A DNA stretch of 64,000 nucleotides. It comes from Luteipulveratus mongoliensis (GTDB lineage: Bacteria; Actinomycetota; Actinomycetes; Actinomycetales; Dermatophilaceae). The stretch covers positions 3,224,001 to 3,288,000 of the forward strand of contig NZ_CP011112.1 of assembly GCF_001190945.1 (NCBI RefSeq), read 5' to 3'. The notes below the pieces were generated by a model. That model had not been told where the DNA came from. It saw nothing but the letters and a program-made list of their open reading frames with translations, and made no database searches. Shown here in pieces: positions 1 through 64,000 of the stretch. Both the position numbers and the translations under genes were made by a program. Positions within the stretch are counted from its first letter, which is position 1; each line of letters opens with the position of its first letter.

Positions 1-501
1 ATGCACAGCGGCTGCGGTGTGTGCGGCAAGACCAGCATCGACGCACTGGAAGCCAGCCTGCCGACCCGGAATCTCCCTCAGGAGTCACTGACCGTGGCGC
101 CGGCCGTCATCGCTGCCCTGCCCGACCGGCTCCGTGAGGCGCAGAGCGTGTTCGCCCGGACGGGAGGCACGCACGCGGCAGGCCTGTTCGACCTCGAGGG
201 CCAGGCCCTCGTCGTACGCGAGGACGTGGGTCGGCACAACGCTGTCGACAAGGTGCTCGGCTGGGCCGTCATGCACGACCGGCCGGTGCACGAGACGATC
301 CTGATGGTGTCATCGCGTGCGTCGTTCGAGATCGTGCAGAAGGCCGCGATGAACGCCATCCCGGTGCTGGCGACCGTCTCAGCACCGTCCGACCTGGCTG
401 TCGACACTGCCGATCGGCTCGGCATCACGCTGCTTGGCTTTGTTCGTGGGCGATCCCTGAACGCCTACAGCCACACGCACCGCCTAGCATCATCCTCGTG
501 A
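1..501 (+). CDS. fdhD: FdhD, formate dehydrogenase accessory sulfurtransferase (5' truncated)
   Basis: C-terminal part of FdhD, the cytoplasmic protein that passes sulfur from a cysteine desulfurase to the molybdenum cofactor of formate dehydrogenase. The catalytic CxxC pair is visible as CGVCG at residues 5-9 of the visible part, followed by the conserved block VVREDVGRHNAVDK and the segment SSRASFEIVQKAA. Full-length FdhD is about 270 residues and this motif lies near residue 120, so roughly 100 residues lie left of the window; the ATG at position 1 is an internal Met, not the start. The stop overlaps the next gene's GTG by 4 bp (GTGA at 498-501), so it heads or joins the following operon. 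Confidence 0.93.
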   Translation: MHSGCGVCGKTSIDALEASLPTRNLPQESLTVAPAVIAALPDRLREAQSVFARTGGTHAAGLFDLEGQALVVREDVGRHNAVDKVLGWAVMHDRPVHETILMVSSRASFEIVQKAAMNAIPVLATVSAPSDLAVDTADRLGITLLGFVRGRSLNAYSHTHRLASSS

Positions 502-1106
502 GCGAATCGGGGACCGGCTCACCACCTGGGTCGGTGGTGAGCACACGCATCTGGACCGTCCCTAATGCGCTGTCGATGCTGCGGCTGGTCGGCGTCCCCG
601 TCTTCTTGTGGTTGATCCTGAGTGAGCACGACACGGCTGCCCTGATCGTGCTCGCGCTCTCCGGCGTCACGGACTACCTCGACGGCAAGATCGCCCGACG
701 CTACGGCCTCATCTCACGCCTGGGTCAGCTGCTGGACCCGATCGCGGACCGTCTCTACATCCTGTCGACCCTGCTGGGCTTCGCCTGGCGCGACATCATC
801 CCGTGGTGGCTGGTGATCGTGCTCGTCGGTCGCGAGGTCTTCGTCGGCGCCCTTGCCCCCCTCGTACGCCGCCACCGCCTTCCGATCCCGCCTGTCCACT
901 TCATCGGAAAGGCGGCCACGTTCAATTTGATCTACGCCTTTCCGCTCCTTCTGCTCGGTGAAGGTGATGGGGTAGTGGCCGACGTCGCGCTGCCGATCGG
1001 CTGGGCGTTCACCTGGTGGGGCACGGGCCTGTACTGGCTCGCCGCCGCGTTGTACGCGGTCCAGGTGCAGGGCATGGTCAGGCACAAGAAAGCAGTCACC
1101 GCATGA
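498..1106 (+). CDS. pgsA: CDP-alcohol phosphatidyltransferase (PgsA-type)
   Basis: Integral membrane enzyme that swaps CMP of a CDP-diacylglycerol for an alcohol, most likely making phosphatidylglycerol phosphate. The family signature D-G-x2-A-R-x8-G-x3-D-x3-D is complete in the segment beginning DGKIARRYG and ending LLDPIAD. Several hydrophobic helices follow. At 202 residues it has the normal size. The GTG start overlaps the fdhD stop by 4 bp and its own stop overlaps the next ATG by 4 bp (ATGA, 1103-1106). Its position before the DUF881 pair matches mycobacterial pgsA2 (Rv1822). The alcohol substrate cannot be read from the sequence; inositol phosphate synthases of this fold are the main alternative. 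Confidence 0.88.
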   Translation: MSESGTGSPPGSVVSTRIWTVPNALSMLRLVGVPVFLWLILSEHDTAALIVLALSGVTDYLDGKIARRYGLISRLGQLLDPIADRLYILSTLLGFAWRDIIPWWLVIVLVGREVFVGALAPLVRRHRLPIPPVHFIGKAATFNLIYAFPLLLLGEGDGVVADVALPIGWAFTWWGTGLYWLAAALYAVQVQGMVRHKKAVTA

Positions 1107-2005
1107 GCGATGCACCTCGGCCCCGGCCGGCGCGTCCGCCTGGGTCGAGCATGTCCCTGCTCACCGACCTCATGGAGCACCCGCTGGACCCGGGCTACCA
1201 GGAGGCAGCCGACCGGCGTACGGCTCGGGGTGAGGCGGCAGCCTCCTTGCGCGGCCCACTGCTCATCACGGTGTGCGTCCTGACGGGGCTGCTGCTGATC
1301 ATTGCGGCCAACTCTCTCCGCGTACCCAAGGACGCCGCCAACCAGGAGCGTGACCAGCTCATCGGCCAGATCCACCGTCAGCAGAAGGTCGTCGACAACA
1401 AGGTCAAGGACATCAAAGGCCTGCAGGGGCAGATCAGTGCTGCCCAGCGCCAGGCGCTCGGCCGCGGTGACGGTCCGAGCATCGCCGAGGAGCTCTCCCG
1501 CGCTGAGGTGGCCTCAGGAGCGGTCGGGGTGCACGGGCCCGGCTTCCAGCTCACCCTCGACGACGCCCCGAGTGACCCGGGGGCCGGCGGCAACGCGGGC
1601 TCGGAGGGTGAGGAGCAGACGTCGGTCAAGTCGAGCGACATCCAGGTCCTGGTCAACGGGATGTGGCAGGCCGGCGCCGAAGCCATCTCGATCAACGGAC
1701 AGCGGCTGACCTCGCAGTCGGCCATCCGGTTCGCCGGTTCTGCGATCTTGGTCGACTTCCGACCGCTGTCCCGCCCCTATGTCATCTCGGCGATCGGCGA
1801 GGCCGGCGCCCTGAAACAACGATTCGAGGCCGGCCCGTCCGGCAGCTATCTGAAGAGCCTGACTTCTCAGTTTCGAATGAAGGTCAAGGCTGAGAACAAG
1901 GACAATCTCAGCGTGCCCGCGTCCGCATCCCTGGGGATGCACTCCGCGTCGCCGGCCCCCGCATCCACGGCCAGCGCGTCGTCTGCTCAGAAGGAGAGCC
2001 CGTGA
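1103..2005 (+). CDS. DUF881 membrane protein (first copy)
   Basis: 300-residue protein of the uncharacterised DUF881 family (Rv1823-like). A short N-terminal cytoplasmic part is followed by one transmembrane helix (around residues 49-70, LLITVCVLTGLLLIIAA), a coiled-coil stretch rich in Gln/Lys, and the extracytoplasmic DUF881 domain with the typical segments GVHGPGFQLTLDD, INGQRLT and PYVISAIG. The ATG at 1103 overlaps the pgsA stop; upstream in-frame codons lie inside pgsA and are not needed. It ends in a 4-bp overlap (GTGA) with the small basic protein gene. DUF881 pairs flanking a small basic protein are conserved across actinobacteria next to envelope and division genes, but no function is established. 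Confidence 0.88.
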   Translation: MSDAPRPRPARPPGSSMSLLTDLMEHPLDPGYQEAADRRTARGEAAASLRGPLLITVCVLTGLLLIIAANSLRVPKDAANQERDQLIGQIHRQQKVVDNKVKDIKGLQGQISAAQRQALGRGDGPSIAEELSRAEVASGAVGVHGPGFQLTLDDAPSDPGAGGNAGSEGEEQTSVKSSDIQVLVNGMWQAGAEAISINGQRLTSQSAIRFAGSAILVDFRPLSRPYVISAIGEAGALKQRFEAGPSGSYLKSLTSQFRMKVKAENKDNLSVPASASLGMHSASPAPASTASASSAQKESP

Positions 2006-2334
2006 TCCCCGCCGCCGGACTCGTCGTAGGACTTGTCATCGGGCTGTTCTTCCATCCCGAGGTGCCCTTGTGGCTGCAGCCGTATTTGCCGATCGCGGTC
2101 ATCGCGGCGCTGGATGCGATCTTCGGCGCGGTGCGAGCCGTACTGGACGGCATCTTCGACGACAAGGTCTTCGTGGTGTCGTTCCTGTCCAACGTGGTGG
2201 TCGCGGGGCTGATCGTCTTCCTCGGTGACCAGCTCGGCGTCGGCTCCCAGCTGTCCACCGGCGTGGTCGTCGTGCTTGGGCTGCGCATCTTCAGCAACGT
2301 CGCATCCATCCGCCGACACCTGCTCAAGGCGTGA
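2002..2334 (+). CDS. sbp: Small basic protein (DUF1290, Sbp family)
   Basis: 110-residue membrane protein of the DUF1290 small-basic-protein family (Rv1824-like). It is almost wholly hydrophobic, with three likely helices (start IPAAGLVVGLVIGLFF; middle LPIAVIAALDAIFGAV; end SNVVVAGLIVFLGDQLG) and a basic C-terminal tail RRHLLKA. The GTG start is fixed by the 4-bp overlap with the DUF881 gene upstream; the stop overlaps the next GTG in the same way. It probably works together with the two DUF881 proteins at the membrane, judging only from the conserved clustering. Confidence 0.88.
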   Translation: MIPAAGLVVGLVIGLFFHPEVPLWLQPYLPIAVIAALDAIFGAVRAVLDGIFDDKVFVVSFLSNVVVAGLIVFLGDQLGVGSQLSTGVVVVLGLRIFSNVASIRRHLLKA

Positions 2335-4547
2335 TGTCGATGGCCAACCGCAAGAAGCGCATCAAGATCCGCCGGGCACAGTCGCCCGTCGGTGCACCCG
2401 CATCGGACGCCGAGCAGACCGATGTCGAGCCCGAAGCTCAGGACGCGACCACCGCGCCGCCTAAGGGCGAGGCGCCGAGTCCGGCTGAGCCTCCCGTGAC
2501 CGAGGTCCAGGAACCCGAGGACGAGCCGGAGGCTCCCGAAGGCGACGCCGAGTCCGGGGCTGATGATGCGGAGGTGTCTGGTGATGACGACGCCGACTCC
2601 GCGTCGGCCGATGCAGACGTGCCTGCACCCGTGGACGAGACACCCGACGAGGACGACAGCCCCTCGCCCAAGGCCGCCACATCCGACGACGCCGAGGACG
2701 CCGAGGACGCCGGCGAGGACAGTGACGAGGATCCCGAGGACCAGGCGCTGCCTGCCGCCGACGACAACGAGTCTGAGGCGCCGGCCGAGGGGGAGGGCGA
2801 CGGGTCTGCAGCCTCTGCCACTGCCGTGTCCGAGACCGAATGGCCGGACCTCGATGCTCCGAAGCTCGACTGGCCGGACCTCGATGGCCCTGCGCTGGGG
2901 AGCCCTACGGTCCTGACCGTCGGCGATAGCCCGGCCCGTGACGAGGCCGAGCCCGACGAGGTCGAGCAGGACACCGAGGACGCGGCACTGGAGTCGGAGG
3001 CATCTGATGCCCCGGAGGCCGAGCAGGACACCGAGGACGCGGCACTGGAGTCGGAGGCATCTGATGCCCCGGAGGCCGAGCCGGTCACCGCGGTCGACGA
3101 GCCTGAAGCGGAAGAGGCCGAGCCCGCCGCCGAGGTCGATGCGGAGTCCGAACCCGAGGCCCAGCAGGCGGAGGAGCCGGAGACTGCCGTAGAGCCGGAG
3201 GCAGCAGAGCCGGAGACCGACGAGCCCGAAGCGCAGGAGCCCGAGTCAGCTGCCGAGGTCGACGAGCCCGAAGCGCAGGAGCCCGAGTCAGCTGCCGAGG
3301 TCGACGAGCCCGAAGCAGACGAGGTCGACGAGGTCGACGAGGTCGACGAGCCACAGCAGGCGGAGGAGCCCGAGCCTGCCGTTGAGCCCGAGCCGGAGGC
3401 AGCAGAGCCGGAGACCGACGAGCCCGAAGCGCAGCAGACCGAGACAGAAGACGTCGCGTCGGACGCAGCGGACGCAGCGGACGAATCCGAGGAGCCTGAG
3501 GAGCTCGAGGCAGCAGAACTCGAGCCCGCTGGCGAGGTCGAGCCGGACGAGGCTGACACGGCTGAGCATGGTTCAGGCGCCAGCCCGATCCCGGCCGCAG
3601 CGGTGGATGCTGCGAGCACGAAATCAGCCACGGCCGGCGCCTCCCGCCTCGTCCGGATCCCCGCGCAGACCACGGCGGCCCCGAAGGCGACGAAGGCCAA
3701 GCCGGCCGACGTCGAGCCGGCGGACGTCGAGCCGGCGGACGTCGAGCCGGACGTCGCAGGCGACACGGACGGCGATGGCTCGGACGACGAGCCGACCCCT
3801 CCCACCGAGACAGCGGAGTCGACCGAACCCACGGCATGGGCACGGCTCGCGGACATGGCCCGCGTTCGGGCCACCAAGGCCAACCTGCTGGCGGCTGCTC
3901 TCGCCCTGCTGCTCGGATTCGCGGTGGTGACCCAGGTGCGTCAGACGCGGACGTCCGGGCTGGAGAACCTCCGTCAGGCCGACCTGGTCTCGTTGCTGGC
4001 GAGCGTCAACAACCAGTCGAGCCGACTCGACAAGGACGTCGGTGACCTGACCCGTACCCGTGACGGGCTGCGATCGGGGACGGACGACGCCGCGGCGGTC
4101 AAGGCCGCGCGCGACCGGCTGAACACCCTGGGCATCCTGACCGGCACGGTCAAGGCCACCGGTCCGGGCGTCAAGATCATCATCAACGATCCGAACGCCG
4201 CTGTCGGCGCGCCCAACATCCTGGACACGGTGCAGGAGCTGCGCGACGCGGGTGCCGAGGCGATTCAGATCGGCGACGTACGAGTGGTTGCCAACAGCTG
4301 GTTCGGGACCTCACAGAGCGGCAAGCTCGTGGTCGACGGCAAAGAGGTCCGGCCGCCGTACACCATCCTGGCCATCGGCGACTCCCACACCATGGCCACG
4401 GCCATGGCCATCCCGGGCGGGGTCGTCGAGCAGGTCAAGCAGATCGGGGCGCAGCCCACCGTGCTGGAGCTCCACAAGGTCGATGTCAACGCGTTGCGGG
4501 CCGCCTCGAAGGCTCGTTACGCTCAGCGCGACGACAAGGGTCCGTGA
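2331..4547 (+). CDS. DUF881 membrane protein with ~500-residue acidic N-terminal extension
   Basis: 738 residues, against about 250-300 for ordinary DUF881 proteins such as Rv1825. A short basic start (NRKKRIKIRR) is followed by about 480 residues made almost only of Glu, Asp, Ala, Pro, Ser and Val, with several in-frame repeats. A transmembrane helix follows (around residues 515-535, LLAAALALLLGFAVV), then a coiled coil (NNQSSRLDKDVGDL) and the DUF881 domain with GPGVKIIINDPN and PYTILAIGD. The acidic part is therefore predicted to be cytoplasmic and disordered. The GTG at 2331 overlaps the sbp stop; ATG codons at 2334 and 2340 are possible alternatives. The domain is recognisable; the role of the extension is unknown. 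Confidence 0.88.
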   Translation: MMSMANRKKRIKIRRAQSPVGAPASDAEQTDVEPEAQDATTAPPKGEAPSPAEPPVTEVQEPEDEPEAPEGDAESGADDAEVSGDDDADSASADADVPAPVDETPDEDDSPSPKAATSDDAEDAEDAGEDSDEDPEDQALPAADDNESEAPAEGEGDGSAASATAVSETEWPDLDAPKLDWPDLDGPALGSPTVLTVGDSPARDEAEPDEVEQDTEDAALESEASDAPEAEQDTEDAALESEASDAPEAEPVTAVDEPEAEEAEPAAEVDAESEPEAQQAEEPETAVEPEAAEPETDEPEAQEPESAAEVDEPEAQEPESAAEVDEPEADEVDEVDEVDEPQQAEEPEPAVEPEPEAAEPETDEPEAQQTETEDVASDAADAADESEEPEELEAAELEPAGEVEPDEADTAEHGSGASPIPAAAVDAASTKSATAGASRLVRIPAQTTAAPKATKAKPADVEPADVEPADVEPDVAGDTDGDGSDDEPTPPTETAESTEPTAWARLADMARVRATKANLLAAALALLLGFAVVTQVRQTRTSGLENLRQADLVSLLASVNNQSSRLDKDVGDLTRTRDGLRSGTDDAAAVKAARDRLNTLGILTGTVKATGPGVKIIINDPNAAVGAPNILDTVQELRDAGAEAIQIGDVRVVANSWFGTSQSGKLVVDGKEVRPPYTILAIGDSHTMATAMAIPGGVVEQVKQIGAQPTVLELHKVDVNALRAASKARYAQRDDKGP
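2964..3077 (+). repeat. 57-bp perfect tandem repeat, two copies, coding
   Basis: Two identical 57-bp copies, 2964-3020 and 3021-3077, encode the 19-residue unit EQDTEDAALESEASDAPEA twice. They lie inside the acidic region of the second DUF881 protein. Perfect nucleotide identity points to a recent duplication. Confidence 0.97.
3219..3302 (+). repeat. 42-bp perfect tandem repeat, two copies, coding
   Basis: Two identical 42-bp copies, 3219-3260 and 3261-3302, encode DEPEAQEPESAAEV twice within the same acidic region. Confidence 0.96.
3318..3350 (+). repeat. 9-bp repeats (Asp-Glu-Val) in the acidic region
   Basis: Three and two-thirds copies of the 9-bp unit GACGAGGTC encode DEVDEVDEVDE. A likely site of slippage and length change between strains. 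Confidence 0.95.
3708..3749 (+). repeat. 15-bp repeats (Asp-Val-Glu-Pro-Ala), nearly three copies
   Basis: Two copies of GACGTCGAGCCGGCG plus a third lacking the last codon encode DVEPADVEPADVEP, near the end of the acidic region. Confidence 0.95.
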
Positions 4548-4595
4548 GCCGATGTCACGGCATCGACGAGATTCCCTGATAACCAAGGAGATTGC

Positions 4596-4985
4596 ATGAG
4601 CGAGCTGGAGTACCCCGCTGACCTTCGCTACACCACCGATCACGAGTGGGTGGCTGACAAGGGCGACGGCGTCGTCCGTGTGGGGATCACCGCTTACGCT
4701 CAGGACGCGCTGGGTGACGTCGTCTACGTGAGCCTGCCGGCGGCGGGCGACAGCGTCACCGCTGGTGACAGCTGCGGCGAGGTCGAGTCCACCAAGTCCG
4801 TCAGCGACCTCTACTCACCGCTGACGGGCGAGATCGTGACGGTCAACGAGGCGTTGGACGCTTCACCCGAGCTGGTCAACAGCGACCCTTACGGCGAGGG
4901 CTGGATGTACGAGCTCAAGGTCGCCGACGCGGCGGCGCTGGAGGCACTCCTGGACGTCGCGGCGTACCAGGCGACCCTCGGCTGA
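4596..4985 (+). CDS. gcvH: Glycine cleavage system H protein
   Basis: Lipoyl carrier of the glycine cleavage system; it shuttles the aminomethyl group between the P, T and L proteins in the cytoplasm. 129 residues, the usual size. The lipoylation site lies in GEVESTKSVSDLYSPL, with Lys67 as the modified residue. N-terminal block LRYTTDHEWV and C-terminal block NSDPYGEGWMY are also typical. The ATG at 4596 is preceded by AAGGAG with good spacing. It stands 48 bp after the DUF881 gene and is separated from gcvP by four genes; gcvT is not in the window. Confidence 0.97.
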   Translation: MSELEYPADLRYTTDHEWVADKGDGVVRVGITAYAQDALGDVVYVSLPAAGDSVTAGDSCGEVESTKSVSDLYSPLTGEIVTVNEALDASPELVNSDPYGEGWMYELKVADAAALEALLDVAAYQATLG

Positions 4986-5011
4986 GCCGGCCCGCACGAC
5001 CTCTTTTCGGA

Positions 5012-5030
5012 CCCCAGGTCAAGCCTGGGG
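5012..5030 (+). terminator. Hairpin after gcvH, possible terminator
   Basis: Perfect 7-bp stem CCCCAGG / CCTGGGG with a 5-nt loop, 27 bp after the gcvH stop. No T-run follows, so it may be a weak or factor-assisted terminator or an RNA-stabilising hairpin. Confidence 0.5.
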
Positions 5031-5080
5031 ATTCCGACGCTTGATGTCCCGGCAGTCGCCTAAGGTTGGCTGCCTGACCT

Positions 5081-5101
5081 CAGACCTCCACGAGAGGTCT
5101 G
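5081..5101 (+). promoter_or_regulatory. Hairpin in the garA leader
   Basis: Perfect 8-bp stem CAGACCTC / GAGGTCTG with loop CACGA, 28 nt before the garA ATG. A TANNNT hexamer (TAAGGT, 5061-5066) lies just upstream and may be the -10 of a garA promoter, which would put the hairpin in the 5' leader. It could be an operator or an RNA element. Confidence 0.4.
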
Positions 5102-5129
5102 ACCGACGTACGACGACAGGTAGGTGGAC

Positions 5130-5651
5130 ATGTCCGACCAGGACCGGGGTTCCCAGCCGGGCGACCCCGACGAGGGCCGGGTCAGCGACAATGCGTTCGA
5201 GCCACAGGGCTCGGGCAGCTACGCCGACGATGCGACAACGGCACGGCTGCCGTCCTTCACCGAACCCGGGAGCCCGGAGTTCGTGCCGGACGGCGAGAGC
5301 CGTCTGTCCAACTCCGACCAGGCGACCGTCGAGGCGCTGCGCCCCGGCACCGCGCTGCTGATCGCTCTGCGCGGGCCTAATACCGGAGCGCGCTTCCTGC
5401 TGGATGCCGACGAGGTGAGCACGGGCCGTCACCCGGACAGCGACATCTTCCTCGATGACGTCACCGTCTCGCGTCGGCACGCGATCTTCCGTCGCACGAC
5501 CGGCGGCTTCGAGGTCCAGGACGTCGGGTCGCTCAACGGCACCTACGTCAACATGCAGCTCGTCGACTCAGCGCCGCTGCGTACGGGTGACGAGGTGATG
5601 GTGGGCAAGTTCCGCCTGGTCTACTACGGCAGCGCCCAGCCAGCGTCGTGA
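5130..5651 (+). CDS. garA: GarA-type FHA protein, regulator of glutamate metabolism
   Basis: 173-residue forkhead-associated protein. In mycobacteria and corynebacteria (GarA/OdhI) the unphosphorylated form binds and inhibits 2-oxoglutarate dehydrogenase, and phosphorylation by PknB/PknG on N-terminal threonines releases it. Here the flexible N-terminus carries a Thr-Thr pair (residues 36-37, DDATTARLP) at the equivalent place. The FHA domain spans about residues 75-165 with GR at 99-100, SRRH at 114-117 and NGT at 136-138. The ATG at 5130 follows an AGGTAGG ribosome site better than the GTG two codons earlier. Its stop overlaps ftsR by 4 bp (GTGA). Confidence 0.92.
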   Translation: MSDQDRGSQPGDPDEGRVSDNAFEPQGSGSYADDATTARLPSFTEPGSPEFVPDGESRLSNSDQATVEALRPGTALLIALRGPNTGARFLLDADEVSTGRHPDSDIFLDDVTVSRRHAIFRRTTGGFEVQDVGSLNGTYVNMQLVDSAPLRTGDEVMVGKFRLVYYGSAQPAS

Positions 5652-6403
5652 CCACCAGGCCCGGCAAGGCCACGATGCCGGACCGATCGAGCGCGCGAGA
5701 CAAGTCGGACGCGCCCGCCGAGACCGTTCGCGGCGGGCGCGGGCTGACGATCGGCGCCGTGCTGGCGCACTTGCAGGACGACTTTCCTGACCTCACGGTC
5801 TCGAAGGTCCGCTACCTGGACGCTGAAGGGCTCGTCTCACCCCAACGCCGTGACTCCGGCTACCGCGAGTACTCCGAGCGAGACATCGAGCGGCTCCGGT
5901 TCGTGCTGGCAGCCCAGCGCGACAAGTTCTGGCCGCTCAAGGTGATTCGTGATGCCTTGGATGCCTTCGACCGCGGCCTGCAGCCCGACGCCGGACCCTC
6001 CGGACGGCCTCACGTGCCGGCGGCAACGGAGAACGCAGAGGTGCCGGACGCCGAGTCCCTGGCACAGGCTCCGCGAGTTCTCCGCCTGACCCCGCGTGAG
6101 CTCGCGGAGGGCAGCGGCCTGACCGACGCCGAGGTGGCCGAGCTCGTGACGTTCCACCTCGTGCGGCCGGATGGTGACGGGCACTTCACCGAGTCCGACC
6201 TGACGGTGGCTCGGGCCGCCCACGCTCTCTCGGCGTACGGCGTACAGGGTCGGCACCTGCGGGCGTTCCGTCTCGCGGCCGACCGGGAGATCGGGTTGGT
6301 CGAGCAGGTGGGCGGCACTACTCCCGAGCAGCGCGCACAGGTACTCGCGCAATGCCTCTCCCTCCATGTGGCGCTCGTCCGCGCGGGTCTGCACGAGCAG
6401 TGA
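5648..6403 (+). CDS. ftsR: MerR-family regulator of the FtsR (Rv1828) type
   Basis: 251-residue DNA-binding protein. The winged helix-turn-helix lies at about residues 33-100 (LTIGAVLAHLQDDFPDLT, then KVRYLDAEGLVSPQRRDSGYR and YSERDIERLRFVL), the pattern of FtsR, an activator of ftsZ in Corynebacterium and homologue of Rv1828. A linker with PSGRPH and a C-terminal helical domain (ELAEGSGLTDAEVAELVTF) follow. The GTG start overlaps the garA stop. The neighbourhood (garA, DUF151, second MerR) is identical to mycobacteria, which strengthens the assignment. Confidence 0.88.
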   Translation: MTTRPGKATMPDRSSARDKSDAPAETVRGGRGLTIGAVLAHLQDDFPDLTVSKVRYLDAEGLVSPQRRDSGYREYSERDIERLRFVLAAQRDKFWPLKVIRDALDAFDRGLQPDAGPSGRPHVPAATENAEVPDAESLAQAPRVLRLTPRELAEGSGLTDAEVAELVTFHLVRPDGDGHFTESDLTVARAAHALSAYGVQGRHLRAFRLAADREIGLVEQVGGTTPEQRAQVLAQCLSLHVALVRAGLHEQ

Positions 6404-6423
6404 TCGCCCGCGCTCCCAGGGGG

Positions 6424-6429
6424 TAGCGT
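6424..6429 (+). promoter_or_regulatory. -10 hexamer for leaderless DUF151 mRNA
   Basis: TAGCGT seven bases before the GTG at 6437. Fits TANNNT; no Shine-Dalgarno sits at a useful distance from that GTG, so transcript and reading frame probably begin together. Confidence 0.55.
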
Positions 6430-6436
6430 GGTGGTT

Positions 6437-6937
6437 GTGAAACAGGTCGACGTGATGGGCGTCCGGGTCGAGATGCCGACCAACAACCCGATCGTGCTGC
6501 TGCGCGAGCGCGACGGCGAACGCCACGTCCCGATCTGGATCGGTGCGCCGGAAGCCACGGCGATCGCGTACGCCCAGCAGGGGGTGACGCCTCCGCGGCC
6601 ACTCACGCACGACCTGCTGGTCGACCTGGTCAATCGTCTGGGCCACTCGTTGACCGAGGTCCGCATCACCAAGATGGAGGACCAGATCTTCTACGCCACC
6701 CTCGTGATCGACGGTACGACCGAGATCAGCTCGCGCTCCTCGGACGCGATCGCCGTGGCGCTGCGCGCGCAGGTACCGATCATGGTGGCCGAGGGCATTC
6801 TCGATGAGGTCGGCGTGGTCGTCCCCGTTGAGGAGGAGGATGAGGTGGAGAAGTTCCGCGAGTTTCTCGACCAGGTCTCGGCCGAGGACTTCGAGGCGCC
6901 GCCAGGCGAGGGCGGCGAGACGCCGCGCGAAGACTAA
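6437..6937 (+). CDS. Bifunctional nuclease family protein (DUF151)
   Basis: 166-residue protein of the bifunctional nuclease/DUF151 family (Rv1829-like). Conserved segments: VPIWIGAPEATAIA, GVTPPRPLTHDLL, EVRITKMEDQIFYATL and SSRSSDAIAVALR; the acidic tail DEVEKFREFLDQVS is typical of the actinobacterial branch. The GTG at 6437 is preferred over 6428 because it gives the same N-terminus length as Rv1829 and lies 7 nt behind a TAGCGT hexamer. Nuclease activity is known for a plant member; in bacteria the role is unclear. Confidence 0.87.
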   Translation: MKQVDVMGVRVEMPTNNPIVLLRERDGERHVPIWIGAPEATAIAYAQQGVTPPRPLTHDLLVDLVNRLGHSLTEVRITKMEDQIFYATLVIDGTTEISSRSSDAIAVALRAQVPIMVAEGILDEVGVVVPVEEEDEVEKFREFLDQVSAEDFEAPPGEGGETPRED

Positions 6938-6951
6938 CGATCAACTACAAC

Positions 6952-6962
6952 TCAAGACTTGA
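6952..6962. promoter_or_regulatory. Small palindrome before the second merR gene
   Basis: TCAAG-A-CTTGA, 43 bp upstream of the predicted -35 of the next gene. Possible operator; weak evidence because of its short length. Confidence 0.3.
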
Positions 6963-7004
6963 CCGGAGTCCACGCGACACGCCGACCGCTGGACCCCTCG
7001 GTCG

Positions 7005-7033
7005 TTGACCGTGCCCCTGGCCAGGCATAGCGT
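7005..7033 (+). promoter_or_regulatory. Promoter of the second merR gene
   Basis: -35 TTGACC (7005-7010), 17-bp spacer, -10 TAGCGT (7028-7033). It fits the housekeeping sigma consensus of actinobacteria well and gives a leader of about 50 nt before the GTG at 7092. Confidence 0.65.
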
Positions 7034-7091
7034 CAAGGACAAGTCACCAGTCGGCAGGACGTCCGTCAGGACGAGTCACTCGGAGGTTGTC

Positions 7092-7679
7092 GTGGTTACC
7101 ACGGGCGAAGCACGGTCGACAGGTTCGACAACCCCAACGCCTTTACAGGGCGCACTGTTCACCGAGGTCCTGCCGGAGGAGATGACCGACTCGGTCGGTT
7201 ACCGCGGGCCGGCTGCCTGCCGCGCCGCAGGAGTCACCTACCGACAGCTCGACTACTGGGCCCGCACCGGTCTCCTTGAGCCGTCCGTGCGCAACCCGTC
7301 CGGCTCGGGTCATCAGCGGCTCTACAGCTTCCGCGACATTCTCGTCCTCAAGGTCATCAAGCGCCTGCTCGACACCGGCGTCTCGCTTCAGCAGATCCGT
7401 ATCGCGGTCGCCGCGCTGCGTGACCACGGTGTCTCGGACCTGGCCGGCATCACGCTCATGTCAGACGGTGCGACCGTCTACGAGTGCACGTCCGACGACC
7501 AGGTCATCGACCTGATGCGCGGCGGCCAAGGGGTCTTCGGGATCGCGGTCGGTTCGGTCTGGCGCGAGGTCGAGGGCAGCCTCGCCGAGCTGCCCAGCGA
7601 GCGTCCTGACGACGAGGAGCCGGCCGTCCACCCCGACGACGAGCTGCGCGCACGCCGGGAGCAGCGCAACGCGGGTTGA
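7092..7679 (+). CDS. MerR-family transcriptional regulator (Rv1830-like)
   Basis: 195-residue regulator. The winged helix-turn-helix begins at VGYRGPAACRAAGVTYRQ and continues through YWARTGLLEPS and RLYSFRDILVLKVIKRLLD; a dimerisation helix (GVSLQQIRIAVAALRDHG) and a small C-terminal domain follow. The start is the GTG at 7092, five bases after GGAGG; longer forms would run into the promoter. The gene has its own promoter and lies just before the glycine riboswitch and gcvP. Its targets are not known from sequence. Confidence 0.87.
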   Translation: MVTTGEARSTGSTTPTPLQGALFTEVLPEEMTDSVGYRGPAACRAAGVTYRQLDYWARTGLLEPSVRNPSGSGHQRLYSFRDILVLKVIKRLLDTGVSLQQIRIAVAALRDHGVSDLAGITLMSDGATVYECTSDDQVIDLMRGGQGVFGIAVGSVWREVEGSLAELPSERPDDEEPAVHPDDELRARREQRNAG

Positions 7680-7732
7680 CCGCACCTCCCCGCTGATCTG
7701 AGTGGCTGGATGGGCTTCACCGCGCGCACTGG

Positions 7733-7738
7733 TAGATT
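7733..7738 (+). promoter_or_regulatory. Probable extended -10 element of gcvP
   Basis: TAGATT preceded by TGG (extended -10 pattern), about 20 bp before the start of the glycine aptamer. No clear -35 hexamer at 16-18 bp. Confidence 0.45.
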
Positions 7739-7754
7739 TGGCCCCGCCGAAAAC

Positions 7755-7890
7755 ACCGGACGGGAGAGTCCCCATCGCATCTGACGATGGGGCGCCGAAG
7801 GGGCAAACTCCCCGGAACCTCTCAGGCGCCAGGACCGCCCGGATCAGGCAGCTCTGAAGCGGCACGTCCGCGACAGAGGGGGAGACGCAC
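7755..7890 (+). promoter_or_regulatory. Glycine riboswitch upstream of gcvP
   Basis: A glycine aptamer is recognisable from GGGAGAG (7762-7768), an 8-bp hairpin CCCCATCG / CGATGGGG (7770-7792), the conserved core GCCGAAGGGGCAA, and CCTCTCAGGC (7818-7827), followed by the GACAGAGGGGGAG block. It lies directly before gcvP, the commonest target. Only one full aptamer core is visible, not the tandem pair. Glycine binding should raise gcvP expression; whether by transcription or translation is not evident, because no clear terminator with a T-run precedes the start. Confidence 0.88.
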
Positions 7891-7937
7891 CCGCCCGTGC
7901 AGCAGGCACGCGCGGCCGCCTCACCACCGGGAGTGTC

Positions 7938-10820
7938 ATGACCCACGCGCCACAGCACCACACCCCTGACTTCGTCGGCCGACACATCGGCCCCTCGGAC
8001 GACGACGTATCGGCCATGCTCAAGCTGATCGGCCAGGCGAGCATGGGCGGACTGGTCGAGCAGGCCATCCCGGGCCTGATCCGCGCCACTGCCGCGCTTG
8101 ACCTGCAGGCCGCCGAGTCCGAGCCGGCCGTGATCGCCGAGCTGCGCGCGAAGGCTGACCGCAACACCGTGCTGCGCTCGATGATCGGGCTCGGCTACTA
8201 CGGCACCCACACGCCGCCGGTGGTACGCCGCAACATCCTTGAGAACCCTGCCTGGTACACCGCCTATACGCCCTACCAGCCGGAGATCTCCCAGGGCCGG
8301 CTCGAGGCGCTGCTCAACTTCCAGACCGTGGTCAGCGACCTGACCGGGCTGCCGACCGCCGGCGCGTCCCTGCTGGACGAGTCCACCGCGGTCGCCGAGG
8401 CCATGACGCTCATGCGGCGGGGGAGCAAGGCCGCCAAGGACGCGGTCCTGCTGGTCGACGCTCAGGTGATGCCGCAGTCGATCGCGGTCACCCAGACCCG
8501 CGCCGTGCCTCTGGGGATCGACATTGTCGTCGCCGATCTGACCGGGGTCGCCGATGAGGCTGCACTGACGGCCGCCGCCGACGGACGCGCGGTCTTCGGC
8601 GTCGTCGTCCAGTATCCGGGTGCCGACGGCGCCATCCACGACTGGTCCGGTCTGGCGCAGGCTGCGCACGCCGCGGGAGCCCTGGTCACGGCCGCCGCCG
8701 ATCTGCTCGCCCTCACCCTCCTCACGTCCCCTGCGTCATGGGGCGCCGACATCGCGGTCGGCACCACGCAGCGTTTCGGTGTGCCGATGGGCTTCGGTGG
8801 CCCGCACGCCGGCTACATGAGCGTGCGCGCCGGACTTGAGCGCACCATGCCCGGCCGCCTCGTCGGCGTGAGCGTCGACGTCGACGGAGCACCGGCGTAC
8901 CGCCTGGCTCTGCAGACCCGTGAGCAGCACATCCGTCGTGAGAAGGCGACGTCCAACATCTGTACTGCCCAGGTGCTGCTGGCCGTCATGGCTTCGATGT
9001 ACGCCGTCTGGCACGGACCCGACGGTCTGTCACGTATTGCGCGGGAGACCCACGCCAAGGCGGTCGCGCTGCACGACTCCCTGCACGCGGCCGGTATCGA
9101 GACCACAACCGAGCACTACTTCGACACCCTGACCGCGATCGTCCCGGGGCGGGCAGATGCTGTCGTCGAGGCCGCGGTCGAGCACGGCGTCAACATCTGG
9201 CGGGTGGACGCCGACCACGTGTCGCTCAGCGTGGACGAGACCACCACGGCCGACGATCTGCACGCCGTCGCCTCGGCCTTCGGGGTCAACATCCCGGAGC
9301 CGCAGGACGGTGAGCCGACCTGGCCGGCCGAGCTCCGTCGTACGGACGACTTCCTCACCCACCCGGTCTTCCACAGCCACCACAGCGAGACCGCGATGCT
9401 GCGCTACCTGCGCGCGCTGTCCGACCGGGACTACGCGCTGGACCGCGGCATGATCCCGCTCGGCTCCTGCACCATGAAGCTCAATGCCACCACCGAGATG
9501 GAGTCGGTGACCTGGCCGGAGTTCGCCAACCTGCACCCGTTCGCGCCGGCCGACCAGACCGTCGGCATCCGTGAGCTGATCACCGATCTCGAGCAGTGGC
9601 TGTGCGACATCACGGGTTATGACTCGGTGTCATTGCAGCCCAACGCCGGTTCGCAGGGCGAGCTCGCCGGGCTGCTGGCGATCCACGCCTACCACCAGGC
9701 CAATGGTGACTCCGACCGCAACATCTGCCTGATTCCGGCGTCCGCGCACGGGACCAACGCGGCCAGTGCGGTGATGGCCGGCCTCAAGGTCATCGTCGTC
9801 AAGACCGCTCCGACCGGCGAGGTCGACATGGAGGACCTCAAGCAGAAGATCAAGGAGCACGGCGAGAGCCTCGCGGCGATCATGGTGACCTACCCGTCGA
9901 CGCACGGCGTCTTCGAGGACACCATCACCGATCTCTGCTCGCTGGTGCACGAGGCGGGCGGTCAGGTCTACGTCGACGGCGCCAACCTCAACGCGCTCGT
10001 CGGGCTGGCTCAGCCGGGCACCTTCGGCGGCGACGTGTCGCACCTCAACCTCCACAAGACGTTCTGCATCCCGCACGGCGGCGGCGGTCCGGGTGTCGGC
10101 CCGGTCGCGGTGCGCGCTCACCTCGCGCCCTACCTGCCCAATCACCCGTTCTCCGAGGAGGCCGGGCCGCAGACCGGCGTCGGTCCGATCTCCGCGGCCC
10201 CGTTCGGCTCGGCGTCGATCCTGCCGATCTCGTGGGCGTACGTCCGCCTCATGGGTGGGGCGGGTCTGACCCAGGCGACCGAGACCGCGATCCTGTCGGC
10301 CAACTACATCGCCACGCGCCTGCGCAAGCACTTCCCGGTGCTGTACGCCGGCGAGAACGGCCTGGTCGCGCACGAGTGCATCCTGGACCTTCGCGGTCTG
10401 ACGAAGGAGTCAGGCGTCACCGTCGACGACGTCGCCAAGCGGCTCATCGACTACGGCTTCCACGCGCCGACGATGTCGTTCCCGGTGGCCGGCACGCTGA
10501 TGGTCGAGCCGACGGAGAGCGAGGACCTCGGCGAGATCGACCGCTTCTGCGAGGCGATGATCGCCATCCGCGGCGAGATCCAGCAGGTCATTGACGGCAA
10601 GGTCGACGTCGCGGACAGTGTGCTCCGGCACGCGCCGCACACGGCCATCTCGTTGACGACCGAGTGGGACCACCCCTACACCCGCGCCGAGGCGGCGTAC
10701 CCGTCCGGTGTCGACCCGCTGCGCAAGTACTGGGCGCCGGTCCGACGGATCGACGGCGCGTACGGCGATCGCAACCTGGTCTGCTCCTGCCCCTCACCCG
10801 AGGCGTACGACGAGTCCTGA
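7938..10820 (+). CDS. gcvP: Glycine dehydrogenase (decarboxylating), P protein
   Basis: 960-residue homodimer-type P protein; decarboxylates glycine and hands the aminomethyl group to lipoylated GcvH in the cytoplasm. N-terminal half begins [13 protein letters not shown]; glycine-rich block [13 protein letters not shown]-binding Lys707 lies in [18 protein letters not shown]. Length matches the single-chain form (about 950). ATG at 7938 follows GGGAG at the right distance. It is controlled by the glycine riboswitch just upstream and is not in one operon with gcvH. Confidence 0.98.
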
Positions 10821-10831
10821 CGATCGTCAGG
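10816..10831. terminator. Perfect 16-bp palindrome between convergent genes
   Basis: CCTGACGATCGTCAGG is its own reverse complement and contains the stop codons of both gcvP and the minus-strand aminotransferase. It could form a hairpin in either transcript, but has no loop and no T-run, so its action as bidirectional terminator is a guess. Confidence 0.35.
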
Positions 10832-12044
10832 TGCGGAGGGTGGCGAGGTAGTCGCCGATGCGGTTGATCGCCTCGGTGAGGTCCTCGACGCGGGGGAGAG
10901 TGACCAGCCGGAAGTGGTCGGTACCGGGCCAGTTGAACCCGGTGCCGTGGGTGATCAGGATCCGAGTGGCGCGCAAGAGGTTGATCGCGAACTTCTCGTC
11001 GTCGTCGATCGTGTAGACGTCCGGGTCGAGGCGAGGGAAGCAGTAGAGAGCGCCCATCGGCATCACGCAGCTCACCCCGGGGATCTGCGTCAGCAGGCGG
11101 TGGGCGACATCGCGCTGCTCGAGCAGCCGACCGCCCGGCAGGAGGAGCTGCTCGACGGACTGCGTGCCACCGAGTGCGGTCTGAATCGCATGCTGGGCGG
11201 GCACATTGGCGCACATCCGCATGTTGGCCAGCAGCGTTAGGCCCTCGAGGAAGTTCTCCGCACGGAAGCGCGGGCCGGTGACGACGACCCAGCCGCTACG
11301 GAAGCCGGCGACTCGGTACGCCTTGGACAGGCCACTGAACGTCAGGCACAGCACGTCGTCGCCCGCGTAGGTCGCCGTGTGGTGGTGCACGGCGCCGTCG
11401 AAGAGGATCTTCTCGTAGATCTCGTCGGACAGCAGGACCAGGTCGTGCTTGCGAGCCAGCTCGACGAACCCCTTGATGATGTCGGGGGAGTAGACCGCGC
11501 CCGTGGGGTTGTTGGGGTTGATCAGCACCAGCGCCTTGGTGCGCTCGGTGATCTTGGACTCGATGTCGGCGAGGTCAGGGTTCCAGCCGTTGTCCTCGTC
11601 GCAGATGTAGTGCACGGGCCGTCCGCCCGCGAGGCTCACCGCACCGGTCCACAAGGGATAGTCCGGTGCGGGGATGAGGATCTCGTCGTCGTTGTCCACG
11701 AAGGCCTGCAGGACCAGCGAGATCATCTCGCTCACCCCATTGCCGATGTAGACGTCATCGACGCCGACATCGGCAAGGCCCTCCTCCTGGTAGTACTGCG
11801 CCACGGCGGTCCGCGCGGAAAAGATGCCGCGCGAATCGGAGTAGCCCTGCGCGGTCGGCAGGTTGCGGATCATGTCCTGGAGGATCGCGTCCGGCGCCTC
11901 GAATCCGAACGGTGCCGGGTTGCCGATGTTGAGCTTGAGGATGCGGTGCCCCTCAGCCTCCATCCGCTCGGCCTCGACGAGGATCGCTCCGCGGACGTCG
12001 TACCGGACGTTCTGCAGCTTCGAGGACTGGGTGATGGGGCGCAC
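10827..12044 (-). CDS. PLP-dependent aminotransferase, alanine transaminase type (AlaA-like)
   Basis: 405-residue class I aminotransferase. PLP lysine is Lys241 in SGLSKAYRVAGFRSGW; INPNNPTG and the C-terminal Arg region HFRLVTLP are also typical. Overall pattern (KLNIGNPAPFGFEAP, QGYSDSRGIFSAR, YIGNGVSEMI) is that of the AlaA/Rv0337c group, which interconverts alanine and pyruvate with glutamate. GTG start at 12044; an in-frame Shine-Dalgarno is not obvious. Convergent to gcvP with only 6 bp between stop codons. Confidence 0.92.
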   Translation of the reverse strand: MRPITQSSKLQNVRYDVRGAILVEAERMEAEGHRILKLNIGNPAPFGFEAPDAILQDMIRNLPTAQGYSDSRGIFSARTAVAQYYQEEGLADVGVDDVYIGNGVSEMISLVLQAFVDNDDEILIPAPDYPLWTGAVSLAGGRPVHYICDEDNGWNPDLADIESKITERTKALVLINPNNPTGAVYSPDIIKGFVELARKHDLVLLSDEIYEKILFDGAVHHHTATYAGDDVLCLTFSGLSKAYRVAGFRSGWVVVTGPRFRAENFLEGLTLLANMRMCANVPAQHAIQTALGGTQSVEQLLLPGGRLLEQRDVAHRLLTQIPGVSCVMPMGALYCFPRLDPDVYTIDDDEKFAINLLRATRILITHGTGFNWPGTDHFRLVTLPRVEDLTEAINRIGDYLATLRT

Positions 12045-12108
12045 GAAGCCAAGCGTGGCACACCGCGTGCCAGCGTCCAGGCGTTGTCCGAGGTACGACG
12101 CCGAACGG

Positions 12109-13272
12109 CTAGGCGGACGGGCAGAAGATGGTCTCGACGGCCTTGCCCATGGCCTGGGCCGCCTCGGCGGGGTCCTTGACGCTCAAGGTGGCCGACATCG
12201 AGAGCTGACGACGCCCGTCATCTGAGTAGATAGTCAAGGTGAAGTAGCCGGCGGTGGACCCGCCCAGGACGTTGAAATCGCTGCCGCAGTCGCTGCGACC
12301 TTGGGCCTGGTAGGGGTGATGTGGCACCGGCTCAGTGATGACTCGCTGGAGCTCCGGCGGCAGCAGCCTGCCTTGGTTGAAGGCCCGTTGGAAGGCGCTC
12401 ATGTCGTGCGCGGTGGAGATCACCCCTCCGGCTCCCGTGCCGAAGCTGGCGTTGAACCGGTCGACGTCGCGCAGCCTGCCGTCACCGTCGGGGTAGTAGC
12501 CGTGGCCGTGCGGCCCCTTGATGCCCTCCGGCGGCTTGACGGCAAGGTAGGTCTTGGTCATCCCGAGTGGACCGAACAGCTGCCGGTGCAGCACCGTGGC
12601 AAGGCTGTTGCCGGTCACCCGCTCGATGATCAGGCCGAGGAGGGTGTAGTTGGTGTTCGAGTAGGAGAACTTCTCGCCCGGCTCGCCGGTCCGTGGCCGA
12701 TCGCGGCTCCACTTCACCAGCTCGAGTGGCCGGTAGTAGGTCGTGAAGTCGAAGGGGTCGAATGAGATGTCTCCCTCGGTCCCGTCGGGCTTGGGCTCAT
12801 CGGCGTACCAGTCAGGAATGCCGGAGGTGTGCTGGATCATCTGCCGCACCGTGATGTCGTCGGCCCGTGTCACCAGATCCTTCTTCGCCACCACCGGCAG
12901 CACATCACTGAGCTTGTCGTCCACGCTCAGCTTGCCCTCGTTGACCAGCTGCAGCACCGCAGTGGCCACCATCTCCTTGGTCTGGGACCCGATCCGGAAG
13001 CGAGAGTCTGCCGGGATCTTGCCGCCCTTGCCGCCCAGCAACCGAGTGCCGCCACTGGCCAAGCCGATCGGCTTCCCGTCGACGTATGCTCCGCCCACAG
13101 CCCCGACGACCCCGGGAACTCTGGCCAGCTCGTCCATCGCCTTCTGCACGTTGTCGACCCGCGCCGTTGCAGCGGTGGCGCTGGCAGGTCCCGCCTGAGC
13201 CACCATGAGCATGGCGATACCGGCAGCCAGACCGGCCGTTCCCAGCCGCGGACGAACGTTCTTGTACGACAC
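12109..13272 (-). CDS. Secreted serine hydrolase, beta-lactamase / DD-carboxypeptidase fold
   Basis: 387-residue exported protein of the class C beta-lactamase-like family. A signal peptide (positive start, then GLAAGIAMLMVAQAGPASA) precedes the domain. Catalytic motifs: SxxK as SQTK in RIGSQTKEMVATAVLQL, YxN as YSN in FSYSNTNYTLLGLI. Segment GIPDWY and the glycine-rich GAGGVISTAHDMSAF follow. Start GTG at 13272 has GAGGAG five bases upstream. Probably acts on peptidoglycan or peptide substrates outside the cell; substrate unknown. About 210 bp without a gene follow on the upstream side. Confidence 0.9.
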   Translation of the reverse strand: MSYKNVRPRLGTAGLAAGIAMLMVAQAGPASATAATARVDNVQKAMDELARVPGVVGAVGGAYVDGKPIGLASGGTRLLGGKGGKIPADSRFRIGSQTKEMVATAVLQLVNEGKLSVDDKLSDVLPVVAKKDLVTRADDITVRQMIQHTSGIPDWYADEPKPDGTEGDISFDPFDFTTYYRPLELVKWSRDRPRTGEPGEKFSYSNTNYTLLGLIIERVTGNSLATVLHRQLFGPLGMTKTYLAVKPPEGIKGPHGHGYYPDGDGRLRDVDRFNASFGTGAGGVISTAHDMSAFQRAFNQGRLLPPELQRVITEPVPHHPYQAQGRSDCGSDFNVLGGSTAGYFTLTIYSDDGRRQLSMSATLSVKDPAEAAQAMGKAVETIFCPSA

Positions 13273-13482
13273 GACGCACTCCTCTTCGTGGTCACCTTCC
13301 GAAGCCGCGACAGCGCGGCCTCGCCATGAACCGCTGTGGTCCATGGCTCCACTGAAGACGGAGCATGGTTGCGGTGCCGTATCCGTTTTTCGATACGCCC
13401 GCCATATGGCCGGGACCGGGGCATGTCCGAGGACGACCCCGCGGGCTGCCTACATCGCAGCCACGCGGGATCGTACGACGGC
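13273..13482. other. Gene-free upstream region of the serine hydrolase
   Basis: 210 bp between the serine hydrolase start and the acetyltransferase stop. It holds an inverted repeat CGTATC-N8-GATACG around 13378-13397 with a T-rich loop, the only AT-rich stretch here. No convincing -10/-35 pair was found. Confidence 0.4.
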
Positions 13483-14439
13483 CTATCGCAGGACGTAGTC
13501 CAGGCGGGTCTGGATCTGCGGGAAGGCGACCGACCCGAAGGCCGCAGCCATCGGCACGTTGGTGACATCGGTGTCCGCGATGATCTCCTCGACGCCCGCT
13601 TCGCTCAGCCGCGTCGTCATCGCTGTCGTCAGCTGCGCGGCGTAGCCGTGACCACGGTGATCAGGGTGCACACCGACGAAGGACACGGACCCGCGCGGCG
13701 TGCCGTCCCAGGACGATCCGACCACGAGGCCGACGTCGTGCCCGTCAGGATCAACCGCGAGGAAGAACGACTCGATGCCGTCCGCCTTGAGCATGAAGGT
13801 GAGCTCTTCGTCCGACACCTCCTGCACCGTGTGGCGTTGCAGTCCGTCGACGTGGTGAGCGTCGAGCGAGCCCTCCAGAACAGCCAAGTGCATCGCCCGC
13901 AGCCGAGGGTCGTCGAGCGATGACACCGGATCGAGTCGCAACCGGGTCGGCGTCGGCGACCACGTGTCATCCGCAGGTCGCAGGGCATAGTTGCGCCGCT
14001 GCACCAGTGGCGCAAACCCCGCCGCCTCCACGGCGGTCACGACGGGTACGACGTCCGCGAGCTCCGTCGGCACATCACTCGGCGGGGTGAAGACGATCAG
14101 CGCGAGCTCGTCGAGCGCGTGTTCGTCGCGCATCGTCTCCGCCGCGTGGCGCAGCAGCTCGACCCCGGCCTCTGGCCGGTCGGACGGAAGGTCCATCACG
14201 TCGATGACCTCAGGTGCTTCGCGTCCCTGTCCGGCCACGAGACCGACCTGATGGCCTTGATCGTCGAGGGCCGCGAATGTGTAAGCGGGAGAACGAAGTC
14301 CGCGATCCAGCCCGAACTGCGCGTAGCCCTCGGAGAAGTAGCGGTGGTTGGACGGGGAGTCGATGCGGGCCGTCGCGTGGGACCACAGCTCGATCACGTG
14401 TGCGTCGTCCGTGGCACGGACGATGGTGATGTCAGACAT
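13483..14439 (-). CDS. GNAT-family acetyltransferase (tandem domain)
   Basis: 318-residue protein with two GNAT-like halves. The C-terminal half has a complete acetyl-CoA-binding motif, FVGVHPDHRGHGYAAQLTTAM, followed by the usual ADTDVTNVPMAAAF strand-helix segment. The N-terminal half (TIVRATDDAHVIELWSHA) lacks this motif and may only shape the substrate pocket. ATG at 14439 is preceded by AAGGAAGG. Size and layout resemble mycothiol synthase-like and streptothricin-type GNATs, but the substrate is unknown. Confidence 0.86.
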   Translation of the reverse strand: MSDITIVRATDDAHVIELWSHATARIDSPSNHRYFSEGYAQFGLDRGLRSPAYTFAALDDQGHQVGLVAGQGREAPEVIDVMDLPSDRPEAGVELLRHAAETMRDEHALDELALIVFTPPSDVPTELADVVPVVTAVEAAGFAPLVQRRNYALRPADDTWSPTPTRLRLDPVSSLDDPRLRAMHLAVLEGSLDAHHVDGLQRHTVQEVSDEELTFMLKADGIESFFLAVDPDGHDVGLVVGSSWDGTPRGSVSFVGVHPDHRGHGYAAQLTTAMTTRLSEAGVEEIIADTDVTNVPMAAAFGSVAFPQIQTRLDYVLR

Positions 14440-14589
14440 TGCGCCTTCCTTTCGGGGAAGGTCAGGCGCTCTTTCGGTGAGGGAGAGCGCGAGTGCGTGA
14501 GGCGAGCACGGCATCTCCTTTCGTCGTCGGTGCAAGACCGCCCGAACGTTACCGGCCGGACCGTCCGACCGTCATCCGCTTTTGCGACG

Positions 14590-17500
14590 TCAGGCGGCGG
14601 GCGCTCCGGCCAGGTGCACCCGCAGTGTGGAGCCCGACTCCGTCTTGGCCACCTCGATGCGCGCCGTGACCCGGTGGCGCAGCTCGGCGACGTGACTGAC
14701 GATCCCCACGCTTCGCCCTCCGGCACGCAGGGTGTCGAGGACAGCCATCACCTGCTCGAGGCTCTGCTCGTCGAGCGAGCCGAAGCCCTCGTCGACGAAG
14801 AGGGTCTGCAGCTCCACGCCACCAGACTCCTGGCGGACCGCCTCCCCGAGGCCCAGAGCCAGCGACAGCGATGCCAGAAAGGCCTCGCCGCCGGACAGAG
14901 TGGCGGTGTCGCGGGTCTGACCGGTCCAGGCGTCGTGCACCACCAGGCCCAGGCCGCTGCGGAGCCCGCCCTTGACGCGAGCATCGGAGTGAGCCAGCTC
15001 GAACCGGCCGTCTGTCATCACCGTCAACCGCTCGTTGGCCAGCCGCGTGACCTCCTCGAGACGGGCGGCCAGCACGTAGGAGGACAGCCGCATCTTCTTG
15101 AGGTTGTCCCCACCGCCGTTGACCGTGTCCGCGATCGAGGTGACCGCACGCAGCTCGGCCTCACGCGGTCGCCACGCCGCCAACGCCGCGAGCAGGTCGC
15201 GGCTGACCACGTCGAGCCGAGCAGCCGCTCGCTGTGACGTGGCCATCGTGGCGTGTGCCTCGCGCGCTCGCTGCGCCGCCGCCGTGGCCGCGTGCTGCAC
15301 CTGCTCGAGGTCCGGGCGTTCCTGCTCGCGGGCGGCCACCACCGCTGGCTGTTCGAGAACCGCAAGGGATCGCTCCCGCGCTGTCTGATGAGTGTCGATC
15401 TGCTGCTGCAGCTGCTCGACTCTCGCCTGATCACGCCATGCCGCCGATGCCAGCTGCGCGTCGGCGAATCCGTGCTCGTCGAGCAACGTCGCCAGATCGT
15501 CGGTGGCACGGGTGGCAGCGTCCTGGGCGCTCGTCAGTCTCGCCTCGGCTCGACGAGCAGCGAGTACGCCGGCACTCACCTGATCATGCCGGCGTCGGCT
15601 CTGGTCCCAGGCGCGCGCGTGGGCCTCGAGCGTCGACTCATCATCTGCCTGCTCGTGGGCGCGCGACCTCCACATCTCGCAGGGACAGTCGGCGCGGTGC
15701 TCCCGCTCCAGGGTCTCAAGCCTGAGGAGCAGGTCGGCCAGTCGAGCCGAAGCTGCGTCCTGAGCGGCCTGCAGGACCGCGTGCTGTCGTTCGTGCTCCT
15801 CGCGCCGTGCATCGACCGCGGCGACCTGCGCCACCGTCGTACGCCGTTCGCTCACCAGCTCGGCCAGCCGCAGCTCGGCCGCCCGCGCCGTCTCGACCTG
15901 CGCGGTGATCTCGTCGAGGAGGATCGTGAGCCGGTCCGGGGTCGGAGCATCCTCAGGCGCGCCGTCAGCGCCGAGCTCGAGATCGAGACGAACGCAGGAC
16001 TCGGCCAGGGCGTCCTCGGCCGACGTCACCGCAGCGTCCGCGACCGCGACCCGTGCCGTGACGTCTCGCAGCCGCAGTCCGGCTGCGGTCGCGCGCTCCT
16101 CGGCCTCGTCGAGAGTGTCCTCGGAGACGTCCAGCAGGGTCAGACGGGCCGGGTCAGGGTGCTCGGGCGAGCCGCATACCGGACACGGTGCGCCGTCATC
16201 GAGACCGTCGGCCAGAGTCGCGGCAAGGTGCTCCAGGCGTACGGTCCGCAACCTCAGCACGTCACGCTCGGCGGACGCGAACGAGGCGGTCGCCTCGGCG
16301 GCCACAGCCCGTGTGGACCCCAGGGCCACTCGTGCCGTCGTGACCTGGTCGCGTCGTTGCTCAGCCTGTCGCACCTGCTCGAGCCGAGCCTCAGCAGCCG
16401 CCCGCGTCGCGGCGTCTCGCTGGGCGACCTCGAGCTGTGCCTCCAACGCGTCCACGCGTCGGCGGGCACGCTCCAAGAGCTCGTGATGCTGCGCCTGCGC
16501 AGCCGTCACCCGCGTCAACGCCTGTGCCGCCTGGGCAACCTCGGCGCCTGCGGACCGGGCCTGTCGCACCAGCCCGACGCCCTCCCGAAGACGGTCGCTG
16601 CCGAGCCTCAGCGCCTCCTCGTGCTCGGCGTCGATGGCACCGGCACGTGGCGCGATGTGGGCCAGGGCAGCCAGCGCACTCTCGTGGTCCGCGTGAACCT
16701 GCTGCAGCTCTTGCGTGGCGCGACCAGCTGACCGGCGGCTGGGCTCGACCTGGGCCGCGCGTCGGGCGCGCGCCAGCTCGCCCCTGCACGCGTCGAGGTC
16801 GGCGGCGCGCTGATCGAGCCGATCGAGGTCGGCCTGCGCGCGCTGTGCCTGCTGCTGCAGGTCGAAGGTCTGGCGAGCCCGAACCAACAGCTCCCGGTCC
16901 CGATCTGCGGCCGCGTCAGCGCGGGACGCCGCCGCCATCGCGGCGTCCGCTGCTGCTGAGGCCGCACTCCGCTCACGGCGCAGAGCTTCAGGGATCTGAG
17001 CGTGCTCGAGCTCGCTCCACGCCACGGTCTCCTCGTCCTGGGGAGCGAGCTCACTGAGCACGGACTCCAGGACGCGCAGCTCGGTGGTGACGCGGGTACG
17101 GGCGTCCTGGGCTGCCGACGTTGCGTCGCGACGGCGTCCGGCCAGCCATTCCTCGAGGTCAGCGAATCGCTGGACGTCGAAGAGCCGACGCAGCACCGCA
17201 CCCCGCTCGTCCGGCCGTGCCTGCAAGAAGGCCGCGAACTGACCCTGGGGGAGCAGCACGACCTGAGCGAACTGATCCAGTCCCATCCCGAGTGCCTGCT
17301 CGATCACGTCGCCGACCTCATCGAGCCGGGTGCTCACACCGGACCATCGACCGCCGACCTGCTCCTGCAGGACGACCTTGGCCTGGCGACGGGTGAGTCC
17401 GGCGCCGCGCTTCTTGGGCGCCCGGTGCTCGGGGGAGCGTTCGATCCGCAGCCGTCGCCCGCCGACCGTCGCCTCGAGCGTCACGGTCGGCACCGCACCA

Positions 17501-17721
17501 GCGCCCGCATGATCGCTGCGCAGGCTCTCGCGCTGCCCGTGCCGCGAGCCGGGGAGCTGGCCGAACAGTGCGAAGCAGACTGCGTCGAGGATCGTGGTCT
17601 TGCCCGCGCCGGTGGGGCCGTGGATCAGGTGCACGCCCTGCTCGGACAGCGCGTCGAAGTCGATGGTCTCGACGCCGGGGAACGGACCGAATGCCTCGAT
17701 TCGCAACCAGTGCAACCTCAT
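14590..17721 (-). CDS. sbcC: Nuclease SbcCD subunit C
   Basis: 1043-residue SMC/Rad50-type ATPase that pairs with SbcD to open DNA hairpins and trim broken ends. Walker A GPTGAGKTT lies near the N-terminus; long coiled coils flank the zinc-hook CPVC (about residues 511-514) in the middle; the C-terminal lobe carries the ABC signature LSGGEAFLASLSLALGLGEA and Walker B TLFVDEGFGSLD. Length is normal. A second Cys pair, CPCEMW, lies within the second coiled coil. Start ATG overlaps the sbcD stop by 4 bp (17718-17721), so the two are translated together. Confidence 0.97.
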   Translation of the reverse strand: MRLHWLRIEAFGPFPGVETIDFDALSEQGVHLIHGPTGAGKTTILDAVCFALFGQLPGSRHGQRESLRSDHAGAGAVPTVTLEATVGGRRLRIERSPEHRAPKKRGAGLTRRQAKVVLQEQVGGRWSGVSTRLDEVGDVIEQALGMGLDQFAQVVLLPQGQFAAFLQARPDERGAVLRRLFDVQRFADLEEWLAGRRRDATSAAQDARTRVTTELRVLESVLSELAPQDEETVAWSELEHAQIPEALRRERSAASAAADAAMAAASRADAAADRDRELLVRARQTFDLQQQAQRAQADLDRLDQRAADLDACRGELARARRAAQVEPSRRSAGRATQELQQVHADHESALAALAHIAPRAGAIDAEHEEALRLGSDRLREGVGLVRQARSAGAEVAQAAQALTRVTAAQAQHHELLERARRRVDALEAQLEVAQRDAATRAAAEARLEQVRQAEQRRDQVTTARVALGSTRAVAAEATASFASAERDVLRLRTVRLEHLAATLADGLDDGAPCPVCGSPEHPDPARLTLLDVSEDTLDEAEERATAAGLRLRDVTARVAVADAAVTSAEDALAESCVRLDLELGADGAPEDAPTPDRLTILLDEITAQVETARAAELRLAELVSERRTTVAQVAAVDARREEHERQHAVLQAAQDAASARLADLLLRLETLEREHRADCPCEMWRSRAHEQADDESTLEAHARAWDQSRRRHDQVSAGVLAARRAEARLTSAQDAATRATDDLATLLDEHGFADAQLASAAWRDQARVEQLQQQIDTHQTARERSLAVLEQPAVVAAREQERPDLEQVQHAATAAAQRAREAHATMATSQRAAARLDVVSRDLLAALAAWRPREAELRAVTSIADTVNGGGDNLKKMRLSSYVLAARLEEVTRLANERLTVMTDGRFELAHSDARVKGGLRSGLGLVVHDAWTGQTRDTATLSGGEAFLASLSLALGLGEAVRQESGGVELQTLFVDEGFGSLDEQSLEQVMAVLDTLRAGGRSVGIVSHVAELRHRVTARIEVAKTESGSTLRVHLAGAPAA

Positions 17722-18899
17722 GCGACCCCGCTCCGCCCGACGGAGACGTCGCCGACCTCGCCTTCGTCATCCCGACGCCGCCGGGCCACGGTGGACTCGG
17801 CGAGCGCGCTCGCGAAGACCTCACGCTCCTCGTCCGACGCCGGCGCACCCTCACGGACGTGCTCCAGGAAGTCGCAGCACACGTCGATGTCAGAGCGGCC
17901 ACGCGTCCGCTGCGCGTAGCTGCGCGCCGCGATCTGGTCGGTCGGACCGTCGAAGAGCAGCTGGAGCGTGTGCGGGAACCGAGACCGGACGCGCTCCATG
18001 GCCCCGAGCGGTCGCACCGGATCGGTCAGCGTGACCTGGCACCAGCCCGTCTCAGCCGGCGCGTACGTCGGCCCGGCGAGGAGGTCGTCGAGATTGCCGC
18101 GCAACCGGTGCAGCTGCCGCTCGACCGGTGCCTCGACGAAGGTGAAGGAGGGCTCGGCACCGTCCAGGTCGACCAGCCACGAACCCTTGACGTGGCCGGT
18201 CTCGCTGAACGACATGGCCACCGGCGACCCGCTGTAGCGGACGTGCTCGCGCGGCTGCTGGGCACCGTGCAGATGGCCGAGGGCGACGTAGTCGACCCCG
18301 TCGAACACCTCGACCGGCACCGCGCCCATGCCTCCGACACTGATGTCGCGCTCGGACTCCGAGGTCGTGGCACCGGTGACGAACGCATGAGCCATCACGA
18401 CCGACTGACCGCCTCGCGAGCGCTGGTCAGTCGTGACCCGCGACATCACGGCGCGCAGCACCGCCGCGTGGGTCCGGTCTTGGCAGCCCAGCTCGTCGGC
18501 GACCAGGGAGGGCTCGAGGAACGGGATCGGGTAGACGTGCGTGTCGCCCAGGGTGACGGGCGTGCCGACCGACTCCAGCGTCGTACGGATGTGCAGGCCG
18601 GCGCGCTCGAGCACTCGGGAAGCGAAACCCAGCCGGGTGGCCGAGTCGTGGTTGCCGCTCGAGAGGATCACCGCGGCGCCCGCGTCCAGGAGTCGTACGA
18701 CCGCGTCGTCGAGCAGGGCGACCGTGTCTGGGCTGGGCAGCGCACGGTCGTAGATGTCGCCGGAGACGAGGACGGCGTCGATCTGCTCCTGCCGCACGAC
18801 ATCGACCAGATGGTCCAGATAGCGCCCCTGGGCACCGAGCAGCCCGACCCCGTGGAACGACCGTCCCAGGTGCCAGTCGGAGGTGTGGATCAGGCGCAC
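17718..18899 (-). CDS. sbcD: Nuclease SbcCD subunit D
   Basis: 393-residue Mre11-type metallophosphoesterase, the nuclease of SbcCD. All metal motifs are present in order: DWHLG, SGDIYD, SSGNHDS and GHLHG. The C-terminal capping domain completes the usual length. It is the first gene of the sbcDC operon on the minus strand, and the 247-bp gap before it holds several palindromes. Confidence 0.97.
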   Translation of the reverse strand: MRLIHTSDWHLGRSFHGVGLLGAQGRYLDHLVDVVRQEQIDAVLVSGDIYDRALPSPDTVALLDDAVVRLLDAGAAVILSSGNHDSATRLGFASRVLERAGLHIRTTLESVGTPVTLGDTHVYPIPFLEPSLVADELGCQDRTHAAVLRAVMSRVTTDQRSRGGQSVVMAHAFVTGATTSESERDISVGGMGAVPVEVFDGVDYVALGHLHGAQQPREHVRYSGSPVAMSFSETGHVKGSWLVDLDGAEPSFTFVEAPVERQLHRLRGNLDDLLAGPTYAPAETGWCQVTLTDPVRPLGAMERVRSRFPHTLQLLFDGPTDQIAARSYAQRTRGRSDIDVCCDFLEHVREGAPASDEEREVFASALAESTVARRRRDDEGEVGDVSVGRSGVA

Positions 18900-19011
18900 A
18901 CTCGCAGGCTAGGAGAGTCCACCGACACTGTCGGGGAGCCTGGTCGGCGAGCCTTCGAACGACGGACGATGTCCAGCCCCCAGGTTGCCCGACCGGCCGG
19001 AAGGCCACTTA

Positions 19012-19023
19012 CCGACCGGTCGG
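19012..19023. promoter_or_regulatory. 12-bp palindrome upstream of sbcD
   Basis: CCGACCGGTCGG is a perfect palindrome, 112 bp upstream of the sbcD start. TetR-type operators often look like this, but no cognate gene is adjacent. Confidence 0.35.
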
Positions 19024-19093
19024 ACAAGGGGTGACGCCTGGACGGCGTCAGGATGCGATGTAACCGGGTCCCATTGGAGCCGTTGGCGCCGCG

Positions 19094-19117
19094 CTGTGGT
19101 GGCACCACAGTGCACTG
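19094..19117. terminator. Overlapping palindromes after the response regulator gene
   Basis: CTGTGGTG-G-CACCACAG (19094-19110) overlaps CAGTGCACTG (19108-19117). They lie about 30-50 bp after the stop of the minus-strand response regulator gene and before sbcD. The first could be a terminator stem without a T-run or an operator for the sbcDC operon. Confidence 0.35.
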
Positions 19118-19146
19118 GCACTTACGGCCCGTTGCGCGGTCACGGA

Positions 19147-19818
19147 CTACGAGCTGCGGTACTCCACGTGCGGCCGTCCCGAGCCGCCGTGTCGCGTCGA
19201 CCGATCGACCTGCCCGGCGTCGGCGAGGTACTCCAGGTAGCGACGAGCCGTCACTCGTGACGTCCCGATCCGGTCCGCGACCTCGGATGCCGTACGCGCC
19301 TGGTCTGACCCACCGAGGAGCTGTCGAACCTTGACGAGCGTCTCGGCGCTGAGACCCTTGGGGAGTGCCACCTCACGACGGGGACGCATCGCGTCGAACA
19401 CCGCGTCGACGGCGGTCTGGTCGACCGATGCCGTGGTCTCCAGCGCTGACCGGAAGTCGGCGTACTGCCGCAGCTTGGCCTCCAGCATCGCCGCCGTGAA
19501 CGGTTTGAGCAGGTAGCCGACGACGCCCTGGGAGGCGGCCTGTCGTACGACGTCGGCGTCGCGCGCCGAGGTGACCGCGATGACATGGCTGGGGTGGGCG
19601 GTCGCCCGCAGCTGGCGCAGCAGGTCCAGGCCGTGGCCGTCGGGCAGCTGCATGTCCAGCAGCACCAGGTCGACCTGGTGGGCACCGAGCGCGCGGACCG
19701 CATCGGCGAAGGTACCGGCGACGTCGACCACCTCGAAGCCGGCCATCCGTTCGACGAACGTGCGATGCGCACGCGCTGCGACCGGCTCGTCCTCGACGAC
19801 GAGCACGTGCACGGTCAT
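19147..19818 (-). CDS. Response regulator, CitB/DcuR/DpiA type
   Basis: 223 residues. Receiver domain at about 1-120: acidic pocket VVEDEP, phospho-acceptor Asp in LVLLDMQLPDGHG, Thr/Ser in AVTSARD and Lys in YLLKPF. The C-terminal helix-turn-helix part includes LSAETLVKVRQLLGG and ASEVADRIGTSRVTARRYLEYLADAGQV, the CitT-type arrangement. Start ATG overlaps the kinase stop by 4 bp. With the divergent dicarboxylate carrier it most likely controls uptake of C4-dicarboxylates. Confidence 0.93.
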   Translation of the reverse strand: MTVHVLVVEDEPVAARAHRTFVERMAGFEVVDVAGTFADAVRALGAHQVDLVLLDMQLPDGHGLDLLRQLRATAHPSHVIAVTSARDADVVRQAASQGVVGYLLKPFTAAMLEAKLRQYADFRSALETTASVDQTAVDAVFDAMRPRREVALPKGLSAETLVKVRQLLGGSDQARTASEVADRIGTSRVTARRYLEYLADAGQVDRSTRHGGSGRPHVEYRSS

Positions 19819-21386
19819 GGCGTACGCCTCGCCGGGACGCGGACCGTCAGCCGCGCTCCACCGAGCGTGCTGCGCCCGACCTCGGTGGAGCCCTCGTGCC
19901 GGCGCACCACCTGCCCGACGAGCGCCAAACCGACACCGCGCCCGCGCGCCTGGGTATCCGGCTTGCTGGTCCAGCCGGGTTCGAAGATCTGGTCCCGGTG
20001 CTCGGGGGCGATCCCAGGTCCGCTGTCATCGACGGCAACCATCAGTCCGTCGTCCTCGGACTTCACCAGCACTTGTACGACCGCCTCGGCAGTGCCCTGG
20101 GCCGCGTCGATGGCGTTGTCGAGCAGGTTGCCGACGACCGTCACCAGGTCGTGCGCGGACAGACTCGTGTGCGTCACCGAGCTGTCCGGGTCGACGACCA
20201 GCGCTACGCCACGTTCCTGGGCCTGACTCGACTTGCCGAGGAGGAGCGCCGACAGGACCGGCTCCTGGACGGCCCCGACGACGTCATCGGTCAACCGCCG
20301 GGCCAGGTCGAGCTCGTCCGTCGCAAACGCGACAGCCTCCTCTGTCTCACCCATCTCGACCAACGACACCATCGTGTGCAGGCGATTGGCCGCCTCGTGG
20401 TTCTGCGCTCGCAGTGCCGCCGCCATGCCACGGACGGTGTCGAGCTCGGCCGTGACCTCCTGCAGCTCGGTGCGGTCACGCAATGTCACGACCGACCCCA
20501 CGACCCGGTCGTTCCACCGCGCGGGCGCCCGGTTGACCAGTAGCACCCGGTCCCCGACCACGACCGGCAGGTCGTGCAGCTCGGGTCCGGTGTCCGGCGT
20601 GACGAGCCCGAGCTCGGCCAGCGTCTTGCCGTCGTACGACTCAGGCAGGTCGAGCAGCCGCCGCGCCTCGTCATTGGCGAGGGTGACCCGATCGTCGTGT
20701 CCGAGGAGGACGAGTCCTTCACGGACCGCACGCAGCACGGCGTCGTAGTACTCGTACATGCGGGTGATCTCGACCTCGCCGAGCCCGTGCGTCTGACGAC
20801 GAAGGCGTCGCCCGACCAGCCACGCGCCCACCAGACCGAGCGCTCCGAGCCCTGCCGCGACGAGCAAAACGGCCGGAAGGGCTTCCCAGACCTTGTGATT
20901 CACCTGCTGCAAGGTGATCCCGACCGACACAAGAGCGACCACCCGGTCGCCGGACCGCACGGGTACGACGGCGCGCACCGACGGCCCGAGCGTGCCGCTG
21001 TAGGTCTCGGTCACCTCGCCACCGCGCAACGCGGGTCCGGTCGATCCGCGGAAGTGGCCACCCAGCTGACTCGGGTCGGGGTGGGAGTACCGCACACCGT
21101 TCGTGCTCATGACCACCACGAAGTCCGTCCCTGTCGCGTGACGGACCCGCTCGGCGTACGGCTGCAGTGTCTTGCTCGGATCGGCGTCGCCGAGAGCGCG
21201 GGTCACGTCGGGGGCGGACGCCACCGTGCGGGACACCTCCAGCGCACGGTCGCGAGCAACGTCGTACGCGTCCCGGCGCGCGTCGTACCAGGCCAGGCCC
21301 ACGCCGAGAGCCACCACGAGGAGCACGACAGCGAGGTGCCACACGAGCATCTGCGCCGCGATCGCGCGGGGCCGGCGTACTGCCAT
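19815..21386 (-). CDS. Sensor histidine kinase, CitA/DcuS/DctS type
   Basis: About 523 residues. First transmembrane helix near residues 13-35 (LVWHLAVVLLVVALGVGLAW), periplasmic PAS-like (PDC) sensor, second helix (ALPAVLLVAAGLGALGLVGAWLV), cytoplasmic PAS domain, then the SpoOB-like phospho-acceptor helix with His in RAQNHEAANRLHT and an ATPase domain (NLLDNAIDAAQ; DDSGPGI; RGRGVGLALV). The sensor detects an external carboxylate in the known family members. ATG at 21386 chosen; a GTG five codons earlier is possible. Divergent to the symporter gene. Confidence 0.92.
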   Translation of the reverse strand: MAVRRPRAIAAQMLVWHLAVVLLVVALGVGLAWYDARRDAYDVARDRALEVSRTVASAPDVTRALGDADPSKTLQPYAERVRHATGTDFVVVMSTNGVRYSHPDPSQLGGHFRGSTGPALRGGEVTETYSGTLGPSVRAVVPVRSGDRVVALVSVGITLQQVNHKVWEALPAVLLVAAGLGALGLVGAWLVGRRLRRQTHGLGEVEITRMYEYYDAVLRAVREGLVLLGHDDRVTLANDEARRLLDLPESYDGKTLAELGLVTPDTGPELHDLPVVVGDRVLLVNRAPARWNDRVVGSVVTLRDRTELQEVTAELDTVRGMAAALRAQNHEAANRLHTMVSLVEMGETEEAVAFATDELDLARRLTDDVVGAVQEPVLSALLLGKSSQAQERGVALVVDPDSSVTHTSLSAHDLVTVVGNLLDNAIDAAQGTAEAVVQVLVKSEDDGLMVAVDDSGPGIAPEHRDQIFEPGWTSKPDTQARGRGVGLALVGQVVRRHEGSTEVGRSTLGGARLTVRVPARRTP

Positions 21387-21424
21387 GTCCGGATTGTGCA
21401 CGACCGAGCGGATGAGCAGCGGGC

Positions 21425-21471
21425 GTGACCGGGATCACGAACACTACGAACACAAGTGTGATGGGCGTCAC
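21425..21471. promoter_or_regulatory. Twin CRP-like sites between kinase and dicarboxylate symporter genes
   Basis: Two copies of GTGA-N6-TCAC: GTGACCGGGATCAC (21425-21438) and GTGATGGGCGTCAC (21458-21471), centres 33 bp apart, close to three helical turns. The pattern matches the core of the Crp/GlxR consensus TGTGA-N6-TCACA. Between them is a direct repeat GAACAC with 9-bp period, a candidate for the response regulator. The region serves both divergent promoters. Confidence 0.6.
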
Positions 21472-21510
21472 GTGCGGCTCCAAACTCGGAAACGGACCCG
21501 AGGAGGAGCC

Positions 21511-22875
21511 ATGACCATTGCCGCCGAGCCGCAGCCGAAGCAGCAACCCAAGGATCGAACGCACTACCTATACCTGTCCGTCATCGTCGCCGTGGTGCTC
21601 GCCATCGCCGTCGGACTGCTCGCACCAGACATCGCCGTCGAGCTGAAGCCGCTGGGCACCGGCTTCGTCAACCTGATCAAGATGATGATCAGCCCGATCA
21701 TCTTCTGCACGATCGTGCTGGGCATCGGCTCCGTACGTTCAGCCGCCCAGGTCGGCAAGATCGGCGGACTCACCCTGGGCTACTTCCTGGTGATGTCGTT
21801 CGTAGCGCTCGCCATCGGACTCGGGGTCGGCAACCTCCTGCACCCCGGCGACGGGCTGAACATCACGGCGGACGTGGCCAAGGCCGGCGCCAAGCAGGTG
21901 AAGGAGCAGGAGAGCCTGCCGGACTTCCTGCTCGGCATCATCCCGGACACGATGGTCTCGGCGTTCACCTCGGGTGAGGTTCTCCAGACGCTGGTCGTCG
22001 CGCTGCTGGTCGGGTTCGCACTCCAGGCGATGGGCCGTCCGGCCGAGCCCGTGCTGCGTGCCATCGGATCGATCCAGAAGGTCGTCTTCCGGATCCTGAA
22101 GATGATCATGTGGGCCGCGCCTGTTGGCGCCTTCGGTGCCATGGCTGCCGTCGTCGGCGAGACCGGTGTCGATGCGCTCAAGAGCCTGGCAGTCATCATG
22201 TTCGGCTTCTACGCAACCTGTGCGGTGTTCATCTTCGTCATCCTGGCGACCGTGCTGAGAGTCGTCGCCGGAGTCAGCATCCTGCTCCTGCTCAAGTACC
22301 TCGCGCGTGAGTTCCTGCTGATCGTGTCGACGTCGTCGTCTGAGTCGGCGTTTCCACGGCTGCTCGCCAAAATGGAGCACGCCGGCGTCGAACGGCCGAC
22401 TGTCGGCGTCGTCGTCCCGACCGGCTACTCGTTCAACCTGGACGGCACGATGATCTACCTGACGATGGCGTCACTGTTCCTCGCCTCGGCGATGGGCGAC
22501 CCGCTGTCGCTGGGTGAGCAGATCTCGCTCCTGCTCTTCATGATGATCGCCTCCAAGGGCGCGGCCGGTGTCACCGGCGCGGGCCTGGCCACGTTGGCCG
22601 GTGGCCTGAACGCGCATCGTCCCGAGCTCGTCGACGGCGTCGGCCTCATCGTCGGAATCGACCGGTTCATGTCCGAGGCGCGGGCGGTGACCAACTTCAC
22701 CGGCAACGCGGTGGCGACCATCGTCATCGGGTCCTGGACCGGCACGGTCGACAAGGAGCGCCTTGACAACGTCCTAGCCGGGCGTCTGCCGTTCGACGAG
22801 AACCTCTTGCTCGACGAGGACGACGAGCACGCACCCGAGGATCGGACGGACGAGCCCGCGCTCGCGAACCGCTGA
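21511..22875 (+). CDS. dctA: Dicarboxylate/amino acid:cation symporter (DctA family)
   Basis: 454-residue inner-membrane carrier of the DAACS family that takes up C4-dicarboxylates with cations. Eight-helix architecture with re-entrant loops; signature segments STSSSESAFPRLLAKME, GYSFNLDGTMIYLTMA and the C-terminal substrate block DRFMSEARAVTNFTGNAVAT. ATG at 21511 sits behind AGGAGGAG; upstream in-frame sequence is the regulatory region. It is divergent from the CitA/CitB-type pair and is followed by a strong terminator, so it is a single-gene unit. Confidence 0.94.
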   Translation: MTIAAEPQPKQQPKDRTHYLYLSVIVAVVLAIAVGLLAPDIAVELKPLGTGFVNLIKMMISPIIFCTIVLGIGSVRSAAQVGKIGGLTLGYFLVMSFVALAIGLGVGNLLHPGDGLNITADVAKAGAKQVKEQESLPDFLLGIIPDTMVSAFTSGEVLQTLVVALLVGFALQAMGRPAEPVLRAIGSIQKVVFRILKMIMWAAPVGAFGAMAAVVGETGVDALKSLAVIMFGFYATCAVFIFVILATVLRVVAGVSILLLLKYLAREFLLIVSTSSSESAFPRLLAKMEHAGVERPTVGVVVPTGYSFNLDGTMIYLTMASLFLASAMGDPLSLGEQISLLLFMMIASKGAAGVTGAGLATLAGGLNAHRPELVDGVGLIVGIDRFMSEARAVTNFTGNAVATIVIGSWTGTVDKERLDNVLAGRLPFDENLLLDEDDEHAPEDRTDEPALANR

Positions 22876-22883
22876 CGGCCCAA

Positions 22884-22919
22884 GGCGCCGCGGTGAGGGT
22901 GATCCCTCACCGCGGCGCC
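22884..22919 (+). terminator. Strong hairpin terminator after dctA
   Basis: Perfect 16-bp stem GGCGCCGCGGTGAGGG with its complement and a TGAT loop, 8 bp after the dctA stop, followed by CTTGTGT. The strongest intergenic hairpin in the window. Confidence 0.88.
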
Positions 22920-22983
22920 CTTGTGTCCGGGGTTAGATACCGAGGGAGAGATGGATTGAGCGATCGAGGACAGCGACCGAAGA

Positions 22984-23378
22984 ATGAACTCCGCAGCCCC
23001 AAGCCCCCAACCGACGAGTAACGCGCCCGCGCCAATCCTCGGTGTGGACTTCGGCAGAGTCATACAGGGCGGACCGGACCTATCCGGCCGCGCTGCTGAC
23101 ACGGACTTCCTCGATATGCCGCTACACGAAGCGATCGAATGCCCCGCGAGCCCCGCAGCAACCTGCGGTTCTGCCGCCAACGCGCCGACAAGGCCATCCA
23201 TTGTCGTGAGATCGGGATATCTCACATGATCGACGACCGACTCGACGTACACCAGGCGATCAGAGACATCGTGCCCAACCGCTATCTCTTTGGCCCGCAG
23301 TATCAGCAGATACCAACATGGGTCATACACGCGAGAACGTGGAAAGAGCTCGGAGCCGCCATCCTCAGCGACACGTAG
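22984..23378 (+). pseudogene. Decayed HAD-like hydrolase gene with internal deletion and frameshift
   Basis: Two fragments in different frames look like one protein. The first (22984 to about 23150) has the HAD nucleophile region ILGVDFGRVIQGG and DTDFLDMPLHEAIECP. The second (from about 23140 to the TAG ending 23378) has NLRFCRQRADKAIHCREIG, HMIDDRLDVHQAI and NRYLFGPQ, the late motif with the Asp-Asp pair. In intact relatives known to me some 50 residues lie between them, so a piece is missing and the frame is lost. Base composition here is less GC-rich than in the flanking genes. Confidence 0.68.
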
Positions 23379-23490
23379 GCAGACTCGGACGGAGACAACT
23401 TCCGGGACACGCGAGCCTCCGCGGAGCCGCATACCGAACCTGCACTCCCGAACCAGTGACACGGCGGGCGGCGCTGTGGTGAGGTGAGGC

Positions 23491-24975
23491 ATGGGTGAGG
23501 ACGTCAGCAGCACGTCGTACACACGCGAAGAGCGACAGCGCTATCGCGAGAAGGTCCGTCAGGACCTCGACGTCTTCGAACGCATGCTCACCACCAGCAG
23601 CTTCGAGTTCGACCGCCCGCTCACCGGCATGGAGATCGAGCTCAACCTGGTCGACGCGGCCTATGAGCCGACGATGACCAACGCCGAGGTGCTGGCCAAG
23701 ATCGCCGATCCGGACTACCAGACCGAGCTCGGGCAGTACAACATCGAGCTCAACGTCGACCCGCGTCCGCTGCCCGGCACGGCCGCGCTCGATCTGGAGA
23801 GCGACCTGCGCGAGAGCCTCAACCGCGCCGAGAAGCTCGCCAACGAGACCGGCGCACACATCGTCGCGATCGGCATCCTCCCGACGCTGATGCCCGAGCA
23901 CTTCCACCCCGAGTGGATGAGCGCCAACGCGCGTTACCAAGCGCTCAATGAGGCGATCTTCGCCGCCCGGGGCGAGGACCTGTGGATCGACATCGAGGGG
24001 CCCGGGGGAGAGCAGCTCGCGACGTACGCCGACTCCATCGCGCCCGAGTCGGCGTGCACGTCGGTGCAGCTGCACCTGCAGGTCCAGCCGAGCGAGTTCG
24101 CCGCGCACTGGAACGCTGCTCAGGCGCTGTCCTCAGTCCAGCTGGCCATCGGAGCCAACTCACCGTTCTTCTTCGGCAAGCAGCTGTGGCACGAGAGTCG
24201 CGTCGAGCTCTTCCAGCAGGCGACCGACACCCGCTCCATCGAGCTCAAGAACCAAGGCGTACGCCCCCGCGTGTGGTTCGGCGAGCGCTGGATCACCTCG
24301 ATCTTCGACCTGTTCGAGGAGAACGTCCGCTACTTCCCGTCCCTCCTGCCGGAGACGAGCGACGAGGATCCGGTCGCCCTGCTGGAGGCCGGCAAGGCGC
24401 CGCAGCTGTCCGAGCTGCGGCTGCACAACGGCACGGTCTATCGCTGGAACCGCCCGATCTACGACATCGTCAAGGGCCGGCCGCACCTGCGCGTCGAGAA
24501 CCGTGTCCTGCCGGCCGGGCCGACGATCGTGGACTGCCTGGCCAACTCGGCGTTCTACTACGGAGTGGTCCGAATGCTCGCGGAGAGCGACCGACCGGTC
24601 TGGACCAGGATGAGCTTTGCCGCGGCCGAGGAGAACTTCCGGCAGGGCGCGCGGCGCGGTATCGACGCCCGCGTCTACTGGCCGGGCTACGGCGAGGTGC
24701 CGGCGGACGAGCTCGTGCTGCGTCATCTGCTGCCCATGGCCCACGAGGGCCTGCAGCGTTGGGGCGTGGCGTCGGAGGTCAGCGACCGCTACCTCGGCGT
24801 GCTGGAGGCGCGCTGCCGCCAGGAGATGAACGGCGCCTCGTGGCAGATCAAGTGCGTCGAGCGTCTCGAGGCGAGGGGCAAGGACCGGATGACCGCCCTG
24901 CACGGAATGCTCGAGCGCTACATCGAGGGTATGCACAGCAACGAGCCCGTCCACACCTGGCCACTGCCCAAGTAG
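23491..24975 (+). CDS. Glutamate-cysteine ligase family (GCS2) protein
   Basis: 494-residue ATP-dependent carboxylate-amine ligase of the GCS2/COG2170 group. Typical blocks: LTGMEIELNLVD, QYNIELNVDPRPLPG, PTLMPEHFHPEWMS, GANSPFFFGKQLWHESR, and PHLRVENRVLPAGPTIVDCLANSAFYYG split over the ATP site. Members form gamma-glutamyl bonds; true gamma-glutamylcysteine synthesis is not certain, since many actinobacteria make mycothiol instead and use such enzymes for ergothioneine (EgtA) or unknown substrates. ATG at 23491 follows GAGGTGAGG. It stands alone, after the decayed HAD gene. Confidence 0.88.
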   Translation: MGEDVSSTSYTREERQRYREKVRQDLDVFERMLTTSSFEFDRPLTGMEIELNLVDAAYEPTMTNAEVLAKIADPDYQTELGQYNIELNVDPRPLPGTAALDLESDLRESLNRAEKLANETGAHIVAIGILPTLMPEHFHPEWMSANARYQALNEAIFAARGEDLWIDIEGPGGEQLATYADSIAPESACTSVQLHLQVQPSEFAAHWNAAQALSSVQLAIGANSPFFFGKQLWHESRVELFQQATDTRSIELKNQGVRPRVWFGERWITSIFDLFEENVRYFPSLLPETSDEDPVALLEAGKAPQLSELRLHNGTVYRWNRPIYDIVKGRPHLRVENRVLPAGPTIVDCLANSAFYYGVVRMLAESDRPVWTRMSFAAAEENFRQGARRGIDARVYWPGYGEVPADELVLRHLLPMAHEGLQRWGVASEVSDRYLGVLEARCRQEMNGASWQIKCVERLEARGKDRMTALHGMLERYIEGMHSNEPVHTWPLPK

Positions 24976-25008
24976 CCGAAACACGTTGGTGCTAAAAGCG
25001 TCTCGACC

Positions 25009-25617
25009 TCAGGTGACGCGGTTCCAGACGTCGATGGTCGGTACGCCGTGGTGCTCACCGAGAGCGCTCACCGAGCCGGCGTCCAGCGACAGCTTCGCGC
25101 CGAACCTTGGCTGCTCGCGCAGCCAGACCGTGCTCAGGATGCGGAGCAGGTGTCCGTGGGCGACCAGGACGACGTCACCGCGGTGCAGATCTGGCCAGAC
25201 CCGTCGGAGCACGTGGCTGGCGCGCGCCGCAACATCCTCGACCGTCTCGCCGGGAGTCTTGCCGGCGACCACACCGTGCCGGAAGATCTCCCACTTGTAA
25301 CCCAGCTGCTCGCGGATCTGGGGGGTGGTGAGGCCCTCGTACGCGCCGTAGTCCCACTCACGCAGGTCGTCGTCGAGCTGGTAGTCGGTCAGCCCGGCGA
25401 GCTCAGCCGTACGCCGGGCGCGAGTCATGGGGGAGACGTAGGCCGCCACGATGTCGTACGCCTTCAGCAGGCCCGCGGTCTCGCGCGCCGCAGCCTCGCC
25501 GACGGGCGTGAGAGGGATGTCCGTGGTGCCGGTGTGCTGGCCCGACTTGCTCCACTCGGTCTCACCGTGGCGTAGCAGGACGAGGCGGCCTTGCGGGAAG
25601 GCTGGTTCGGCGCTCAC
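25009..25617 (-). CDS. Histidine phosphatase family protein
   Basis: 202-residue phosphoglycerate-mutase-like phosphatase. Catalytic motif LVLLRHGETEWS near the N-terminus, second part with DDLREWDYGAYEGLTT and the late His in VLVAHGHLLRIL. Size is that of acid phosphatases such as CobC/PhoE rather than of glycolytic mutase. The GTG at 25617 follows a TAGCCT hexamer by 7 nt and has no Shine-Dalgarno; a longer frame upstream is only antisense to OsmC. Divergent from osmC. Confidence 0.9.
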   Translation of the reverse strand: MSAEPAFPQGRLVLLRHGETEWSKSGQHTGTTDIPLTPVGEAAARETAGLLKAYDIVAAYVSPMTRARRTAELAGLTDYQLDDDLREWDYGAYEGLTTPQIREQLGYKWEIFRHGVVAGKTPGETVEDVAARASHVLRRVWPDLHRGDVVLVAHGHLLRILSTVWLREQPRFGAKLSLDAGSVSALGEHHGVPTIDVWNRVT

Positions 25618-25624
25618 AGGACGG

Positions 25625-25630
25625 AGGCTA
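25625..25630 (-). promoter_or_regulatory. -10 hexamer for leaderless histidine phosphatase mRNA
   Basis: TAGCCT on the minus strand, 7 nt before the GTG at 25617; fits TANNNT and leaves no room for a ribosome site. Confidence 0.5.
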
Positions 25631-25687
25631 CTGGAGTGATGGAGCGCAGTCGCGAGCGTCAGGAGCGCCGGTGGCAGGCTTGGCCGT

Positions 25688-26119
25688 ATGACGACCCAGA
25701 GCCCCCATCGTTCGATCAGCCTCGCGCGCGACTCCGCAGGACGGTTCACCGCGACCAACGCCCGCGGCGGCACCCTCTCGTTCGGCAGTGGAGCCGACGA
25801 CGACTTCACCCCCGTGGAGCTGCTGCTGACCGCCATCGCCGGCTGCTCGGCCATCGACGTCGACATCCTGACGACCCGCCGCTCAGAGCCGGCGACGTTC
25901 ACCGTCACCGCCGAGGGCGACAAGCTGCGTGATGACCAGGGCAACCACATGGGTCCGATCACGGTCACCTTCGACGTCACGTTCCCGGAGGGCGAGGAAG
26001 GCGACGCCGCTCGCACGGTGCTCCCGGACGCGGCCCGCCAGTCGCATGAGCGCCTGTGCACGGTGACCCGCACGGTGCTGCTGCCGACCGACGTGACGAC
26101 CACCGTCGTACCGCACTGA
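25688..26119 (+). CDS. OsmC family protein
   Basis: 143-residue OsmC/Ohr-fold protein. Two conserved cysteines lie in LLTAIAGCSAIDVDI and SHERLCTVTRT, the redox pair of thiol peroxidases. The N-terminal part has the usual FTPVELLL motif. YhfA-like subgroup rather than Ohr. ATG at 25688; ribosome site weak. It shares a 70-bp divergent gap with the histidine phosphatase. Confidence 0.9.
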   Translation: MTTQSPHRSISLARDSAGRFTATNARGGTLSFGSGADDDFTPVELLLTAIAGCSAIDVDILTTRRSEPATFTVTAEGDKLRDDQGNHMGPITVTFDVTFPEGEEGDAARTVLPDAARQSHERLCTVTRTVLLPTDVTTTVVPH

Positions 26120-26162
26120 CAGCGGCCAGCGCCCAGCGCCCAGCGCTGAGGCGGGCGCCTCG

Positions 26163-26171
26163 TTGTCCACA
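26163..26171 (+). promoter_or_regulatory. Single DnaA-box-like 9-mer
   Basis: TTGTCCACA equals the preferred DnaA box of high-GC actinobacteria. One box only, in a 155-bp gap; no cluster, so it is not an origin. Could titrate DnaA or be chance. Confidence 0.35.
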
Positions 26172-26191
26172 TCCCACGCCGAGCGCGGGTG

Positions 26192-26211
26192 GATTTCCAC
26201 AACCGGAAATC
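26192..26211. promoter_or_regulatory. Inverted repeat upstream of the SRPBCC gene
   Basis: GATTTCC-ACAACC-GGAAATC, a perfect 7-bp inverted repeat 64 bp before the GTG of the next gene. Operator or leader hairpin. Confidence 0.4.
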
Positions 26212-26274
26212 AGCTCGCGACTCCGGCTCTTCGCATGCACAGACTTGTCGCGGAGCCGGGGAGAGGGGTGGGGC

Positions 26275-26721
26275 GTGCCTGCCAGCGATGTTGTTCTGTC
26301 CTACGACCTGCCGGCGTCAGCCCGACAGGCGTTCATGCTGTACGTCGACCGGATCGGTCTGTGGTGGCCAGGCACATATACCGCGGATCCCGCCACCTAC
26401 GCCGGCGTCGTCATCGAGCCGCGCGTCGGAGGCCGCGTCCTCGCGCGCTACAACAACCGTCACGCCGACGAGTGGGGTCGGGTCACGCGTCTCGAGATGG
26501 GCGCTTCGTTGGAGCACACGTTCACGCTGGCGCACGCCAGTCGGGTCGCCAGTCTGGTGAGCGTCTCCTTCGCCGACCACGACACCGGCTCGCGGATGTC
26601 CTTCCGACACGGTGGCTGGACCGAAGACAACAAGCTGGACCGCCACCGGTTCAACGACTGGCCGCTGATCCTGTCCGGCTATGTCGACCTGGTGCGCGTC
26701 ACCGTGCGACGCGCCTGCTGA
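26275..26721 (+). CDS. SRPBCC / AHSA1-like domain protein
   Basis: 148-residue single-domain protein of the START-like (SRPBCC, activator of Hsp90 ATPase 1-like) group. N-terminal strand VVLSYDLPASARQAFMLYVD, then WWPGTYT, EPRVGGRVLARYNN and EWGRVTRLE are typical. The ligand is unknown. GTG at 26275 stands behind GGGAGAGGGG; the frame further upstream crosses the inverted repeat and has no family residues. Confidence 0.8.
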   Translation: MPASDVVLSYDLPASARQAFMLYVDRIGLWWPGTYTADPATYAGVVIEPRVGGRVLARYNNRHADEWGRVTRLEMGASLEHTFTLAHASRVASLVSVSFADHDTGSRMSFRHGGWTEDNKLDRHRFNDWPLILSGYVDLVRVTVRRAC

Positions 26722-26724
26722 GAC

Positions 26725-27399
26725 TCATCGCACCCACAGCTGCACCGAGCCCACAGGCACGAAGCCGCATCGCAGGAAGGTGCGCAGCGCACGAGCGTTG
26801 CCCGGCGCGACGGCCGCGACCACAGGACCAGCGACGCCGACCACTGCAGCCTCGATGAGCTCACCGCCAGAAGGACCGCTGCCGTCGGCATCGACCTCCA
26901 CACCGATCTCGGTCATGCCGGCCAGCCCACGACCCAGCGTCACCAGGCTGCCGCAGGACCTGTCTGTAGTCCCCAGGACCCGTAGGTCGTCGCGTACCCG
27001 TCCTGCGAAAGCCGCTCGCGGGTGTCCGGCCAGGTCGTCGCGCGGCACGAGGTGGACGGCGGGGTCGAGCGCCGCACTCGTGCGGACCAGGATCACATCG
27101 AGGCTGTCGATCCAGCCGTGCGGGCCGGCCAGCGCATGGATGACTCTGGGGTCGTGCGCGCCACCGAAGCCGTCCACTCCGAGCTCATGGAGGCGGCTGG
27201 GTGCGACGTCGTCGCGCACCGCGATGTAGGCGTGGCCGGTCAACGCCACGATGGCCTCGACACGGTCTGACCACGGGCTGGCCAGCTCCCACCCGCCGTC
27301 GACCGGCGGGAACCGGCCCTGTGCGGCAGCTTCCAGCACCGGCCCGAGCTGCACGGTTGGCGTCACGGCGAACAGACTCGCAGACCCCCTTGCTGGCAT
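26725..27399 (-). CDS. GNAT-family acetyltransferase-like protein
   Basis: About 224 residues. The C-terminal third matches the GNAT fold (EIGVEVDADG, then a small-residue acetyl-CoA loop and NARALRTFLRCGFVPVGSVQLWV). The acetyl-CoA loop is atypical, lacking R-x-x-G-x-G/A, so activity is uncertain. ATG at 27399 has AGGAGGAGG about 10 nt upstream; GTG at 27366 is an alternative. Convergent with the SRPBCC gene (3 bp apart) and divergent from yciO. Confidence 0.72.
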   Translation of the reverse strand: MPARGSASLFAVTPTVQLGPVLEAAAQGRFPPVDGGWELASPWSDRVEAIVALTGHAYIAVRDDVAPSRLHELGVDGFGGAHDPRVIHALAGPHGWIDSLDVILVRTSAALDPAVHLVPRDDLAGHPRAAFAGRVRDDLRVLGTTDRSCGSLVTLGRGLAGMTEIGVEVDADGSGPSGGELIEAAVVGVAGPVVAAVAPGNARALRTFLRCGFVPVGSVQLWVR

Positions 27400-27417
27400 T
27401 GACCTGCGTCCTCCTCC

Positions 27418-27423
27418 TAGCGT
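27418..27423 (+). promoter_or_regulatory. -10 hexamer for leaderless yciO mRNA
   Basis: TAGCGT 6 nt before the ATG at 27430. No Shine-Dalgarno between. A TTGACC lies upstream but with a 13-bp spacer, too short to count. Confidence 0.5.
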
Positions 27424-27429
27424 GGCCCC

Positions 27430-28050
27430 ATGGCGCGCTACCTGGATGTCCACCCGAAGGACCCGCAGCCGCGGCTCATCCGACAAGCTGCTGACCTGGT
27501 GCGAGAAGGCGGTCTCATCGCCTATCCGACGGACTCCTGCTTCGCTCTCGGCTGCCGCCTCGGCGACCCGGACGGCAAGGAACGGATCACCCGGATCCGG
27601 CAGCTCGACGACAAGCACCACTTCACGCTGGTGTGCCACGACTTCGCCCAGCTCGGTCAGCTGGTGCAGCTGGACAACTGGGTGTTCCGTGCGGTGAAGG
27701 CGGCGACGCCGGGCTCCTACACGTTCATCCTGCCGGCCACGGCGGAGGTCCCACGTCGGCTGCTGCACCCCAAGAAGCGGACGGTGGGGGTGCGGATCGT
27801 GGACCACCCGGTCGCCTGCGCCCTGCTCATCGAGCTCGGCGAGCCGCTGCTGTCGAGCACCCTGCTGCTGCCCGGCGAGGACGAGCCGCTCACCGACGGC
27901 TGGCAGATCAAGGACGCTCTGGACCACCAGATCGACGCGGTGCTCGACTCCGGCGAGTGCGGTCTGGAGCCGACGACCGTGGTCGACTTCTCCGGGGGGT
28001 TCGCGGACGTCGTACGCGTGGGCGCAGGAAACCCGGCGCCCTTCCAGTAA
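27430..28050 (+). CDS. yciO: YciO-type Sua5/YrdC family protein
   Basis: 206-residue member of the Sua5/YrdC family. The order of motifs follows E. coli YciO closely: YLDVHPKDPQPRLIRQA, GGLIAYPTDSCFALGC, RIRQLDDKHHFTLVC, ATPGSYTFILPAT, and PTTVVDFSG. The family makes or binds threonylcarbamoyl-AMP for tRNA t6A; YciO itself is a paralogue with much weaker activity in E. coli. Start ATG at 27430, probably leaderless. Confidence 0.9.
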   Translation: MARYLDVHPKDPQPRLIRQAADLVREGGLIAYPTDSCFALGCRLGDPDGKERITRIRQLDDKHHFTLVCHDFAQLGQLVQLDNWVFRAVKAATPGSYTFILPATAEVPRRLLHPKKRTVGVRIVDHPVACALLIELGEPLLSSTLLLPGEDEPLTDGWQIKDALDHQIDAVLDSGECGLEPTTVVDFSGGFADVVRVGAGNPAPFQ

Positions 28051-28069
28051 CGCGCCGGTCGCCGCCCCT

Positions 28070-28075
28070 TAGGGT
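28070..28075 (+). promoter_or_regulatory. -10 hexamer for leaderless comB-like mRNA
   Basis: TAGGGT 7 nt before the ATG at 28083, without a ribosome site. Confidence 0.5.
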
Positions 28076-28082
28076 GTGGCCC

Positions 28083-28886
28083 ATGGGGAGTGTTCATGGG
28101 CAGCAGGGCAGCAGGATCCGCTTCGATTGGGGGCCCGACGGGGCGGCCGAGATCGCGCACGGCGCATCGGTGGCGGTGGTCGTCGACGTCCTGAGTTTCA
28201 CCACGACCCTGACGGTCGCGGTCGAGCTCGGCGCCGAGGTCTACCCCTATCCGTGGCGCGACGACACAGTCGCCGGCTTCGCCGAGGCGCGCGATGCGTC
28301 GTACGCCGTCGGCCGGTTCGAGGCGCGTGACTCCGGCCCGCTGGTCGCCGTGAGCCTGTCTCCGTCCAGCCTGCGCCACGCGTCTGGTCTGCAGCGGCTC
28401 GTGCTGCCCTCACCGAACGGGTCAACCATCAGTGCGCAGCTGCGCGACACGGGTGTGACGGTCGTGGGCGCCTCGTTCCGCAACCGTCACGCGGTCGCCC
28501 AGTGGCTCGCCGACCGGCTGGTCGAGCCAGCCGCCTCCATCGCCTTGGTCGCCTCCGGCGAGCGTTGGCCGCGCCACTCGCTGCGGCCTTGCGTCGAGGA
28601 CCTCTGGGGCTGCGGCGCCGTGCTCTCGGCACTGCTCGGTATCCGCCCGGACCTACGTCGGGACCTCAGCCCAGAGGCACAGATGAGCGTGCACGCCTTC
28701 GATGCGGTGGTCCGTGACCTGCAGCCCGCACTGCTGGACTGCGCCAGCGGCCAGGAGCTGATCGAGGTGGGCTACCGCGACGACGTGGTGACTGCCGCTG
28801 AGCTCGACGTCAGCACCGTCGTTCCGGTGCTCAAGGGCGAGCGGTTCGTCGACGCCGTCGGACGGGGCGCCCAGCAGGCCTCCTGA
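28083..28886 (+). CDS. 2-phosphosulfolactate phosphatase (ComB) family protein
   Basis: 267 residues. ComB-family blocks: ASVAVVVDVLSFTTTLTVA, LVLPSPNGSTIS, VVGASFRNRHAVAQWL and VASGERWP; acidic residues for Mg binding are kept (VVDVLSF, CVEDLWGCGAV). The family was named for coenzyme M synthesis in archaea; in bacteria it hydrolyses phosphosulfolactate or an unknown phosphoester. No other coenzyme M gene is nearby. ATG at 28083, 7 nt after TAGGGT. Confidence 0.82.
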   Translation: MGSVHGQQGSRIRFDWGPDGAAEIAHGASVAVVVDVLSFTTTLTVAVELGAEVYPYPWRDDTVAGFAEARDASYAVGRFEARDSGPLVAVSLSPSSLRHASGLQRLVLPSPNGSTISAQLRDTGVTVVGASFRNRHAVAQWLADRLVEPAASIALVASGERWPRHSLRPCVEDLWGCGAVLSALLGIRPDLRRDLSPEAQMSVHAFDAVVRDLQPALLDCASGQELIEVGYRDDVVTAAELDVSTVVPVLKGERFVDAVGRGAQQAS

Positions 28887-28896
28887 TCTGCCCGAG

Positions 28897-29004
28897 TCAC
28901 TGGATGACCTGATCCAGGTCGGCCCTTATGCGTCCCTTCTTCTCCACCTTCGCGAGGTAGTGGGGATAGACCGACGCGACGCTGGTCGGGGAGATCCTGC
29001 TCAC
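28897..29004 (-). pseudogene. 35-codon remnant of a DUF2200 gene
   Basis: A 35-residue frame on the minus strand reads from GTG (29004-29002) to TGA (28899-28897). Its core TSVASVYPHYLAKVEKKGR and the following ADLDQVI match the N-terminus of DUF2200 proteins, which are about 115 residues; the normal continuation (WLTGY) is absent. The GTG overlaps the stop of the chaA-like gene by 4 bp, so the fragment may still be translated. Most likely a truncated gene; a short functional peptide is less likely. Confidence 0.7.
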
Positions 29005-30098
29005 GGGTTGGCCGCCAAGAACACGAAGGCGGCCGCCAGCACGAGGTGAACCCCACCCTGCAGCCGTGTCGCCCGGCCGGGAACGATCGTCAGCACCGAC
29101 ACGGCCACGGTCATCGCGAGCAGCACCAGCTGGGTCGGCTCCAGACCGAGGTGCAGCGGCCCGTCGAGCCAGATGCTCGCCACAGCGATCACCGGGATTG
29201 TCAGCCCGATGCTTGCCATCGCCGAGCCGAGTGCGAGGTTGAGGCTCGTCTGCACCATGTTGCGACGGGCGGCGCGTACAGCGGCCAAGGTCTCGGGCAG
29301 CAGCACCAGCAGTGCGATGACCACGCCGACGAACGTGGGCGGCAGCCCGAGCGCATCGACACCGTCCTCGATCGACGGCGACGCCACCTTCGCCAGGCCG
29401 ACGACACCGACCAACGACACGAGCAGCAAGCCCAGGCTGATCAGTGCCGTTCGGTCCGACGGCGGTTCGGCGTGTGTCTCGCTGTCCGGCTCAGGGGTGG
29501 CGTCGGGGACGACTGGCAGGAAGAAGTCACGGTGCTTCACGGTCTGGTTGAACACGAACAGCCCGTAGACCGCCAGCGATGCCACCGCCGCGAACGTCAG
29601 CTGGGACCCGGAGAACTCCGGCCCGGGAGCCGCGGTCGTGAAGGTCGGGAGTACCAGACACACGGTGGCGAGCGTGACGACACACGCCAGCGCGCTGCCC
29701 GTGCCCTCGGCGTTGAACGTCACCGTGTGGTGCCGCAACGACCCGACGAGCAACGCCAGCCCGACGATGCCGTTGCAGGTGATCATCACCGCTGCGAAGA
29801 CCGTGTCCCGCGCCAGCGACTCGGAGTCCTTGCCACTGGCCATCAGTGTCACGATCAGCGCGACCTCGATGATCGTGACGGCGACCGCGAGGACAAGCGA
29901 GCCCATCGGCTCGCCGACCCGGTGCGCGACCACCTCGGCGTGATGCACCGCCGCGAGGACCGCTCCGACCAGCAGCACCGCCACCACCAGGACGACAACG
30001 ATCGGCAGGTGTCGCCCCCAGGTGAGGGCGAGGCCGACGAGCGCTAGGACGGGGGCGGAGGTGGTCCATGTCAACGCAGCTGGTCTCTCTTGGGCCAT
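29001..30098 (-). CDS. chaA: Calcium/proton (sodium/proton) antiporter, ChaA type
   Basis: 365-residue inner-membrane CaCA-superfamily antiporter with eleven or so helices. The two alpha repeats carry the ion-binding motifs: GEPMGSLVLAVAVTIIEVALI in the N-terminal half and LLVLLPETLAAVRAARRNMVQ with SLNLALGSAMASIGLTIPV in the C-terminal half. Alignment by eye with E. coli ChaA is good along the whole length. ATG at 30098 follows AAAAGGTAAGG. The DUF2200 remnant is coupled downstream. Confidence 0.92.
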   Translation of the reverse strand: MAQERPAALTWTTSAPVLALVGLALTWGRHLPIVVVLVVAVLLVGAVLAAVHHAEVVAHRVGEPMGSLVLAVAVTIIEVALIVTLMASGKDSESLARDTVFAAVMITCNGIVGLALLVGSLRHHTVTFNAEGTGSALACVVTLATVCLVLPTFTTAAPGPEFSGSQLTFAAVASLAVYGLFVFNQTVKHRDFFLPVVPDATPEPDSETHAEPPSDRTALISLGLLLVSLVGVVGLAKVASPSIEDGVDALGLPPTFVGVVIALLVLLPETLAAVRAARRNMVQTSLNLALGSAMASIGLTIPVIAVASIWLDGPLHLGLEPTQLVLLAMTVAVSVLTIVPGRATRLQGGVHLVLAAAFVFLAANP

Positions 30099-30139
30099 GC
30101 CTTACCTTTTCATTCCTCGCAGGTGCCGCCGCGCACCGG

Positions 30140-30145
30140 TAGCGT
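30140..30145 (+). promoter_or_regulatory. -10 hexamer for leaderless methyltransferase mRNA
   Basis: TAGCGT 6 nt before the ATG at 30152, no ribosome site in between. Confidence 0.5.
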
Positions 30146-30151
30146 CCGAAG

Positions 30152-30961
30152 ATGTCTTCGACCGACGACTTCGCCTCGGGGAGCGCCACCTGGTTGAGCC
30201 GGCTCGACAACCTGCGCAACGTCGTACGCCAGGAGATGGTGGCGCGTCAGCTCCAGCGCCACCTGAGTCCGACGGCCCGCGTCCTCGACGTCGGTGCTGG
30301 TCAGGGCACGCAAGCACGTCGACTCGCCGAGCACGGACACACGGTCACCTGCATCGAGCCTGACCCGGACATGCGCAAGGCCTTCCAGACGGCGCTCGCG
30401 ACAGCACCCGCGGACGTCGGCCGCAGGATCGAGCTGTACGCCGGTGCGCTGGGCGACCTGGACGGAGCGCTGGGGGAGCGCACCTTCGACGCAGTCCTGT
30501 GCCACGGCGTCCTGATGTACCTCCCGGAGCCGGAGTCAGCCGTACGCGAGCTCGCCACGTTCGTAGCGGCCGGCGGCATCCTCTCCCTGGTCGCTCGCAA
30601 CCGGGACGCGATGGCCTGGCGGCCCGCTCTGCGCGGGCAGTGGCCGGCCGCGCTGGCCGCCCTCGACGAGCTGGACGCCGCCCGAGCGCAGGACCGCGAT
30701 GCGCGCTATCGCAACGAGATCGGCGTGGACGCACGTGCCGACGACCACGAGCACCTCATCGCGCTGTGCCACGCGGCCGGACTGTCCGACGTGCAGTGGT
30801 ACGGCGTACGCGTGGCCAGCGACGGCGTACCCGTCGATGAGCCTGTACCCGAGGATCCTGCGACCCTCGAGGCGCTGCTGGCGGTCGAGGAACGGCTCGG
30901 CGAGCGCGATCCTTACCGTCGACTGGGCACCTTGGTGCACGTACTGGCCAGACGTCGGTGA
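30152..30961 (+). CDS. SAM-dependent class I methyltransferase (CmoM/UbiE-like)
   Basis: 269 residues. SAM-binding motif I is VLDVGAGQGTQARRLAEHG, motif II TVTCIEPDPDM, then FDAVLCHGVLMYLPEPESAV. The pattern resembles CmoM, which methylates 5-carboxymethoxyuridine of tRNA, and many actinobacterial copies are so named, but CmoM activity is not proven here. Probably leaderless start at 30152; divergent from chaA. Confidence 0.85.
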   Translation: MSSTDDFASGSATWLSRLDNLRNVVRQEMVARQLQRHLSPTARVLDVGAGQGTQARRLAEHGHTVTCIEPDPDMRKAFQTALATAPADVGRRIELYAGALGDLDGALGERTFDAVLCHGVLMYLPEPESAVRELATFVAAGGILSLVARNRDAMAWRPALRGQWPAALAALDELDAARAQDRDARYRNEIGVDARADDHEHLIALCHAAGLSDVQWYGVRVASDGVPVDEPVPEDPATLEALLAVEERLGERDPYRRLGTLVHVLARRR

Positions 30962-31006
30962 CCGGTTCACCACGCCGCACCAAGGTATGTGGAACTCCCG
31001 GTAACA

Positions 31007-31035
31007 CTCAAGTAGAGTGACGCGCATCACTTGAG
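31007..31035. promoter_or_regulatory. Inverted repeat and -10 before the SCP2 pair
   Basis: CTCAAGT-N15-ACTTGAG spans 31007-31035. A TAGAGT hexamer (31013-31018) inside it fits a -10, and the right arm runs into the GAGGAGG ribosome site. A repressor bound here would cover promoter and ribosome site; alternatively the RNA could hide the ribosome site in a hairpin. Confidence 0.45.
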
Positions 31036-31045
31036 GAGGACGTAC

Positions 31046-31963
31046 GTGAGCGCGTTGTCAGAGCAGCTCGGGGCAGCAGATCCCGACCAGATCCGGACGT
31101 TTCTGAGCACCACGCCCGCCAGCACGCTGGCCGACCTCTTCGAGGCGACCTCGGACGAAGAGCTCCAGGAGCTGCTCGACACTCCGGGCACCCGTAAGGA
31201 GGTCGTGGCGATGCTCATGCGCCGGATGCCTGAGCTCACCGAGCCGAAGCTGCTGCGTGCGCTTGATGCGACCATCCGGTTCGAGCTGACCCACCGAGGC
31301 AAGGTCACCGAGGACCACGTGCTGACCTTCCACCGCGGCGCGGTGACCGAGGTCGAGCAGTACGACGACCCGAACGTCACGATCCGCACCACCGTCGTGC
31401 ACATCATCCGGCTCGTGACGGCGCAGGAAAATGCCGCCCTGCTCGCGATCGCCGGCGACCTGACCTTCGACGGCGACGCGATCCTGGCGCTCGACCTCGC
31501 AGCCGCGTTCGCCGGCCGGGTCGGCAAGGTCGTCGCGGTGGCCGAGCTCGAGCCGAGTGACGTGGCCGCCGCCGTGAAGCGGGCCTCCGGCGCCAGTCTG
31601 CGTGCCTTCATGAGCACGTCGGCGCGAGGACTGGTCCTGACCGAGGTCTTCCGGCGCTTTCCCGACTTCATCGACGACAGCAAGAGCGCGTCGCTCGGCT
31701 CGACGATCGTCTTCCGACTCGGCGGGGCGGATGAGCCGGAACGCTATGTCGTCCGGTTCGTCGACGGCGTCTGCACCACGGCCGAAGGCGACACGGAGGA
31801 GCGGGACGCGACTATCGTCATGGACGGCGCCGACTTCCTGCGCCTGGCCACCGGCAACCTCAACATGATGAAGGCCGGTGTGCTGGGCAAGATTGCGGTG
31901 AAGGGCAACCGGGCGGCCGCCCTCGCGCTGAGCCGCGCGATGGACGTACCTCGCGCCAGCTGA
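31046..31963 (+). CDS. SCP2 sterol-binding domain protein, first of a tandem pair
   Basis: 305 residues with two SCP2-like domains in tandem. Domain 1 (about 10-155) includes LTFHRGAVTEVEQ and LLAIAGDLTFDGD; domain 2 (about 175-300) includes FVDGVCTTAEGD, ATIVMDGADFLRLATGNLNMMKAGVLGKIAVKGNRAAALALSR, the canonical SCP2 end (written here in two overlapping parts: MKAGVLGKIAVKG). SCP2 domains bind sterols or fatty acyl groups. GTG at 31046 behind GAGGAGG. The next gene is a clear paralogue 23 bp downstream. Confidence 0.85.
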   Translation: MSALSEQLGAADPDQIRTFLSTTPASTLADLFEATSDEELQELLDTPGTRKEVVAMLMRRMPELTEPKLLRALDATIRFELTHRGKVTEDHVLTFHRGAVTEVEQYDDPNVTIRTTVVHIIRLVTAQENAALLAIAGDLTFDGDAILALDLAAAFAGRVGKVVAVAELEPSDVAAAVKRASGASLRAFMSTSARGLVLTEVFRRFPDFIDDSKSASLGSTIVFRLGGADEPERYVVRFVDGVCTTAEGDTEERDATIVMDGADFLRLATGNLNMMKAGVLGKIAVKGNRAAALALSRAMDVPRAS

Positions 31964-31986
31964 TCCGTTGATCCCAGGAGGCCCTG

Positions 31987-32913
31987 ATGAACAGCATCTC
32001 CACCATGCCCGCGTCGACGGATGCGGCAGAGCTCGAGTCATATCTCACCAGTACTGCCGCCGAGCCGCTGGTCGCCGATCTGGCGGCGACTTCGGACGAG
32101 GACCTCACGTCGCTGCTGCGTCGTGCGGACGCGCGCGAGCTGCTGATCGACACGATCCTCGGGCGCTTTCCGGAGCTCGCGGTGGCCGAGCAGGTGCAGC
32201 AGATGACCGGCGTGGTCGGTCTTGAGCTCACGCTCGACGGCGATCTGGTGGAGGACCGCACCCTCGACTTCGACGGCAAGTCGGTCCAGGAGATCGATGA
32301 TGCACAGGAGTGGGACGTCATCCTGTCGACCTCGGTGCTGCACTTCCTCCGCGTCGTCACCGGCCAGCAGAACGCTGCTCTGCTGGCGATTGCCGGAGAC
32401 CTCACAATGGAGGGCAACGCCGAGCTGGCGATCGACCTGGCGGGCGTCTTCTCCGTGACCGGAGAGCCAGGCGTCGCCGTCGATCCGACAGCGCTGGACC
32501 CCGTCGAGGTCGCTGCGGCGGTCAAGCGGTCCACGCCGGACAATCTGCGCGCGGTGATGAGCAGCAGTGTGCGGCCGATGGTCCTCAGTGAGATCTTTCG
32601 CCGCTTCCCGGACTTCGTCGACCCGGCGAAGGCTGCCCGACTCCGTTCGACGATCGTGTTCCGACTGACCGGGCAGGAGGAGCCGGACCGCTACGTCGTG
32701 ACCTTCGCCGACGGTGCGTGCGATGTGGTCGAGGGCGACAGCAAGACCCGAGACGCCACGATCATCATGGACGGAGCCGACTTCCTGCTCCTGGCGACTG
32801 GCAACCTCAACCCGATGAAGGCTGGCATCCAGGGCAAGATCGGGATCAAGGGCGACCGCGGAGCCGCGATCGCCCTCAGCCGTGCCATGGACGTACCCCG
32901 CTCTGGACGCTGA
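31987..32913 (+). CDS. SCP2 sterol-binding domain protein, second of a tandem pair
   Basis: 308 residues, same two-domain layout as the gene before it. Matching stretches include the identical VLSEIFRRFPDF/VLTEVFRRFPDF region, TSVLHFLRVVTGQQNAALLAIAG and MKAGIQGKIGIKGDRG near the C-terminus, ending in RAMDVPRSG. Similarity runs along the entire length, so one arose by gene duplication. ATG at 31987 follows CAGGAGG. Ligand and role unknown. Confidence 0.85.
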   Translation: MNSISTMPASTDAAELESYLTSTAAEPLVADLAATSDEDLTSLLRRADARELLIDTILGRFPELAVAEQVQQMTGVVGLELTLDGDLVEDRTLDFDGKSVQEIDDAQEWDVILSTSVLHFLRVVTGQQNAALLAIAGDLTMEGNAELAIDLAGVFSVTGEPGVAVDPTALDPVEVAAAVKRSTPDNLRAVMSSSVRPMVLSEIFRRFPDFVDPAKAARLRSTIVFRLTGQEEPDRYVVTFADGACDVVEGDSKTRDATIIMDGADFLLLATGNLNPMKAGIQGKIGIKGDRGAAIALSRAMDVPRSGR

Positions 32914-32937
32914 CCCAGCCCGAGCTCGCAGCCACCT

Positions 32938-34143
32938 ATGGTCAGCAAGCGCTACCGCCGGCGGGTGCTCGAACCTGTTGCAGCAGTCGGCATTGTCGCC
33001 GTCATCCTCATCGCACACGCCCCGTCGGGCCCGAATCCGTTGATCCGGCTGCCGCACCGGTCCTCGACGACGTCCGATGCCTCGGAGGAGGACGCGTCGT
33101 GGCCTCGGCTCGAGCCGGCGTGCGCTCCCGAGACCGCCGGCGCGGCACCCGCCAAGGTCACGGTCGCCGAGCTCAACCAGCTGGTCGACCATCTCGATCT
33201 CCCCTACTGGCAGGCGGCCGACATCGGCGCCAGTGGACGCCTGAGCGACAACCGTCTGGTCCTGGCTTTCGGCGACACGCTGCGCAAGCCCGACGTCGCG
33301 CCCAACCTGGTCGCGAACTCGCTCATCGTGGCCACCGGGCAGTGCGCGTCACAGGTGATGGTGCGCGACCACGGGGCGGTCATCCCCGATCGGCAGGACG
33401 GCGTCGTCTACTGGCCGACATCGCTCGTGGTGCTGCCCGGCTCCGGCTCCGACCAGGTGCTGGTGTTCACCTCACGCATCCGGCGTACGGGCAAGGGTGG
33501 CTTCGCCTTCACCTACCTCGGTGCCAGCGCAACCCGGTTCACGGTCCAGCCTGGAGGAGCACCGGTCCCGCAGGAGCAGATCGACATCACCCCTGACAGC
33601 GCGGACGAGACGCAGGTCAACTGGGGTGGTGCCGCGATGGCGGCGAAGAGCTGGTTGTACGTCTATGGCACGGGCCGCGCCACCGCCGGGCCTGGTCGAT
33701 CGTTGTACGTCGCACGCGCACCGCTGAGCAATCCCGAGGACCGCTCGCAGTGGCGCTTCTGGGACGGCGACTCGTGGGACCGGTCGCCGGACAAGGTGGA
33801 GCAGATCCTTCCGTCCGACGGCGTTTCACAGACCCTGTCTGCCGACTACCTGGGTGGCCGTTATGTCCTGGTGTCCAAGCGGGGCGGGGACTTCGGCGAC
33901 GAGGTCTACGCATGGTCCTCGTCATCGCCCGTCGGACCATGGCGCCGATCCAAGGGCGTCAGGGCCGAGTTCCGTGATCCCGCAGGCGGATTCCGCTATG
34001 CACCGCTCGCTCACCCCGAGGTGCCGCTGCAGTCGGGCAAGCTGCTGGTGAGTATCTCGCGCAACACCGACGACCTCGGCAAGCTGTTGCGCGACCCCCG
34101 AGTCGGGCGGCCCTACCTCGCCGAGATCGCTTGGCCACGCTGA
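32938..34143 (+). CDS. Exported DUF4185-like (five-bladed propeller) protein
   Basis: 401 residues. Basic start then one hydrophobic segment (VAAVGIVAVILIAHA), so exported or membrane-anchored. The body has the order seen in DUF4185/glycosidase-like propellers: WQAADIGASGRLSDNRLVLAFGDT, YVYGTGRATAGPGRSLYVAR, LSADYLGGRYVLVSKRGG and WSSSSPVGPWRRS. Catalytic residues cannot be assigned. No clear ribosome site before ATG 32938. Convergent with the sugar dehydrogenase gene (9 bp apart). A second, longer protein of this kind lies at 39615-41720. Confidence 0.7.
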   Translation: MVSKRYRRRVLEPVAAVGIVAVILIAHAPSGPNPLIRLPHRSSTTSDASEEDASWPRLEPACAPETAGAAPAKVTVAELNQLVDHLDLPYWQAADIGASGRLSDNRLVLAFGDTLRKPDVAPNLVANSLIVATGQCASQVMVRDHGAVIPDRQDGVVYWPTSLVVLPGSGSDQVLVFTSRIRRTGKGGFAFTYLGASATRFTVQPGGAPVPQEQIDITPDSADETQVNWGGAAMAAKSWLYVYGTGRATAGPGRSLYVARAPLSNPEDRSQWRFWDGDSWDRSPDKVEQILPSDGVSQTLSADYLGGRYVLVSKRGGDFGDEVYAWSSSSPVGPWRRSKGVRAEFRDPAGGFRYAPLAHPEVPLQSGKLLVSISRNTDDLGKLLRDPRVGRPYLAEIAWPR

Positions 34144-34152
34144 CGCCGCGCG

Positions 34153-35262
34153 CTAAACAGCTCTTCGAGCGGCCGGCAGCGCCGGGAACCGGATGATGCT
34201 GTCGCCCCCTCCGCCGTTCGCGGTGGCGACCCACAGCCAGCCGTCGGGCGCCTCCTCGACCGTCCGAAGACGTCCGTACGTTCCGTGCAGGACGGCAACC
34301 GGGTCTCCGCCATCGGTGAGCGGGACCTGCCAGAGCTGCTCGCCACGCAGTGCGGCGACGTACACGACATCGATGTGCACGCTGACACCTGACGGTGACG
34401 CGTCCTCCGTGTGCCACGTGGCGATCGGGTCCACATAGTCCGGGTTGTCGCCTGGCCCCTCGACGTCGGGCCAGCCGTAGTTCTTACCGGCCTCGATGTG
34501 GTTCAGCTCGTCCCAGGTGTCCTCTCCCAGCTCGCTGGCATAGAGGTCCTTGCCTGGCGTCCAGTCGAGACCCTCGACGTTGCGGTGACCGAGCGTGAAG
34601 ACCGGCGAGCCGGACGTCGGGTTGTCCGACGGCACGCTGCCGTCGGGGTTGATCCGCAAGATCTTGCCGCCCAGGCTCTCGATGTCCTGGGCGTTGTCGC
34701 CATTCATGGCGTCGCCGGTCGTGACGTAGAGCATTCCGTCCGGTCCGAAGCGCAGCCGCCCGCCGTTGTGGTGCTCAGCCTTGGGGATGCCGTCCAGGAT
34801 GATCTCCGGCTCCAGGGAGTCCAGCTTCACCCGCCCCACCCGGTTGTCGTCCTCAGCGGTGAAGTAGATGTAGACGAGGCCGTCATCGTTGAACGTCGGC
34901 GCGACGGCCAGGCCGAGCAGCCCGGTCTCATTCCCGTCGCCGTCGGACTTCACGCCCGGGATGCTGCCGATCCGCTCGACCGCACCGCCAGCCTTCACGC
35001 TGAACATCTCGGCGGTGTCGCGCTGGTTGAACAGGGCCGTCGTCGCGTCGGTTCCTGTCGAGGCCGGGTAGAAGTCCAGGCCCCACGGGTAGTCCAGTCC
35101 TTCGGCGACGATGTCCGGCTTGTCGAATTCGAAGTACTGCGGGATGGCCGTGACGCGGGAGCGTGCGGCGGAGGATGCGGCTGGGGCGCTGGTCGCGAGT
35201 GTCACAGCTCCGGCGCCGAGCACGAAGGTCCGACGGGTGATGAGGGCTGCTGGGCGCTTCAT
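34153..35262 (-). CDS. PQQ-dependent sugar (sorbosone-type) dehydrogenase, Tat-exported
   Basis: 369 residues. A twin-arginine signal (TRRTFVLGAGAVTLATSAPA) precedes a six-bladed propeller of the soluble glucose/sorbosone dehydrogenase family. Diagnostic stretches: GLDYPWGLDFYP, ETGLLGLAVAP, HNGGRLRFGPDGMLYVTTGD, GKILRINPDGSVP, GHRNVEGLDW and GKNYGWPDVEG. The His of HNGG and the GD motif belong to the active site in known members. ATG at 35262 follows AAGGAG. PQQ synthesis genes are not in the window. Confidence 0.9.
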   Translation of the reverse strand: MKRPAALITRRTFVLGAGAVTLATSAPAASSAARSRVTAIPQYFEFDKPDIVAEGLDYPWGLDFYPASTGTDATTALFNQRDTAEMFSVKAGGAVERIGSIPGVKSDGDGNETGLLGLAVAPTFNDDGLVYIYFTAEDDNRVGRVKLDSLEPEIILDGIPKAEHHNGGRLRFGPDGMLYVTTGDAMNGDNAQDIESLGGKILRINPDGSVPSDNPTSGSPVFTLGHRNVEGLDWTPGKDLYASELGEDTWDELNHIEAGKNYGWPDVEGPGDNPDYVDPIATWHTEDASPSGVSVHIDVVYVAALRGEQLWQVPLTDGGDPVAVLHGTYGRLRTVEEAPDGWLWVATANGGGGDSIIRFPALPAARRAV

Positions 35263-35343
35263 GAGGACTCCTTGGGATCGAAGAGCTCAACCGACCGTAT
35301 TGAGCGCGGCAGGGACCGGTCCCAATGCGGCGACGCACAACGC

Positions 35344-36489
35344 TCAGCCGCGCAGCTGGGCGTTCAGCCGTGCAGCCTCTCTCATGAGATGGTCGCGTTC
35401 GGGGATGCTCGGCGCTGATCCGGCGGCATCGGCGTAGAGCCGTGCAGCCGTAGCCGGGTCGCCGTCACGCTCGTGCAGGTAGGCCGCGACAGCGGTGTAG
35501 CGGGGGAGTGCGGGATCGAGCTCCGCCAGGGCCGCCAGGCCGGCTCGCGGCCCATCGGCCTCGCCCACCGCGACGGCTCGGTTGAGGCGCGCCACCGGAC
35601 TGTCCGTGAGGCGTACGAGCTCGTCGTACCACTCGACGATCTGGACCCAGTCGGTCTCCTCAGCGGTCTGGGCATCGGCGTGCAGCGCGGCGATGGCTGC
35701 CTGGGCCTGGAACTGGCCCAGCCGGTCGCCGACGAGGGCCGTCTGGAGGATGTCGACGCCCTCGGCGATCAGACCGGTATCCCAGAGACGGCGATCCTGG
35801 TCGGCCAAGGTCACGAGGCTGCCGTCAGTCGTGGTCCGCGCTGGACGCCGGGCGTGGTGCAGCAGCATCAGCGCGAGGAGGCCTGCGACCTCCTCGTCAT
35901 GGAACCTGGCCGCCAGCTGGCGGGTGAGCCGTATGGCCTCGGCGGCAAGGTCCACATCGCCCGAGTAGCCCTCGTTGAAGACGAGATAGAGCACGCGCAG
36001 CACCGTGGCGACGTCGCCGGTCTCGGTGAACCGGGCGTCTGCGACGGTCCGCTTGGCGCGGCTGATCCGCTGAGCCATGGTCGCCTCCGGCACCAGGTAA
36101 GCCTGCGCGATCTGCCGCGTGGTCAGGCCGCCCACCGCGCGCAATGTGAGTGCGACGGAGGATGCCGGTGTCAGGGACGGGTGAGCGCACAGGAAGTACA
36201 GCCGGAGCGTGTCGTCCACCGCCCCGACCGGTCCGGGCATGGGCTCGTCCTCGATGCGTTCCTCGCGTCGCCGCCGGGAGGTCTCAGCGCGGGCCGCGTC
36301 GAGGAACTTGCGCCAGGAGACGGTGACCAGCCAGCCCTTGGGGTCACGTGGCAGATCATTCGGCCACAGACGTACGGCCTCGACCAAGGCGTCCTGCACG
36401 GCGTCCTCGGCGGACGCAAAGTCCGCGCCGCGCCGCACGAGGACACCAATCACCGCGGGCACGAGATCCCGCAGCAGCGACTCGTTCAC
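35344..36489 (-). CDS. ECF42-type RNA polymerase sigma factor
   Basis: 381 residues. Region 2 (FASAEDAVQDALVEAVRLWP) and region 4 (GGLTTRQIAQAYLVPEATMAQRISRAKRTV) are followed by a long TPR-like C-terminal domain (DUF6596-like; YLVFNEGYSGD, RLNRAVAVGEADGPRAG), the layout of ECF42. This group carries no anti-sigma gene but is linked to a DGPF protein, which is exactly what precedes it. GTG start overlaps the DGPF stop by 4 bp (GTGA). Confidence 0.93.
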   Translation of the reverse strand: MNESLLRDLVPAVIGVLVRRGADFASAEDAVQDALVEAVRLWPNDLPRDPKGWLVTVSWRKFLDAARAETSRRRREERIEDEPMPGPVGAVDDTLRLYFLCAHPSLTPASSVALTLRAVGGLTTRQIAQAYLVPEATMAQRISRAKRTVADARFTETGDVATVLRVLYLVFNEGYSGDVDLAAEAIRLTRQLAARFHDEEVAGLLALMLLHHARRPARTTTDGSLVTLADQDRRLWDTGLIAEGVDILQTALVGDRLGQFQAQAAIAALHADAQTAEETDWVQIVEWYDELVRLTDSPVARLNRAVAVGEADGPRAGLAALAELDPALPRYTAVAAYLHERDGDPATAARLYADAAGSAPSIPERDHLMREAARLNAQLRG

Positions 36490-36896
36490 TCAGTGACCGC
36501 GGCCTGCACGCCGTAGAACGGACGCACCTCGAGCCACTCGTGAAGCGACGTGCCGCCGGGGCCGGGGGCATCGGACAGCTCACTGGCCACCTGCATGGCC
36601 CGGTCCCATGACTCGACGTCGATGACGGTCCACCCGGCGATCAGGTCCTTGGTCTCGGCGAACGGACCGTCGGTCACCGGCGGTCGCCCCTCGCCGTCGG
36701 ACCGTACGAAGGCGCCTCCGGGAGCCAGCGCTTGGTGCTCCACGAACTCGCCCGACTCCTCTAGCCGGGCCGCGAAGTCGCGCATGAACTGGACGTGCGC
36801 GTCGACCTCCTCCGGCGTCCACCGGTCCATCGGCGGGTAGTCCACCGTGGGGGCCGGGCCACCCCGGTAGTGCTTGAGCAGCAGGTACTTGGCCAT
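36486..36896 (-). CDS. DGPF / YCII-related domain protein, partner of the ECF42 sigma factor
   Basis: 136 residues. Contains the name-giving DGPFAETKDLIAGW motif after a YCII-like ferredoxin fold (KYLLLKHYRGG, MDRWTPEEVDAH). DGPF proteins are co-encoded with ECF42 factors and are their likely targets or regulators. ATG at 36896 follows AAGGAG; a Met five codons before is part of the leader. Translationally coupled to the sigma gene. Confidence 0.93.
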   Translation of the reverse strand: MAKYLLLKHYRGGPAPTVDYPPMDRWTPEEVDAHVQFMRDFAARLEESGEFVEHQALAPGGAFVRSDGEGRPPVTDGPFAETKDLIAGWTVIDVESWDRAMQVASELSDAPGPGGTSLHEWLEVRPFYGVQAAVTE

Positions 36897-36939
36897 CAGG
36901 TTCTCCTTCACGTACGCGGTCTCTTCGGGACTTCAGCGG

Positions 36940-37440
36940 TCAGCTCGCCTGACGCTCCGCCTGCTGCTGAAGCAGCTCCTCGACAGCGCTCGGCAGCGTC
37001 GACTCGAAATCGATCAGCTTCGCCCAGGTCGGAGTGACGACGATCCGGACCATGCCGTCGTGATAGAGCGAACGCACGCCGGCCTCCCACTCGACCCGTT
37101 GCTCGGCCGACATCTCATAGGAGCTGGTCGGCTGGAGATACTCCTGCGGGATGCCGTCGACATAGTCCAGCTCGGCCCTACCTCGGATGAGCAGGATCTT
37201 GGGCGGGTGGGCCTCGGTGTCGATCGTCAGGGCAACCATCGGGTTCGCCTTCAAGGCGTGCAGCTTCGGAGCGTTCTTGGCGGTGCACATGACCGCCTCG
37301 GAGCCGTTCCAGGCGAACGCGATCGGGATGGTGCGCGGTGTGCCGTCCTTGGCCACGTAGGCCAAGCGGGTCAGATCTCGGGCCAACAGCTCTCGACTGA
37401 GCGGTCGGTCCAGCACCTCGGTGATCTCGTTCTGTCGCAT
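36940..37440 (-). CDS. Pyridoxamine 5'-phosphate oxidase family (FMN/F420-binding split barrel) protein
   Basis: 166 residues. Split-barrel pattern: LTRLAYVAKDGTPRTIPIAF, WNGSEAVMCTAKNAPKLHAL, NPMVALTIDTE and ILLIRGRAELDYV. The family binds FMN, F420 or heme; here the cofactor is not clear. ATG at 37440 follows GGAGGAGG. It lies 43 bp upstream of the DGPF-ECF42 pair and may be co-transcribed with it, so could be part of the regulon. Confidence 0.86.
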   Translation of the reverse strand: MRQNEITEVLDRPLSRELLARDLTRLAYVAKDGTPRTIPIAFAWNGSEAVMCTAKNAPKLHALKANPMVALTIDTEAHPPKILLIRGRAELDYVDGIPQEYLQPTSSYEMSAEQRVEWEAGVRSLYHDGMVRIVVTPTWAKLIDFESTLPSAVEELLQQQAERQAS

Positions 37441-37505
37441 GGTCGTCGTCCTCCTCCGCCGCGCGGCCTCTCGTGGCCGCTGATGCACCAGGGACGGAGC
37501 CGGCG

Positions 37506-38333
37506 TCATGTTCTCGACATCCGGAGAGCGGTGAGAATGTGTGGCCACGCCAGGTGGCCAAGTGCGGCATCCGCCTCCGGTGACCCGCCCCGGGCCATCG
37601 TCTGGCCACCGCTGACGGGCGTCTCTCGGGGGAGGGGCGTCCGGTGGCCGGCGTCGGGATCGGTGACGACGGTCGTCTGCAGACCGTGCCGCGCCCTCCG
37701 GTCGAGGATCGTGGGCGCCCAGTCCATCGCTGGCCAGACCTGGTCGTCTCCGCCAGCAACGAGGACGACGTCACCAGTGATCCGCTCGACCGGGATCGTC
37801 GCCGCCGCCAGCTGGTCGGCCGATGCGGCAGCCAGGCTCTCGGCGTACAGCTCCCGATAGGCAGGCGGGTCGTCGGGCGCCTCCCAGTCATCGACGTACG
37901 GCACGAACGGCACGGGCTCACCGCCCAAGGTCCAGTGCGAGGTCTGCTGACCGTCCGGTCGTACGCCTGCCCACACCACGGGCGTCGGCGCGAAGGCCAC
38001 GACGGCGTCCAGTCTCGGGTCGTGAGCCGCCACCAGCAGCGATGCCTCCGCGCCCCACGACGAGCCCATCATCACGAGGCGGTCGCACCGGGCGGCCAGG
38101 TCATCGAGTGCCGCGATGAACGTCTCGAGCGGCACGTCGTAAGGCCCGGCCTGCTGGCCGGGGCCGCCGAACCACCGGATCGACATCGCCGTGGCACCGT
38201 GTCCGGCGAGCATTCGCGCTCGCTGCTCCTCGAGCCGACCACTGGACCCCGAGAGGACGAGAACGCCTGTGCCACAAGGATTCTCAGGCACGAACAGCAC
38301 TCCATCGGGGGACGTCAGCGGCTGTCGCTCCAT
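37506..38333 (-). CDS. Alpha/beta hydrolase (BAAT C-terminal / dienelactone hydrolase-like)
   Basis: 275 residues. Nucleophile elbow GSSWGAE (G-x-S-x-G) in LVMMGSSWGAEASLLVAAHD; oxyanion region GTGVLVLSGSSGRLEEQRA; late Asp/His in AGGDDQVWPAMDW and PDAGHRTP. Closest to the acyl-CoA thioester hydrolase/BAAT C-terminal group. The substrate is unknown. ATG at 38333, no clear ribosome site. Its end lies 65 bp before the split-barrel gene. Confidence 0.85.
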   Translation of the reverse strand: MERQPLTSPDGVLFVPENPCGTGVLVLSGSSGRLEEQRARMLAGHGATAMSIRWFGGPGQQAGPYDVPLETFIAALDDLAARCDRLVMMGSSWGAEASLLVAAHDPRLDAVVAFAPTPVVWAGVRPDGQQTSHWTLGGEPVPFVPYVDDWEAPDDPPAYRELYAESLAAASADQLAAATIPVERITGDVVLVAGGDDQVWPAMDWAPTILDRRARHGLQTTVVTDPDAGHRTPLPRETPVSGGQTMARGGSPEADAALGHLAWPHILTALRMSRT

Positions 38334-38361
38334 GTCAGCACGGTCTCATACCGCCGCGCGC

Positions 38362-39570
38362 CTAGTCGGGCAGGAGCGGGACGGATACGCCCTGGTCACG
38401 GCCGAGGAGCACAGCCCGGGTCACGATCGAGGTGCCGTAACGGTCCCGCAAGTCGTCGATGGCCGCGTCGAGCGACCCGCGGTCGACGCGGTCGAACGGC
38501 AGGGCCAGCTGCAACGGGTCGTCGTCCAGCAAGTTGCTCAACGTCAGCCCGAGCAGCGTGCAGCCGTCGCTCTCGATCAGCGGCATGGCCGCCTCAAGCA
38601 GCTCACGCCCCGCTCGCAGGATGGTCTCGGTGTGCATCGTCGCCTCGGGCAGAGTGTGTGATCGTGTGGCGCGCGAGAAGTCGTCAAACCGCAGCCGCAG
38701 CACCACCGTTCGGCACACCCGATGCGCGGAGCGCAGGCGTTTGCCGAGCCGGTCGGCGATGGCGACCAGGGTCTGCTCCAGCTCCTCGATCGTCTTCGGA
38801 CGGCGACCCATCGCTCGTTGTGAGCCGATCGACCGCCGCCGGCGACCGACCTCGACCGGACGCGGGTCCCGCGCCTTGGCCAGGGCGTGCAGGTGGCGCC
38901 CGGAAGCCTGCCCGACCACGGACGTGAGTCGAGCCTCCGGAAGCGCGGCGAGCTGACCGATGGTGGCAATCCCTCGCTCGTGCAGGGTGCGAGCGGTGAC
39001 CTCGCCGACACCCCAGAGTCGCTCGATCGGCAACGGGTGCAGGAAGTCGAGCTCAGTGCCGGCCGGAACGACCAGCAGGCCGTCAGGCTTGGCCACTGCA
39101 CTCGCCACCTTGGCGAGGAACTTCGTGGAGGCGATCCCGACGGTGATGGGCAGTCCCACCTCGTCAAGAACCCGCGCCCGGAGGCGCCGTCCGATGGCCT
39201 CGGGCGCGCCACCGATGCGACGAAGCCCGCCGACATCGAGGAACGCCTCGTCGATCGACAGACCCTCGACCAGGGGAGTGGTGTCCCGGAACAGCGCAAA
39301 CACGGCCTTGCTCGCCTCGGAGTAGGCCTCCATCCGCGGTCGGACGGTCACCGCATCGGGGCACAGGAGCCGGGCACGCCGCTCATTCATGGGCGTGCTG
39401 ACTCCGCGTGCCTTCGCCTCGTAGCTGGCGGCCAGCACGATGCCGCCCCCCACGAGAACCGGACGGCCCCGCAGCGACGGGTCGTCCCGCTGCTCGACCG
39501 AGGCGTAGAAGGAGTCGAGGTCGGCATGCAGGATCGACGCCTCGGCGCGAGCCTTGATGGACACGAACAC
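38362..39570 (-). CDS. dinB: DNA polymerase IV (Y family)
   Basis: About 402 residues. Catalytic carboxylates lie in ILHADLDSFYASVEQ and EGLSIDEAFLDVGGL; SYEAKARGVSTPM and GIASTKFLAKVAS are Y-family marks; a little-finger domain follows, ending in LALPF, a likely beta-clamp motif. Error-prone translesion polymerase. Start is GTG at 39570 or 39564; the second would be leaderless. A LexA box covers the start. Confidence 0.95.
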   Translation of the reverse strand: MFVSIKARAEASILHADLDSFYASVEQRDDPSLRGRPVLVGGGIVLAASYEAKARGVSTPMNERRARLLCPDAVTVRPRMEAYSEASKAVFALFRDTTPLVEGLSIDEAFLDVGGLRRIGGAPEAIGRRLRARVLDEVGLPITVGIASTKFLAKVASAVAKPDGLLVVPAGTELDFLHPLPIERLWGVGEVTARTLHERGIATIGQLAALPEARLTSVVGQASGRHLHALAKARDPRPVEVGRRRRSIGSQRAMGRRPKTIEELEQTLVAIADRLGKRLRSAHRVCRTVVLRLRFDDFSRATRSHTLPEATMHTETILRAGRELLEAAMPLIESDGCTLLGLTLSNLLDDDPLQLALPFDRVDRGSLDAAIDDLRDRYGTSIVTRAVLLGRDQGVSVPLLPD

Positions 39571-39577
39571 ATGTTCG
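39564..39577. promoter_or_regulatory. LexA (SOS) box at the dinB start
   Basis: CGAACACATGTTCG fits CGAAC-N4-GTTCG, the Gram-positive SOS box, without mismatch. It overlaps the dinB start and the GAACAT hexamer that would serve as -10 for a transcript beginning at the GTG of 39564. Confidence 0.82.
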
Positions 39578-39614
39578 CATGCGGGCCCGACAGGACCCGG
39601 CTGTGTCAGGGGAG

Positions 39615-41720
39615 TCAGCCTTCTGTGGCAGTCACGTCATCGAGCTGCAGGAACTGATCGGCACCGCTACCGGTGAACCCCACGGCGACCGTGAGAGAGG
39701 TCGCGCCGGGTGGCGCTGTCACGGTGACCTGATGCTGGACGTATCCGCCCGAGGCCGGCGCGGGAGCGGATCCCACCACAGGCGTCCCGAGTCCGCCGGT
39801 TCGTACCTCGAGCCGGCCGCCCGCCATCCCAGCCGACGACTTCGTCCACACGCCGAAGGTGTAGCGGTGCCCCGGCTGCACGGGCACGGACTGGTTGTAC
39901 TCACTCCACCCGGTGCCCGATGTCCGGATCCAGCCGTTGTTCGCGCCTGTGTGGGCGAAGCCCAGACCGCGGTCGACGCCGTGACCGGTCGTCCCCTCGA
40001 ACGACCAGGCGGACGGCCCGCCCAGCGACTCGAAACCAGCATCGGCGACCTGGGTCGCATAGCCGACCTTGAGCGCCGCGACGGAGGTGAACGTCCTACT
40101 GCCGCCTGGGAATCCAAGCACGCGGACACCGCTCGTCGTCGCCGGGACGAACGACAGGTCGTACGTCTTGCCCGCCCCAGCGCTCGCGTCGCCGGGGTAG
40201 GTCGGAGAGATGGTCTGGCCGGCAGCGTCGACCCACTGGCCTTGATCGTTCTTGAGCTGAACACGTGGTCGTGCCGTGAACCAGCCGCCCTGCTCGGTGA
40301 CCGGCCCGGTCGTCAGCTGCACGCGGTTGACCGAGCGCGGGCTGGGCCAGGTGTAGCCCCACCAGCTCTGGCTCTTGACCTCGTCGTCGAGGTCGTCCAC
40401 AGCAGTCGCGGGGTCGCCGTCGTTGAGCGCCGAGAGCGTGCCGGACCGGGACGACTTGGACACCGCGACGGCACCGGTCGCCGGCAGGGCTAGGTCGGTC
40501 GACGCAGCTGGCACGTTGCCCAGGGGAGTGGGGTCGGACGGCGTCAGCTCAAGCTTGCGCAGGCTGTAGTGGTAGACGCTGGTGCCGGCCGGCGCGCACG
40601 GACAGACATTGGACTGGACGTAGAGCGACCGACCGTCCGCGCTCATGAACTTCGACGGCATCGTCGTGCCGTAGCCGCCGTACTTCGTCGGCGCCCAGGG
40701 GTAGCCGCCGAAGTCCTTGCTCTGGAAGTGCTTCCACGGTCCCCACGGCGTCGGCGACTCGTAGAACTCGTACGTGAACTCGGTCCAGGACGCGTAGAGG
40801 TACCGCTTCAGAGGAGCGTCGTACGTCACGCCGCCCTGGCTCACGACCGAGAAGCCACGCGCGGGCTGGCTGCCGGAGTAGGTCTGCTCGTAGAGCCGTC
40901 GCCCGTCGTGCATGATCGGCTGCTTGTCTCCGATCCTCTTGCTCCACAACGGGTTTCGCTTGGCGTCAAGGCCCCGGTAGAACTGCCACGCCCCGCGGTT
41001 CTGGATCTTGGCCTTGGGCACGCGCGCCAGGAACAGGTCCTGCGGATCGGGCACGGTGTCATCGAACGAGTCGCGCCAGTTGTCATCGAGGCCGTACGCG
41101 TAGACGTAGCCGTCCGGCGCCGCCGCCTTGCCGCGACCGAAGTCAGCGAACCAGACAGTGGTGAACTCGTGGTCGGAGAACATCGGCTTCGAGCGGTCCC
41201 AGGTCCACGTGCGACCGCCGTCCACGGACTTCACGATGCTGGCCGCAGGTACGTCGTTGAAGTCGAGGGCGAGGTCCTGGACCGCGAGATAGATCGTGTT
41301 GCCGTCGCAAACCATGCCGGTCGGCTTGCGGTTGTAACCCTCGCCGCTCCAGACCGAGCCGATCTGATCGCCACGCGCGATCGTCGTACCGGACAGGCTG
41401 GGCACGGTTCCACGGATCTCACTGACGGCGATGTCGGAGAACTCACCGTCGGTACTGAAGCCCTTGCCGTCGCCGTTCGCGGAGTACAGCGTGTCGTTCG
41501 CCGCCCAGCAGGACGGCCAGAGGTCGCCGTCGCTCTTGGTCGTGACGGACTCGTGGGACTCGACAGAAGACGTCCCGATGAAGGTGCTCGGGGGCGCATC
41601 ATCGCCCGTACGGCTGGCTGCGTGCCCAGGGGAGTCGGGCCGCTCGACCGCACCGGCTGACGTGGTGACGAGGGTGAGCATGATCGCCGTCGTGACGGCC
41701 GCAAGACTGGTACGCCGCAT
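39615..41720 (-). CDS. Secreted multidomain DUF4185-like propeller protein with C-terminal carbohydrate-binding-like modules
   Basis: 701 residues. Signal peptide MRRTSLAAVTTAIMLTLVTT ends near SAGAVERP. The first 430 residues form a propeller-like domain (GDQIGSVWSGEGYNRKPTGM, YVYAYGLDDNW, DLFLARVP, YASWTEFTYEFYESPTPWGPWKHF in two parts) similar in order to the protein at 32938-34143. The middle looks like a discoidin-type module (SKSSRSGTLSALNDGDPAT, WPSPRSVNRVQL); the C-terminal part like a CBM (GFESLGGPSAWSFEG, YTFGVWTKSSAG, FLQLDDVTAT). Probably acts on extracellular polysaccharide. ATG at 41720 follows AGAGGTGG. Confidence 0.78.
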   Translation of the reverse strand: MRRTSLAAVTTAIMLTLVTTSAGAVERPDSPGHAASRTGDDAPPSTFIGTSSVESHESVTTKSDGDLWPSCWAANDTLYSANGDGKGFSTDGEFSDIAVSEIRGTVPSLSGTTIARGDQIGSVWSGEGYNRKPTGMVCDGNTIYLAVQDLALDFNDVPAASIVKSVDGGRTWTWDRSKPMFSDHEFTTVWFADFGRGKAAAPDGYVYAYGLDDNWRDSFDDTVPDPQDLFLARVPKAKIQNRGAWQFYRGLDAKRNPLWSKRIGDKQPIMHDGRRLYEQTYSGSQPARGFSVVSQGGVTYDAPLKRYLYASWTEFTYEFYESPTPWGPWKHFQSKDFGGYPWAPTKYGGYGTTMPSKFMSADGRSLYVQSNVCPCAPAGTSVYHYSLRKLELTPSDPTPLGNVPAASTDLALPATGAVAVSKSSRSGTLSALNDGDPATAVDDLDDEVKSQSWWGYTWPSPRSVNRVQLTTGPVTEQGGWFTARPRVQLKNDQGQWVDAAGQTISPTYPGDASAGAGKTYDLSFVPATTSGVRVLGFPGGSRTFTSVAALKVGYATQVADAGFESLGGPSAWSFEGTTGHGVDRGLGFAHTGANNGWIRTSGTGWSEYNQSVPVQPGHRYTFGVWTKSSAGMAGGRLEVRTGGLGTPVVGSAPAPASGGYVQHQVTVTAPPGATSLTVAVGFTGSGADQFLQLDDVTATEG

Positions 41721-41756
41721 GGAGCCACCTCTGCGAGTTCGACCTCGCCTCGGTGC

Positions 41757-41801
41757 GAAATCGATTTCTCGAAATCTAAGGGTGACTGTCGAGTCGGTCA
41801 A
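41757..41801 (-). promoter_or_regulatory. Promoter with overlapping operator for the secreted propeller gene
   Basis: Minus-strand -35 TTGACC (41801-41796), 17-bp spacer, -10 TAGATT (41778-41773). Three half-sites follow: GAAATCGATTTC (41757-41768, perfect palindrome) and GATTTC-TC-GAAATC (41763-41776), the latter overlapping the -10. The CG-centred palindrome resembles LacI-family operators. No lacI-type gene lies in the window. Confidence 0.75.
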
Positions 41802-41917
41802 GCAAGTCGCCAGAACTCGCCTCCAGATCACTCACCGGGGCCCGGGAGAGTGTCAGTACGTCCGCCTACCGTGGGGTCGTACAGGCAGGGGAGTCCGAGA
41901 GCACCAGGAGAGCGCCC

Positions 41918-42469
41918 ATGAGCACACTGACCGATCGACCAGGCACAGCGCTGCTGGTCATCGACGTCCAGAACGATGTCGTGGCCAAGGCCCACGACCG
42001 CGACGCCGTGGTCGCCAACATCCGTAGTCTCGTCGACAAGGCTCGCGCGGCCGACGTACGCGTCGTCTGGGTGCAGCACTCGCACGACCAGATGACCCAG
42101 GGGAGCGAGGGCTGGAAGTACGTCCCGGAGCTCGTGCGTGAGGACTCAGAACCGTTGGTGCACAAGACTTTCGGGGATGCGTTCGAGGGCACCGACCTGG
42201 AGGATGTGCTGGCCTCCGGGGGTGTCGGGGGACTGGTCGTGACGGGAGCCGAGACCGATGCGTGTATCCGATCGACGATCCATGGCGCCTTCACCCGTGG
42301 CTACGACGTGACGTTGGTCGGCGACGCGCACACGACGAACGACAACAGCGAGTGGGGCGCACCGCCGCCGGAGCAGGTGATCGCCCACACCAATCTCTAC
42401 TGGCAGTTCCAGGACGGGCCCGGACGCACTGCAGCAGTCACGGAGACCAAGGACGTCACCTTCGACTGA
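41918..42469 (+). CDS. Cysteine hydrolase, isochorismatase family
   Basis: 183 residues. Catalytic triad visible: Asp16 in LLVIDVQND, Lys83 in LVHKTFGDAF, Cys116 in TGAETDACIRST. Members hydrolyse amides (nicotinamide, ureidocarbamate) or isochorismate; the substrate cannot be told. ATG at 41918 follows CAGGAGAG. A TACCGT hexamer about 45 bp upstream may be its -10. Confidence 0.9.
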   Translation: MSTLTDRPGTALLVIDVQNDVVAKAHDRDAVVANIRSLVDKARAADVRVVWVQHSHDQMTQGSEGWKYVPELVREDSEPLVHKTFGDAFEGTDLEDVLASGGVGGLVVTGAETDACIRSTIHGAFTRGYDVTLVGDAHTTNDNSEWGAPPPEQVIAHTNLYWQFQDGPGRTAAVTETKDVTFD

Positions 42470-42492
42470 TGAGGGTCGCCGGATCAATCCCG

Positions 42493-42522
42493 TTGCATGC
42501 CAAGAATGTGGGCGCCTAGCGT
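42493..42522 (+). promoter_or_regulatory. Promoter for leaderless VOC mRNA
   Basis: -35 TTGCAT (42493-42498), 18-bp spacer, -10 TAGCGT (42517-42522), then 7 nt to the GTG at 42530. The best full promoter among the leaderless candidates. Confidence 0.62.
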
Positions 42523-42529
42523 CAGTTCG

Positions 42530-43252
42530 GTGACCACTCATATCGTTGCCGTCTGCTTCGAAGCGAATGACCCGCGCAGTCTCGCGAGGTTCTGGGGGAG
42601 TGTCCTGGGCTGGGAGATGGCCGACGACCCCGTCGATGGGGAAGCCCTGATGCCGAACGATGACACCGGCTTCGCGATCCGCTTCGTCCCGACCGATGCG
42701 CAGAAGGCCGGCCCGAACCACATCCACTTCGATCTGACGAGCGACTCCGTGGATCACCAGCACCGGACGGTCGCGACGTCGCTCGAACTCGGCGCCCAGC
42801 GCATCGACATCGGTCAGCGTCCGGAGGAAGGCCACGACGTCCTTGCCGATCCCGAGGGCAACGAGCTCTGCGTCATCCCGCCGGGCAACAAGTTCCTCGC
42901 CGAGTGCGGATTTCTCGGAGCGGTCAACGGTGACGGTTCGCAGGAGGTTGGCTACTTCTGGAGTGCGGCGTTGGGCTGGCCACTCGTCTGGGACCAGGAC
43001 GAGGAGACCGCGATCCGCTCGCCGCACGGCGGCCCGAAGTTCGCGTGGGGAGGCCCACCACTCGAGCCGAAGACCGGCAAGAGCCGGGTGCACTTCGACA
43101 TCGCACCACCGGCCGACGGCGACCAGCAGGCGGAAGTTGCGCGCCTCGAGTCGCTAGGCGCTAGGCGCATCGACATCGGGCAAGGCGACGTCAGCTGGGT
43201 AGTCATGGCTGATCCCGATGGCCGCGAGTTCTGCGTGCTGACTCCGCGATAG
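42530..43252 (+). CDS. VOC (glyoxalase-fold) protein with two domains
   Basis: 240 residues; two vicinal-oxygen-chelate halves of the glyoxalase_6 type. Half 1: HIVAVCFEANDPRSLARFWG, NHIHFDLTSD, LADPEGNELCV; half 2: GYFWSAALGWPLVW, SRVHFDIAPP, MADPDGREFCVLTP. The repeated ARFW/YFW, HFD and DP-G-EFC elements are diagnostic. No enzyme assignment possible. GTG at 42530, probably leaderless. Confidence 0.88.
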   Translation: MTTHIVAVCFEANDPRSLARFWGSVLGWEMADDPVDGEALMPNDDTGFAIRFVPTDAQKAGPNHIHFDLTSDSVDHQHRTVATSLELGAQRIDIGQRPEEGHDVLADPEGNELCVIPPGNKFLAECGFLGAVNGDGSQEVGYFWSAALGWPLVWDQDEETAIRSPHGGPKFAWGGPPLEPKTGKSRVHFDIAPPADGDQQAEVARLESLGARRIDIGQGDVSWVVMADPDGREFCVLTPR

Positions 43253-43312
43253 CGCAACGCGCGGCGCAATAACCACGTGCGACCTCGCTGCGGTGCGTAG
43301 TTGGATCGGCGC

Positions 43313-44191
43313 ATGGCGATCACTCTGCAGACCGCGACCGTTGCCTCGTTGGATGAGTTCGCGGAGGCCGTGGCGGCGTGCCAGCACGAGGGCGGGCCAG
43401 TTCAGCTCCATCCGGGTGACCTTGGCTGGAACTGGAGTCTGGGTGCCGACGAGCTGGCCCGGTCCCTTCGTGGCTGGCGTCGCGACGACGAGATCCTGGC
43501 CGTCGGCATGGTGGACGCGCCCACCGGATTGATCCGCATGGCCATCGCACCGACCGTGGACCACGACGACACCTTCGCCGAGCAGCTGGTCGCTGATCTG
43601 TCGGATCCCGAGCGAGGCGTACTGCCCGCAGGCGCCGGCTCCGTCGAGGCTCGATTCGGCACTGCGTTCCGAGATCTCTTGAGTCGCAGCGGTTGGGAGG
43701 TGGATGAGTCGTGGACCCCGTTGCGTCGTGAGCTCACCACACCGGTCGAGGACTACGGCCTCAGGATCGAGATCGTCGATGAGCACAGTGCCCAGCTGCG
43801 AGTCGCAGTGCACCAGGCCTCATTCGGCACCCAGAAGTTCACCCTCGAGCGCTGGCACGCCATGGCTGCATCCTCGCCATACCAGCGGGCGCGGTGCCTG
43901 CTCGGGTACGACCGCGATGGCGAAGCCGTCGCCGCGGCGACGGTGTGGTCAGCCGGGCAAGGACGACCGGGTCTGATCGAACCGTTGGGCGCCCATCCCG
44001 ATCACCGTGGCCACGGCCACGGCAGGGCCATCACCGTGGCGGCTGCCGCGGCGTTGCAGGAGATGGGCTCATCAAGCGTGACCGTGTGCACGCCGAGCAG
44101 CAACATCGGCGGCGTGGCGGCGTACGTCTCGGCCGGGTTCGAGCAGCTCCCTGACTCCACCGACTTCCGCCGCCCGAACCCACAACCGTGA
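43313..44191 (+). CDS. GNAT-family acetyltransferase
   Basis: 292 residues. C-terminal GNAT domain with PLGAHPDHRGHGHGRAITVA as acetyl-CoA loop and the closing VTVCTPSSNIGGVAAYVSAGF. The N-terminal half is a degenerate partner domain. ATG at 43313; a TTGGAT hexamer 6 nt upstream might make it leaderless, but it deviates at the second base of TANNNT. Substrate unknown. The next gene, 16 bp on, is also a GNAT. Confidence 0.85.
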   Translation: MAITLQTATVASLDEFAEAVAACQHEGGPVQLHPGDLGWNWSLGADELARSLRGWRRDDEILAVGMVDAPTGLIRMAIAPTVDHDDTFAEQLVADLSDPERGVLPAGAGSVEARFGTAFRDLLSRSGWEVDESWTPLRRELTTPVEDYGLRIEIVDEHSAQLRVAVHQASFGTQKFTLERWHAMAASSPYQRARCLLGYDRDGEAVAAATVWSAGQGRPGLIEPLGAHPDHRGHGHGRAITVAAAAALQEMGSSSVTVCTPSSNIGGVAAYVSAGFEQLPDSTDFRRPNPQP

Positions 44192-44207
44192 GCAGGGTGA
44201 CTGACTC

Positions 44208-44852
44208 ATGAAGAACTACCCGCTCCTCGACGTACGAATCAGCACGCCGAAGCTGGAGCTACGCGGCGCGACTGACGAGCTGTTGGACGAGCTTGCCGAG
44301 GTCGTACGCGCGGGCAAGACCCACGCCGAGCCTGCTCCGTACGACGACCCCATGTCGTTCTATGAGATCGATCCTGACGTGCGTGTTGCCAAGTGGCTCC
44401 AGGCGGTCTGGCGGCGCCGCGGCAAGGTCGAGCCGGATGCCTGGCGGCTGAACTTCATCGTGATGGTCGACGGCCGCGCGGTGGGGGAGCAGACTCTGAG
44501 CGGGGTGCAGTTCTCCACTCTCGGGACGGTGGCCTCCTTCTCGTGGCTGTCTGTCGACGAGCGAGGCCGCGGGCTCGGGCACGAGATGCGGGCCGCGATC
44601 CTGCACCTGGCGTTCGAGGGTCTCGGAGCGAAGGAAGCAGGCAGCGACGCATTCGTGGACAACGAGAGCTCCAATGCGATCTCGCGGGGACTCGGCTACG
44701 AACCCAACGGGTCGGAATGGGCGACGCGGCAAGGGGATCCGGCCCTGTTGAACCGCTGGAAGCTGACCAGGCCCACCTGGGAACAGCACCGCCGAGACGA
44801 CATCCAGCTCCACGATCTCGAGGCCGGCCTGGCCGCCCTACCTCTCGCTTGA
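44208..44852 (+). CDS. GNAT-family acetyltransferase (RimJ/RimL-like)
   Basis: 214 residues. Starts with TPKLELRGATDELLDELAEV, typical of the RimJ-type group, and carries WLSVDERGRGLGHEMRAAIL as acetyl-CoA site, then DNESSNAISRGLGYEPNG. ATG at 44208, likely in one operon with the preceding GNAT. Convergent to the phosphotransferase gene (13 bp). Confidence 0.87.
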   Translation: MKNYPLLDVRISTPKLELRGATDELLDELAEVVRAGKTHAEPAPYDDPMSFYEIDPDVRVAKWLQAVWRRRGKVEPDAWRLNFIVMVDGRAVGEQTLSGVQFSTLGTVASFSWLSVDERGRGLGHEMRAAILHLAFEGLGAKEAGSDAFVDNESSNAISRGLGYEPNGSEWATRQGDPALLNRWKLTRPTWEQHRRDDIQLHDLEAGLAALPLA

Positions 44853-44865
44853 GCCAGGGGAGCGT

Positions 44866-45606
44866 TCACATCTGAGATCGCAGCACATCGAACTCGGCGC
44901 CCGGAGTGTCCGGGTCGAAGCCGTGCTCGATGAGCCAGCGCGCCGCGCACAGACTTCGCCATGACCACCAGGCGCGGATGACCGCGCGGTCGACGTCGAT
45001 GCCGTAACCGGCAATGACGTCGTCGAGGTGCTCCTCGTGGCCTAGAGTCAAGATGGCGAGGTCGTACAGGGCGTCGCCCGGAGCGGCCTCGGACCAGTCG
45101 ATCACCCCGGTGACCTGGTCGCCGTCGACGAACACGTGCGTGATCTGCAGGTCGCCGTGGATGAAGACCGGTGTCCACGGCCGGAGTGCAGCTTCGGCCA
45201 CCTCGCGGTTGCGCGTGACCACGTCGGCGGGAAGGACGTCGTTGGCGACGAGCCCCTCGCATTCGTCGTCGAGCCGGGTTCTGATCTCCTCCAGGCTACG
45301 GCGGCTGGACCACGGCGGTAGGGGAGCGTCGTGCAACTTCCGGATGGCGGCACCGGCTGCAGCCCAGGCCGCCGACGACGCAGGCGACGGCTCACCCAGC
45401 CGGCCGAGTGCTGATCCGGAGAGAGCGGCCAGCGCAAGCACGGGTGGCTTCCGCCACAGGATCTCCGGCGTCGGGATCGGCGCCAGCGCCATCGCCTTGA
45501 CCTCGATATCGGTGTTCGTCTGATCAGAGTCGACCTTCAAGAACACATCGCCGACGCGCAACGTTGCGCGCTCCGTATGGGCGACGACGACCTCGACCTC
45601 ATCCAT
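44866..45606 (-). CDS. Aminoglycoside phosphotransferase (APH) family kinase
   Basis: 246 residues. Protein-kinase-like fold: FLKVDSD (ATP lysine), catalytic loop FIHGDLQITHVFVDGD, and DFG-like VIDWSEAAPGDALYDLA. An acceptor cannot be inferred; macrolides, aminoglycosides or a cellular metabolite are all possible. ATG at 45606; another in-frame ATG four codons upstream (45618). Divergent from the next gene with 81 bp between. Confidence 0.87.
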   Translation of the reverse strand: MDEVEVVVAHTERATLRVGDVFLKVDSDQTNTDIEVKAMALAPIPTPEILWRKPPVLALAALSGSALGRLGEPSPASSAAWAAAGAAIRKLHDAPLPPWSSRRSLEEIRTRLDDECEGLVANDVLPADVVTRNREVAEAALRPWTPVFIHGDLQITHVFVDGDQVTGVIDWSEAAPGDALYDLAILTLGHEEHLDDVIAGYGIDVDRAVIRAWWSWRSLCAARWLIEHGFDPDTPGAEFDVLRSQM

Positions 45607-45675
45607 GGCGGTCAGCATCGCGGGATCACCACCGACATCGCCACGGGTTATCCCGCCGCGTGCTGATTCCGGGGA

Positions 45676-45681
45676 TAGGTT
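45676..45681 (+). promoter_or_regulatory. -10 hexamer for leaderless PCD-VOC mRNA
   Basis: TAGGTT 6 nt before the ATG at 45688, no ribosome site. Confidence 0.5.
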
Positions 45682-45687
45682 CCGTCC

Positions 45688-46395
45688 ATGGACATGCTGA
45701 AGGGCGAACAGATCGCCGCGGCCAACCTGACCGACTGGCGCAAGCTGGCCCAGGGACTGCATGCCCGCTACCTGGTTGACGACTTCAGCACCGGCGCACG
45801 GTTCGTCGCCGCGGTGGGTGAGGCGGGCGACGCGCTCGGCCACCACCCGCGGGTGTCGATCGGCGATCGGTACGTCGATCTCAAGCTGGTCAGCGACGAC
45901 GCCATCTACCGCGACGATGAGGGCACCGAGTACGTCGTCGAATGGGTGACCCAGCAGGACGTCGACCTCGCGCGTCGGATCACGGAGCTCGCCGCCGACC
46001 ACAAGCTCGACGCCGAACCGGGCTCGGTCAGCGACGTCGAGCTCGGCCTCGACACAGCGCACTCCGCGACCATCGCCCCAGTCTGGGCCGCGCTGCTGAC
46101 CGGGAACGCCGATGCCCAAGGTCGGGGGACCCCCGGCGACGAGATCCGGGACGCCACGGAGCGCGTACCGAACCTGTGGTTTGGCGACGCCGACGAGAGC
46201 GATACATCGAGTCAGCGATTCCACGTCGAGGTCTACGTGGCGCCCGAGGTGGCGGACCAACGAGTTGCCGCTGCCGTCGCCGCGGGTGGAACCGTCGTCG
46301 ACGACAGCGACGCGCCGTCGCTCACCGTGATCGCCGACCAGGACGGCAACAGGGGAGTCCTCTGCATCGACGCATCCGCTGCGAACAAGGACTGA
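45688..46395 (+). CDS. Fusion of pterin-4a-carbinolamine dehydratase and VOC domain
   Basis: 235 residues. N-terminal 100 residues have the pterin carbinolamine dehydratase pattern (WRKLAQGLHARYLVDDFSTGARFV, the His pair and Pro in GHHPRVSI, then YVDLKLVSDD and DLARRITELA). The second half is a glyoxalase_6-type VOC domain (HVEVYVAPEVADQRVAAAV, VIADQDGNRGVLC). Such fusions occur in actinobacteria; phenylalanine hydroxylase is not nearby, so a role in pterin recycling is unsure. ATG at 45688, probably leaderless. Confidence 0.87.
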   Translation: MDMLKGEQIAAANLTDWRKLAQGLHARYLVDDFSTGARFVAAVGEAGDALGHHPRVSIGDRYVDLKLVSDDAIYRDDEGTEYVVEWVTQQDVDLARRITELAADHKLDAEPGSVSDVELGLDTAHSATIAPVWAALLTGNADAQGRGTPGDEIRDATERVPNLWFGDADESDTSSQRFHVEVYVAPEVADQRVAAAVAAGGTVVDDSDAPSLTVIADQDGNRGVLCIDASAANKD

Positions 46396-46406
46396 GCCGT
46401 CGTCGT

Positions 46407-47000
46407 ATGCCCGAGTTCTCGTGGCTTCCGGCCAATCAGGCAGCGACCGCGGACGTCGAGGCGGTGTTCGGCGCAGGCGGTGCCCGGAAGTGTCGTTGCC
46501 AGGCGCTGAAGGTGCCGGGCTGGATCTGGCGCGACACCACCCAGGAGGAGCGGGATGCCGCGCTGCTGGAGCAGACCGCCTGCGGCACCACCGGACCGAC
46601 GTCCGGACTGATCGGGTACGTCGACGGCGAGGCCGCCGGCTGGGTCGCGGTCGAGCCGCGGGAGAACTATCCCCGGCTTTGGAGCCGGAAGCAGCCATGG
46701 ATGCGGATGGACCCGGAGCTTGAGGCCGTCTGGTCGGTCACCTGTTTCGTCGTGCGCAAGGGCATGCGCAAGGCGGGGCTGATGTACGAGCTCGCCGCGG
46801 CCACCGTCGAGTACGGCGAGCAGGCCGGCGCGCGGGTCCTCGAGGGCTATCCGATCGAGCCGCCGCCGGGCAAGGCTGTGATTTGGGACGAGGCATCGGT
46901 CGGGTTGCTGCAGGTGTTTCTCGAGGCCGGCTACGAGGTGGTCGCTTCGCCCACTGTGCGCCGGCGAGTCGTGCGTCGACTGCTGAGCAACCATTCGTGA
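46407..47000 (+). CDS. GNAT-family acetyltransferase
   Basis: 197 residues. GNAT core: GYVDGEAAGWVAVEPRENYP, SVTCFVVRKGMRKAGLMYEL (acetyl-CoA loop, with Met-Arg-Lys-Ala-Gly) and VGLLQVFLEAGYEVVA. N-terminal CRCQ motif (KCRCQALKVPG) is common in this subgroup. ATG at 46407, 11 bp after the preceding gene, so one operon with the PCD-VOC fusion. Confidence 0.85.
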   Translation: MPEFSWLPANQAATADVEAVFGAGGARKCRCQALKVPGWIWRDTTQEERDAALLEQTACGTTGPTSGLIGYVDGEAAGWVAVEPRENYPRLWSRKQPWMRMDPELEAVWSVTCFVVRKGMRKAGLMYELAAATVEYGEQAGARVLEGYPIEPPPGKAVIWDEASVGLLQVFLEAGYEVVASPTVRRRVVRRLLSNHS

Positions 47001-47055
47001 TCATCACCGACCCCGTCCACCTAGTACGGCCAGGCACCTGTAGCTGCGAGAACCG

Positions 47056-48294
47056 CTAGAGCAGGTCGCCTTGCAGGGTGGTCAGCAGCGCGAGTCCGCC
47101 GACCCAGGCACCGAGGATGAGGCAGGTGGCGGGAACGGTGACCCAGGTCAGCATGGCCCCGGTGATGGCAGCGCCCGCGGGAAAGCTACTCCAGGTGATC
47201 ATCCTGAACGCTGTGCCCACACGGCTCAGCAGGTGGTCCGGGGTCGCGGACAGTTGATGGCCGAGGACGGTAACGCCGAAGACCTGTGCCGTGACGACGA
47301 ACACGACCAGGAGCGCGGCGATGAGCAGTAGGTGGTGGGATGCCACGCCGATCAGCACCCACACGACAGCCTGTATCCAGATGACGCCCAGGATGACCCG
47401 ACCGGGGCCAAACCTTTTCGTCGTACGTGTTGCTGCAACGGAGCCGGCGACGCCCCCGATGCCGACAGCGGCGAGCACGAGGCCGGTCACTGCGGCGGAG
47501 GCCCCGGCATCCTGGGCGGCGACGATCACGACGAGCTCTGCGCCCGCCATCGCAAGTTGCAGTCCTGCCGCAGCGACGGTGTAGGTCCGCAGAACTGGCT
47601 GGGACCACAACCACCTCAGTCCGGCCGCGATCTCGGACCCCAGCGCGGACATCGGCGCGGACCGTGCCCGTCCACCGTCTGTCTGGAACTCTGATCGAAC
47701 CATCCGCAACGCAACCGCGGACAGCAGGTAGCTGACCGCGTCGAGAAGGAACGGCAGGCTTCGAGAGGCTTGGTAGAGCGTTCCGCCCAGCAGCGGCGCA
47801 GCTACCGCGGTCGCCGAGCTGGTTGCCTGCTGCGCGGCGACCGCCGAGGTCAGTTGGTCGCGTGCAACCACGTGCGGTAGCGCGCCGGCGTCTGCGGCGC
47901 TGAAGAACACGAAGAGCGCCCCGCCGATGAAGCCGGCCACGTACACGTGTGCTGGATAGAGGTGGCCCCACCACATTGCTATGGGCAAGGACACGACGTT
48001 GACCGCGCGAGCGAGCTCGCAGCAGATCATGACCCGTTTGCGGTTCCACCGGTCGACCAGAGCGCCGGCGGCGAGACCGAACAGCAGGTAGGGAAGGGAG
48101 CTGACCGCGGCGACGGCACCGGCTTGCGCCGGCGAACGCGTCAAAGTGAGCATCAGCAGCGGATAGGCCAGTGTGGTCATGCCGGTGCCGAGGTCGGACA
48201 GTGTCTGGCCGCCCCAGATCAGCCGGAAGTCACGGTTGCGCCAGAACGAAGGCGACGGCGATTGAACCCTCCCGTGGTCCTGCGGGTGCGACAC
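47056..48294 (-). CDS. MFS transporter
   Basis: 412 residues, about 12 hydrophobic helices. The MFS signature loop DRWNRKRVMI lies between helices 2 and 3; NRDFRLIWGGQTLSDLGTGM is typical of the drug-export-like branch (MFS_3). GTG at 48294 has GAGGA about 9 nt upstream; longer starts fall inside the previous gene. It starts 5 bp after the zinc-finger gene's stop, so both form one minus-strand operon. Export of a toxic compound is the likeliest role. Confidence 0.88.
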   Translation of the reverse strand: MSHPQDHGRVQSPSPSFWRNRDFRLIWGGQTLSDLGTGMTTLAYPLLMLTLTRSPAQAGAVAAVSSLPYLLFGLAAGALVDRWNRKRVMICCELARAVNVVSLPIAMWWGHLYPAHVYVAGFIGGALFVFFSAADAGALPHVVARDQLTSAVAAQQATSSATAVAAPLLGGTLYQASRSLPFLLDAVSYLLSAVALRMVRSEFQTDGGRARSAPMSALGSEIAAGLRWLWSQPVLRTYTVAAAGLQLAMAGAELVVIVAAQDAGASAAVTGLVLAAVGIGGVAGSVAATRTTKRFGPGRVILGVIWIQAVVWVLIGVASHHLLLIAALLVVFVVTAQVFGVTVLGHQLSATPDHLLSRVGTAFRMITWSSFPAGAAITGAMLTWVTVPATCLILGAWVGGLALLTTLQGDLL

Positions 48295-48299
48295 GGGCG

Positions 48300-48668
48300 T
48301 TATTCCTCGCCGGAGAAGCGTCCCCAGGCGGACTGTCGTGTCATGCCCATGGCCGCGCCGATGCGAGCCCACGCGATCCCGCGGTCACGGGCCCGTAGCA
48401 CCCACTGCCTCAGGTTGGCTTCCACCTGCTCTCCGACAGCGGCCACGCGCGGCAGGTGGGCGAGCAGCTCGTCGTCGCTCATCGACTCCCACGCCGGCAG
48501 TTGAGGCCGGTCGGACCGCCGGTCCTCCGCGAGGATTCCCTCACATCTCCCGACGCACCCGTCGCAGATGTAGATGCCCGGTCCGGCGATGATCTTGCGG
48601 ACCTCACGCTCGGTCCTTGCGCAGAAAGAGCATCGCACCTCGACCGGACCATCACATGTACTAGCCAC
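48300..48668 (-). CDS. ClpX-type zinc-finger / helix-turn-helix protein
   Basis: 122 residues. N-terminal C4 zinc finger as in ClpX: CSFCARTEREVRKIIAGP then YICDGCVGRCEGIL. No AAA+ domain follows; instead the C-terminal part looks like a helix-turn-helix (RGIAWARIGAAMGMTRQSAWGRF). The combination suggests a DNA-binding regulator. GTG at 48668 follows GGGAGGGG. Two identical operators flank its promoter, so it probably regulates itself and the MFS gene. Confidence 0.82.
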   Translation of the reverse strand: MASTCDGPVEVRCSFCARTEREVRKIIAGPGIYICDGCVGRCEGILAEDRRSDRPQLPAWESMSDDELLAHLPRVAAVGEQVEANLRQWVLRARDRGIAWARIGAAMGMTRQSAWGRFSGEE

Positions 48669-48682
48669 GCGGTTCCCCTCCC

Positions 48683-48741
48683 GTCAGGTGACGCCTGACG
48701 CGTCAGGGCGCACCTTACGCATGTCAGGTGATTCCTGACAA
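48683..48741 (-). promoter_or_regulatory. Promoter with two identical operators before the zinc-finger gene
   Basis: Two copies of GTCAGG-TGA-NN-CCTGAC at 48683-48699 and 48723-48739, centres 40 bp apart, plus a lone half-site GTCAGG at 48702-48707. The minus-strand promoter lies between: -35 TTGTCA (48741-48736, inside the upstream operator), 18-bp spacer, -10 TAAGGT (48717-48712). Occupation of either site would block transcription. Confidence 0.78.
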
Positions 48742-48928
48742 GAGGTCCAGGCGCGTGGGTAGCCGGCTCGGAGACCTACTGCGGTGCGCAGCGCGGCGCC
48801 TGGTTTGGCCGACTTCCATGCACGCCCGGCGCCGTCGCAGTGACGATCCTTGCTGCGTTTGTGCAGGTCAGGCGCGAGGTCGGCACCTTTGGTGGGGCAG
48901 CGGTTCAGGCGGAGGCGATACGCAGACT
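48742..48928. other. Gene-free stretch left of dif
   Basis: 187 bp without a convincing gene. It contains a distant inverted repeat CCAGGCGC (48747-48754) / GCGCCTGG (48796-48803). Nothing else could be recognised. Confidence 0.4.
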
Positions 48929-48956
48929 AGTTGACATAATGTAGATTATCGGCGTT
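48929..48956 (-). other. dif: dif-like XerCD recombination site (chromosome terminus)
   Basis: Read on the minus strand: XerC-type arm AACGCCGATAA (48956-48946), 6-bp centre TCTACA, XerD-type arm TTATGTCAACT (48939-48929). Against E. coli dif, the XerD arm agrees at 9 of 11 positions and the XerC arm at 6 of 11, including the ATAA next to the centre; spacing 11-6-11 is exact. The CGCCGATAAT and ACATTATGTCAA pieces agree with actinobacterial dif sequences as I remember them. The site is an AT-rich island in a non-coding gap, as expected. Confidence 0.85.
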
Positions 48957-49116
48957 TCCGACCGCCGGCAGTCCGAAGGTCTCGAGCCCCTCCCTGCCAG
49001 CGCCGCAGAGGAACGCAGCCGCCTCTCATTTGGGAGTTTCAGGCTCGCAGCTCGCGTCCGCGCAACTCGAGAACCACGGTGTCGATCGGCGTCACCGTTG
49101 CGACCGCTCCACATAA
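48957..49116. other. Gene-free stretch right of dif
   Basis: About 160 bp without a recognisable gene, leading to the permease promoter region. A short minus-strand frame over 49039-49230 only mirrors the permease start and has no family features. Confidence 0.4.
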
Positions 49117-49125
49117 ATGGACCAT
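49117..49125. promoter_or_regulatory. Possible FadR/GntR-type operator before the permease
   Basis: ATGG-A-CCAT in the AT-rich context ATAAATGGACCATAAG, 65 bp upstream of the permease ATG. FadR-group regulators bind TGGT-N-ACCA-like sites, and a regulator of this group is the second gene of the operon. A TTGACG at 49136 may be the -35. Confidence 0.42.
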
Positions 49126-49189
49126 AAGTAGCCCATTGACGTACTCGGCCGTCAGGTGTTTGATCCATCCAACAGAGGTGGAGGAACCC

Positions 49190-50722
49190 ATGTCGATCGA
49201 CGTCACAACTCCCGATGAGGACGCGGCCAAGCTGGCTGCCCTGGGCTACAAGCAAGAGCTTCATCGCGGGATGTCCGCGTTCTCCAACTTCGCCGTGTCC
49301 TTCTCGATCATCTCGGTGCTCGCTGGATGCATCACCACCTACTACCTCGCCATGGACGGCGGTGGGCCGATGGCGATCAACCTCGGCTGGCCGCTCTGCT
49401 CGATCATGGTGCTGTGCGTTGCGATGGCGATGGGCGAGATCTGCTCGGTCTACCCGACCTCGGGCGGCCTCTACTTCTGGGCTGGACGCCTCGCCCGGAC
49501 TCACAAGCGCGAATGGGCCTGGTACACAGGCTGGTTCAACTTCATGGGCGAGGTCGGTGTCACGGCGTCCGTGGACTACGGCGCGGCTGTCACCTGGATG
49601 GCCTTCGCGAGTGAGGTGTGGGGCACCGAGGTCACACTCAAGAAGACCTTCGCCCTGTTCCTCATCTTCGTCCTCCTGCACGGCCTGCTCAACACCTTCG
49701 GCGTGAACATCGTCAAGATCCTGTCATCGGTCAGCGCCTGGTGGCACCTGGCCGGCGTTGGGTTCATCGTCGTCGTACTGGCCTTCGTCCCCGACCATCA
49801 CCAGTCGGCGAGCTATGTGTTCACCCACACCAACAACGGGCTCGGCTTCGCGGACGGACTGTTCTCGACTCCGGTCTACGCGTTCTTTATTGGTCTACTC
49901 ATGGCGCAATACACCCTCACCGGCTACGACGCGTCGGCCCACATGGCCGAGGAGACGCATGACGCGACGAGGCAGGCTCCCAAGGGCATCGTTCGGTCGG
50001 TATGGGTGTCGGCGATCGCCGGGTGGATCCTGCTGATCGCCGTGACCGCAGCCATCCAGAACTTCGACAAGGAGCGGGCCAGCGCCACGGGACTCCCCCC
50101 GGCGCAGATCTTCCTCGACGCAGCCGGACGGTCGCTCGGGCTGACACTGCTCGTGATCTGCGGAGTCGCACAGTTCTTCTGCGGGATGGCCTGTGTCACC
50201 TCAAACTCCCGGATGTCGTACGCCTTCTCCCGTGACGGGGCGCTGCCCGGTTCTCGTATCTGGGCCAAGGTCAATCCCCGCACCGGCACACCGACGAACT
50301 CGATCTGGCTCTGCGTGACGTGCTCAGTGGCCCTTACCTTGCCTGCTCTCTGGAACGCGACAGCGTTCTTCGCCGTGGTCTCGGTCGCTGTGATCGGGCT
50401 CTACATCGCCTACACCGTGCCGATCTACCTGCGTCGTCGCAATCGCGAGTTCACTCAGGGCGACTGGCACCTGGGCCGCTGGTCGGCGCCGATCGGCTGG
50501 ATCGCCGTGGCGTGGGTGGCGTTCATCGTTGTGATGTTCATGCTGCCGCAGTACTCCCCCGGCACGATCGGCGACAAGACGTTCAACTATGCGCCGGTCG
50601 CGGTTGTCGGCGTGCTGCTGTTTGCCAGCGTGATGTGGCTGGTCACGGGCCGAAAGCACTTCATGCGCGACGTCCCAGAGGGTCACGACACTCGCCCCGC
50701 CGCCGAGCTGCTGGAGGACTGA
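49190..50722 (+). CDS. APC-family amino acid/amine permease
   Basis: 510 residues with about 12 helices, amino acid-polyamine-organocation superfamily. N-terminal consensus YKQELHRGMSAFSNFAVSFS and helix 1 motif, GEICSVYPTSGGLYFWAG, and GYDASAHMAEETHDATRQAP are typical of the GABA/ethanolamine permease-like branch (BAT1/GabP-like). ATG at 49190 behind GGTGGAGGAA. It is the first gene of a six-gene catabolic operon and probably imports the substrate. Confidence 0.92.
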   Translation: MSIDVTTPDEDAAKLAALGYKQELHRGMSAFSNFAVSFSIISVLAGCITTYYLAMDGGGPMAINLGWPLCSIMVLCVAMAMGEICSVYPTSGGLYFWAGRLARTHKREWAWYTGWFNFMGEVGVTASVDYGAAVTWMAFASEVWGTEVTLKKTFALFLIFVLLHGLLNTFGVNIVKILSSVSAWWHLAGVGFIVVVLAFVPDHHQSASYVFTHTNNGLGFADGLFSTPVYAFFIGLLMAQYTLTGYDASAHMAEETHDATRQAPKGIVRSVWVSAIAGWILLIAVTAAIQNFDKERASATGLPPAQIFLDAAGRSLGLTLLVICGVAQFFCGMACVTSNSRMSYAFSRDGALPGSRIWAKVNPRTGTPTNSIWLCVTCSVALTLPALWNATAFFAVVSVAVIGLYIAYTVPIYLRRRNREFTQGDWHLGRWSAPIGWIAVAWVAFIVVMFMLPQYSPGTIGDKTFNYAPVAVVGVLLFASVMWLVTGRKHFMRDVPEGHDTRPAAELLED

Positions 50723-50728
50723 CCCGTC

Positions 50729-51460
50729 GTGACCGCCGCCACCCACCCCGTCCCCGCCCTGTCGCAGGTGATCCTGCAGCCGACCGGCAACAACGTGTTC
50801 GAGGCGACGGTCGGCCAGCTCGCCACCGCGATCCGTCTCGGCGTGTTCGCCGATGGGGAGCAGCTGCCGCCCGAGAGGGAGCTCGCCGAACAGCTGTCCG
50901 TCAGCAGGATGACACTCCGAGATGCGATCAGTGCGTTGCGCGAGGCCGGCCTCGTGGAGACCCGGCGGGGACGTGGCGGGGGCACCGTGGTGACGTACGA
51001 CGGGCCGGCGGCACCCACTGCGCCCGACACCGAGGCAGCATCTCCGCAGCGCCTGAACGACGTGCTCAGCTTTCGTCGAGTCGTCGAGTCCGGCGCGGCC
51101 GAGCTGGCGGCCGACCAGGCGCTCGACGGGTCGCAGCGCGCCTGGCTGGTCGAGTGTGTCGACCATGCCGCCGCAACGGTCGGCTCCCCCGCATACCGGG
51201 TCGCCGACGCGCGGCTGCACCTGGCGGTCGCGTCGCTGTGCGGGAGCTCGATGCTGATCAGTGCGGTCCGACAGGCACAGGCGGCGCTCGGCGAGATGCT
51301 CGCGTTGATCCCGGTCCTGCCGCGCAACATCGAGCACTCGCAGACGCAGCACGATGCCGTCGTGAGGTGCATTCTCGCGGGCGATGCGGCCGGCGCGCGC
51401 GAAGCCATGATCGAGCACTGCGACGCCACGGCCGAGCTACTGCAGGGACTACTGGGATGA
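50729..51460 (+). CDS. FadR-subfamily GntR transcriptional regulator
   Basis: 243 residues. Winged helix domain at about 25-90 with PPERELAEQLSVSRMTLRDAIS and the wing VETRRGRGGGTVV; FCD effector domain follows (FRRVVESGAAELAAD, ADARLHLAVASL, QTQHDAVVRCILAGDAAGAR), with the Asp/His residues that hold a metal in this group. GTG at 50729, 6 bp after the permease. Likely local repressor relieved by the pathway substrate or an intermediate. Confidence 0.92.
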   Translation: MTAATHPVPALSQVILQPTGNNVFEATVGQLATAIRLGVFADGEQLPPERELAEQLSVSRMTLRDAISALREAGLVETRRGRGGGTVVTYDGPAAPTAPDTEAASPQRLNDVLSFRRVVESGAAELAADQALDGSQRAWLVECVDHAAATVGSPAYRVADARLHLAVASLCGSSMLISAVRQAQAALGEMLALIPVLPRNIEHSQTQHDAVVRCILAGDAAGAREAMIEHCDATAELLQGLLG

Positions 51461-51470
51461 AGGAGCTCCG

Positions 51471-52847
51471 ATGACCGCAACGCCACCGAGATCCATGCTC
51501 ACTGTCGAGGCGCTGACCGCGCTGGTCGACGGCGGTGAGGTCGACACCGTCATTGTGGCCTTCACCGACATGCAGGGTCGGCTGCAGGGCAAGCGGCTCC
51601 ATGCGCAGTACTTCCTCGACTACGCCTTGCACCAGGGCGTTGAAGGCTGCAACTACCTCCTGGCCGTCGACGTTGAGATGAACACCGTTGCGGGATATGC
51701 AATCTCGTCCTGGGAGCGCGGTTACGGCGACTTCGTCATGGAGCTCGACCTCTCGACCCTGCGATACACACCAGGGGACGTACGATCCGCGACGGTCCAG
51801 TGCGACCTCACCTGGATCGACGGCTCAGGTCCGGTACGACCCTCGCCCCGCTCGGTCCTCAGAGCGCAGGTCGAGCGGGCCGCGGCGAGCGGCTGGACCG
51901 CACACGCCGGCACTGAGCTGGAGCTGATGCTTTTCGAGGACTCCTTCGAGACCGCCTGGGACAAGCGCTACGTGGATCTCCAGCCCGCGAATCGCTACAA
52001 CATCGACTACTCCATCCTCGGCGGAGCACGTGTCGAGCCCCTGCTCCGGGAGATCCGTAACGAGATGCACCGGGCAGGCATGGTGGTCGAAGGCGCCAAG
52101 GGTGAGTGCAACTTCGGTCAGCACGAGGTCGGTTTCCGCTTCGACGAGGTGGTCCGCACCTGTGACAACCACGTCGTCTACAAGGAGGGCGCCAAGCAGA
52201 TCGCCGCCCGGCAGGGCACGTCGCTCACCTTCATGGCCAAGTACAACGAGCGCGAAGGCAACAGCTGTCACATCCACCTGTCGCTGCGCGGCGCCGACGG
52301 ATCGATGGTGTTTGCTGACGACAGTCGTCCCGGCGGGCACAGCGAGTTGTTCGACCACTTCCTCGCCGGTCTGCTCGCAAGCGCTCGCGAGCTGACCTAC
52401 TTCTATGCACCGAACATCAACTCCTACAAGCGTTTTGCCGCCGGATCGTTCGCGCCGACGGCCATCGCATGGGGCACGGACAACCGCACCTGTGCGCTGC
52501 GGGTTGTCGGTCATGGGCCGTCCCTGCGAGTCGAGAACCGACTGCCGGGCGGCGATGTGAACCCTTATCTCGCAACCGCAGCGATGCTGGCCGGCGGGCT
52601 GTACGGCATCGAGCACGAGCTCGCTCTCGAGCCGCCCTTCGCCGGCAACGCCTACGAGAGCGACAAGGAGCGAGTACCGACGACGCTCGCGGAGGCACGC
52701 GAGCTGTTGCTCGGGTCCGAACTGGCCCGAGCCGCGTTCGGTGACGACGTCGTTGAGCACTACGCGCACGCCGCGGAGGTCGAGATCGCGGCGTTCAACG
52801 CTGCGGTGACCGACTGGGAACGAGTGAGAGGATTCGAACGCCTGTGA
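51471..52847 (+). CDS. Glutamine-synthetase-like gamma-glutamyl ligase (PuuA/GlnA3/GlnA4 group)
   Basis: 458 residues, glutamine synthetase type I fold. N-terminal VDTVIVAFTDMQGRLQGKR, catalytic GTELELMLFED, GAKGECNFGQHEVGFRF and NRTCALRVVGHG blocks are kept. The motif around the ammonium-binding Asp of true glutamine synthetase (FDGSS) is replaced by TVAGYAISSWERGYGD, so the acceptor is an amine rather than ammonia. With the neighbours this makes a gamma-glutamyl amide from glutamate, ATP and the imported amine. ATG at 51471 follows AAGGAG. Confidence 0.92.
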   Translation: MTATPPRSMLTVEALTALVDGGEVDTVIVAFTDMQGRLQGKRLHAQYFLDYALHQGVEGCNYLLAVDVEMNTVAGYAISSWERGYGDFVMELDLSTLRYTPGDVRSATVQCDLTWIDGSGPVRPSPRSVLRAQVERAAASGWTAHAGTELELMLFEDSFETAWDKRYVDLQPANRYNIDYSILGGARVEPLLREIRNEMHRAGMVVEGAKGECNFGQHEVGFRFDEVVRTCDNHVVYKEGAKQIAARQGTSLTFMAKYNEREGNSCHIHLSLRGADGSMVFADDSRPGGHSELFDHFLAGLLASARELTYFYAPNINSYKRFAAGSFAPTAIAWGTDNRTCALRVVGHGPSLRVENRLPGGDVNPYLATAAMLAGGLYGIEHELALEPPFAGNAYESDKERVPTTLAEARELLLGSELARAAFGDDVVEHYAHAAEVEIAAFNAAVTDWERVRGFERL

Positions 52848-54211
52848 CGACCTACGACGTCATCAACCCGTCGACGGAGCAACGGATCCGTACGGTCGAG
52901 CTGGCCGACACCGAGCAGACCGATGCCGCCGTCGAGCGCGCAGCTGCCGCTGGGCCCGGCTGGCGCGCGATGGCACCAGCGGATCGGGCACGGCTGCTGC
53001 GCGCCTTCGCCGACCAGGTGGACGCGCACCGGGATGAGCTGGCACGGCTGGAGGTGCACAACGCCGGCCACACCATCGGCAATGCTTTGTGGGAGGTCGG
53101 CAACGTCGTCGACGTGCTGGAATACTTTGCCGCAGCACCAGAACGCCTGTGCGGCAAGCAGATTCCCGTCGCCGGGGGCATCGACATCACGTTCCACGAG
53201 CCCCTAGGGGTGGTCGGGATCATCGTGCCGTGGAACTTCCCGATGCCGATCGCCGGCTGGGGCATGGCCCCTGCGCTGGCAGCCGGCAACACGGTCGTCC
53301 TCAAGCCTGCCGAGCTGACTCCCCTGACCGCTCTACGGCTCGGTGAGCTCGCCCTCGAGGCGGGCTTTCCCGAAGGAGTCCTGACTGTCCTTCCCGGTGC
53401 GGGCACCGTGGTCGGACGTCGGCTGGTGACTCACCCTCTCGTGCGCAAGGTCTGCTTCACCGGGTCATCGCGGGTCGGCACGGAGATCATGGCGGCCGCC
53501 GCGGCGGACCTGACGCGGGTCACGCTGGAGCTCGGCGGCAAGAGCGCCAACATTGTGTTTGCCGATGCCGATGTGGAGCGAGCTGCGGCGGCCGCACCCG
53601 GAGCGGTCTTCGACAACGCCGGCCAAGACTGTTGCGCACGAAGCCGGATCCTGGTGCAGCGCAACGTGTTCGACCGCTTCATGGAGCTCCTCGAGCCCGC
53701 GGTCAAGGCGTTCCGCGTCGGGCAGCCCACCAACACCGAGTCCCAGATGGGTCCACTGATCAGTGCTGCGCAGCTCGACCGTGTCCGCGGATTCGTCGAC
53801 GCTGCTGACGTGGAGCTCGCCTTCCGCGGGACCGCGCCCGACGGCCCCGGGTTCTGGTACCCGCCGACCGTCGTCCAGCCGACCAGCACCACGGATCCGG
53901 TGTGGCACGAAGAGGTCTTCGGTCCCGTGGTGGCCGTGCTCCCCTTCGATGACGAGGCCGATGCGATCGCGATGGCCAACGACACGGCGTACGGCCTGTC
54001 CGGCTCCATCTGGACGGAGAACATCGGGCGCGCGTTGCGGGTGACTCGCGCCGTCGAGGCGGGCAACCTCGCAGTCAACAGCAACTCGTCTGTACGCCAC
54101 AGCACGCCGTTCGGCGGCTTCAAGGGCTCCGGTATCGGCCGGGAGCTGGGTCCGGACGCACTCGACGCCTTCACCGAGGTGAAGAACGTCTTCATCGCGA
54201 CTGATCACTGA
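52844..54211 (+). CDS. Aldehyde dehydrogenase (NAD(P)+)
   Basis: 455 residues. Catalytic Cys in NAGQDCCARSRIL, general-base Glu in VTLELGGKSANIVF, Rossmann GSSRVGTEI, and VPWNFPMPIAGWGMAPAL. GTG start overlaps the ligase stop by 4 bp (GTGA). Likely oxidises a gamma-glutamyl aldehyde to the acid, as PuuC does, before hydrolysis by the last gene. Confidence 0.95.
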   Translation: MTTYDVINPSTEQRIRTVELADTEQTDAAVERAAAAGPGWRAMAPADRARLLRAFADQVDAHRDELARLEVHNAGHTIGNALWEVGNVVDVLEYFAAAPERLCGKQIPVAGGIDITFHEPLGVVGIIVPWNFPMPIAGWGMAPALAAGNTVVLKPAELTPLTALRLGELALEAGFPEGVLTVLPGAGTVVGRRLVTHPLVRKVCFTGSSRVGTEIMAAAAADLTRVTLELGGKSANIVFADADVERAAAAAPGAVFDNAGQDCCARSRILVQRNVFDRFMELLEPAVKAFRVGQPTNTESQMGPLISAAQLDRVRGFVDAADVELAFRGTAPDGPGFWYPPTVVQPTSTTDPVWHEEVFGPVVAVLPFDDEADAIAMANDTAYGLSGSIWTENIGRALRVTRAVEAGNLAVNSNSSVRHSTPFGGFKGSGIGRELGPDALDAFTEVKNVFIATDH

Positions 54212-54241
54212 AACACCCACGGACGTAAGGAGATTCGTCAG

Positions 54242-55009
54242 ATGGCAGGCAGACTGTACGGCAAGGTGGCGGTTGTGACCGGCGGATGCTCCGGCATCGG
54301 GCTGGCGACGGCACGACGCTTCGCCGAGGAGGGAGCGCACGTCGTCATCGTCGACCTTGACGAAGAGGGCGGAGCCAAGGTCGCGGCGGAGGTCGGCGGC
54401 CTCTACGTCCGCTGCGATGTCACGAGCGCCGACGACGTCGAGGCGGCCTTCGCGGCGGCGAAGCAGACGTACGGAAGTGTTGACGTCGCGTTCAACAACG
54501 CCGGCATCTCGCCACCGGAGGACGACTCCATCCTGACCACCGACCTGGAGGCATGGCGCCGGGTTCAGGAGGTTAACCTGACGTCGGTCTACCTGTGCTG
54601 CAAGGCGGCGCTCCCCTACATGATCGAGCAAGGCAAGGGGTCGATCATCAACACCGCCTCGTTCGTGGCTCTCATGGGCGCAGCGACCTCGCAGATTTCG
54701 TATACCGCGAGCAAGGGCGGTGTCCTCGCGATGTCACGCGAGCTGGCGGTGCAGTTCGCCCGCCAAGGAGTTCGGGTCAACGCACTGTGTCCTGGGCCGG
54801 TCAACACTCCCCTGCTGCAGGAGCTGTTCGCCAAGGACGTGGAGCGCGCGCAGCGCCGGCTCGTCCATGTTCCGATGGGTCGTTTCGGAGAGCCGGAGGA
54901 GATCGCCAACGCCGTCGTCTTCCTCGCCTCCGACGAGTCGAGCTTCATCACAGCGACGGACTTCCTGGTCGACGGCGGCATCGCGGGCGCCTACGTCACG
55001 CCGCTGTGA
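54242..55009 (+). CDS. Short-chain dehydrogenase/reductase
   Basis: 255 residues, classical SDR. Cofactor motif TGGCSGIG with VDLDEEGG (Asp, hence NAD(H) rather than NADP(H)), NNAG, catalytic Ser in NTASF, Tyr-Lys in SYTASKGG, and the end FITATDFLVDGGI. ATG at 54242 follows AAGGAG. Placed between aldehyde dehydrogenase and hydrolase; could oxidise a gamma-glutamyl amino alcohol to the aldehyde. Confidence 0.94.
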   Translation: MAGRLYGKVAVVTGGCSGIGLATARRFAEEGAHVVIVDLDEEGGAKVAAEVGGLYVRCDVTSADDVEAAFAAAKQTYGSVDVAFNNAGISPPEDDSILTTDLEAWRRVQEVNLTSVYLCCKAALPYMIEQGKGSIINTASFVALMGAATSQISYTASKGGVLAMSRELAVQFARQGVRVNALCPGPVNTPLLQELFAKDVERAQRRLVHVPMGRFGEPEEIANAVVFLASDESSFITATDFLVDGGIAGAYVTPL

Positions 55010-55746
55010 CCGCACCCGTCATCGGGATTACCTGCTACCTCGAGGCAGTGGACCGCGATCCGTGGCGTGGTCAGCGCAGTGTGGTGCTGCCGGAGCGTTA
55101 CGCGGCGCACGTCGATGCCGCCGGCGCAGTGCCGCTCATCGTGCCGCCAGTTCCCGATGCGGACGAGGCGTGGGCCGCCACCGTGCTGCGGCGGGTCGAT
55201 GCGCTCGTCCTGGCCGGCGGCGCCGACCTTGCTGCGGATCACTATGGCGAACAACCGGATTCGCACGCCCAGGAGCCGCGGCATGACCGGGACAGCAGCG
55301 AGCTCGCCCTGGCCCGCGTCAGTGAGCGACTTGATCTGCCGGTGCTGGGGATCTGTCGTGGGATGCAAGTGCTCGTCGTCGAGGCAGGCGGCACCCTCGT
55401 ACAGCACCTGCCCGACGTCGTGGACAGCGACCTGCACCTCCCGGTGGCCGGGGAGTGGCACGAGCACGCGATCCGCACCGTGCCCGGCACCCGCATCGCA
55501 GATCTCCTTGGGGACACGTTCAGCGCGCCGACCTATCACCATCAGGCCGTGGCAACGGCGCCCGGGTTCACCGTCAGTGCCCACGCGCCCGACGGCACGG
55601 TGGAGGCGGTCGAGCACCCGACCGCGCGGTGGAGGATCGGCGTGCAGTGGCATCCCGAGGAGGCCGCCGACCCGCGACTGTTCGAAGCCCTGGTATCGAA
55701 GGCACAGGTACGACCCGCTGACCGAAGGTCCGCGAGCAGCATCTGA
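55006..55746 (+). CDS. puuD: Gamma-glutamyl-gamma-aminobutyrate hydrolase family (PuuD, class I amidotransferase)
   Basis: 246 residues. Nucleophile Cys in LGICRGMQVL; His and Glu in VQWHPEEAAD; N-terminal PVIGITCYLE and LAGGADL are typical of peptidase C26. It cleaves the gamma-glutamyl amide at the end of the pathway, giving back glutamate. GTG start overlaps the SDR stop by 4 bp (GTGA), which fixes it. Confidence 0.93.
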   Translation: MTAPVIGITCYLEAVDRDPWRGQRSVVLPERYAAHVDAAGAVPLIVPPVPDADEAWAATVLRRVDALVLAGGADLAADHYGEQPDSHAQEPRHDRDSSELALARVSERLDLPVLGICRGMQVLVVEAGGTLVQHLPDVVDSDLHLPVAGEWHEHAIRTVPGTRIADLLGDTFSAPTYHHQAVATAPGFTVSAHAPDGTVEAVEHPTARWRIGVQWHPEEAADPRLFEALVSKAQVRPADRRSASSI

Positions 55747-55801
55747 CGAGCTGAATTGCCTACTTCCAGCCGCTGAGCCGCGGGGCGACAGCACGGGCCA
55801 C

Positions 55802-56668
55802 CTACTCGGATACCGAGCCGTACCAGGTGGTGGCAGATGTTGGACGGAACCCCACGGCCCTGTACAACGCACCAGCCGCCTCTGATCCGTACGAGATCTT
55901 CACCCGCTGGGCGCCTTTCGCTGCCAGCCGGTCGATCCCAGCGACCAGCATCGCGCGTGCCAGGCCTTTCCGCTGGAACTCGTCCTCGACCCTGACGGGT
56001 TCTACGAGCCCGACCTTGGTGATCGGATCGAACCAGTACAGGGAGTAGCCGGCGACTCGACCATCAGCGGTCTCGACAGCGAGGTCGAGCCCCGGGTCGT
56101 AGAGCGAGCACTGGGCCAGGCGCTGCGCGACGCCGTCACCACGTCGCTTTCGCATGGGATGCGGTGCATCCGGACGCTGAGTGCGATCGACGATCACGAA
56201 TCCGTCCGGTGGCGCCGGCGCAGCCGGCCGGTCGGCAACGTCCATCCAGCCGGTGCTGTCCTGGTAGCCAGCAGTGAGTCCCGATCGCAGTGCAAGATCC
56301 TGGAAGGTCCGATCGTCCCCTCTTACCGGGATCTCGAAACCCTTCGCCGAGTGCACGGCAGCCTGCTCGGTTGCCCGTGTCCACACGACCTCCAGCTCGA
56401 CGACCGACGTGCCCGGGACAACGACCGGGTCGCACTGCCAGCAGCCATCGGGTGCACTCGTCAGCAGGATGCCGGCAACAGGCCCCGCGTCGTCGAGCCA
56501 GAAGAGCTTTTCGATCTCATCGGACTGCTGCGGTCTCCCCCACCACCACTGCACATCGGCGGCTTCCCAGAGACCGGCGGTGAGATCGGCCAGGCGGGCG
56601 CGCTGCAACAGCTCCGTCGCCAGCGCCAATGCTTCAAGCCCTGTTGCTCTGACCTCATTCACGGACAC
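55802..56668 (-). CDS. GNAT-family acetyltransferase (two-domain)
   Basis: 288 residues. C-terminal GNAT domain with PVRVEDEFQRKGLARAMLVAG as acetyl-CoA loop and SYGSEAAGALYRAVGF. N-terminal half has a second, weaker GNAT-like fold with the Trp-rich stretch VQWWWGRP. GTG at 56668 is 7 nt behind AAGGGGAG; a Met 12 codons upstream has no ribosome site. Confidence 0.84.
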   Translation of the reverse strand: MSVNEVRATGLEALALATELLQRARLADLTAGLWEAADVQWWWGRPQQSDEIEKLFWLDDAGPVAGILLTSAPDGCWQCDPVVVPGTSVVELEVVWTRATEQAAVHSAKGFEIPVRGDDRTFQDLALRSGLTAGYQDSTGWMDVADRPAAPAPPDGFVIVDRTQRPDAPHPMRKRRGDGVAQRLAQCSLYDPGLDLAVETADGRVAGYSLYWFDPITKVGLVEPVRVEDEFQRKGLARAMLVAGIDRLAAKGAQRVKISYGSEAAGALYRAVGFRPTSATTWYGSVSE

Positions 56669-56767
56669 GCCCAACTCCCCTTCGACCGTCCTGATCGACC
56701 GCATGACGAACGTCAGTGTCCATGCGGGACCTCACAGCCGGCCATCAGTTTTCTCGAGCGGGTCTTC

Positions 56768-57283
56768 TCAGCAGTCGAACACCGACCAGCAGATCTCGTT
56801 GCGCAGTCGCTGGTCATCGAGGACGAGCCCACGAATCGCCTCAGGGAGCTGGTCTCGCTGCCACTGACATTCGAGCCGTCCGGCGGCGTCGGCCTCGCTG
56901 ACCGGCACGGATGCACGGACGGCTTTGATCGCATAGGCGGCCGCACCGAGCTCGTGCGCCGCGACGTGCGCGACGGCGCCCGCCTGGCCGGCGGCGTACG
57001 CGGCGTGCCGAGCCGCTCCCCGCAGATCCCGGGCCGCGCCCATCGCATGACCGCCCGCAGCCCGAGCCTCCATCATCTTGACCTCACCCCGCACCCAGGC
57101 GCGCGCGTACGCGATCGCCTCACGCGGCCGAGGATCGCTCGGTCGCGCCGACTCGAACAGACCGAGAACATGCTCGGCACAGGTCGCCGCCCAGAGGGCG
57201 AGAAGGTGATGGTCGGAGTCAGTGAGGCTTCCGCCGCGGCGAATCGTCACCAACCGAGGATCCCGGACCTTCGGGAGGATCAC
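56768..57283 (-). CDS. Imm5-like putative immunity protein
   Basis: 171 residues, helical and Ala-rich. LLALWAATCAEHVLGLFE, DPRPREAIAYARAWVRGE, and repeated AARHAAYAAGQAGAVAHVAAHELGAA (two overlapping stretches) match the Imm-5-like family named after a presumed immunity role in contact-dependent toxin systems. No toxin gene is adjacent on either side, so this is an orphan or has another role. GTG at 57283 follows AAGGAG. Confidence 0.75.
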   Translation of the reverse strand: MILPKVRDPRLVTIRRGGSLTDSDHHLLALWAATCAEHVLGLFESARPSDPRPREAIAYARAWVRGEVKMMEARAAGGHAMGAARDLRGAARHAAYAAGQAGAVAHVAAHELGAAAYAIKAVRASVPVSEADAAGRLECQWQRDQLPEAIRGLVLDDQRLRNEICWSVFDC

Positions 57284-57419
57284 GCCGCACTCCTTCTGAA
57301 CCGTGAGGGTTATTGCATCATCGGGCCAGAACCGACAACCCGTTCAGGTGCACATCCTCCAGGTCTAGCGTCGAAACGAGGAGCACCTTCGAGTTCCTCG
57401 ACAGCAGAGGAGCTTCACC

Positions 57420-57806
57420 ATGTTGAACGACAGCCAGGTCACCGCCAACATCCCCGCCGCCGACCTCGAGCGAGCACGCAGCTTCTACGCTGCCAAGCGC
57501 GGCCTCTCCCCCACGCAGGAGAACCCGGGCGGTCTCATCTACACGACCGCCGGGGGGACGATGTTCTTCCTCTATCAGACGGAGTACGCCGGCAAGGCCG
57601 AGCACACGATCGCCCAGTTCCACGTGTCGGACGTCGGCAACGAGGTCAAGGACCTGCGGGCCAAGGGTGTGACCTTCGAGCACTACGAGATGCCAGGTGC
57701 GACCTGGGACGACGACGTCGCGAGCTTTGAGGACATGGGTCACGCGGCGTGGTTCAAGGACAGCGAGGGCAACATTCTGTGCGTCGACGACATGACGCCG
57801 GCCTGA
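57420..57806 (+). CDS. VOC family protein (single domain)
   Basis: 128 residues, one glyoxalase-like domain: TANIPAADLERARSFYAAKRG, TTAGGTMFFLYQTEYAG, FHVSDVGNEVKDLRAKGV and HAAWFKDSEGNILCVDD. The metal-binding His/Glu pattern is partly kept. ATG at 57420 follows GAGGAG. Convergent with the uvrA-like gene (6 bp). Function unknown. Confidence 0.9.
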   Translation: MLNDSQVTANIPAADLERARSFYAAKRGLSPTQENPGGLIYTTAGGTMFFLYQTEYAGKAEHTIAQFHVSDVGNEVKDLRAKGVTFEHYEMPGATWDDDVASFEDMGHAAWFKDSEGNILCVDDMTPA

Positions 57807-57812
57807 GGCTCG

Positions 57813-60206
<2,394 letters not shown>

Positions 60207-60244
60207 CGTGTCTCCATCTGTGGGGTCAGTTCCGGCCCAGCGGC

Positions 60245-60655
60245 TCAGGACAGCTGCTGGATGCGGACCAGGTTGCCCGCGGGGTCGCGGAACGCGCAGT
60301 CGCGCACACCGTACGGCTGGTCGGTCGGCTCCTGGACGACCTCGGCATCGCTGCCCTGCAGCTTGTCGAAGAGCCCCTCGAGATCCTTGGTCGCCAGGTT
60401 GATGTTGGCGTAGCTGCCCTTGGCCATCATCTCCGCGATGAGTCGTCGCTCGTCGTCGGTGTGGCCCGGAGTCGCCTCCGGTGGGTAGAGCACGATCGAG
60501 GTGTCGGGCTGTCCGGCGGGGCCGACCGTGATCCAGCGCATGCCCTGGTGGCCGACATCGCCTCGAACCTCGAAGCCGAGGGCGTCGCGATAGAAGGCCA
60601 GCGCGGCGTCGGGGTCGTCCTGCGGGAGATAGCTTGCGTGAATGGTGATGTCCAT
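60245..60655 (-). CDS. VOC family protein
   Basis: 136 residues, one VOC domain: DITIHASYLPQDDPDAALAFY, WITVGPAGQPDTSIVLYPP, INLATKDLEGLFDKL and GVRDCAFRDPAGNLVRI. The bleomycin-resistance/glyoxalase layout. ATG at 60655, 10 bp after the AraC stop and 38 bp before uvrA-like; one operon. Confidence 0.9.
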   Translation of the reverse strand: MDITIHASYLPQDDPDAALAFYRDALGFEVRGDVGHQGMRWITVGPAGQPDTSIVLYPPEATPGHTDDERRLIAEMMAKGSYANINLATKDLEGLFDKLQGSDAEVVQEPTDQPYGVRDCAFRDPAGNLVRIQQLS

Positions 60656-60665
60656 GTCGGTCAGG

Positions 60666-61115
60666 CTATGGGCGGCCGGGAGCGGACGCTTCTCGATTCC
60701 TGATCGGTCTGGTGACCTGTTTCGCCACGCAGGGAGCCATGCCGACCGTGGCGTTCGCACCCTCCTGCCGATAGACGCTGGGCGGTACGCCGACGAGCTC
60801 GGTGAAGCGGGTACTGAACGTCCCGAGTGACGAGCAGCCGACCTCGAAGCAGACGTCGGTGACGCTGAGGTCGCCGCGACGCAGCAGGGCCATGGCCCGT
60901 TCGATGCGTCGAGTCATCAGGTACGAGTACGGAGACTCCCCGTACGCGCGCCGGAACTCCCGGCTCAGGTGACCGGCTGACATGTGCGCGTCGCGCGCGA
61001 GAGTCTCGACGTTGAGCGGCTGGGCGTACTCCCGGTCGATCCGGTCGCGGACACGGCGAAGACGCGCGAGGTCACGCAGGTGCTGACCCTCGTCCGATCT
61101 GCTCGTCACCTGCAT
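60666..61115 (-). CDS. AraC-family transcriptional regulator (DNA-binding domain only)
   Basis: 149 residues, essentially only the double helix-turn-helix: PLNVETLARDAHMSAGHLSR, FRRAYGESPYSYLMTRRIERAM and DVCFEVGCSSLGTFSTRF. No effector domain, like SoxS/MarA. ATG at 61115 gives a 44-bp overlap with the preceding gene; a later in-frame start would remove it but cut nothing essential. Likely activates its own operon. Confidence 0.9.
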   Translation of the reverse strand: MQVTSRSDEGQHLRDLARLRRVRDRIDREYAQPLNVETLARDAHMSAGHLSREFRRAYGESPYSYLMTRRIERAMALLRRGDLSVTDVCFEVGCSSLGTFSTRFTELVGVPPSVYRQEGANATVGMAPCVAKQVTRPIRNREASAPGRP

Positions 61116-61695
61116 GATCGTGCCACGACTCGCCGACCGGAGACCGGCCACTTCTACGCAGCAGGGCCACGAGATCGCCGCCGGAGGCAGGCCCAGACTG
61201 CTGCGCAAAGCCCTCCGCCGCGAAAGACTCCCCCAGCAACGCGGTCAGCCCAACGTGTGCGACGGCGACGGCCTCGTGCTCGAACGCGATCTCGAGTCCC
61301 AACGACGTGGCCAGATCCCAGGTGTGGATCACCGACTCGGCGATCAGCTCGTCGACCAGGACGGACGTCGGCGTCTCTCCGCGATACGGCATCGTCAGGG
61401 TCGGGCCGGCTGATTCCAGGCTTTCCAGCAGCGCCAGGGACGCCGCACGCTGATCGACCGACACGTCCTCGGATGCCACATAGGTCGGCGAACCATCGGC
61501 CAGGGGCGGCTCGAGCCCGGCCGCGCTTGCGGCAAAGACCTGCTGCCAGCCGACGATGTGCTCGACCAGGCGACGGACGTCGTACTCGGCACACGGGGTG
61601 ACTCGGCCCAGGTCATCGGGTCCCATCCCGTCCACCACGCCCTGCATGGTCCGCAGAACTCCCGCGAGCAGCTGCTTCCGGTGATCGCTCTCCAC
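61072..61695 (-). CDS. TIGR03086 family metal-binding protein (mycothiol-dependent maleylpyruvate isomerase fold)
   Basis: 207 residues, DinB-like four-helix bundle. Metal-binding His residues: LVEHIVGWQQVFAAS and ESVIHTWDLATSLGL; AHVGLTALLGESFAAEGF follows, typical of TIGR03086. Such proteins often use mycothiol as cofactor. GTG at 61695 stands 6 nt after TAGGGT. First gene of the four-gene minus-strand operon. Confidence 0.88.
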   Translation of the reverse strand: MESDHRKQLLAGVLRTMQGVVDGMGPDDLGRVTPCAEYDVRRLVEHIVGWQQVFAASAAGLEPPLADGSPTYVASEDVSVDQRAASLALLESLESAGPTLTMPYRGETPTSVLVDELIAESVIHTWDLATSLGLEIAFEHEAVAVAHVGLTALLGESFAAEGFAQQSGPASGGDLVALLRRSGRSPVGESWHDHAGDEQIGRGSAPA

Positions 61696-61701
61696 GGGTT
61701 G

Positions 61702-61707
61702 ACCCTA
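61702..61707 (-). promoter_or_regulatory. -10 hexamer for leaderless TIGR03086 mRNA
   Basis: TAGGGT on the minus strand, 6 nt before the GTG at 61695; no ribosome site. Confidence 0.52.
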
Positions 61708-62105
61708 GGCGCCACGCGCGCGGAATCGATTACTAGGGCCTTCTTTGGCAAAGATTCGGCAAAGTTCCGGACGAACCGCACAAAACGCTCGCTCCTACCT
61801 TCCAGTAACAGCACCGCGCGTGCTCTAGTTGCCCAAACACCCGCCAACCAATGGCACCCCGCGACGCTTTTGCGTGCCCGTTCACAAAAGGCGTTCCGGG
61901 GTGGAACGGTATGCCCTGAACGTTGGCGGGTACCTGTCCAGTTGAACCATGGAGCTCTGCGTATCTCCAGCTGAGATTCTCGAATCTTGGCGATTCGCAA
62001 TGCTCTACAACCCATTTCGCCCCACTAGCATCATCGCCACGAGCCAATCCTGGCTCGCTCTTTCTGGCCTGTCGGGGCGCGGGCCTCATATGAGGGGAAT
62101 CACCT
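61708..62105. other. Long gene-free leader before the secreted protein gene
   Basis: About 400 bp, noticeably poorer in GC than the rest. Holds a perfect 7-bp hairpin CGAGCCA-ATCC-TGGCTCG (62040-62057) followed by CTCTTTCT, an imperfect repeat around 61860-61895 (CGCTTTTGCG ... CACAAAAGGCG) and GAATC-TTGGC-GATTC near 61982. No known riboswitch could be identified. Confidence 0.5.
62040..62057 (+). terminator. Terminator-like hairpin in the leader
   Basis: Stem CGAGCCA / TGGCTCG, loop ATCC, then a pyrimidine run CTCTTTCT. It lies 49 bp before the ATG of the secreted protein, a place where an attenuator would act. Confidence 0.45.
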
Positions 62106-63374
62106 ATGAAGAGATTGCAAGTCGGACTGGCCGCTTCTGTTCTGGTGGCCGGATTCGCAGGACCGGCTGCGACGGCCGACGCTGCCACTCCGACCGCTGT
62201 AGCACCGTTCACGCAGACGGGCTTTACAGCAGGTGCCTTTGGCACCCAGGTTTCGACCACTGTGGCGAACCTGCGTTCAGGGCCGACGTCGTACTCCGGC
62301 GTCAGCTGCACATCACTCGCGGGCCTCACGCGTAAGAACAGCGTGGCGTCGCTCAACCTCCCCGGTGTGCTCACCGGTGGGGCTGTCTCCACGACTTCCA
62401 AGAGCATCAGTGACGCCCGCGGCCGCACGGCCGAGGCCACCTCGACCGTCGGTGCGATCAACCTGCTCAAGGGCGCAGTGACCGCTAAGGCACTCAGCAC
62501 CAAGGCCAGCTCCACGGTCTCGCTCGCTGGTGCGGCGTCCGGCACGAACTCGATGACGCTCGTCGGCCTCACGATCGGTGGCCGGACAGTGGGTGCCGAC
62601 GTCAGCCCCAACACGACGCTGGCCCTCAACGTCGGCGGCAAGCCGCTGGCCAAGGTCGTCATCAACGAGCAGGGCAAGACGACGGTCAACGGCCTCGTCC
62701 GCGCCTACACCCGTGCGCTGCACGTGACCGTCAACGCGAAGAACACGCTGGGCCTGCCCATCGGCGCGGAGATTGTCGTCGGTCAGTCGTCGGCTGCGCT
62801 CAACGCGGTGCCGGCCGGCTTTGCGACGGGCAACGGTTACGCGCTCAAGGCCACGCTGCTCAATGGCACGGTCAAGTCGGGTCCGCACGCTTACATGTCG
62901 GTGCCTTGCGCAGGTGGCGCCGCACACAACAGCACCGCAGACGGCAGCGTCCCGGGCCTCGTGTCCGCGGGTGTCACCACGGTCGACACCAAGAGCACGA
63001 CGGTTCCGTCGACCAAGACCGACGTCAACAGCACCATCGCGAGCGCGTCCGTCCTGGGCGGTCTCGTGAAGGCGACTGGCATCAAGGCGGAGACGTCAGC
63101 CAGCCGTCTGGCCCCGATGTCTCCGGTCGTCACCACCGACACCTCGAAGTTCCTGAGCGTGAAGGTTGCCGGCCTGCCGGCCATCACCGGCGCGGTGGCT
63201 CCGAACACGAAGGTTCGCGTTCCGGGGCTGGGTTCGGTCACGTTCCACAAGGTGGAGAAGACCGCCACCGGAATCCGCGTGACGATGGTTTACATCGTTC
63301 TGGAGAAGCTCCTCGGCAACCTGCCGACGAACAGCGTTGTCGAGCTCGGAGTTTCCGAGTCCGGCGTGCGCTGA
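62106..63374 (+). CDS. Secreted choice-of-anchor P family protein
   Basis: 422 residues. Signal peptide MKRLQVGLAASVLVAGFAGP ends near ATADA. The mature part has two related halves rich in Thr/Ser/Val/Gly strands: each has a Cys-containing segment (GVSCTSLAGLTR; MSVPCAGGAAHN) and strings such as LNLPGVLTGGAVSTTSKS and SVPGLVSAGVTTVDTKSTT. This is the choice-of-anchor P pattern of actinobacterial surface proteins; no sortase motif or C-terminal helix follows, so it is probably released. ATG at 62106 follows AGGGGA. Confidence 0.82.
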   Translation: MKRLQVGLAASVLVAGFAGPAATADAATPTAVAPFTQTGFTAGAFGTQVSTTVANLRSGPTSYSGVSCTSLAGLTRKNSVASLNLPGVLTGGAVSTTSKSISDARGRTAEATSTVGAINLLKGAVTAKALSTKASSTVSLAGAASGTNSMTLVGLTIGGRTVGADVSPNTTLALNVGGKPLAKVVINEQGKTTVNGLVRAYTRALHVTVNAKNTLGLPIGAEIVVGQSSAALNAVPAGFATGNGYALKATLLNGTVKSGPHAYMSVPCAGGAAHNSTADGSVPGLVSAGVTTVDTKSTTVPSTKTDVNSTIASASVLGGLVKATGIKAETSASRLAPMSPVVTTDTSKFLSVKVAGLPAITGAVAPNTKVRVPGLGSVTFHKVEKTATGIRVTMVYIVLEKLLGNLPTNSVVELGVSESGVR

Positions 63375-63405
63375 TCACGGAGTCACAGCAGCACTAGCAG
63401 TGTCT

Positions 63406-63440
63406 GGCGGCGTCGCGGGGTCCTCCCCCGTGGCGCCGCC
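63406..63440 (+). terminator. Terminator after the secreted protein gene
   Basis: 15-bp stem starting GGCGGCG, with two G-U pairs and a 5-nt loop (TCCTC), 31 bp after the stop codon. Followed by CATTGCTGTT. Convincing intrinsic terminator for a high-GC genome. Confidence 0.8.
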
Positions 63441-63508
63441 CATTGCTGTTCCCCGTGAACGTGGCCGTGGAAAGGCCCGACCCACATGTACTTCTGCCCC
63501 AAGAATGA

Positions 63509-64000
63509 TCAGCGGTAGGCTTCCGCCGCCTCTTGGATACCCGCGACGTAGCTCGTCCACCATGCCTTGTCGCCCATCTGGTCGTGCCCCGAGCCTGTCC
63601 GTCCGTCGATACCTTCACGCAAGATGTCCGCATGACCCGCATGCTGCGCGGTCTCGGCCACCATGCGGACAAGAAGGTGACCGAGCGTCGTACGCCTCCG
63701 GTCTTCTGGCCACCACTCCACTTCAGCCGGGGTGCTGAGTGGGAGCTCATTGATCACGGCATCTGCGTGGACCCAGGTCGTGCGGTAGGCCCGGATCAGC
63801 GTGTCGCGTGACTCATCCACTTTTGCCCACATATCCCCGTTCTGCCAGATCGACTCGTCCTCGTCCCACGGCGGGACCCCGGGCACCGGGCGGCCCACGC
63901 ACTCACCGAGATATCCGGCCTCCAGTCCTGTCAGGTGCTTGATCAGGCCGAGCAGGTTGGTGCCGCTGGGCGTGAGCGGTCGACGGACGTCGTACTCACT
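63509..64000 (-). CDS. DinB-family protein (DUF664), 5' end beyond the window
   Basis: Reading frame open to the right edge; 163 residues visible. DUF664 marks: SEYDVRRPLTPSGTNLLGL, LIKHLTGLEAGYLGE, TLGHLLVRMVAETAQHAGHADILRE and the C-terminal WWTSYVAGIQEAA. The His residues for the metal are those in KHL and QHAGH. The true start is past position 64000. Function unknown; thiol-dependent transferase fold. Confidence 0.9.
   Translation of the reverse strand, partial: SEYDVRRPLTPSGTNLLGLIKHLTGLEAGYLGECVGRPVPGVPPWDEDESIWQNGDMWAKVDESRDTLIRAYRTTWVHADAVINELPLSTPAEVEWWPEDRRRTTLGHLLVRMVAETAQHAGHADILREGIDGRTGSGHDQMGDKAWWTSYVAGIQEAAEAYR

Follow-up and report, generated by a model that had tools for sequence, protein, structure and literature searches.

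A LacI-type operator before a divergent DUF4185 gene of Luteipulveratus mongoliensis and its probable place in a D-arabinan regulon

D-Arabinan is an unusual sugar polymer, found in mycobacterial arabinogalactan and lipoarabinomannan. Operators of the LacI family are palindromic, with a central CG and a AANCGNTT core. The enzymes of D-arabinan catabolism were described in 2023 (PMC10115798, PMC10509167). According to the available parts of PMC10509167, the Microbacterium arabinogalactanolyticum locus combines GH183, GH172 and GH116 enzymes with an ABC importer, an isomerase and a kinase, and Microbacterium D-arabinan genes are induced by D-arabinose and mycobacterial wall extract; its main text makes no mention of LacI, a regulator, a repressor, a promoter or an operator. 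Likewise, no published description of a LacI regulator or repressor was found in literature listings on D-arabinan, D-arabinofuranosidase and GH172. The genome of Luteipulveratus mongoliensis holds a comparable set of genes but differs from the Microbacterium locus in that its DUF4185 genes lie off-cluster and in that the protein considered here is of a divergent DUF4185 type. Its arrangement is also like that of the local sugar repressors of the LacI family, in which the operator overlaps the promoter and the repressor gene stands beside part of the regulon, whereas the predicted regulon content, directed at D-arabinan as a mycobacterial wall polymer, sets it apart from them. Here we analyse a 64-kb stretch of this genome (hereafter the window), in which a palindrome ahead of the gene for a secreted protein very probably binds a sugar-sensing repressor with further targets in D-arabinan degradation.

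Operator and promoter in the window

The elements at the start of the gene, which is read from the minus strand, are the following:

39615..41720, minus strand: putatively regulated gene, encoding a 701-residue protein with a divergent DUF4185 (GH183-like) domain (open reading frame, Pfam and profile comparison)
41725..41731, minus strand: ribosome-binding-site-like GAGGTGG, preceding the ATG at 41720 (read from the sequence)
41755..41770, no strand assigned: putative 16-bp LacI-type operator, GAGAAATCGATTTCGC on the minus strand (sequence and cross-genome comparison)
41757..41768, no strand assigned: 12-bp palindrome without mismatch, GAAATCGATTTC, containing the LacI-type core AATCGATT (sequence and pattern scans)
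41771..41776, no strand assigned: third half-site GAAATC of the original prediction, overlapping the -10 hexamer and not conserved at other operators
41773..41778, minus strand: -10-like hexamer TAGATT (sequence and promoter scan)
41796..41801, minus strand: -35-like hexamer TTGACC, spacer 17 (sequence and promoter scan)

The original prediction, made from the letters of the window, had proposed a minus-strand promoter TTGACC-N17-TAGATT before a 701-residue secreted protein. Both are borne out: the promoter (9 of 12 matches) is the sole sigma-70-like site found by scan in 39300-42400, where shuffled sequence gave a mean of 0.2 sites (sd 0.5), and the open reading frame has an N-terminus that, judged by eye, resembles a signal peptide. 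The operator touches the -10 box, lies 34 bp before the ATG and carries the hallmarks of its type, namely the central CG, the AANCGNTT core and the perfect palindrome GAAATCGATTTC. In addition, GAGAAATCGATTTCGC agrees in 15 of 16 letters with the perfect palindrome GAGAAATCGATTTCTC, which is present upstream of the LacI gene in a relative (G032).

The letters GAAATC-GATTTC-TC-GAAATC that had been placed on the promoter do stand at 41757-41776 of the plus strand, and their 12-bp palindrome holds, but their reading as a triple half-site as the functional unit was rejected. Among 32 hand-chosen operators, the third GATTTC is present in one, the window site itself, the others keeping at most four of its six letters; since this copy is largely -10 box, the label is best dropped. 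The element conserved across the compared sites is 16 bp long, GAGAAANCGNTTTCTC, and the functional unit is thus best read as the LacI-type operator GAGAAATCGATTTCGC. TTGAC occurs 15-50 nt upstream of 16 of 42 operators, again hand-chosen, against a background of 2.4%, which suggests that these operators are habitually placed on or just after the -10 box.

With at most one mismatch, GAAATCGATTTC matches once in the window and never in 100 shuffles; the 5.42-Mb genome holds one exact place and 10 further places with one mismatch, and the reversed-pattern control over the whole genome gave none. Its octamer core, AATCGATT, is found just 17 times in the 5.42 Mb (control, 0). Palindromes could be accidents of AT-rich promoter sequence with no protein bound to them, as the third half-site illustrates, but for the 12-bp element this explanation was rejected on genome-wide rarity and shuffle counts and, given also the recurrence of the motif before functionally linked genes in many genomes, is extremely improbable. 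The only other AATCGATT in the window, within GCGGAATCGATTACTA at 61720-61735, has three mismatches to the operator and lies 25 bp upstream of a minus-strand gene (61072-61695).

A probable D-arabinan cluster and the reach of its operator

The repressor gene had been placed outside the window, and indeed all 14 LacI genes of the genome lie elsewhere. A genome scan for the palindrome, which had been proposed as a way of finding a LacI-type regulator and sugar-use genes sharing the site, found the same site beside both: the AATCGATT sites bunch at 2.60-2.63 Mb, and the LacI gene there (G000:C1:2621111-2622142; G000 being the window's genome) is about 645 kb from the window. This region (L056) comprises the LacI gene, two sugar ABC transporters, a DUF2961/GH172 gene, a GH116 gene, an FGGY kinase and an isomerase-like gene, of which LacI, the substrate-binding proteins (SBP), DUF2961, GH116 and FGGY are confirmed by Pfam; the isomerase, tested as its G032 homolog, matches L-fucose isomerase weakly. 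Its GH172 matches the exo-alpha-D-arabinofuranosidase of PDB 8ic8 (E 3.4e-179, 599 bits), and its GH116 the exo-beta-D-arabinofuranosidase of PDB 8ic6 (E 5.8e-149, 501 bits). GTAATCGATTTC and GTAATCGATTCC stand between the divergent SBP genes of the two transporters, and GAAATCGATTAC precedes the kinase and isomerase. Elsewhere in the genome, operator sites precede a second sugar ABC operon with another GH172 as its last gene (L063), one more ABC transporter (L060) and a secreted PF00756 esterase (L104). DUF4185 genes are dispersed in this genome, at a distance from the cluster; two canonical ones (L105, L110) are preceded by degenerate sites with a AATCGAAT core, which do not count as independent because the genes are paralogs.

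Two side observations were made. In the cluster repressor genes of six genomes (G000, G146, G031, G032, G033 and G034; that is, L056:5111 and the LacI genes in L076, L078, L079, L080 and L081), no in-frame ATG, GTG or TTG stands close before the helix-turn-helix. In five of the six, an AGGAG-like site is followed 6-7 nt later by an ATC codon, where the G087 and G168 orthologs have ATG or GTG, and a conserved AUC start codon is likely. At L066, TGACCAAGAAATCG is found near two places 1.6 kb apart (L066:8393 and L066:9973), one ahead of a P450-like gene, the other ahead of an alpha/beta-hydrolase-like gene, and is possibly the site of another regulator.

The 16-bp pattern GARWAAWCGWTTWCYC was designed on the cluster sites of G000 and G032-G034, so that counts from these genomes are partly circular; neither the clusters of G017, G031, G087, G146 and G174 nor the DUF4185 sites outside clusters were used in shaping it. 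With at most one mismatch it is found at 28 places in 10 genomes (counted by hand from the scan), one of the ten, G168, having none, and 300 shuffled sequences of 64 kb gave no match at that threshold. At up to two mismatches the hand sums over the 10 genomes are 58 forward and 63 reverse matches, against 4 and 6 for the reversed pattern, places with exactly two mismatches being partly chance (7.9 expected per genome of such size). Judged by gene context, 21 of the 28 places are at D-arabinan genes; the other seven comprise two cutinase-like esterases, one PF00756 esterase, one LGFP-repeat protein and three elsewhere. Random scatter inside genes would, by the original prediction, have spoken against it. 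The near places judged coding or unrelated are G000 1470796, whose letters encode SKGFP where an ABC ATPase begins; G000 2424443, 3034944 and 4776835, within genes or at first codons; and G034 C4:137372. Those that match the pattern with at most one mismatch are still counted among the 28.

Among 186 genomes of the family, GH172 at >=75% identity is present in eight, a ninth having 45%. A LacI ortholog at >=59% accompanies GH172 in all eight, against 10 of 186 overall, the eight not being independent because four belong to one genus. Homologs of the window protein occur in four of the 186, the window's genome included; in G032, G033 and G034 the homologous gene (55-56% identity) lies between GH172 and GH116 of the same cluster type, and within and beyond the family such clusters contain it in five genomes. 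Off-cluster operator places precede DUF4185 genes, identified by Pfam, in G032, G034, G087 and G000. The operator is also found before cutinase-like esterases in G032 and G033 and before an LGFP-repeat protein in G032. The places before esterase and LGFP genes, the PF00756 esterase included, are the following:

L117:4681
L119:4664
L116:5252
L104:4360

Together these genes hint at functions directed at the mycobacterial envelope.

Outside the family, seven GH172 neighbourhoods were compared, six from the 22 other matching genomes and one from a separate search. A LacI gene (39-45% identity) with AATCGATT sites is present in four (L153, L154, L155 and L157), and the LacI-operator pair is absent from the other three (L156, L158 and L159). 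Two of the four, L154 and L157, encode a homolog of the window protein as well, with a site 15 bp upstream in L154. L155, which is closely related to the published Microbacterium locus (EndoMA1, 905 bits; ExoMA2, 1557 bits), carries GAAATCGATTTC sites and a LacI gene.

In Microlunatus speluncae, the ortholog of the window protein (L038, 55% identity) stands behind a different LacI-type site, TGCAACCGATTGCA, and the genome also has a D-arabinan cluster with the usual operator; thus, the link between this gene and a single regulator does not hold in all genomes. The palindrome might belong to one of the 13 LacI regulators other than that of the cluster, the window gene then answering another sugar, and a related site, TCGAATCGATTCA, does precede another LacI gene (L058). 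Yet the flanking letters of the L058 site differ, the window site shows an extended match to GAGAAATCGATTTCTC, the palindrome ahead of the LacI gene that belongs to the G032 cluster, and the gene has clustered homologs in five genomes, all of which makes this alternative unlikely. Comparison of sites and gene contexts instead makes it very likely that the window site is the operator of the cluster's LacI repressor, with a regulon for the uptake and degradation of D-arabinan, of which the window gene is most plausibly a scattered member.

The 701-residue secreted protein

The protein matches Pfam DUF4185 with 46.6 bits (cut-off 39.5) over positions 93-283 of 309, and hhalign against a GH183 profile gives 98% probability. 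It shares with the GH183 enzymes EndoMA1, EndoMA2 and DgGH4185a/b the DUF4185 match, the spacing of an Asp pair, predicted secretion, extra C-terminal sugar-binding-like sequence and, in relatives, the same gene neighbourhood. It differs from them in having two C-terminal domains, NedA-like and CBM_6-like (both under the Pfam cut-off), Gln at the place aligned with the third catalytic Glu, and DLWPxCW and GDGxGF, common to six members of its subfamily, where those enzymes have DLGI and GDTF.

The available parts of the published work give D33 and D51 as the nucleophile and acid/base of EndoMA1, 18 residues apart, and its third active-site acid, E243, as essential. In the window protein, D66 and D84 have the same spacing and are invariant in all six subfamily members, the local profile alignment ending short of that part, and E243 aligns in the profile comparison with an invariant Gln295. 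The regulator could be right and the protein still bind D-arabinan or act differently, having lost GH183 chemistry, a reading that agrees with the preferred explanation of the site; the Gln and the distance from canonical GH183 (the 46.6 bits) speak for it. On the other side stand the invariant Asp pair, the profile match and the report, in the available parts of PMC10115798, that mutating the Glu of DgGH4185b, another GH183 enzyme, broadly kept activity, and we regard such a loss as possible but somewhat doubtful. With the DUF4185 match, the Asp pair and the profile match weighed against the Gln, the most plausible reading is a secreted protein of divergent GH183-like type, its enzyme activity being putative.

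The fold of EndoMA1 is a five-bladed beta-propeller, as given in the available parts of its description, and the window protein may share it. An AlphaFold2 model from a three-row alignment (mean pLDDT 38) was too poor for a fold, and a PDB search gave only a weak match to the C-terminal CBM-like part. A second window gene, 32938-34143 on the plus strand, also has a weak DUF4185 match (45 bits), with no operator near.

Predicted control and its meaning

The original prediction of a LacI-like site and carbohydrate-controlled expression agrees with the presence of the same site at LacI and sugar genes, genome-wide and across genomes; the controlling sugar, which it left unnamed, can be narrowed to D-arabinan or D-arabinose, the control itself being predicted. 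The analysis shows the operator and how rare it is, that it stands repeatedly ahead of these genes, and that homologs of the window gene are members of such clusters; we infer repressor binding, the direction of control, the inducer and the enzyme activity. In the absence of inducer, initiation would be blocked by a repressor dimer bound to GAGAAATCGATTTCNC, which adjoins the -10 box on its downstream side. D-arabinose or a D-arabinan oligosaccharide would release it, and the 701-residue protein would then be made together with the GH183 endo-enzymes and the ABC importer, with GH172 and GH116 as exo-enzymes of the cytosol, and with the isomerase and FGGY kinase. The inducer is likely to be D-arabinose or an arabino-oligosaccharide, by analogy with the related Microbacterium genes, which rise on D-arabinose and mycobacterial wall extract.

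Because the operator also stands before cutinase-like esterases, a PF00756 esterase and an LGFP-repeat protein, the regulon might target the whole mycobacterial-type envelope beyond D-arabinan, its host being a scavenger or predator of Mycobacteriales and the window protein representing a new, divergent GH183 subfamily. We consider this broader reading rather improbable; if it were true, the esterases and LGFP protein could strip mycolyl esters or bind the wall, the actinobacteria carrying the operator would be specialists in scavenging or preying on Mycobacteriales, with the window protein, too, acting on that wall.

For the regulon as we prefer to read it, a specific candidate repressor and operator can now be proposed for D-arabinan catabolism. 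As the operator recurs at D-arabinan genes, a stray gene may be linked to the pathway by its switch alone, and the operator may serve as a search tag for enzymes that act on the mycobacterial wall but are encoded away from the known clusters, the divergent DUF4185 protein described here being one candidate.

Follow-up and report, generated by a model that had tools for sequence, protein, structure and literature searches.

The window (the whole stretch of DNA analysed, 64,000 nucleotides) contains on its minus strand, at positions 48929-48956, the 28-bp sequence AACGCCGATAA-TCTACA-TTATGTCAACT (5' to 3'), which is composed of a XerC-type arm (AACGCCGATAA; 48946-48956), a 6-bp central region (TCTACA; 48940-48945), and a XerD-type arm (TTATGTCAACT; 48929-48939). 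An earlier note on this DNA had read it as a dif-like site of 11-6-11 layout, forming an AT-rich island in a non-coding gap, and each part of this description was borne out by the window sequence. The gap, of about 520 bp, extends from the start of a zinc-finger coding sequence (48668, minus strand) to the likely ATG of a permease gene (49190), and the G+C content was 42% in a 40-bp interval over the 28-mer, versus approximately 65-70% around it. The XerD-type arm agrees at 9 of 11 bases, as had been claimed, with the sequence that we take to be the E. coli dif. When relatives were compared, the CCGATAA part of the XerC-type arm was kept and its first three bases varied; the central region differed among relatives, and the XerD-type arm was nearly invariant except for its last bases. 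The 28-mer thus has the dif format, with two 11-bp arms and a 6-bp centre that fit the lineage consensus.

The gap is flanked on the left by the gene for a ClpX-type zinc-finger protein of 122 amino acids (48300-48668, minus strand) and on the right by the gene for an amino-acid permease (about 49190-50722, plus strand). The C-terminal part of the zinc-finger protein looks helix-turn-helix-like, and its closest relative, found in genome G039, was 45% identical. The stretch just upstream of its gene (48683-48739) holds two palindromes of 17 bp, GTCAGGTGACGCCTGAC and GTCAGGTGATTCCTGAC, placed 40 bp apart, and a half-site at 48702. No further sites of this kind occur in the genome, so the pair may serve as operators through which the zinc-finger gene is autoregulated. 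On the other side, the run of genes adjoining the 28-mer (49190-54211; the permease, a GntR/FCD regulator, a glutamine-synthetase-like enzyme, and an aldehyde dehydrogenase) resembles a gamma-glutamyl-polyamine breakdown operon. The surroundings had also been described as accessory. Of the neighbouring genes searched, a GNAT acetyltransferase gene (44208-44852) has a 71% identical relative at 1.4 kb from dif in G001, a genome of the same genus; the others were not shared with relatives, as is usual for terminus regions. This scant conservation of the neighbours counts against the dif reading.

The genome is a complete chromosome in a single contig (5,420,910 bp). The search of this entire sequence with the 28-mer, allowing up to three mismatches, gave one match only (3,272,929-3,272,956), and the reversed control pattern had no match across the whole 5.42-Mb chromosome. 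The sole dnaA gene is at 506,665-508,020. Under the assumption of a circular chromosome with the origin at dnaA, the antipode is at approximately 3.218 Mb, so that some 55 kb, about 1% of the chromosome, separate it from the site (3.273 Mb). Note that dif is the point of FtsK convergence and not necessarily the exact meeting point of the replication forks (PMC13342612).

An AT-rich stretch in a non-coding gap might resemble dif by chance, and the gap here is indeed non-coding and the site AT-richer than its surroundings. However, the gapped core GATAA-N6-TTATGTCAACT had one match in the window at up to three mismatches, where 0.02 were expected by chance. Conservation was examined with the pattern CCGATAA-N6-TTATGTCAA (one mismatch allowed) in 100 genomes of the same family, 86 of which were of good quality. 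The dif core was present in 84 of these 86, mostly once in each, and the reversed control pattern gave no match in any of the 100 genomes. The positional evidence, namely the dnaA antipode and the GGGGGAG switch in this genome and in relatives (see below), is independent of these counts. The family-wide conservation refutes the chance match, to which we assign a negligible probability. The exact 24-base core was found at 63 places among the named genomes, all but one of them in Actinobacteria, including the genera Nocardia, Rhodococcus, Mycobacterium, and Arthrobacter; the sole non-actinobacterial record was that of Priestia endophytica (L165).

The proteins expected to act at dif are encoded in the genome. 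Six tyrosine-recombinase matches were found, among which the XerD gene (3,191 kb, 82 kb from dif) scored above the NCBIfam equivalog cut-off. For a XerC-like recombinase at 2,473 kb, the best family was XerC, with a score of 325.8 bits, slightly below the cut-off of 335.15. The genome also encodes one gamma-domain FtsK, and this domain scored above its cut-off.

GC skew and motif polarity were analysed genome-wide with 80 evenly spaced 20-kb samples and, around the site, with 384 kb of contiguous sequence. The cumulative GC skew of the 80 samples had its minimum near dnaA and its maximum in the sample holding dif, so that the skew extremum at which the earlier note had expected a genuine site was found there at the coarse scale; however, the contiguous 384-kb map peaked at 3.137 Mb, 136 kb from dif, and the two-segment fit to the 80 samples placed the break at 2.94-3.00 Mb. 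The GC skew agrees with the site only coarsely. Since the skew of this genome is weak (about 0.01-0.04), it cannot place the site by itself, and the polarity switch of the heptamer GGGGGAG at the site replaces it as the decisive evidence.

A search for oligomers with replichore bias gave CGGGGGAG as the most polar octamer between the replichores (123 versus 5). In the contiguous 384 kb, the left side of the site has 47 copies of GGGGGAG, every one of them on the plus strand, and the right side has 63, every one on the minus strand; all 110 copies point at dif, and the strand flip was bracketed between -4446 and +1164 bp of dif. The window itself holds 14 plus-strand copies to the left (2789-44489; first bases at 2789, 7878, 8419, 10892, 11484, 17247, 17431, 24004, 25429, 30472, 35502, 37628, 42594, and 44483) and 9 minus-strand copies to the right (50093-63429; lowest bases at 50093, 50554, 51184, 56535, 57506, 58236, 58792, 61228, and 63423), all of them pointing at dif. 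In the genome-wide 20-kb samples, the two arms gave counts of 130:3 and 109:14. The density of the motif climbed steadily from 1.7 to 4.7 copies per 20 kb towards dif. Being strand-biased and more abundant towards the terminus, GGGGGAG fits the description of architecture-imparting sequences (AIMS). Gene direction was ruled out as the cause of this polarity, because about 59% of the coding bases are transcribed towards dif (by a rough gene call) and, of the 110 copies, 57 are in sense orientation, 45 are antisense, and 8 are intergenic. The E. coli FtsK-orienting polar sequence (KOPS) GGGNAGGG (23 towards dif, 15 away) and the B. subtilis-type motif GAGAAGGG (7:4) were not usefully polar in this sequence.

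The same polarity was observed around dif in four relatives, with ratios of copies towards and away from dif of 48:3, 61:1, 76:2, and 70:3. The best switch interval included dif within 1.5 kb in three of the four (G012, G028, and G044); in the remaining one (G001), it was 1.0-4.7 kb to one side of dif, with two to three discordant copies. In addition, 62 other actinobacterial loci were taken from named records (up to 8 kb each, many genera). These loci had been picked by the dif core alone, so that GGGGGAG provides an independent test; it pointed towards dif 233:4 and was the top in polarity among all heptamers.

Some relatives have additional dif-like sites whose 6-bp centres differ (L030, L032, L033, L024, and L031; G001, G005, and G013), several of them on smaller contigs. 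The few copies of GGGGGAG within 1.5 kb of such secondary sites all pointed at them (11 of 11), as would suit secondary replicons or integrated elements that each possess a dif. A single contig of G001 carries two identical dif-like cores, CCGATAATTATGATTATGTCAA, as direct repeats at a distance of 45 kb (C1:11495-11516 and C1:56797-56818), which are possibly the ends of a Xer-using element. Three dif-like cores, each with a centre of its own, were shared as a set, within about 61 kb, by G004 (C29:30347-91748) and G107 (C1:1832868-1894105), two species of one genus, with the order mirrored.

Such sites, present with other centres in the relatives G001, G005, G013, G004, and G107, give some ground for asking if the 28-mer could itself be a dif-like attachment site (an attL/attR remnant or a target) of a Xer-using integrative element or an integrated plasmid. 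The one copy in the whole genome already nearly refutes this explanation, and the location opposite dnaA and the flip of a chromosome-wide GGGGGAG polarity within a few kb of the site also stand against it; we regard it as highly improbable.

Another explanation accepts the site as dif and takes the GGGGGAG polarity as a by-product of replication-strand mutation bias, not as a signal for FtsK. Oligomers with a strand bias are a general feature of replichore borders (PMC5993296), and GGGGGAG is G-rich, like leading strands. Against this, the weak skew of about ±0.02 fails to resolve the site, yet the polarity of GGGGGAG is 110:0; the motif is all-or-none, unlike the E. coli KOPS GGGNAGGG at 23:15, its density increases towards dif, and the few copies around the secondary dif-like sites converge too (11/11). 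We therefore consider a mere by-product unlikely, although with appreciably more weight than the attachment site.

We conclude, with a probability of roughly 97%, that the 28-mer is the chromosomal dif, at which dimers would be resolved by FtsK-guided XerC/XerD recombination. The single copy, the distance of about 1% from the dnaA antipode, the conservation in the family, and the GGGGGAG switch all agree with the original claim, and the suggestion that the window spans the terminus region is upheld by the distance of about 55 kb to the antipode and by the flip at the site. A dif is to be expected in a genome of this kind. According to the scheme known for E. coli and further model systems (PMC3025954, PMC13342612), homologous recombination would fuse the sister chromosomes into a dimer, and septal FtsK, presumably oriented by the polar GGGGGAG on both arms, would pump the DNA towards dif. 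FtsK would then reach XerC and XerD on the two 11-bp arms and activate XerD, which, with XerC, would carry out strand exchanges around the 6-bp centre so that two monomers are restored. By analogy, XerC and XerD probably bind and recombine at the predicted site, and FtsK may read GGGGGAG.

The terminus of this chromosome is thus placed to a few kb, a precision that the weak GC skew does not allow. For high-GC actinobacterial genomes, this suggests the rule that dif is where GGGGGAG flips strand. In the genomes studied, hardly any copy near dif departed from the pattern, which makes what FtsK reads in Actinobacteria a directly testable question.

In E. coli, FtsK is guided by the KOPS GGGNAGGG, a short, G-rich, polar motif that points at dif and is denser near the terminus. 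GGGGGAG is alike in being a short G-rich polar motif aimed at dif and denser near the terminus; in this genome, however, GGGNAGGG itself is non-polar, and the polar motif, GGGGGAG, is a candidate FtsK-orienting sequence. It may be, with chances that we put slightly below even, that GGGGGAG is the FtsK loading and orienting sequence of most Actinobacteria, in the place of GGGNAGGG, and also the organiser of secondary replicons or integrated elements with their own dif-like sites of different centres. In our literature search, which covered mainly papers outside subscription journals, no test of GGGGGAG reading by an actinobacterial FtsK was found.

The dif of Frankia alni, CACGCCGATAATGCACATTATGTCAAGT, served as the actinobacterial seed in a previous study (PMC3025954). 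It shares with the present site the length of 28 bp, the 11-6-11 layout, the single copy, and the location opposite the origin, and 24 of the 28 bases are identical; the mismatches are at positions 1, 13, 14, and 27, all of which are variable in relatives. In several Corynebacterium genomes, dif was sought by plotting the AIMS octamers (T/C)GGGGGAG and G(A/T/C)GGGGGA (PMC2830990, PMC3022926, PMC3219685, PMC3350403), with 856 versus 61 copies for C. aurimucosum in one of these papers. The motif is the same as ours, is on the leading strand, and switches at the predicted dif, and given this publication as AIMS, little about the motif is new. The difference is that here the polarity was found in another family and at 62 named loci from many genera of Actinobacteria, and that the switch could be confined to a few kb; the present case extends the known AIMS pattern to another family and sharpens the position of the switch.
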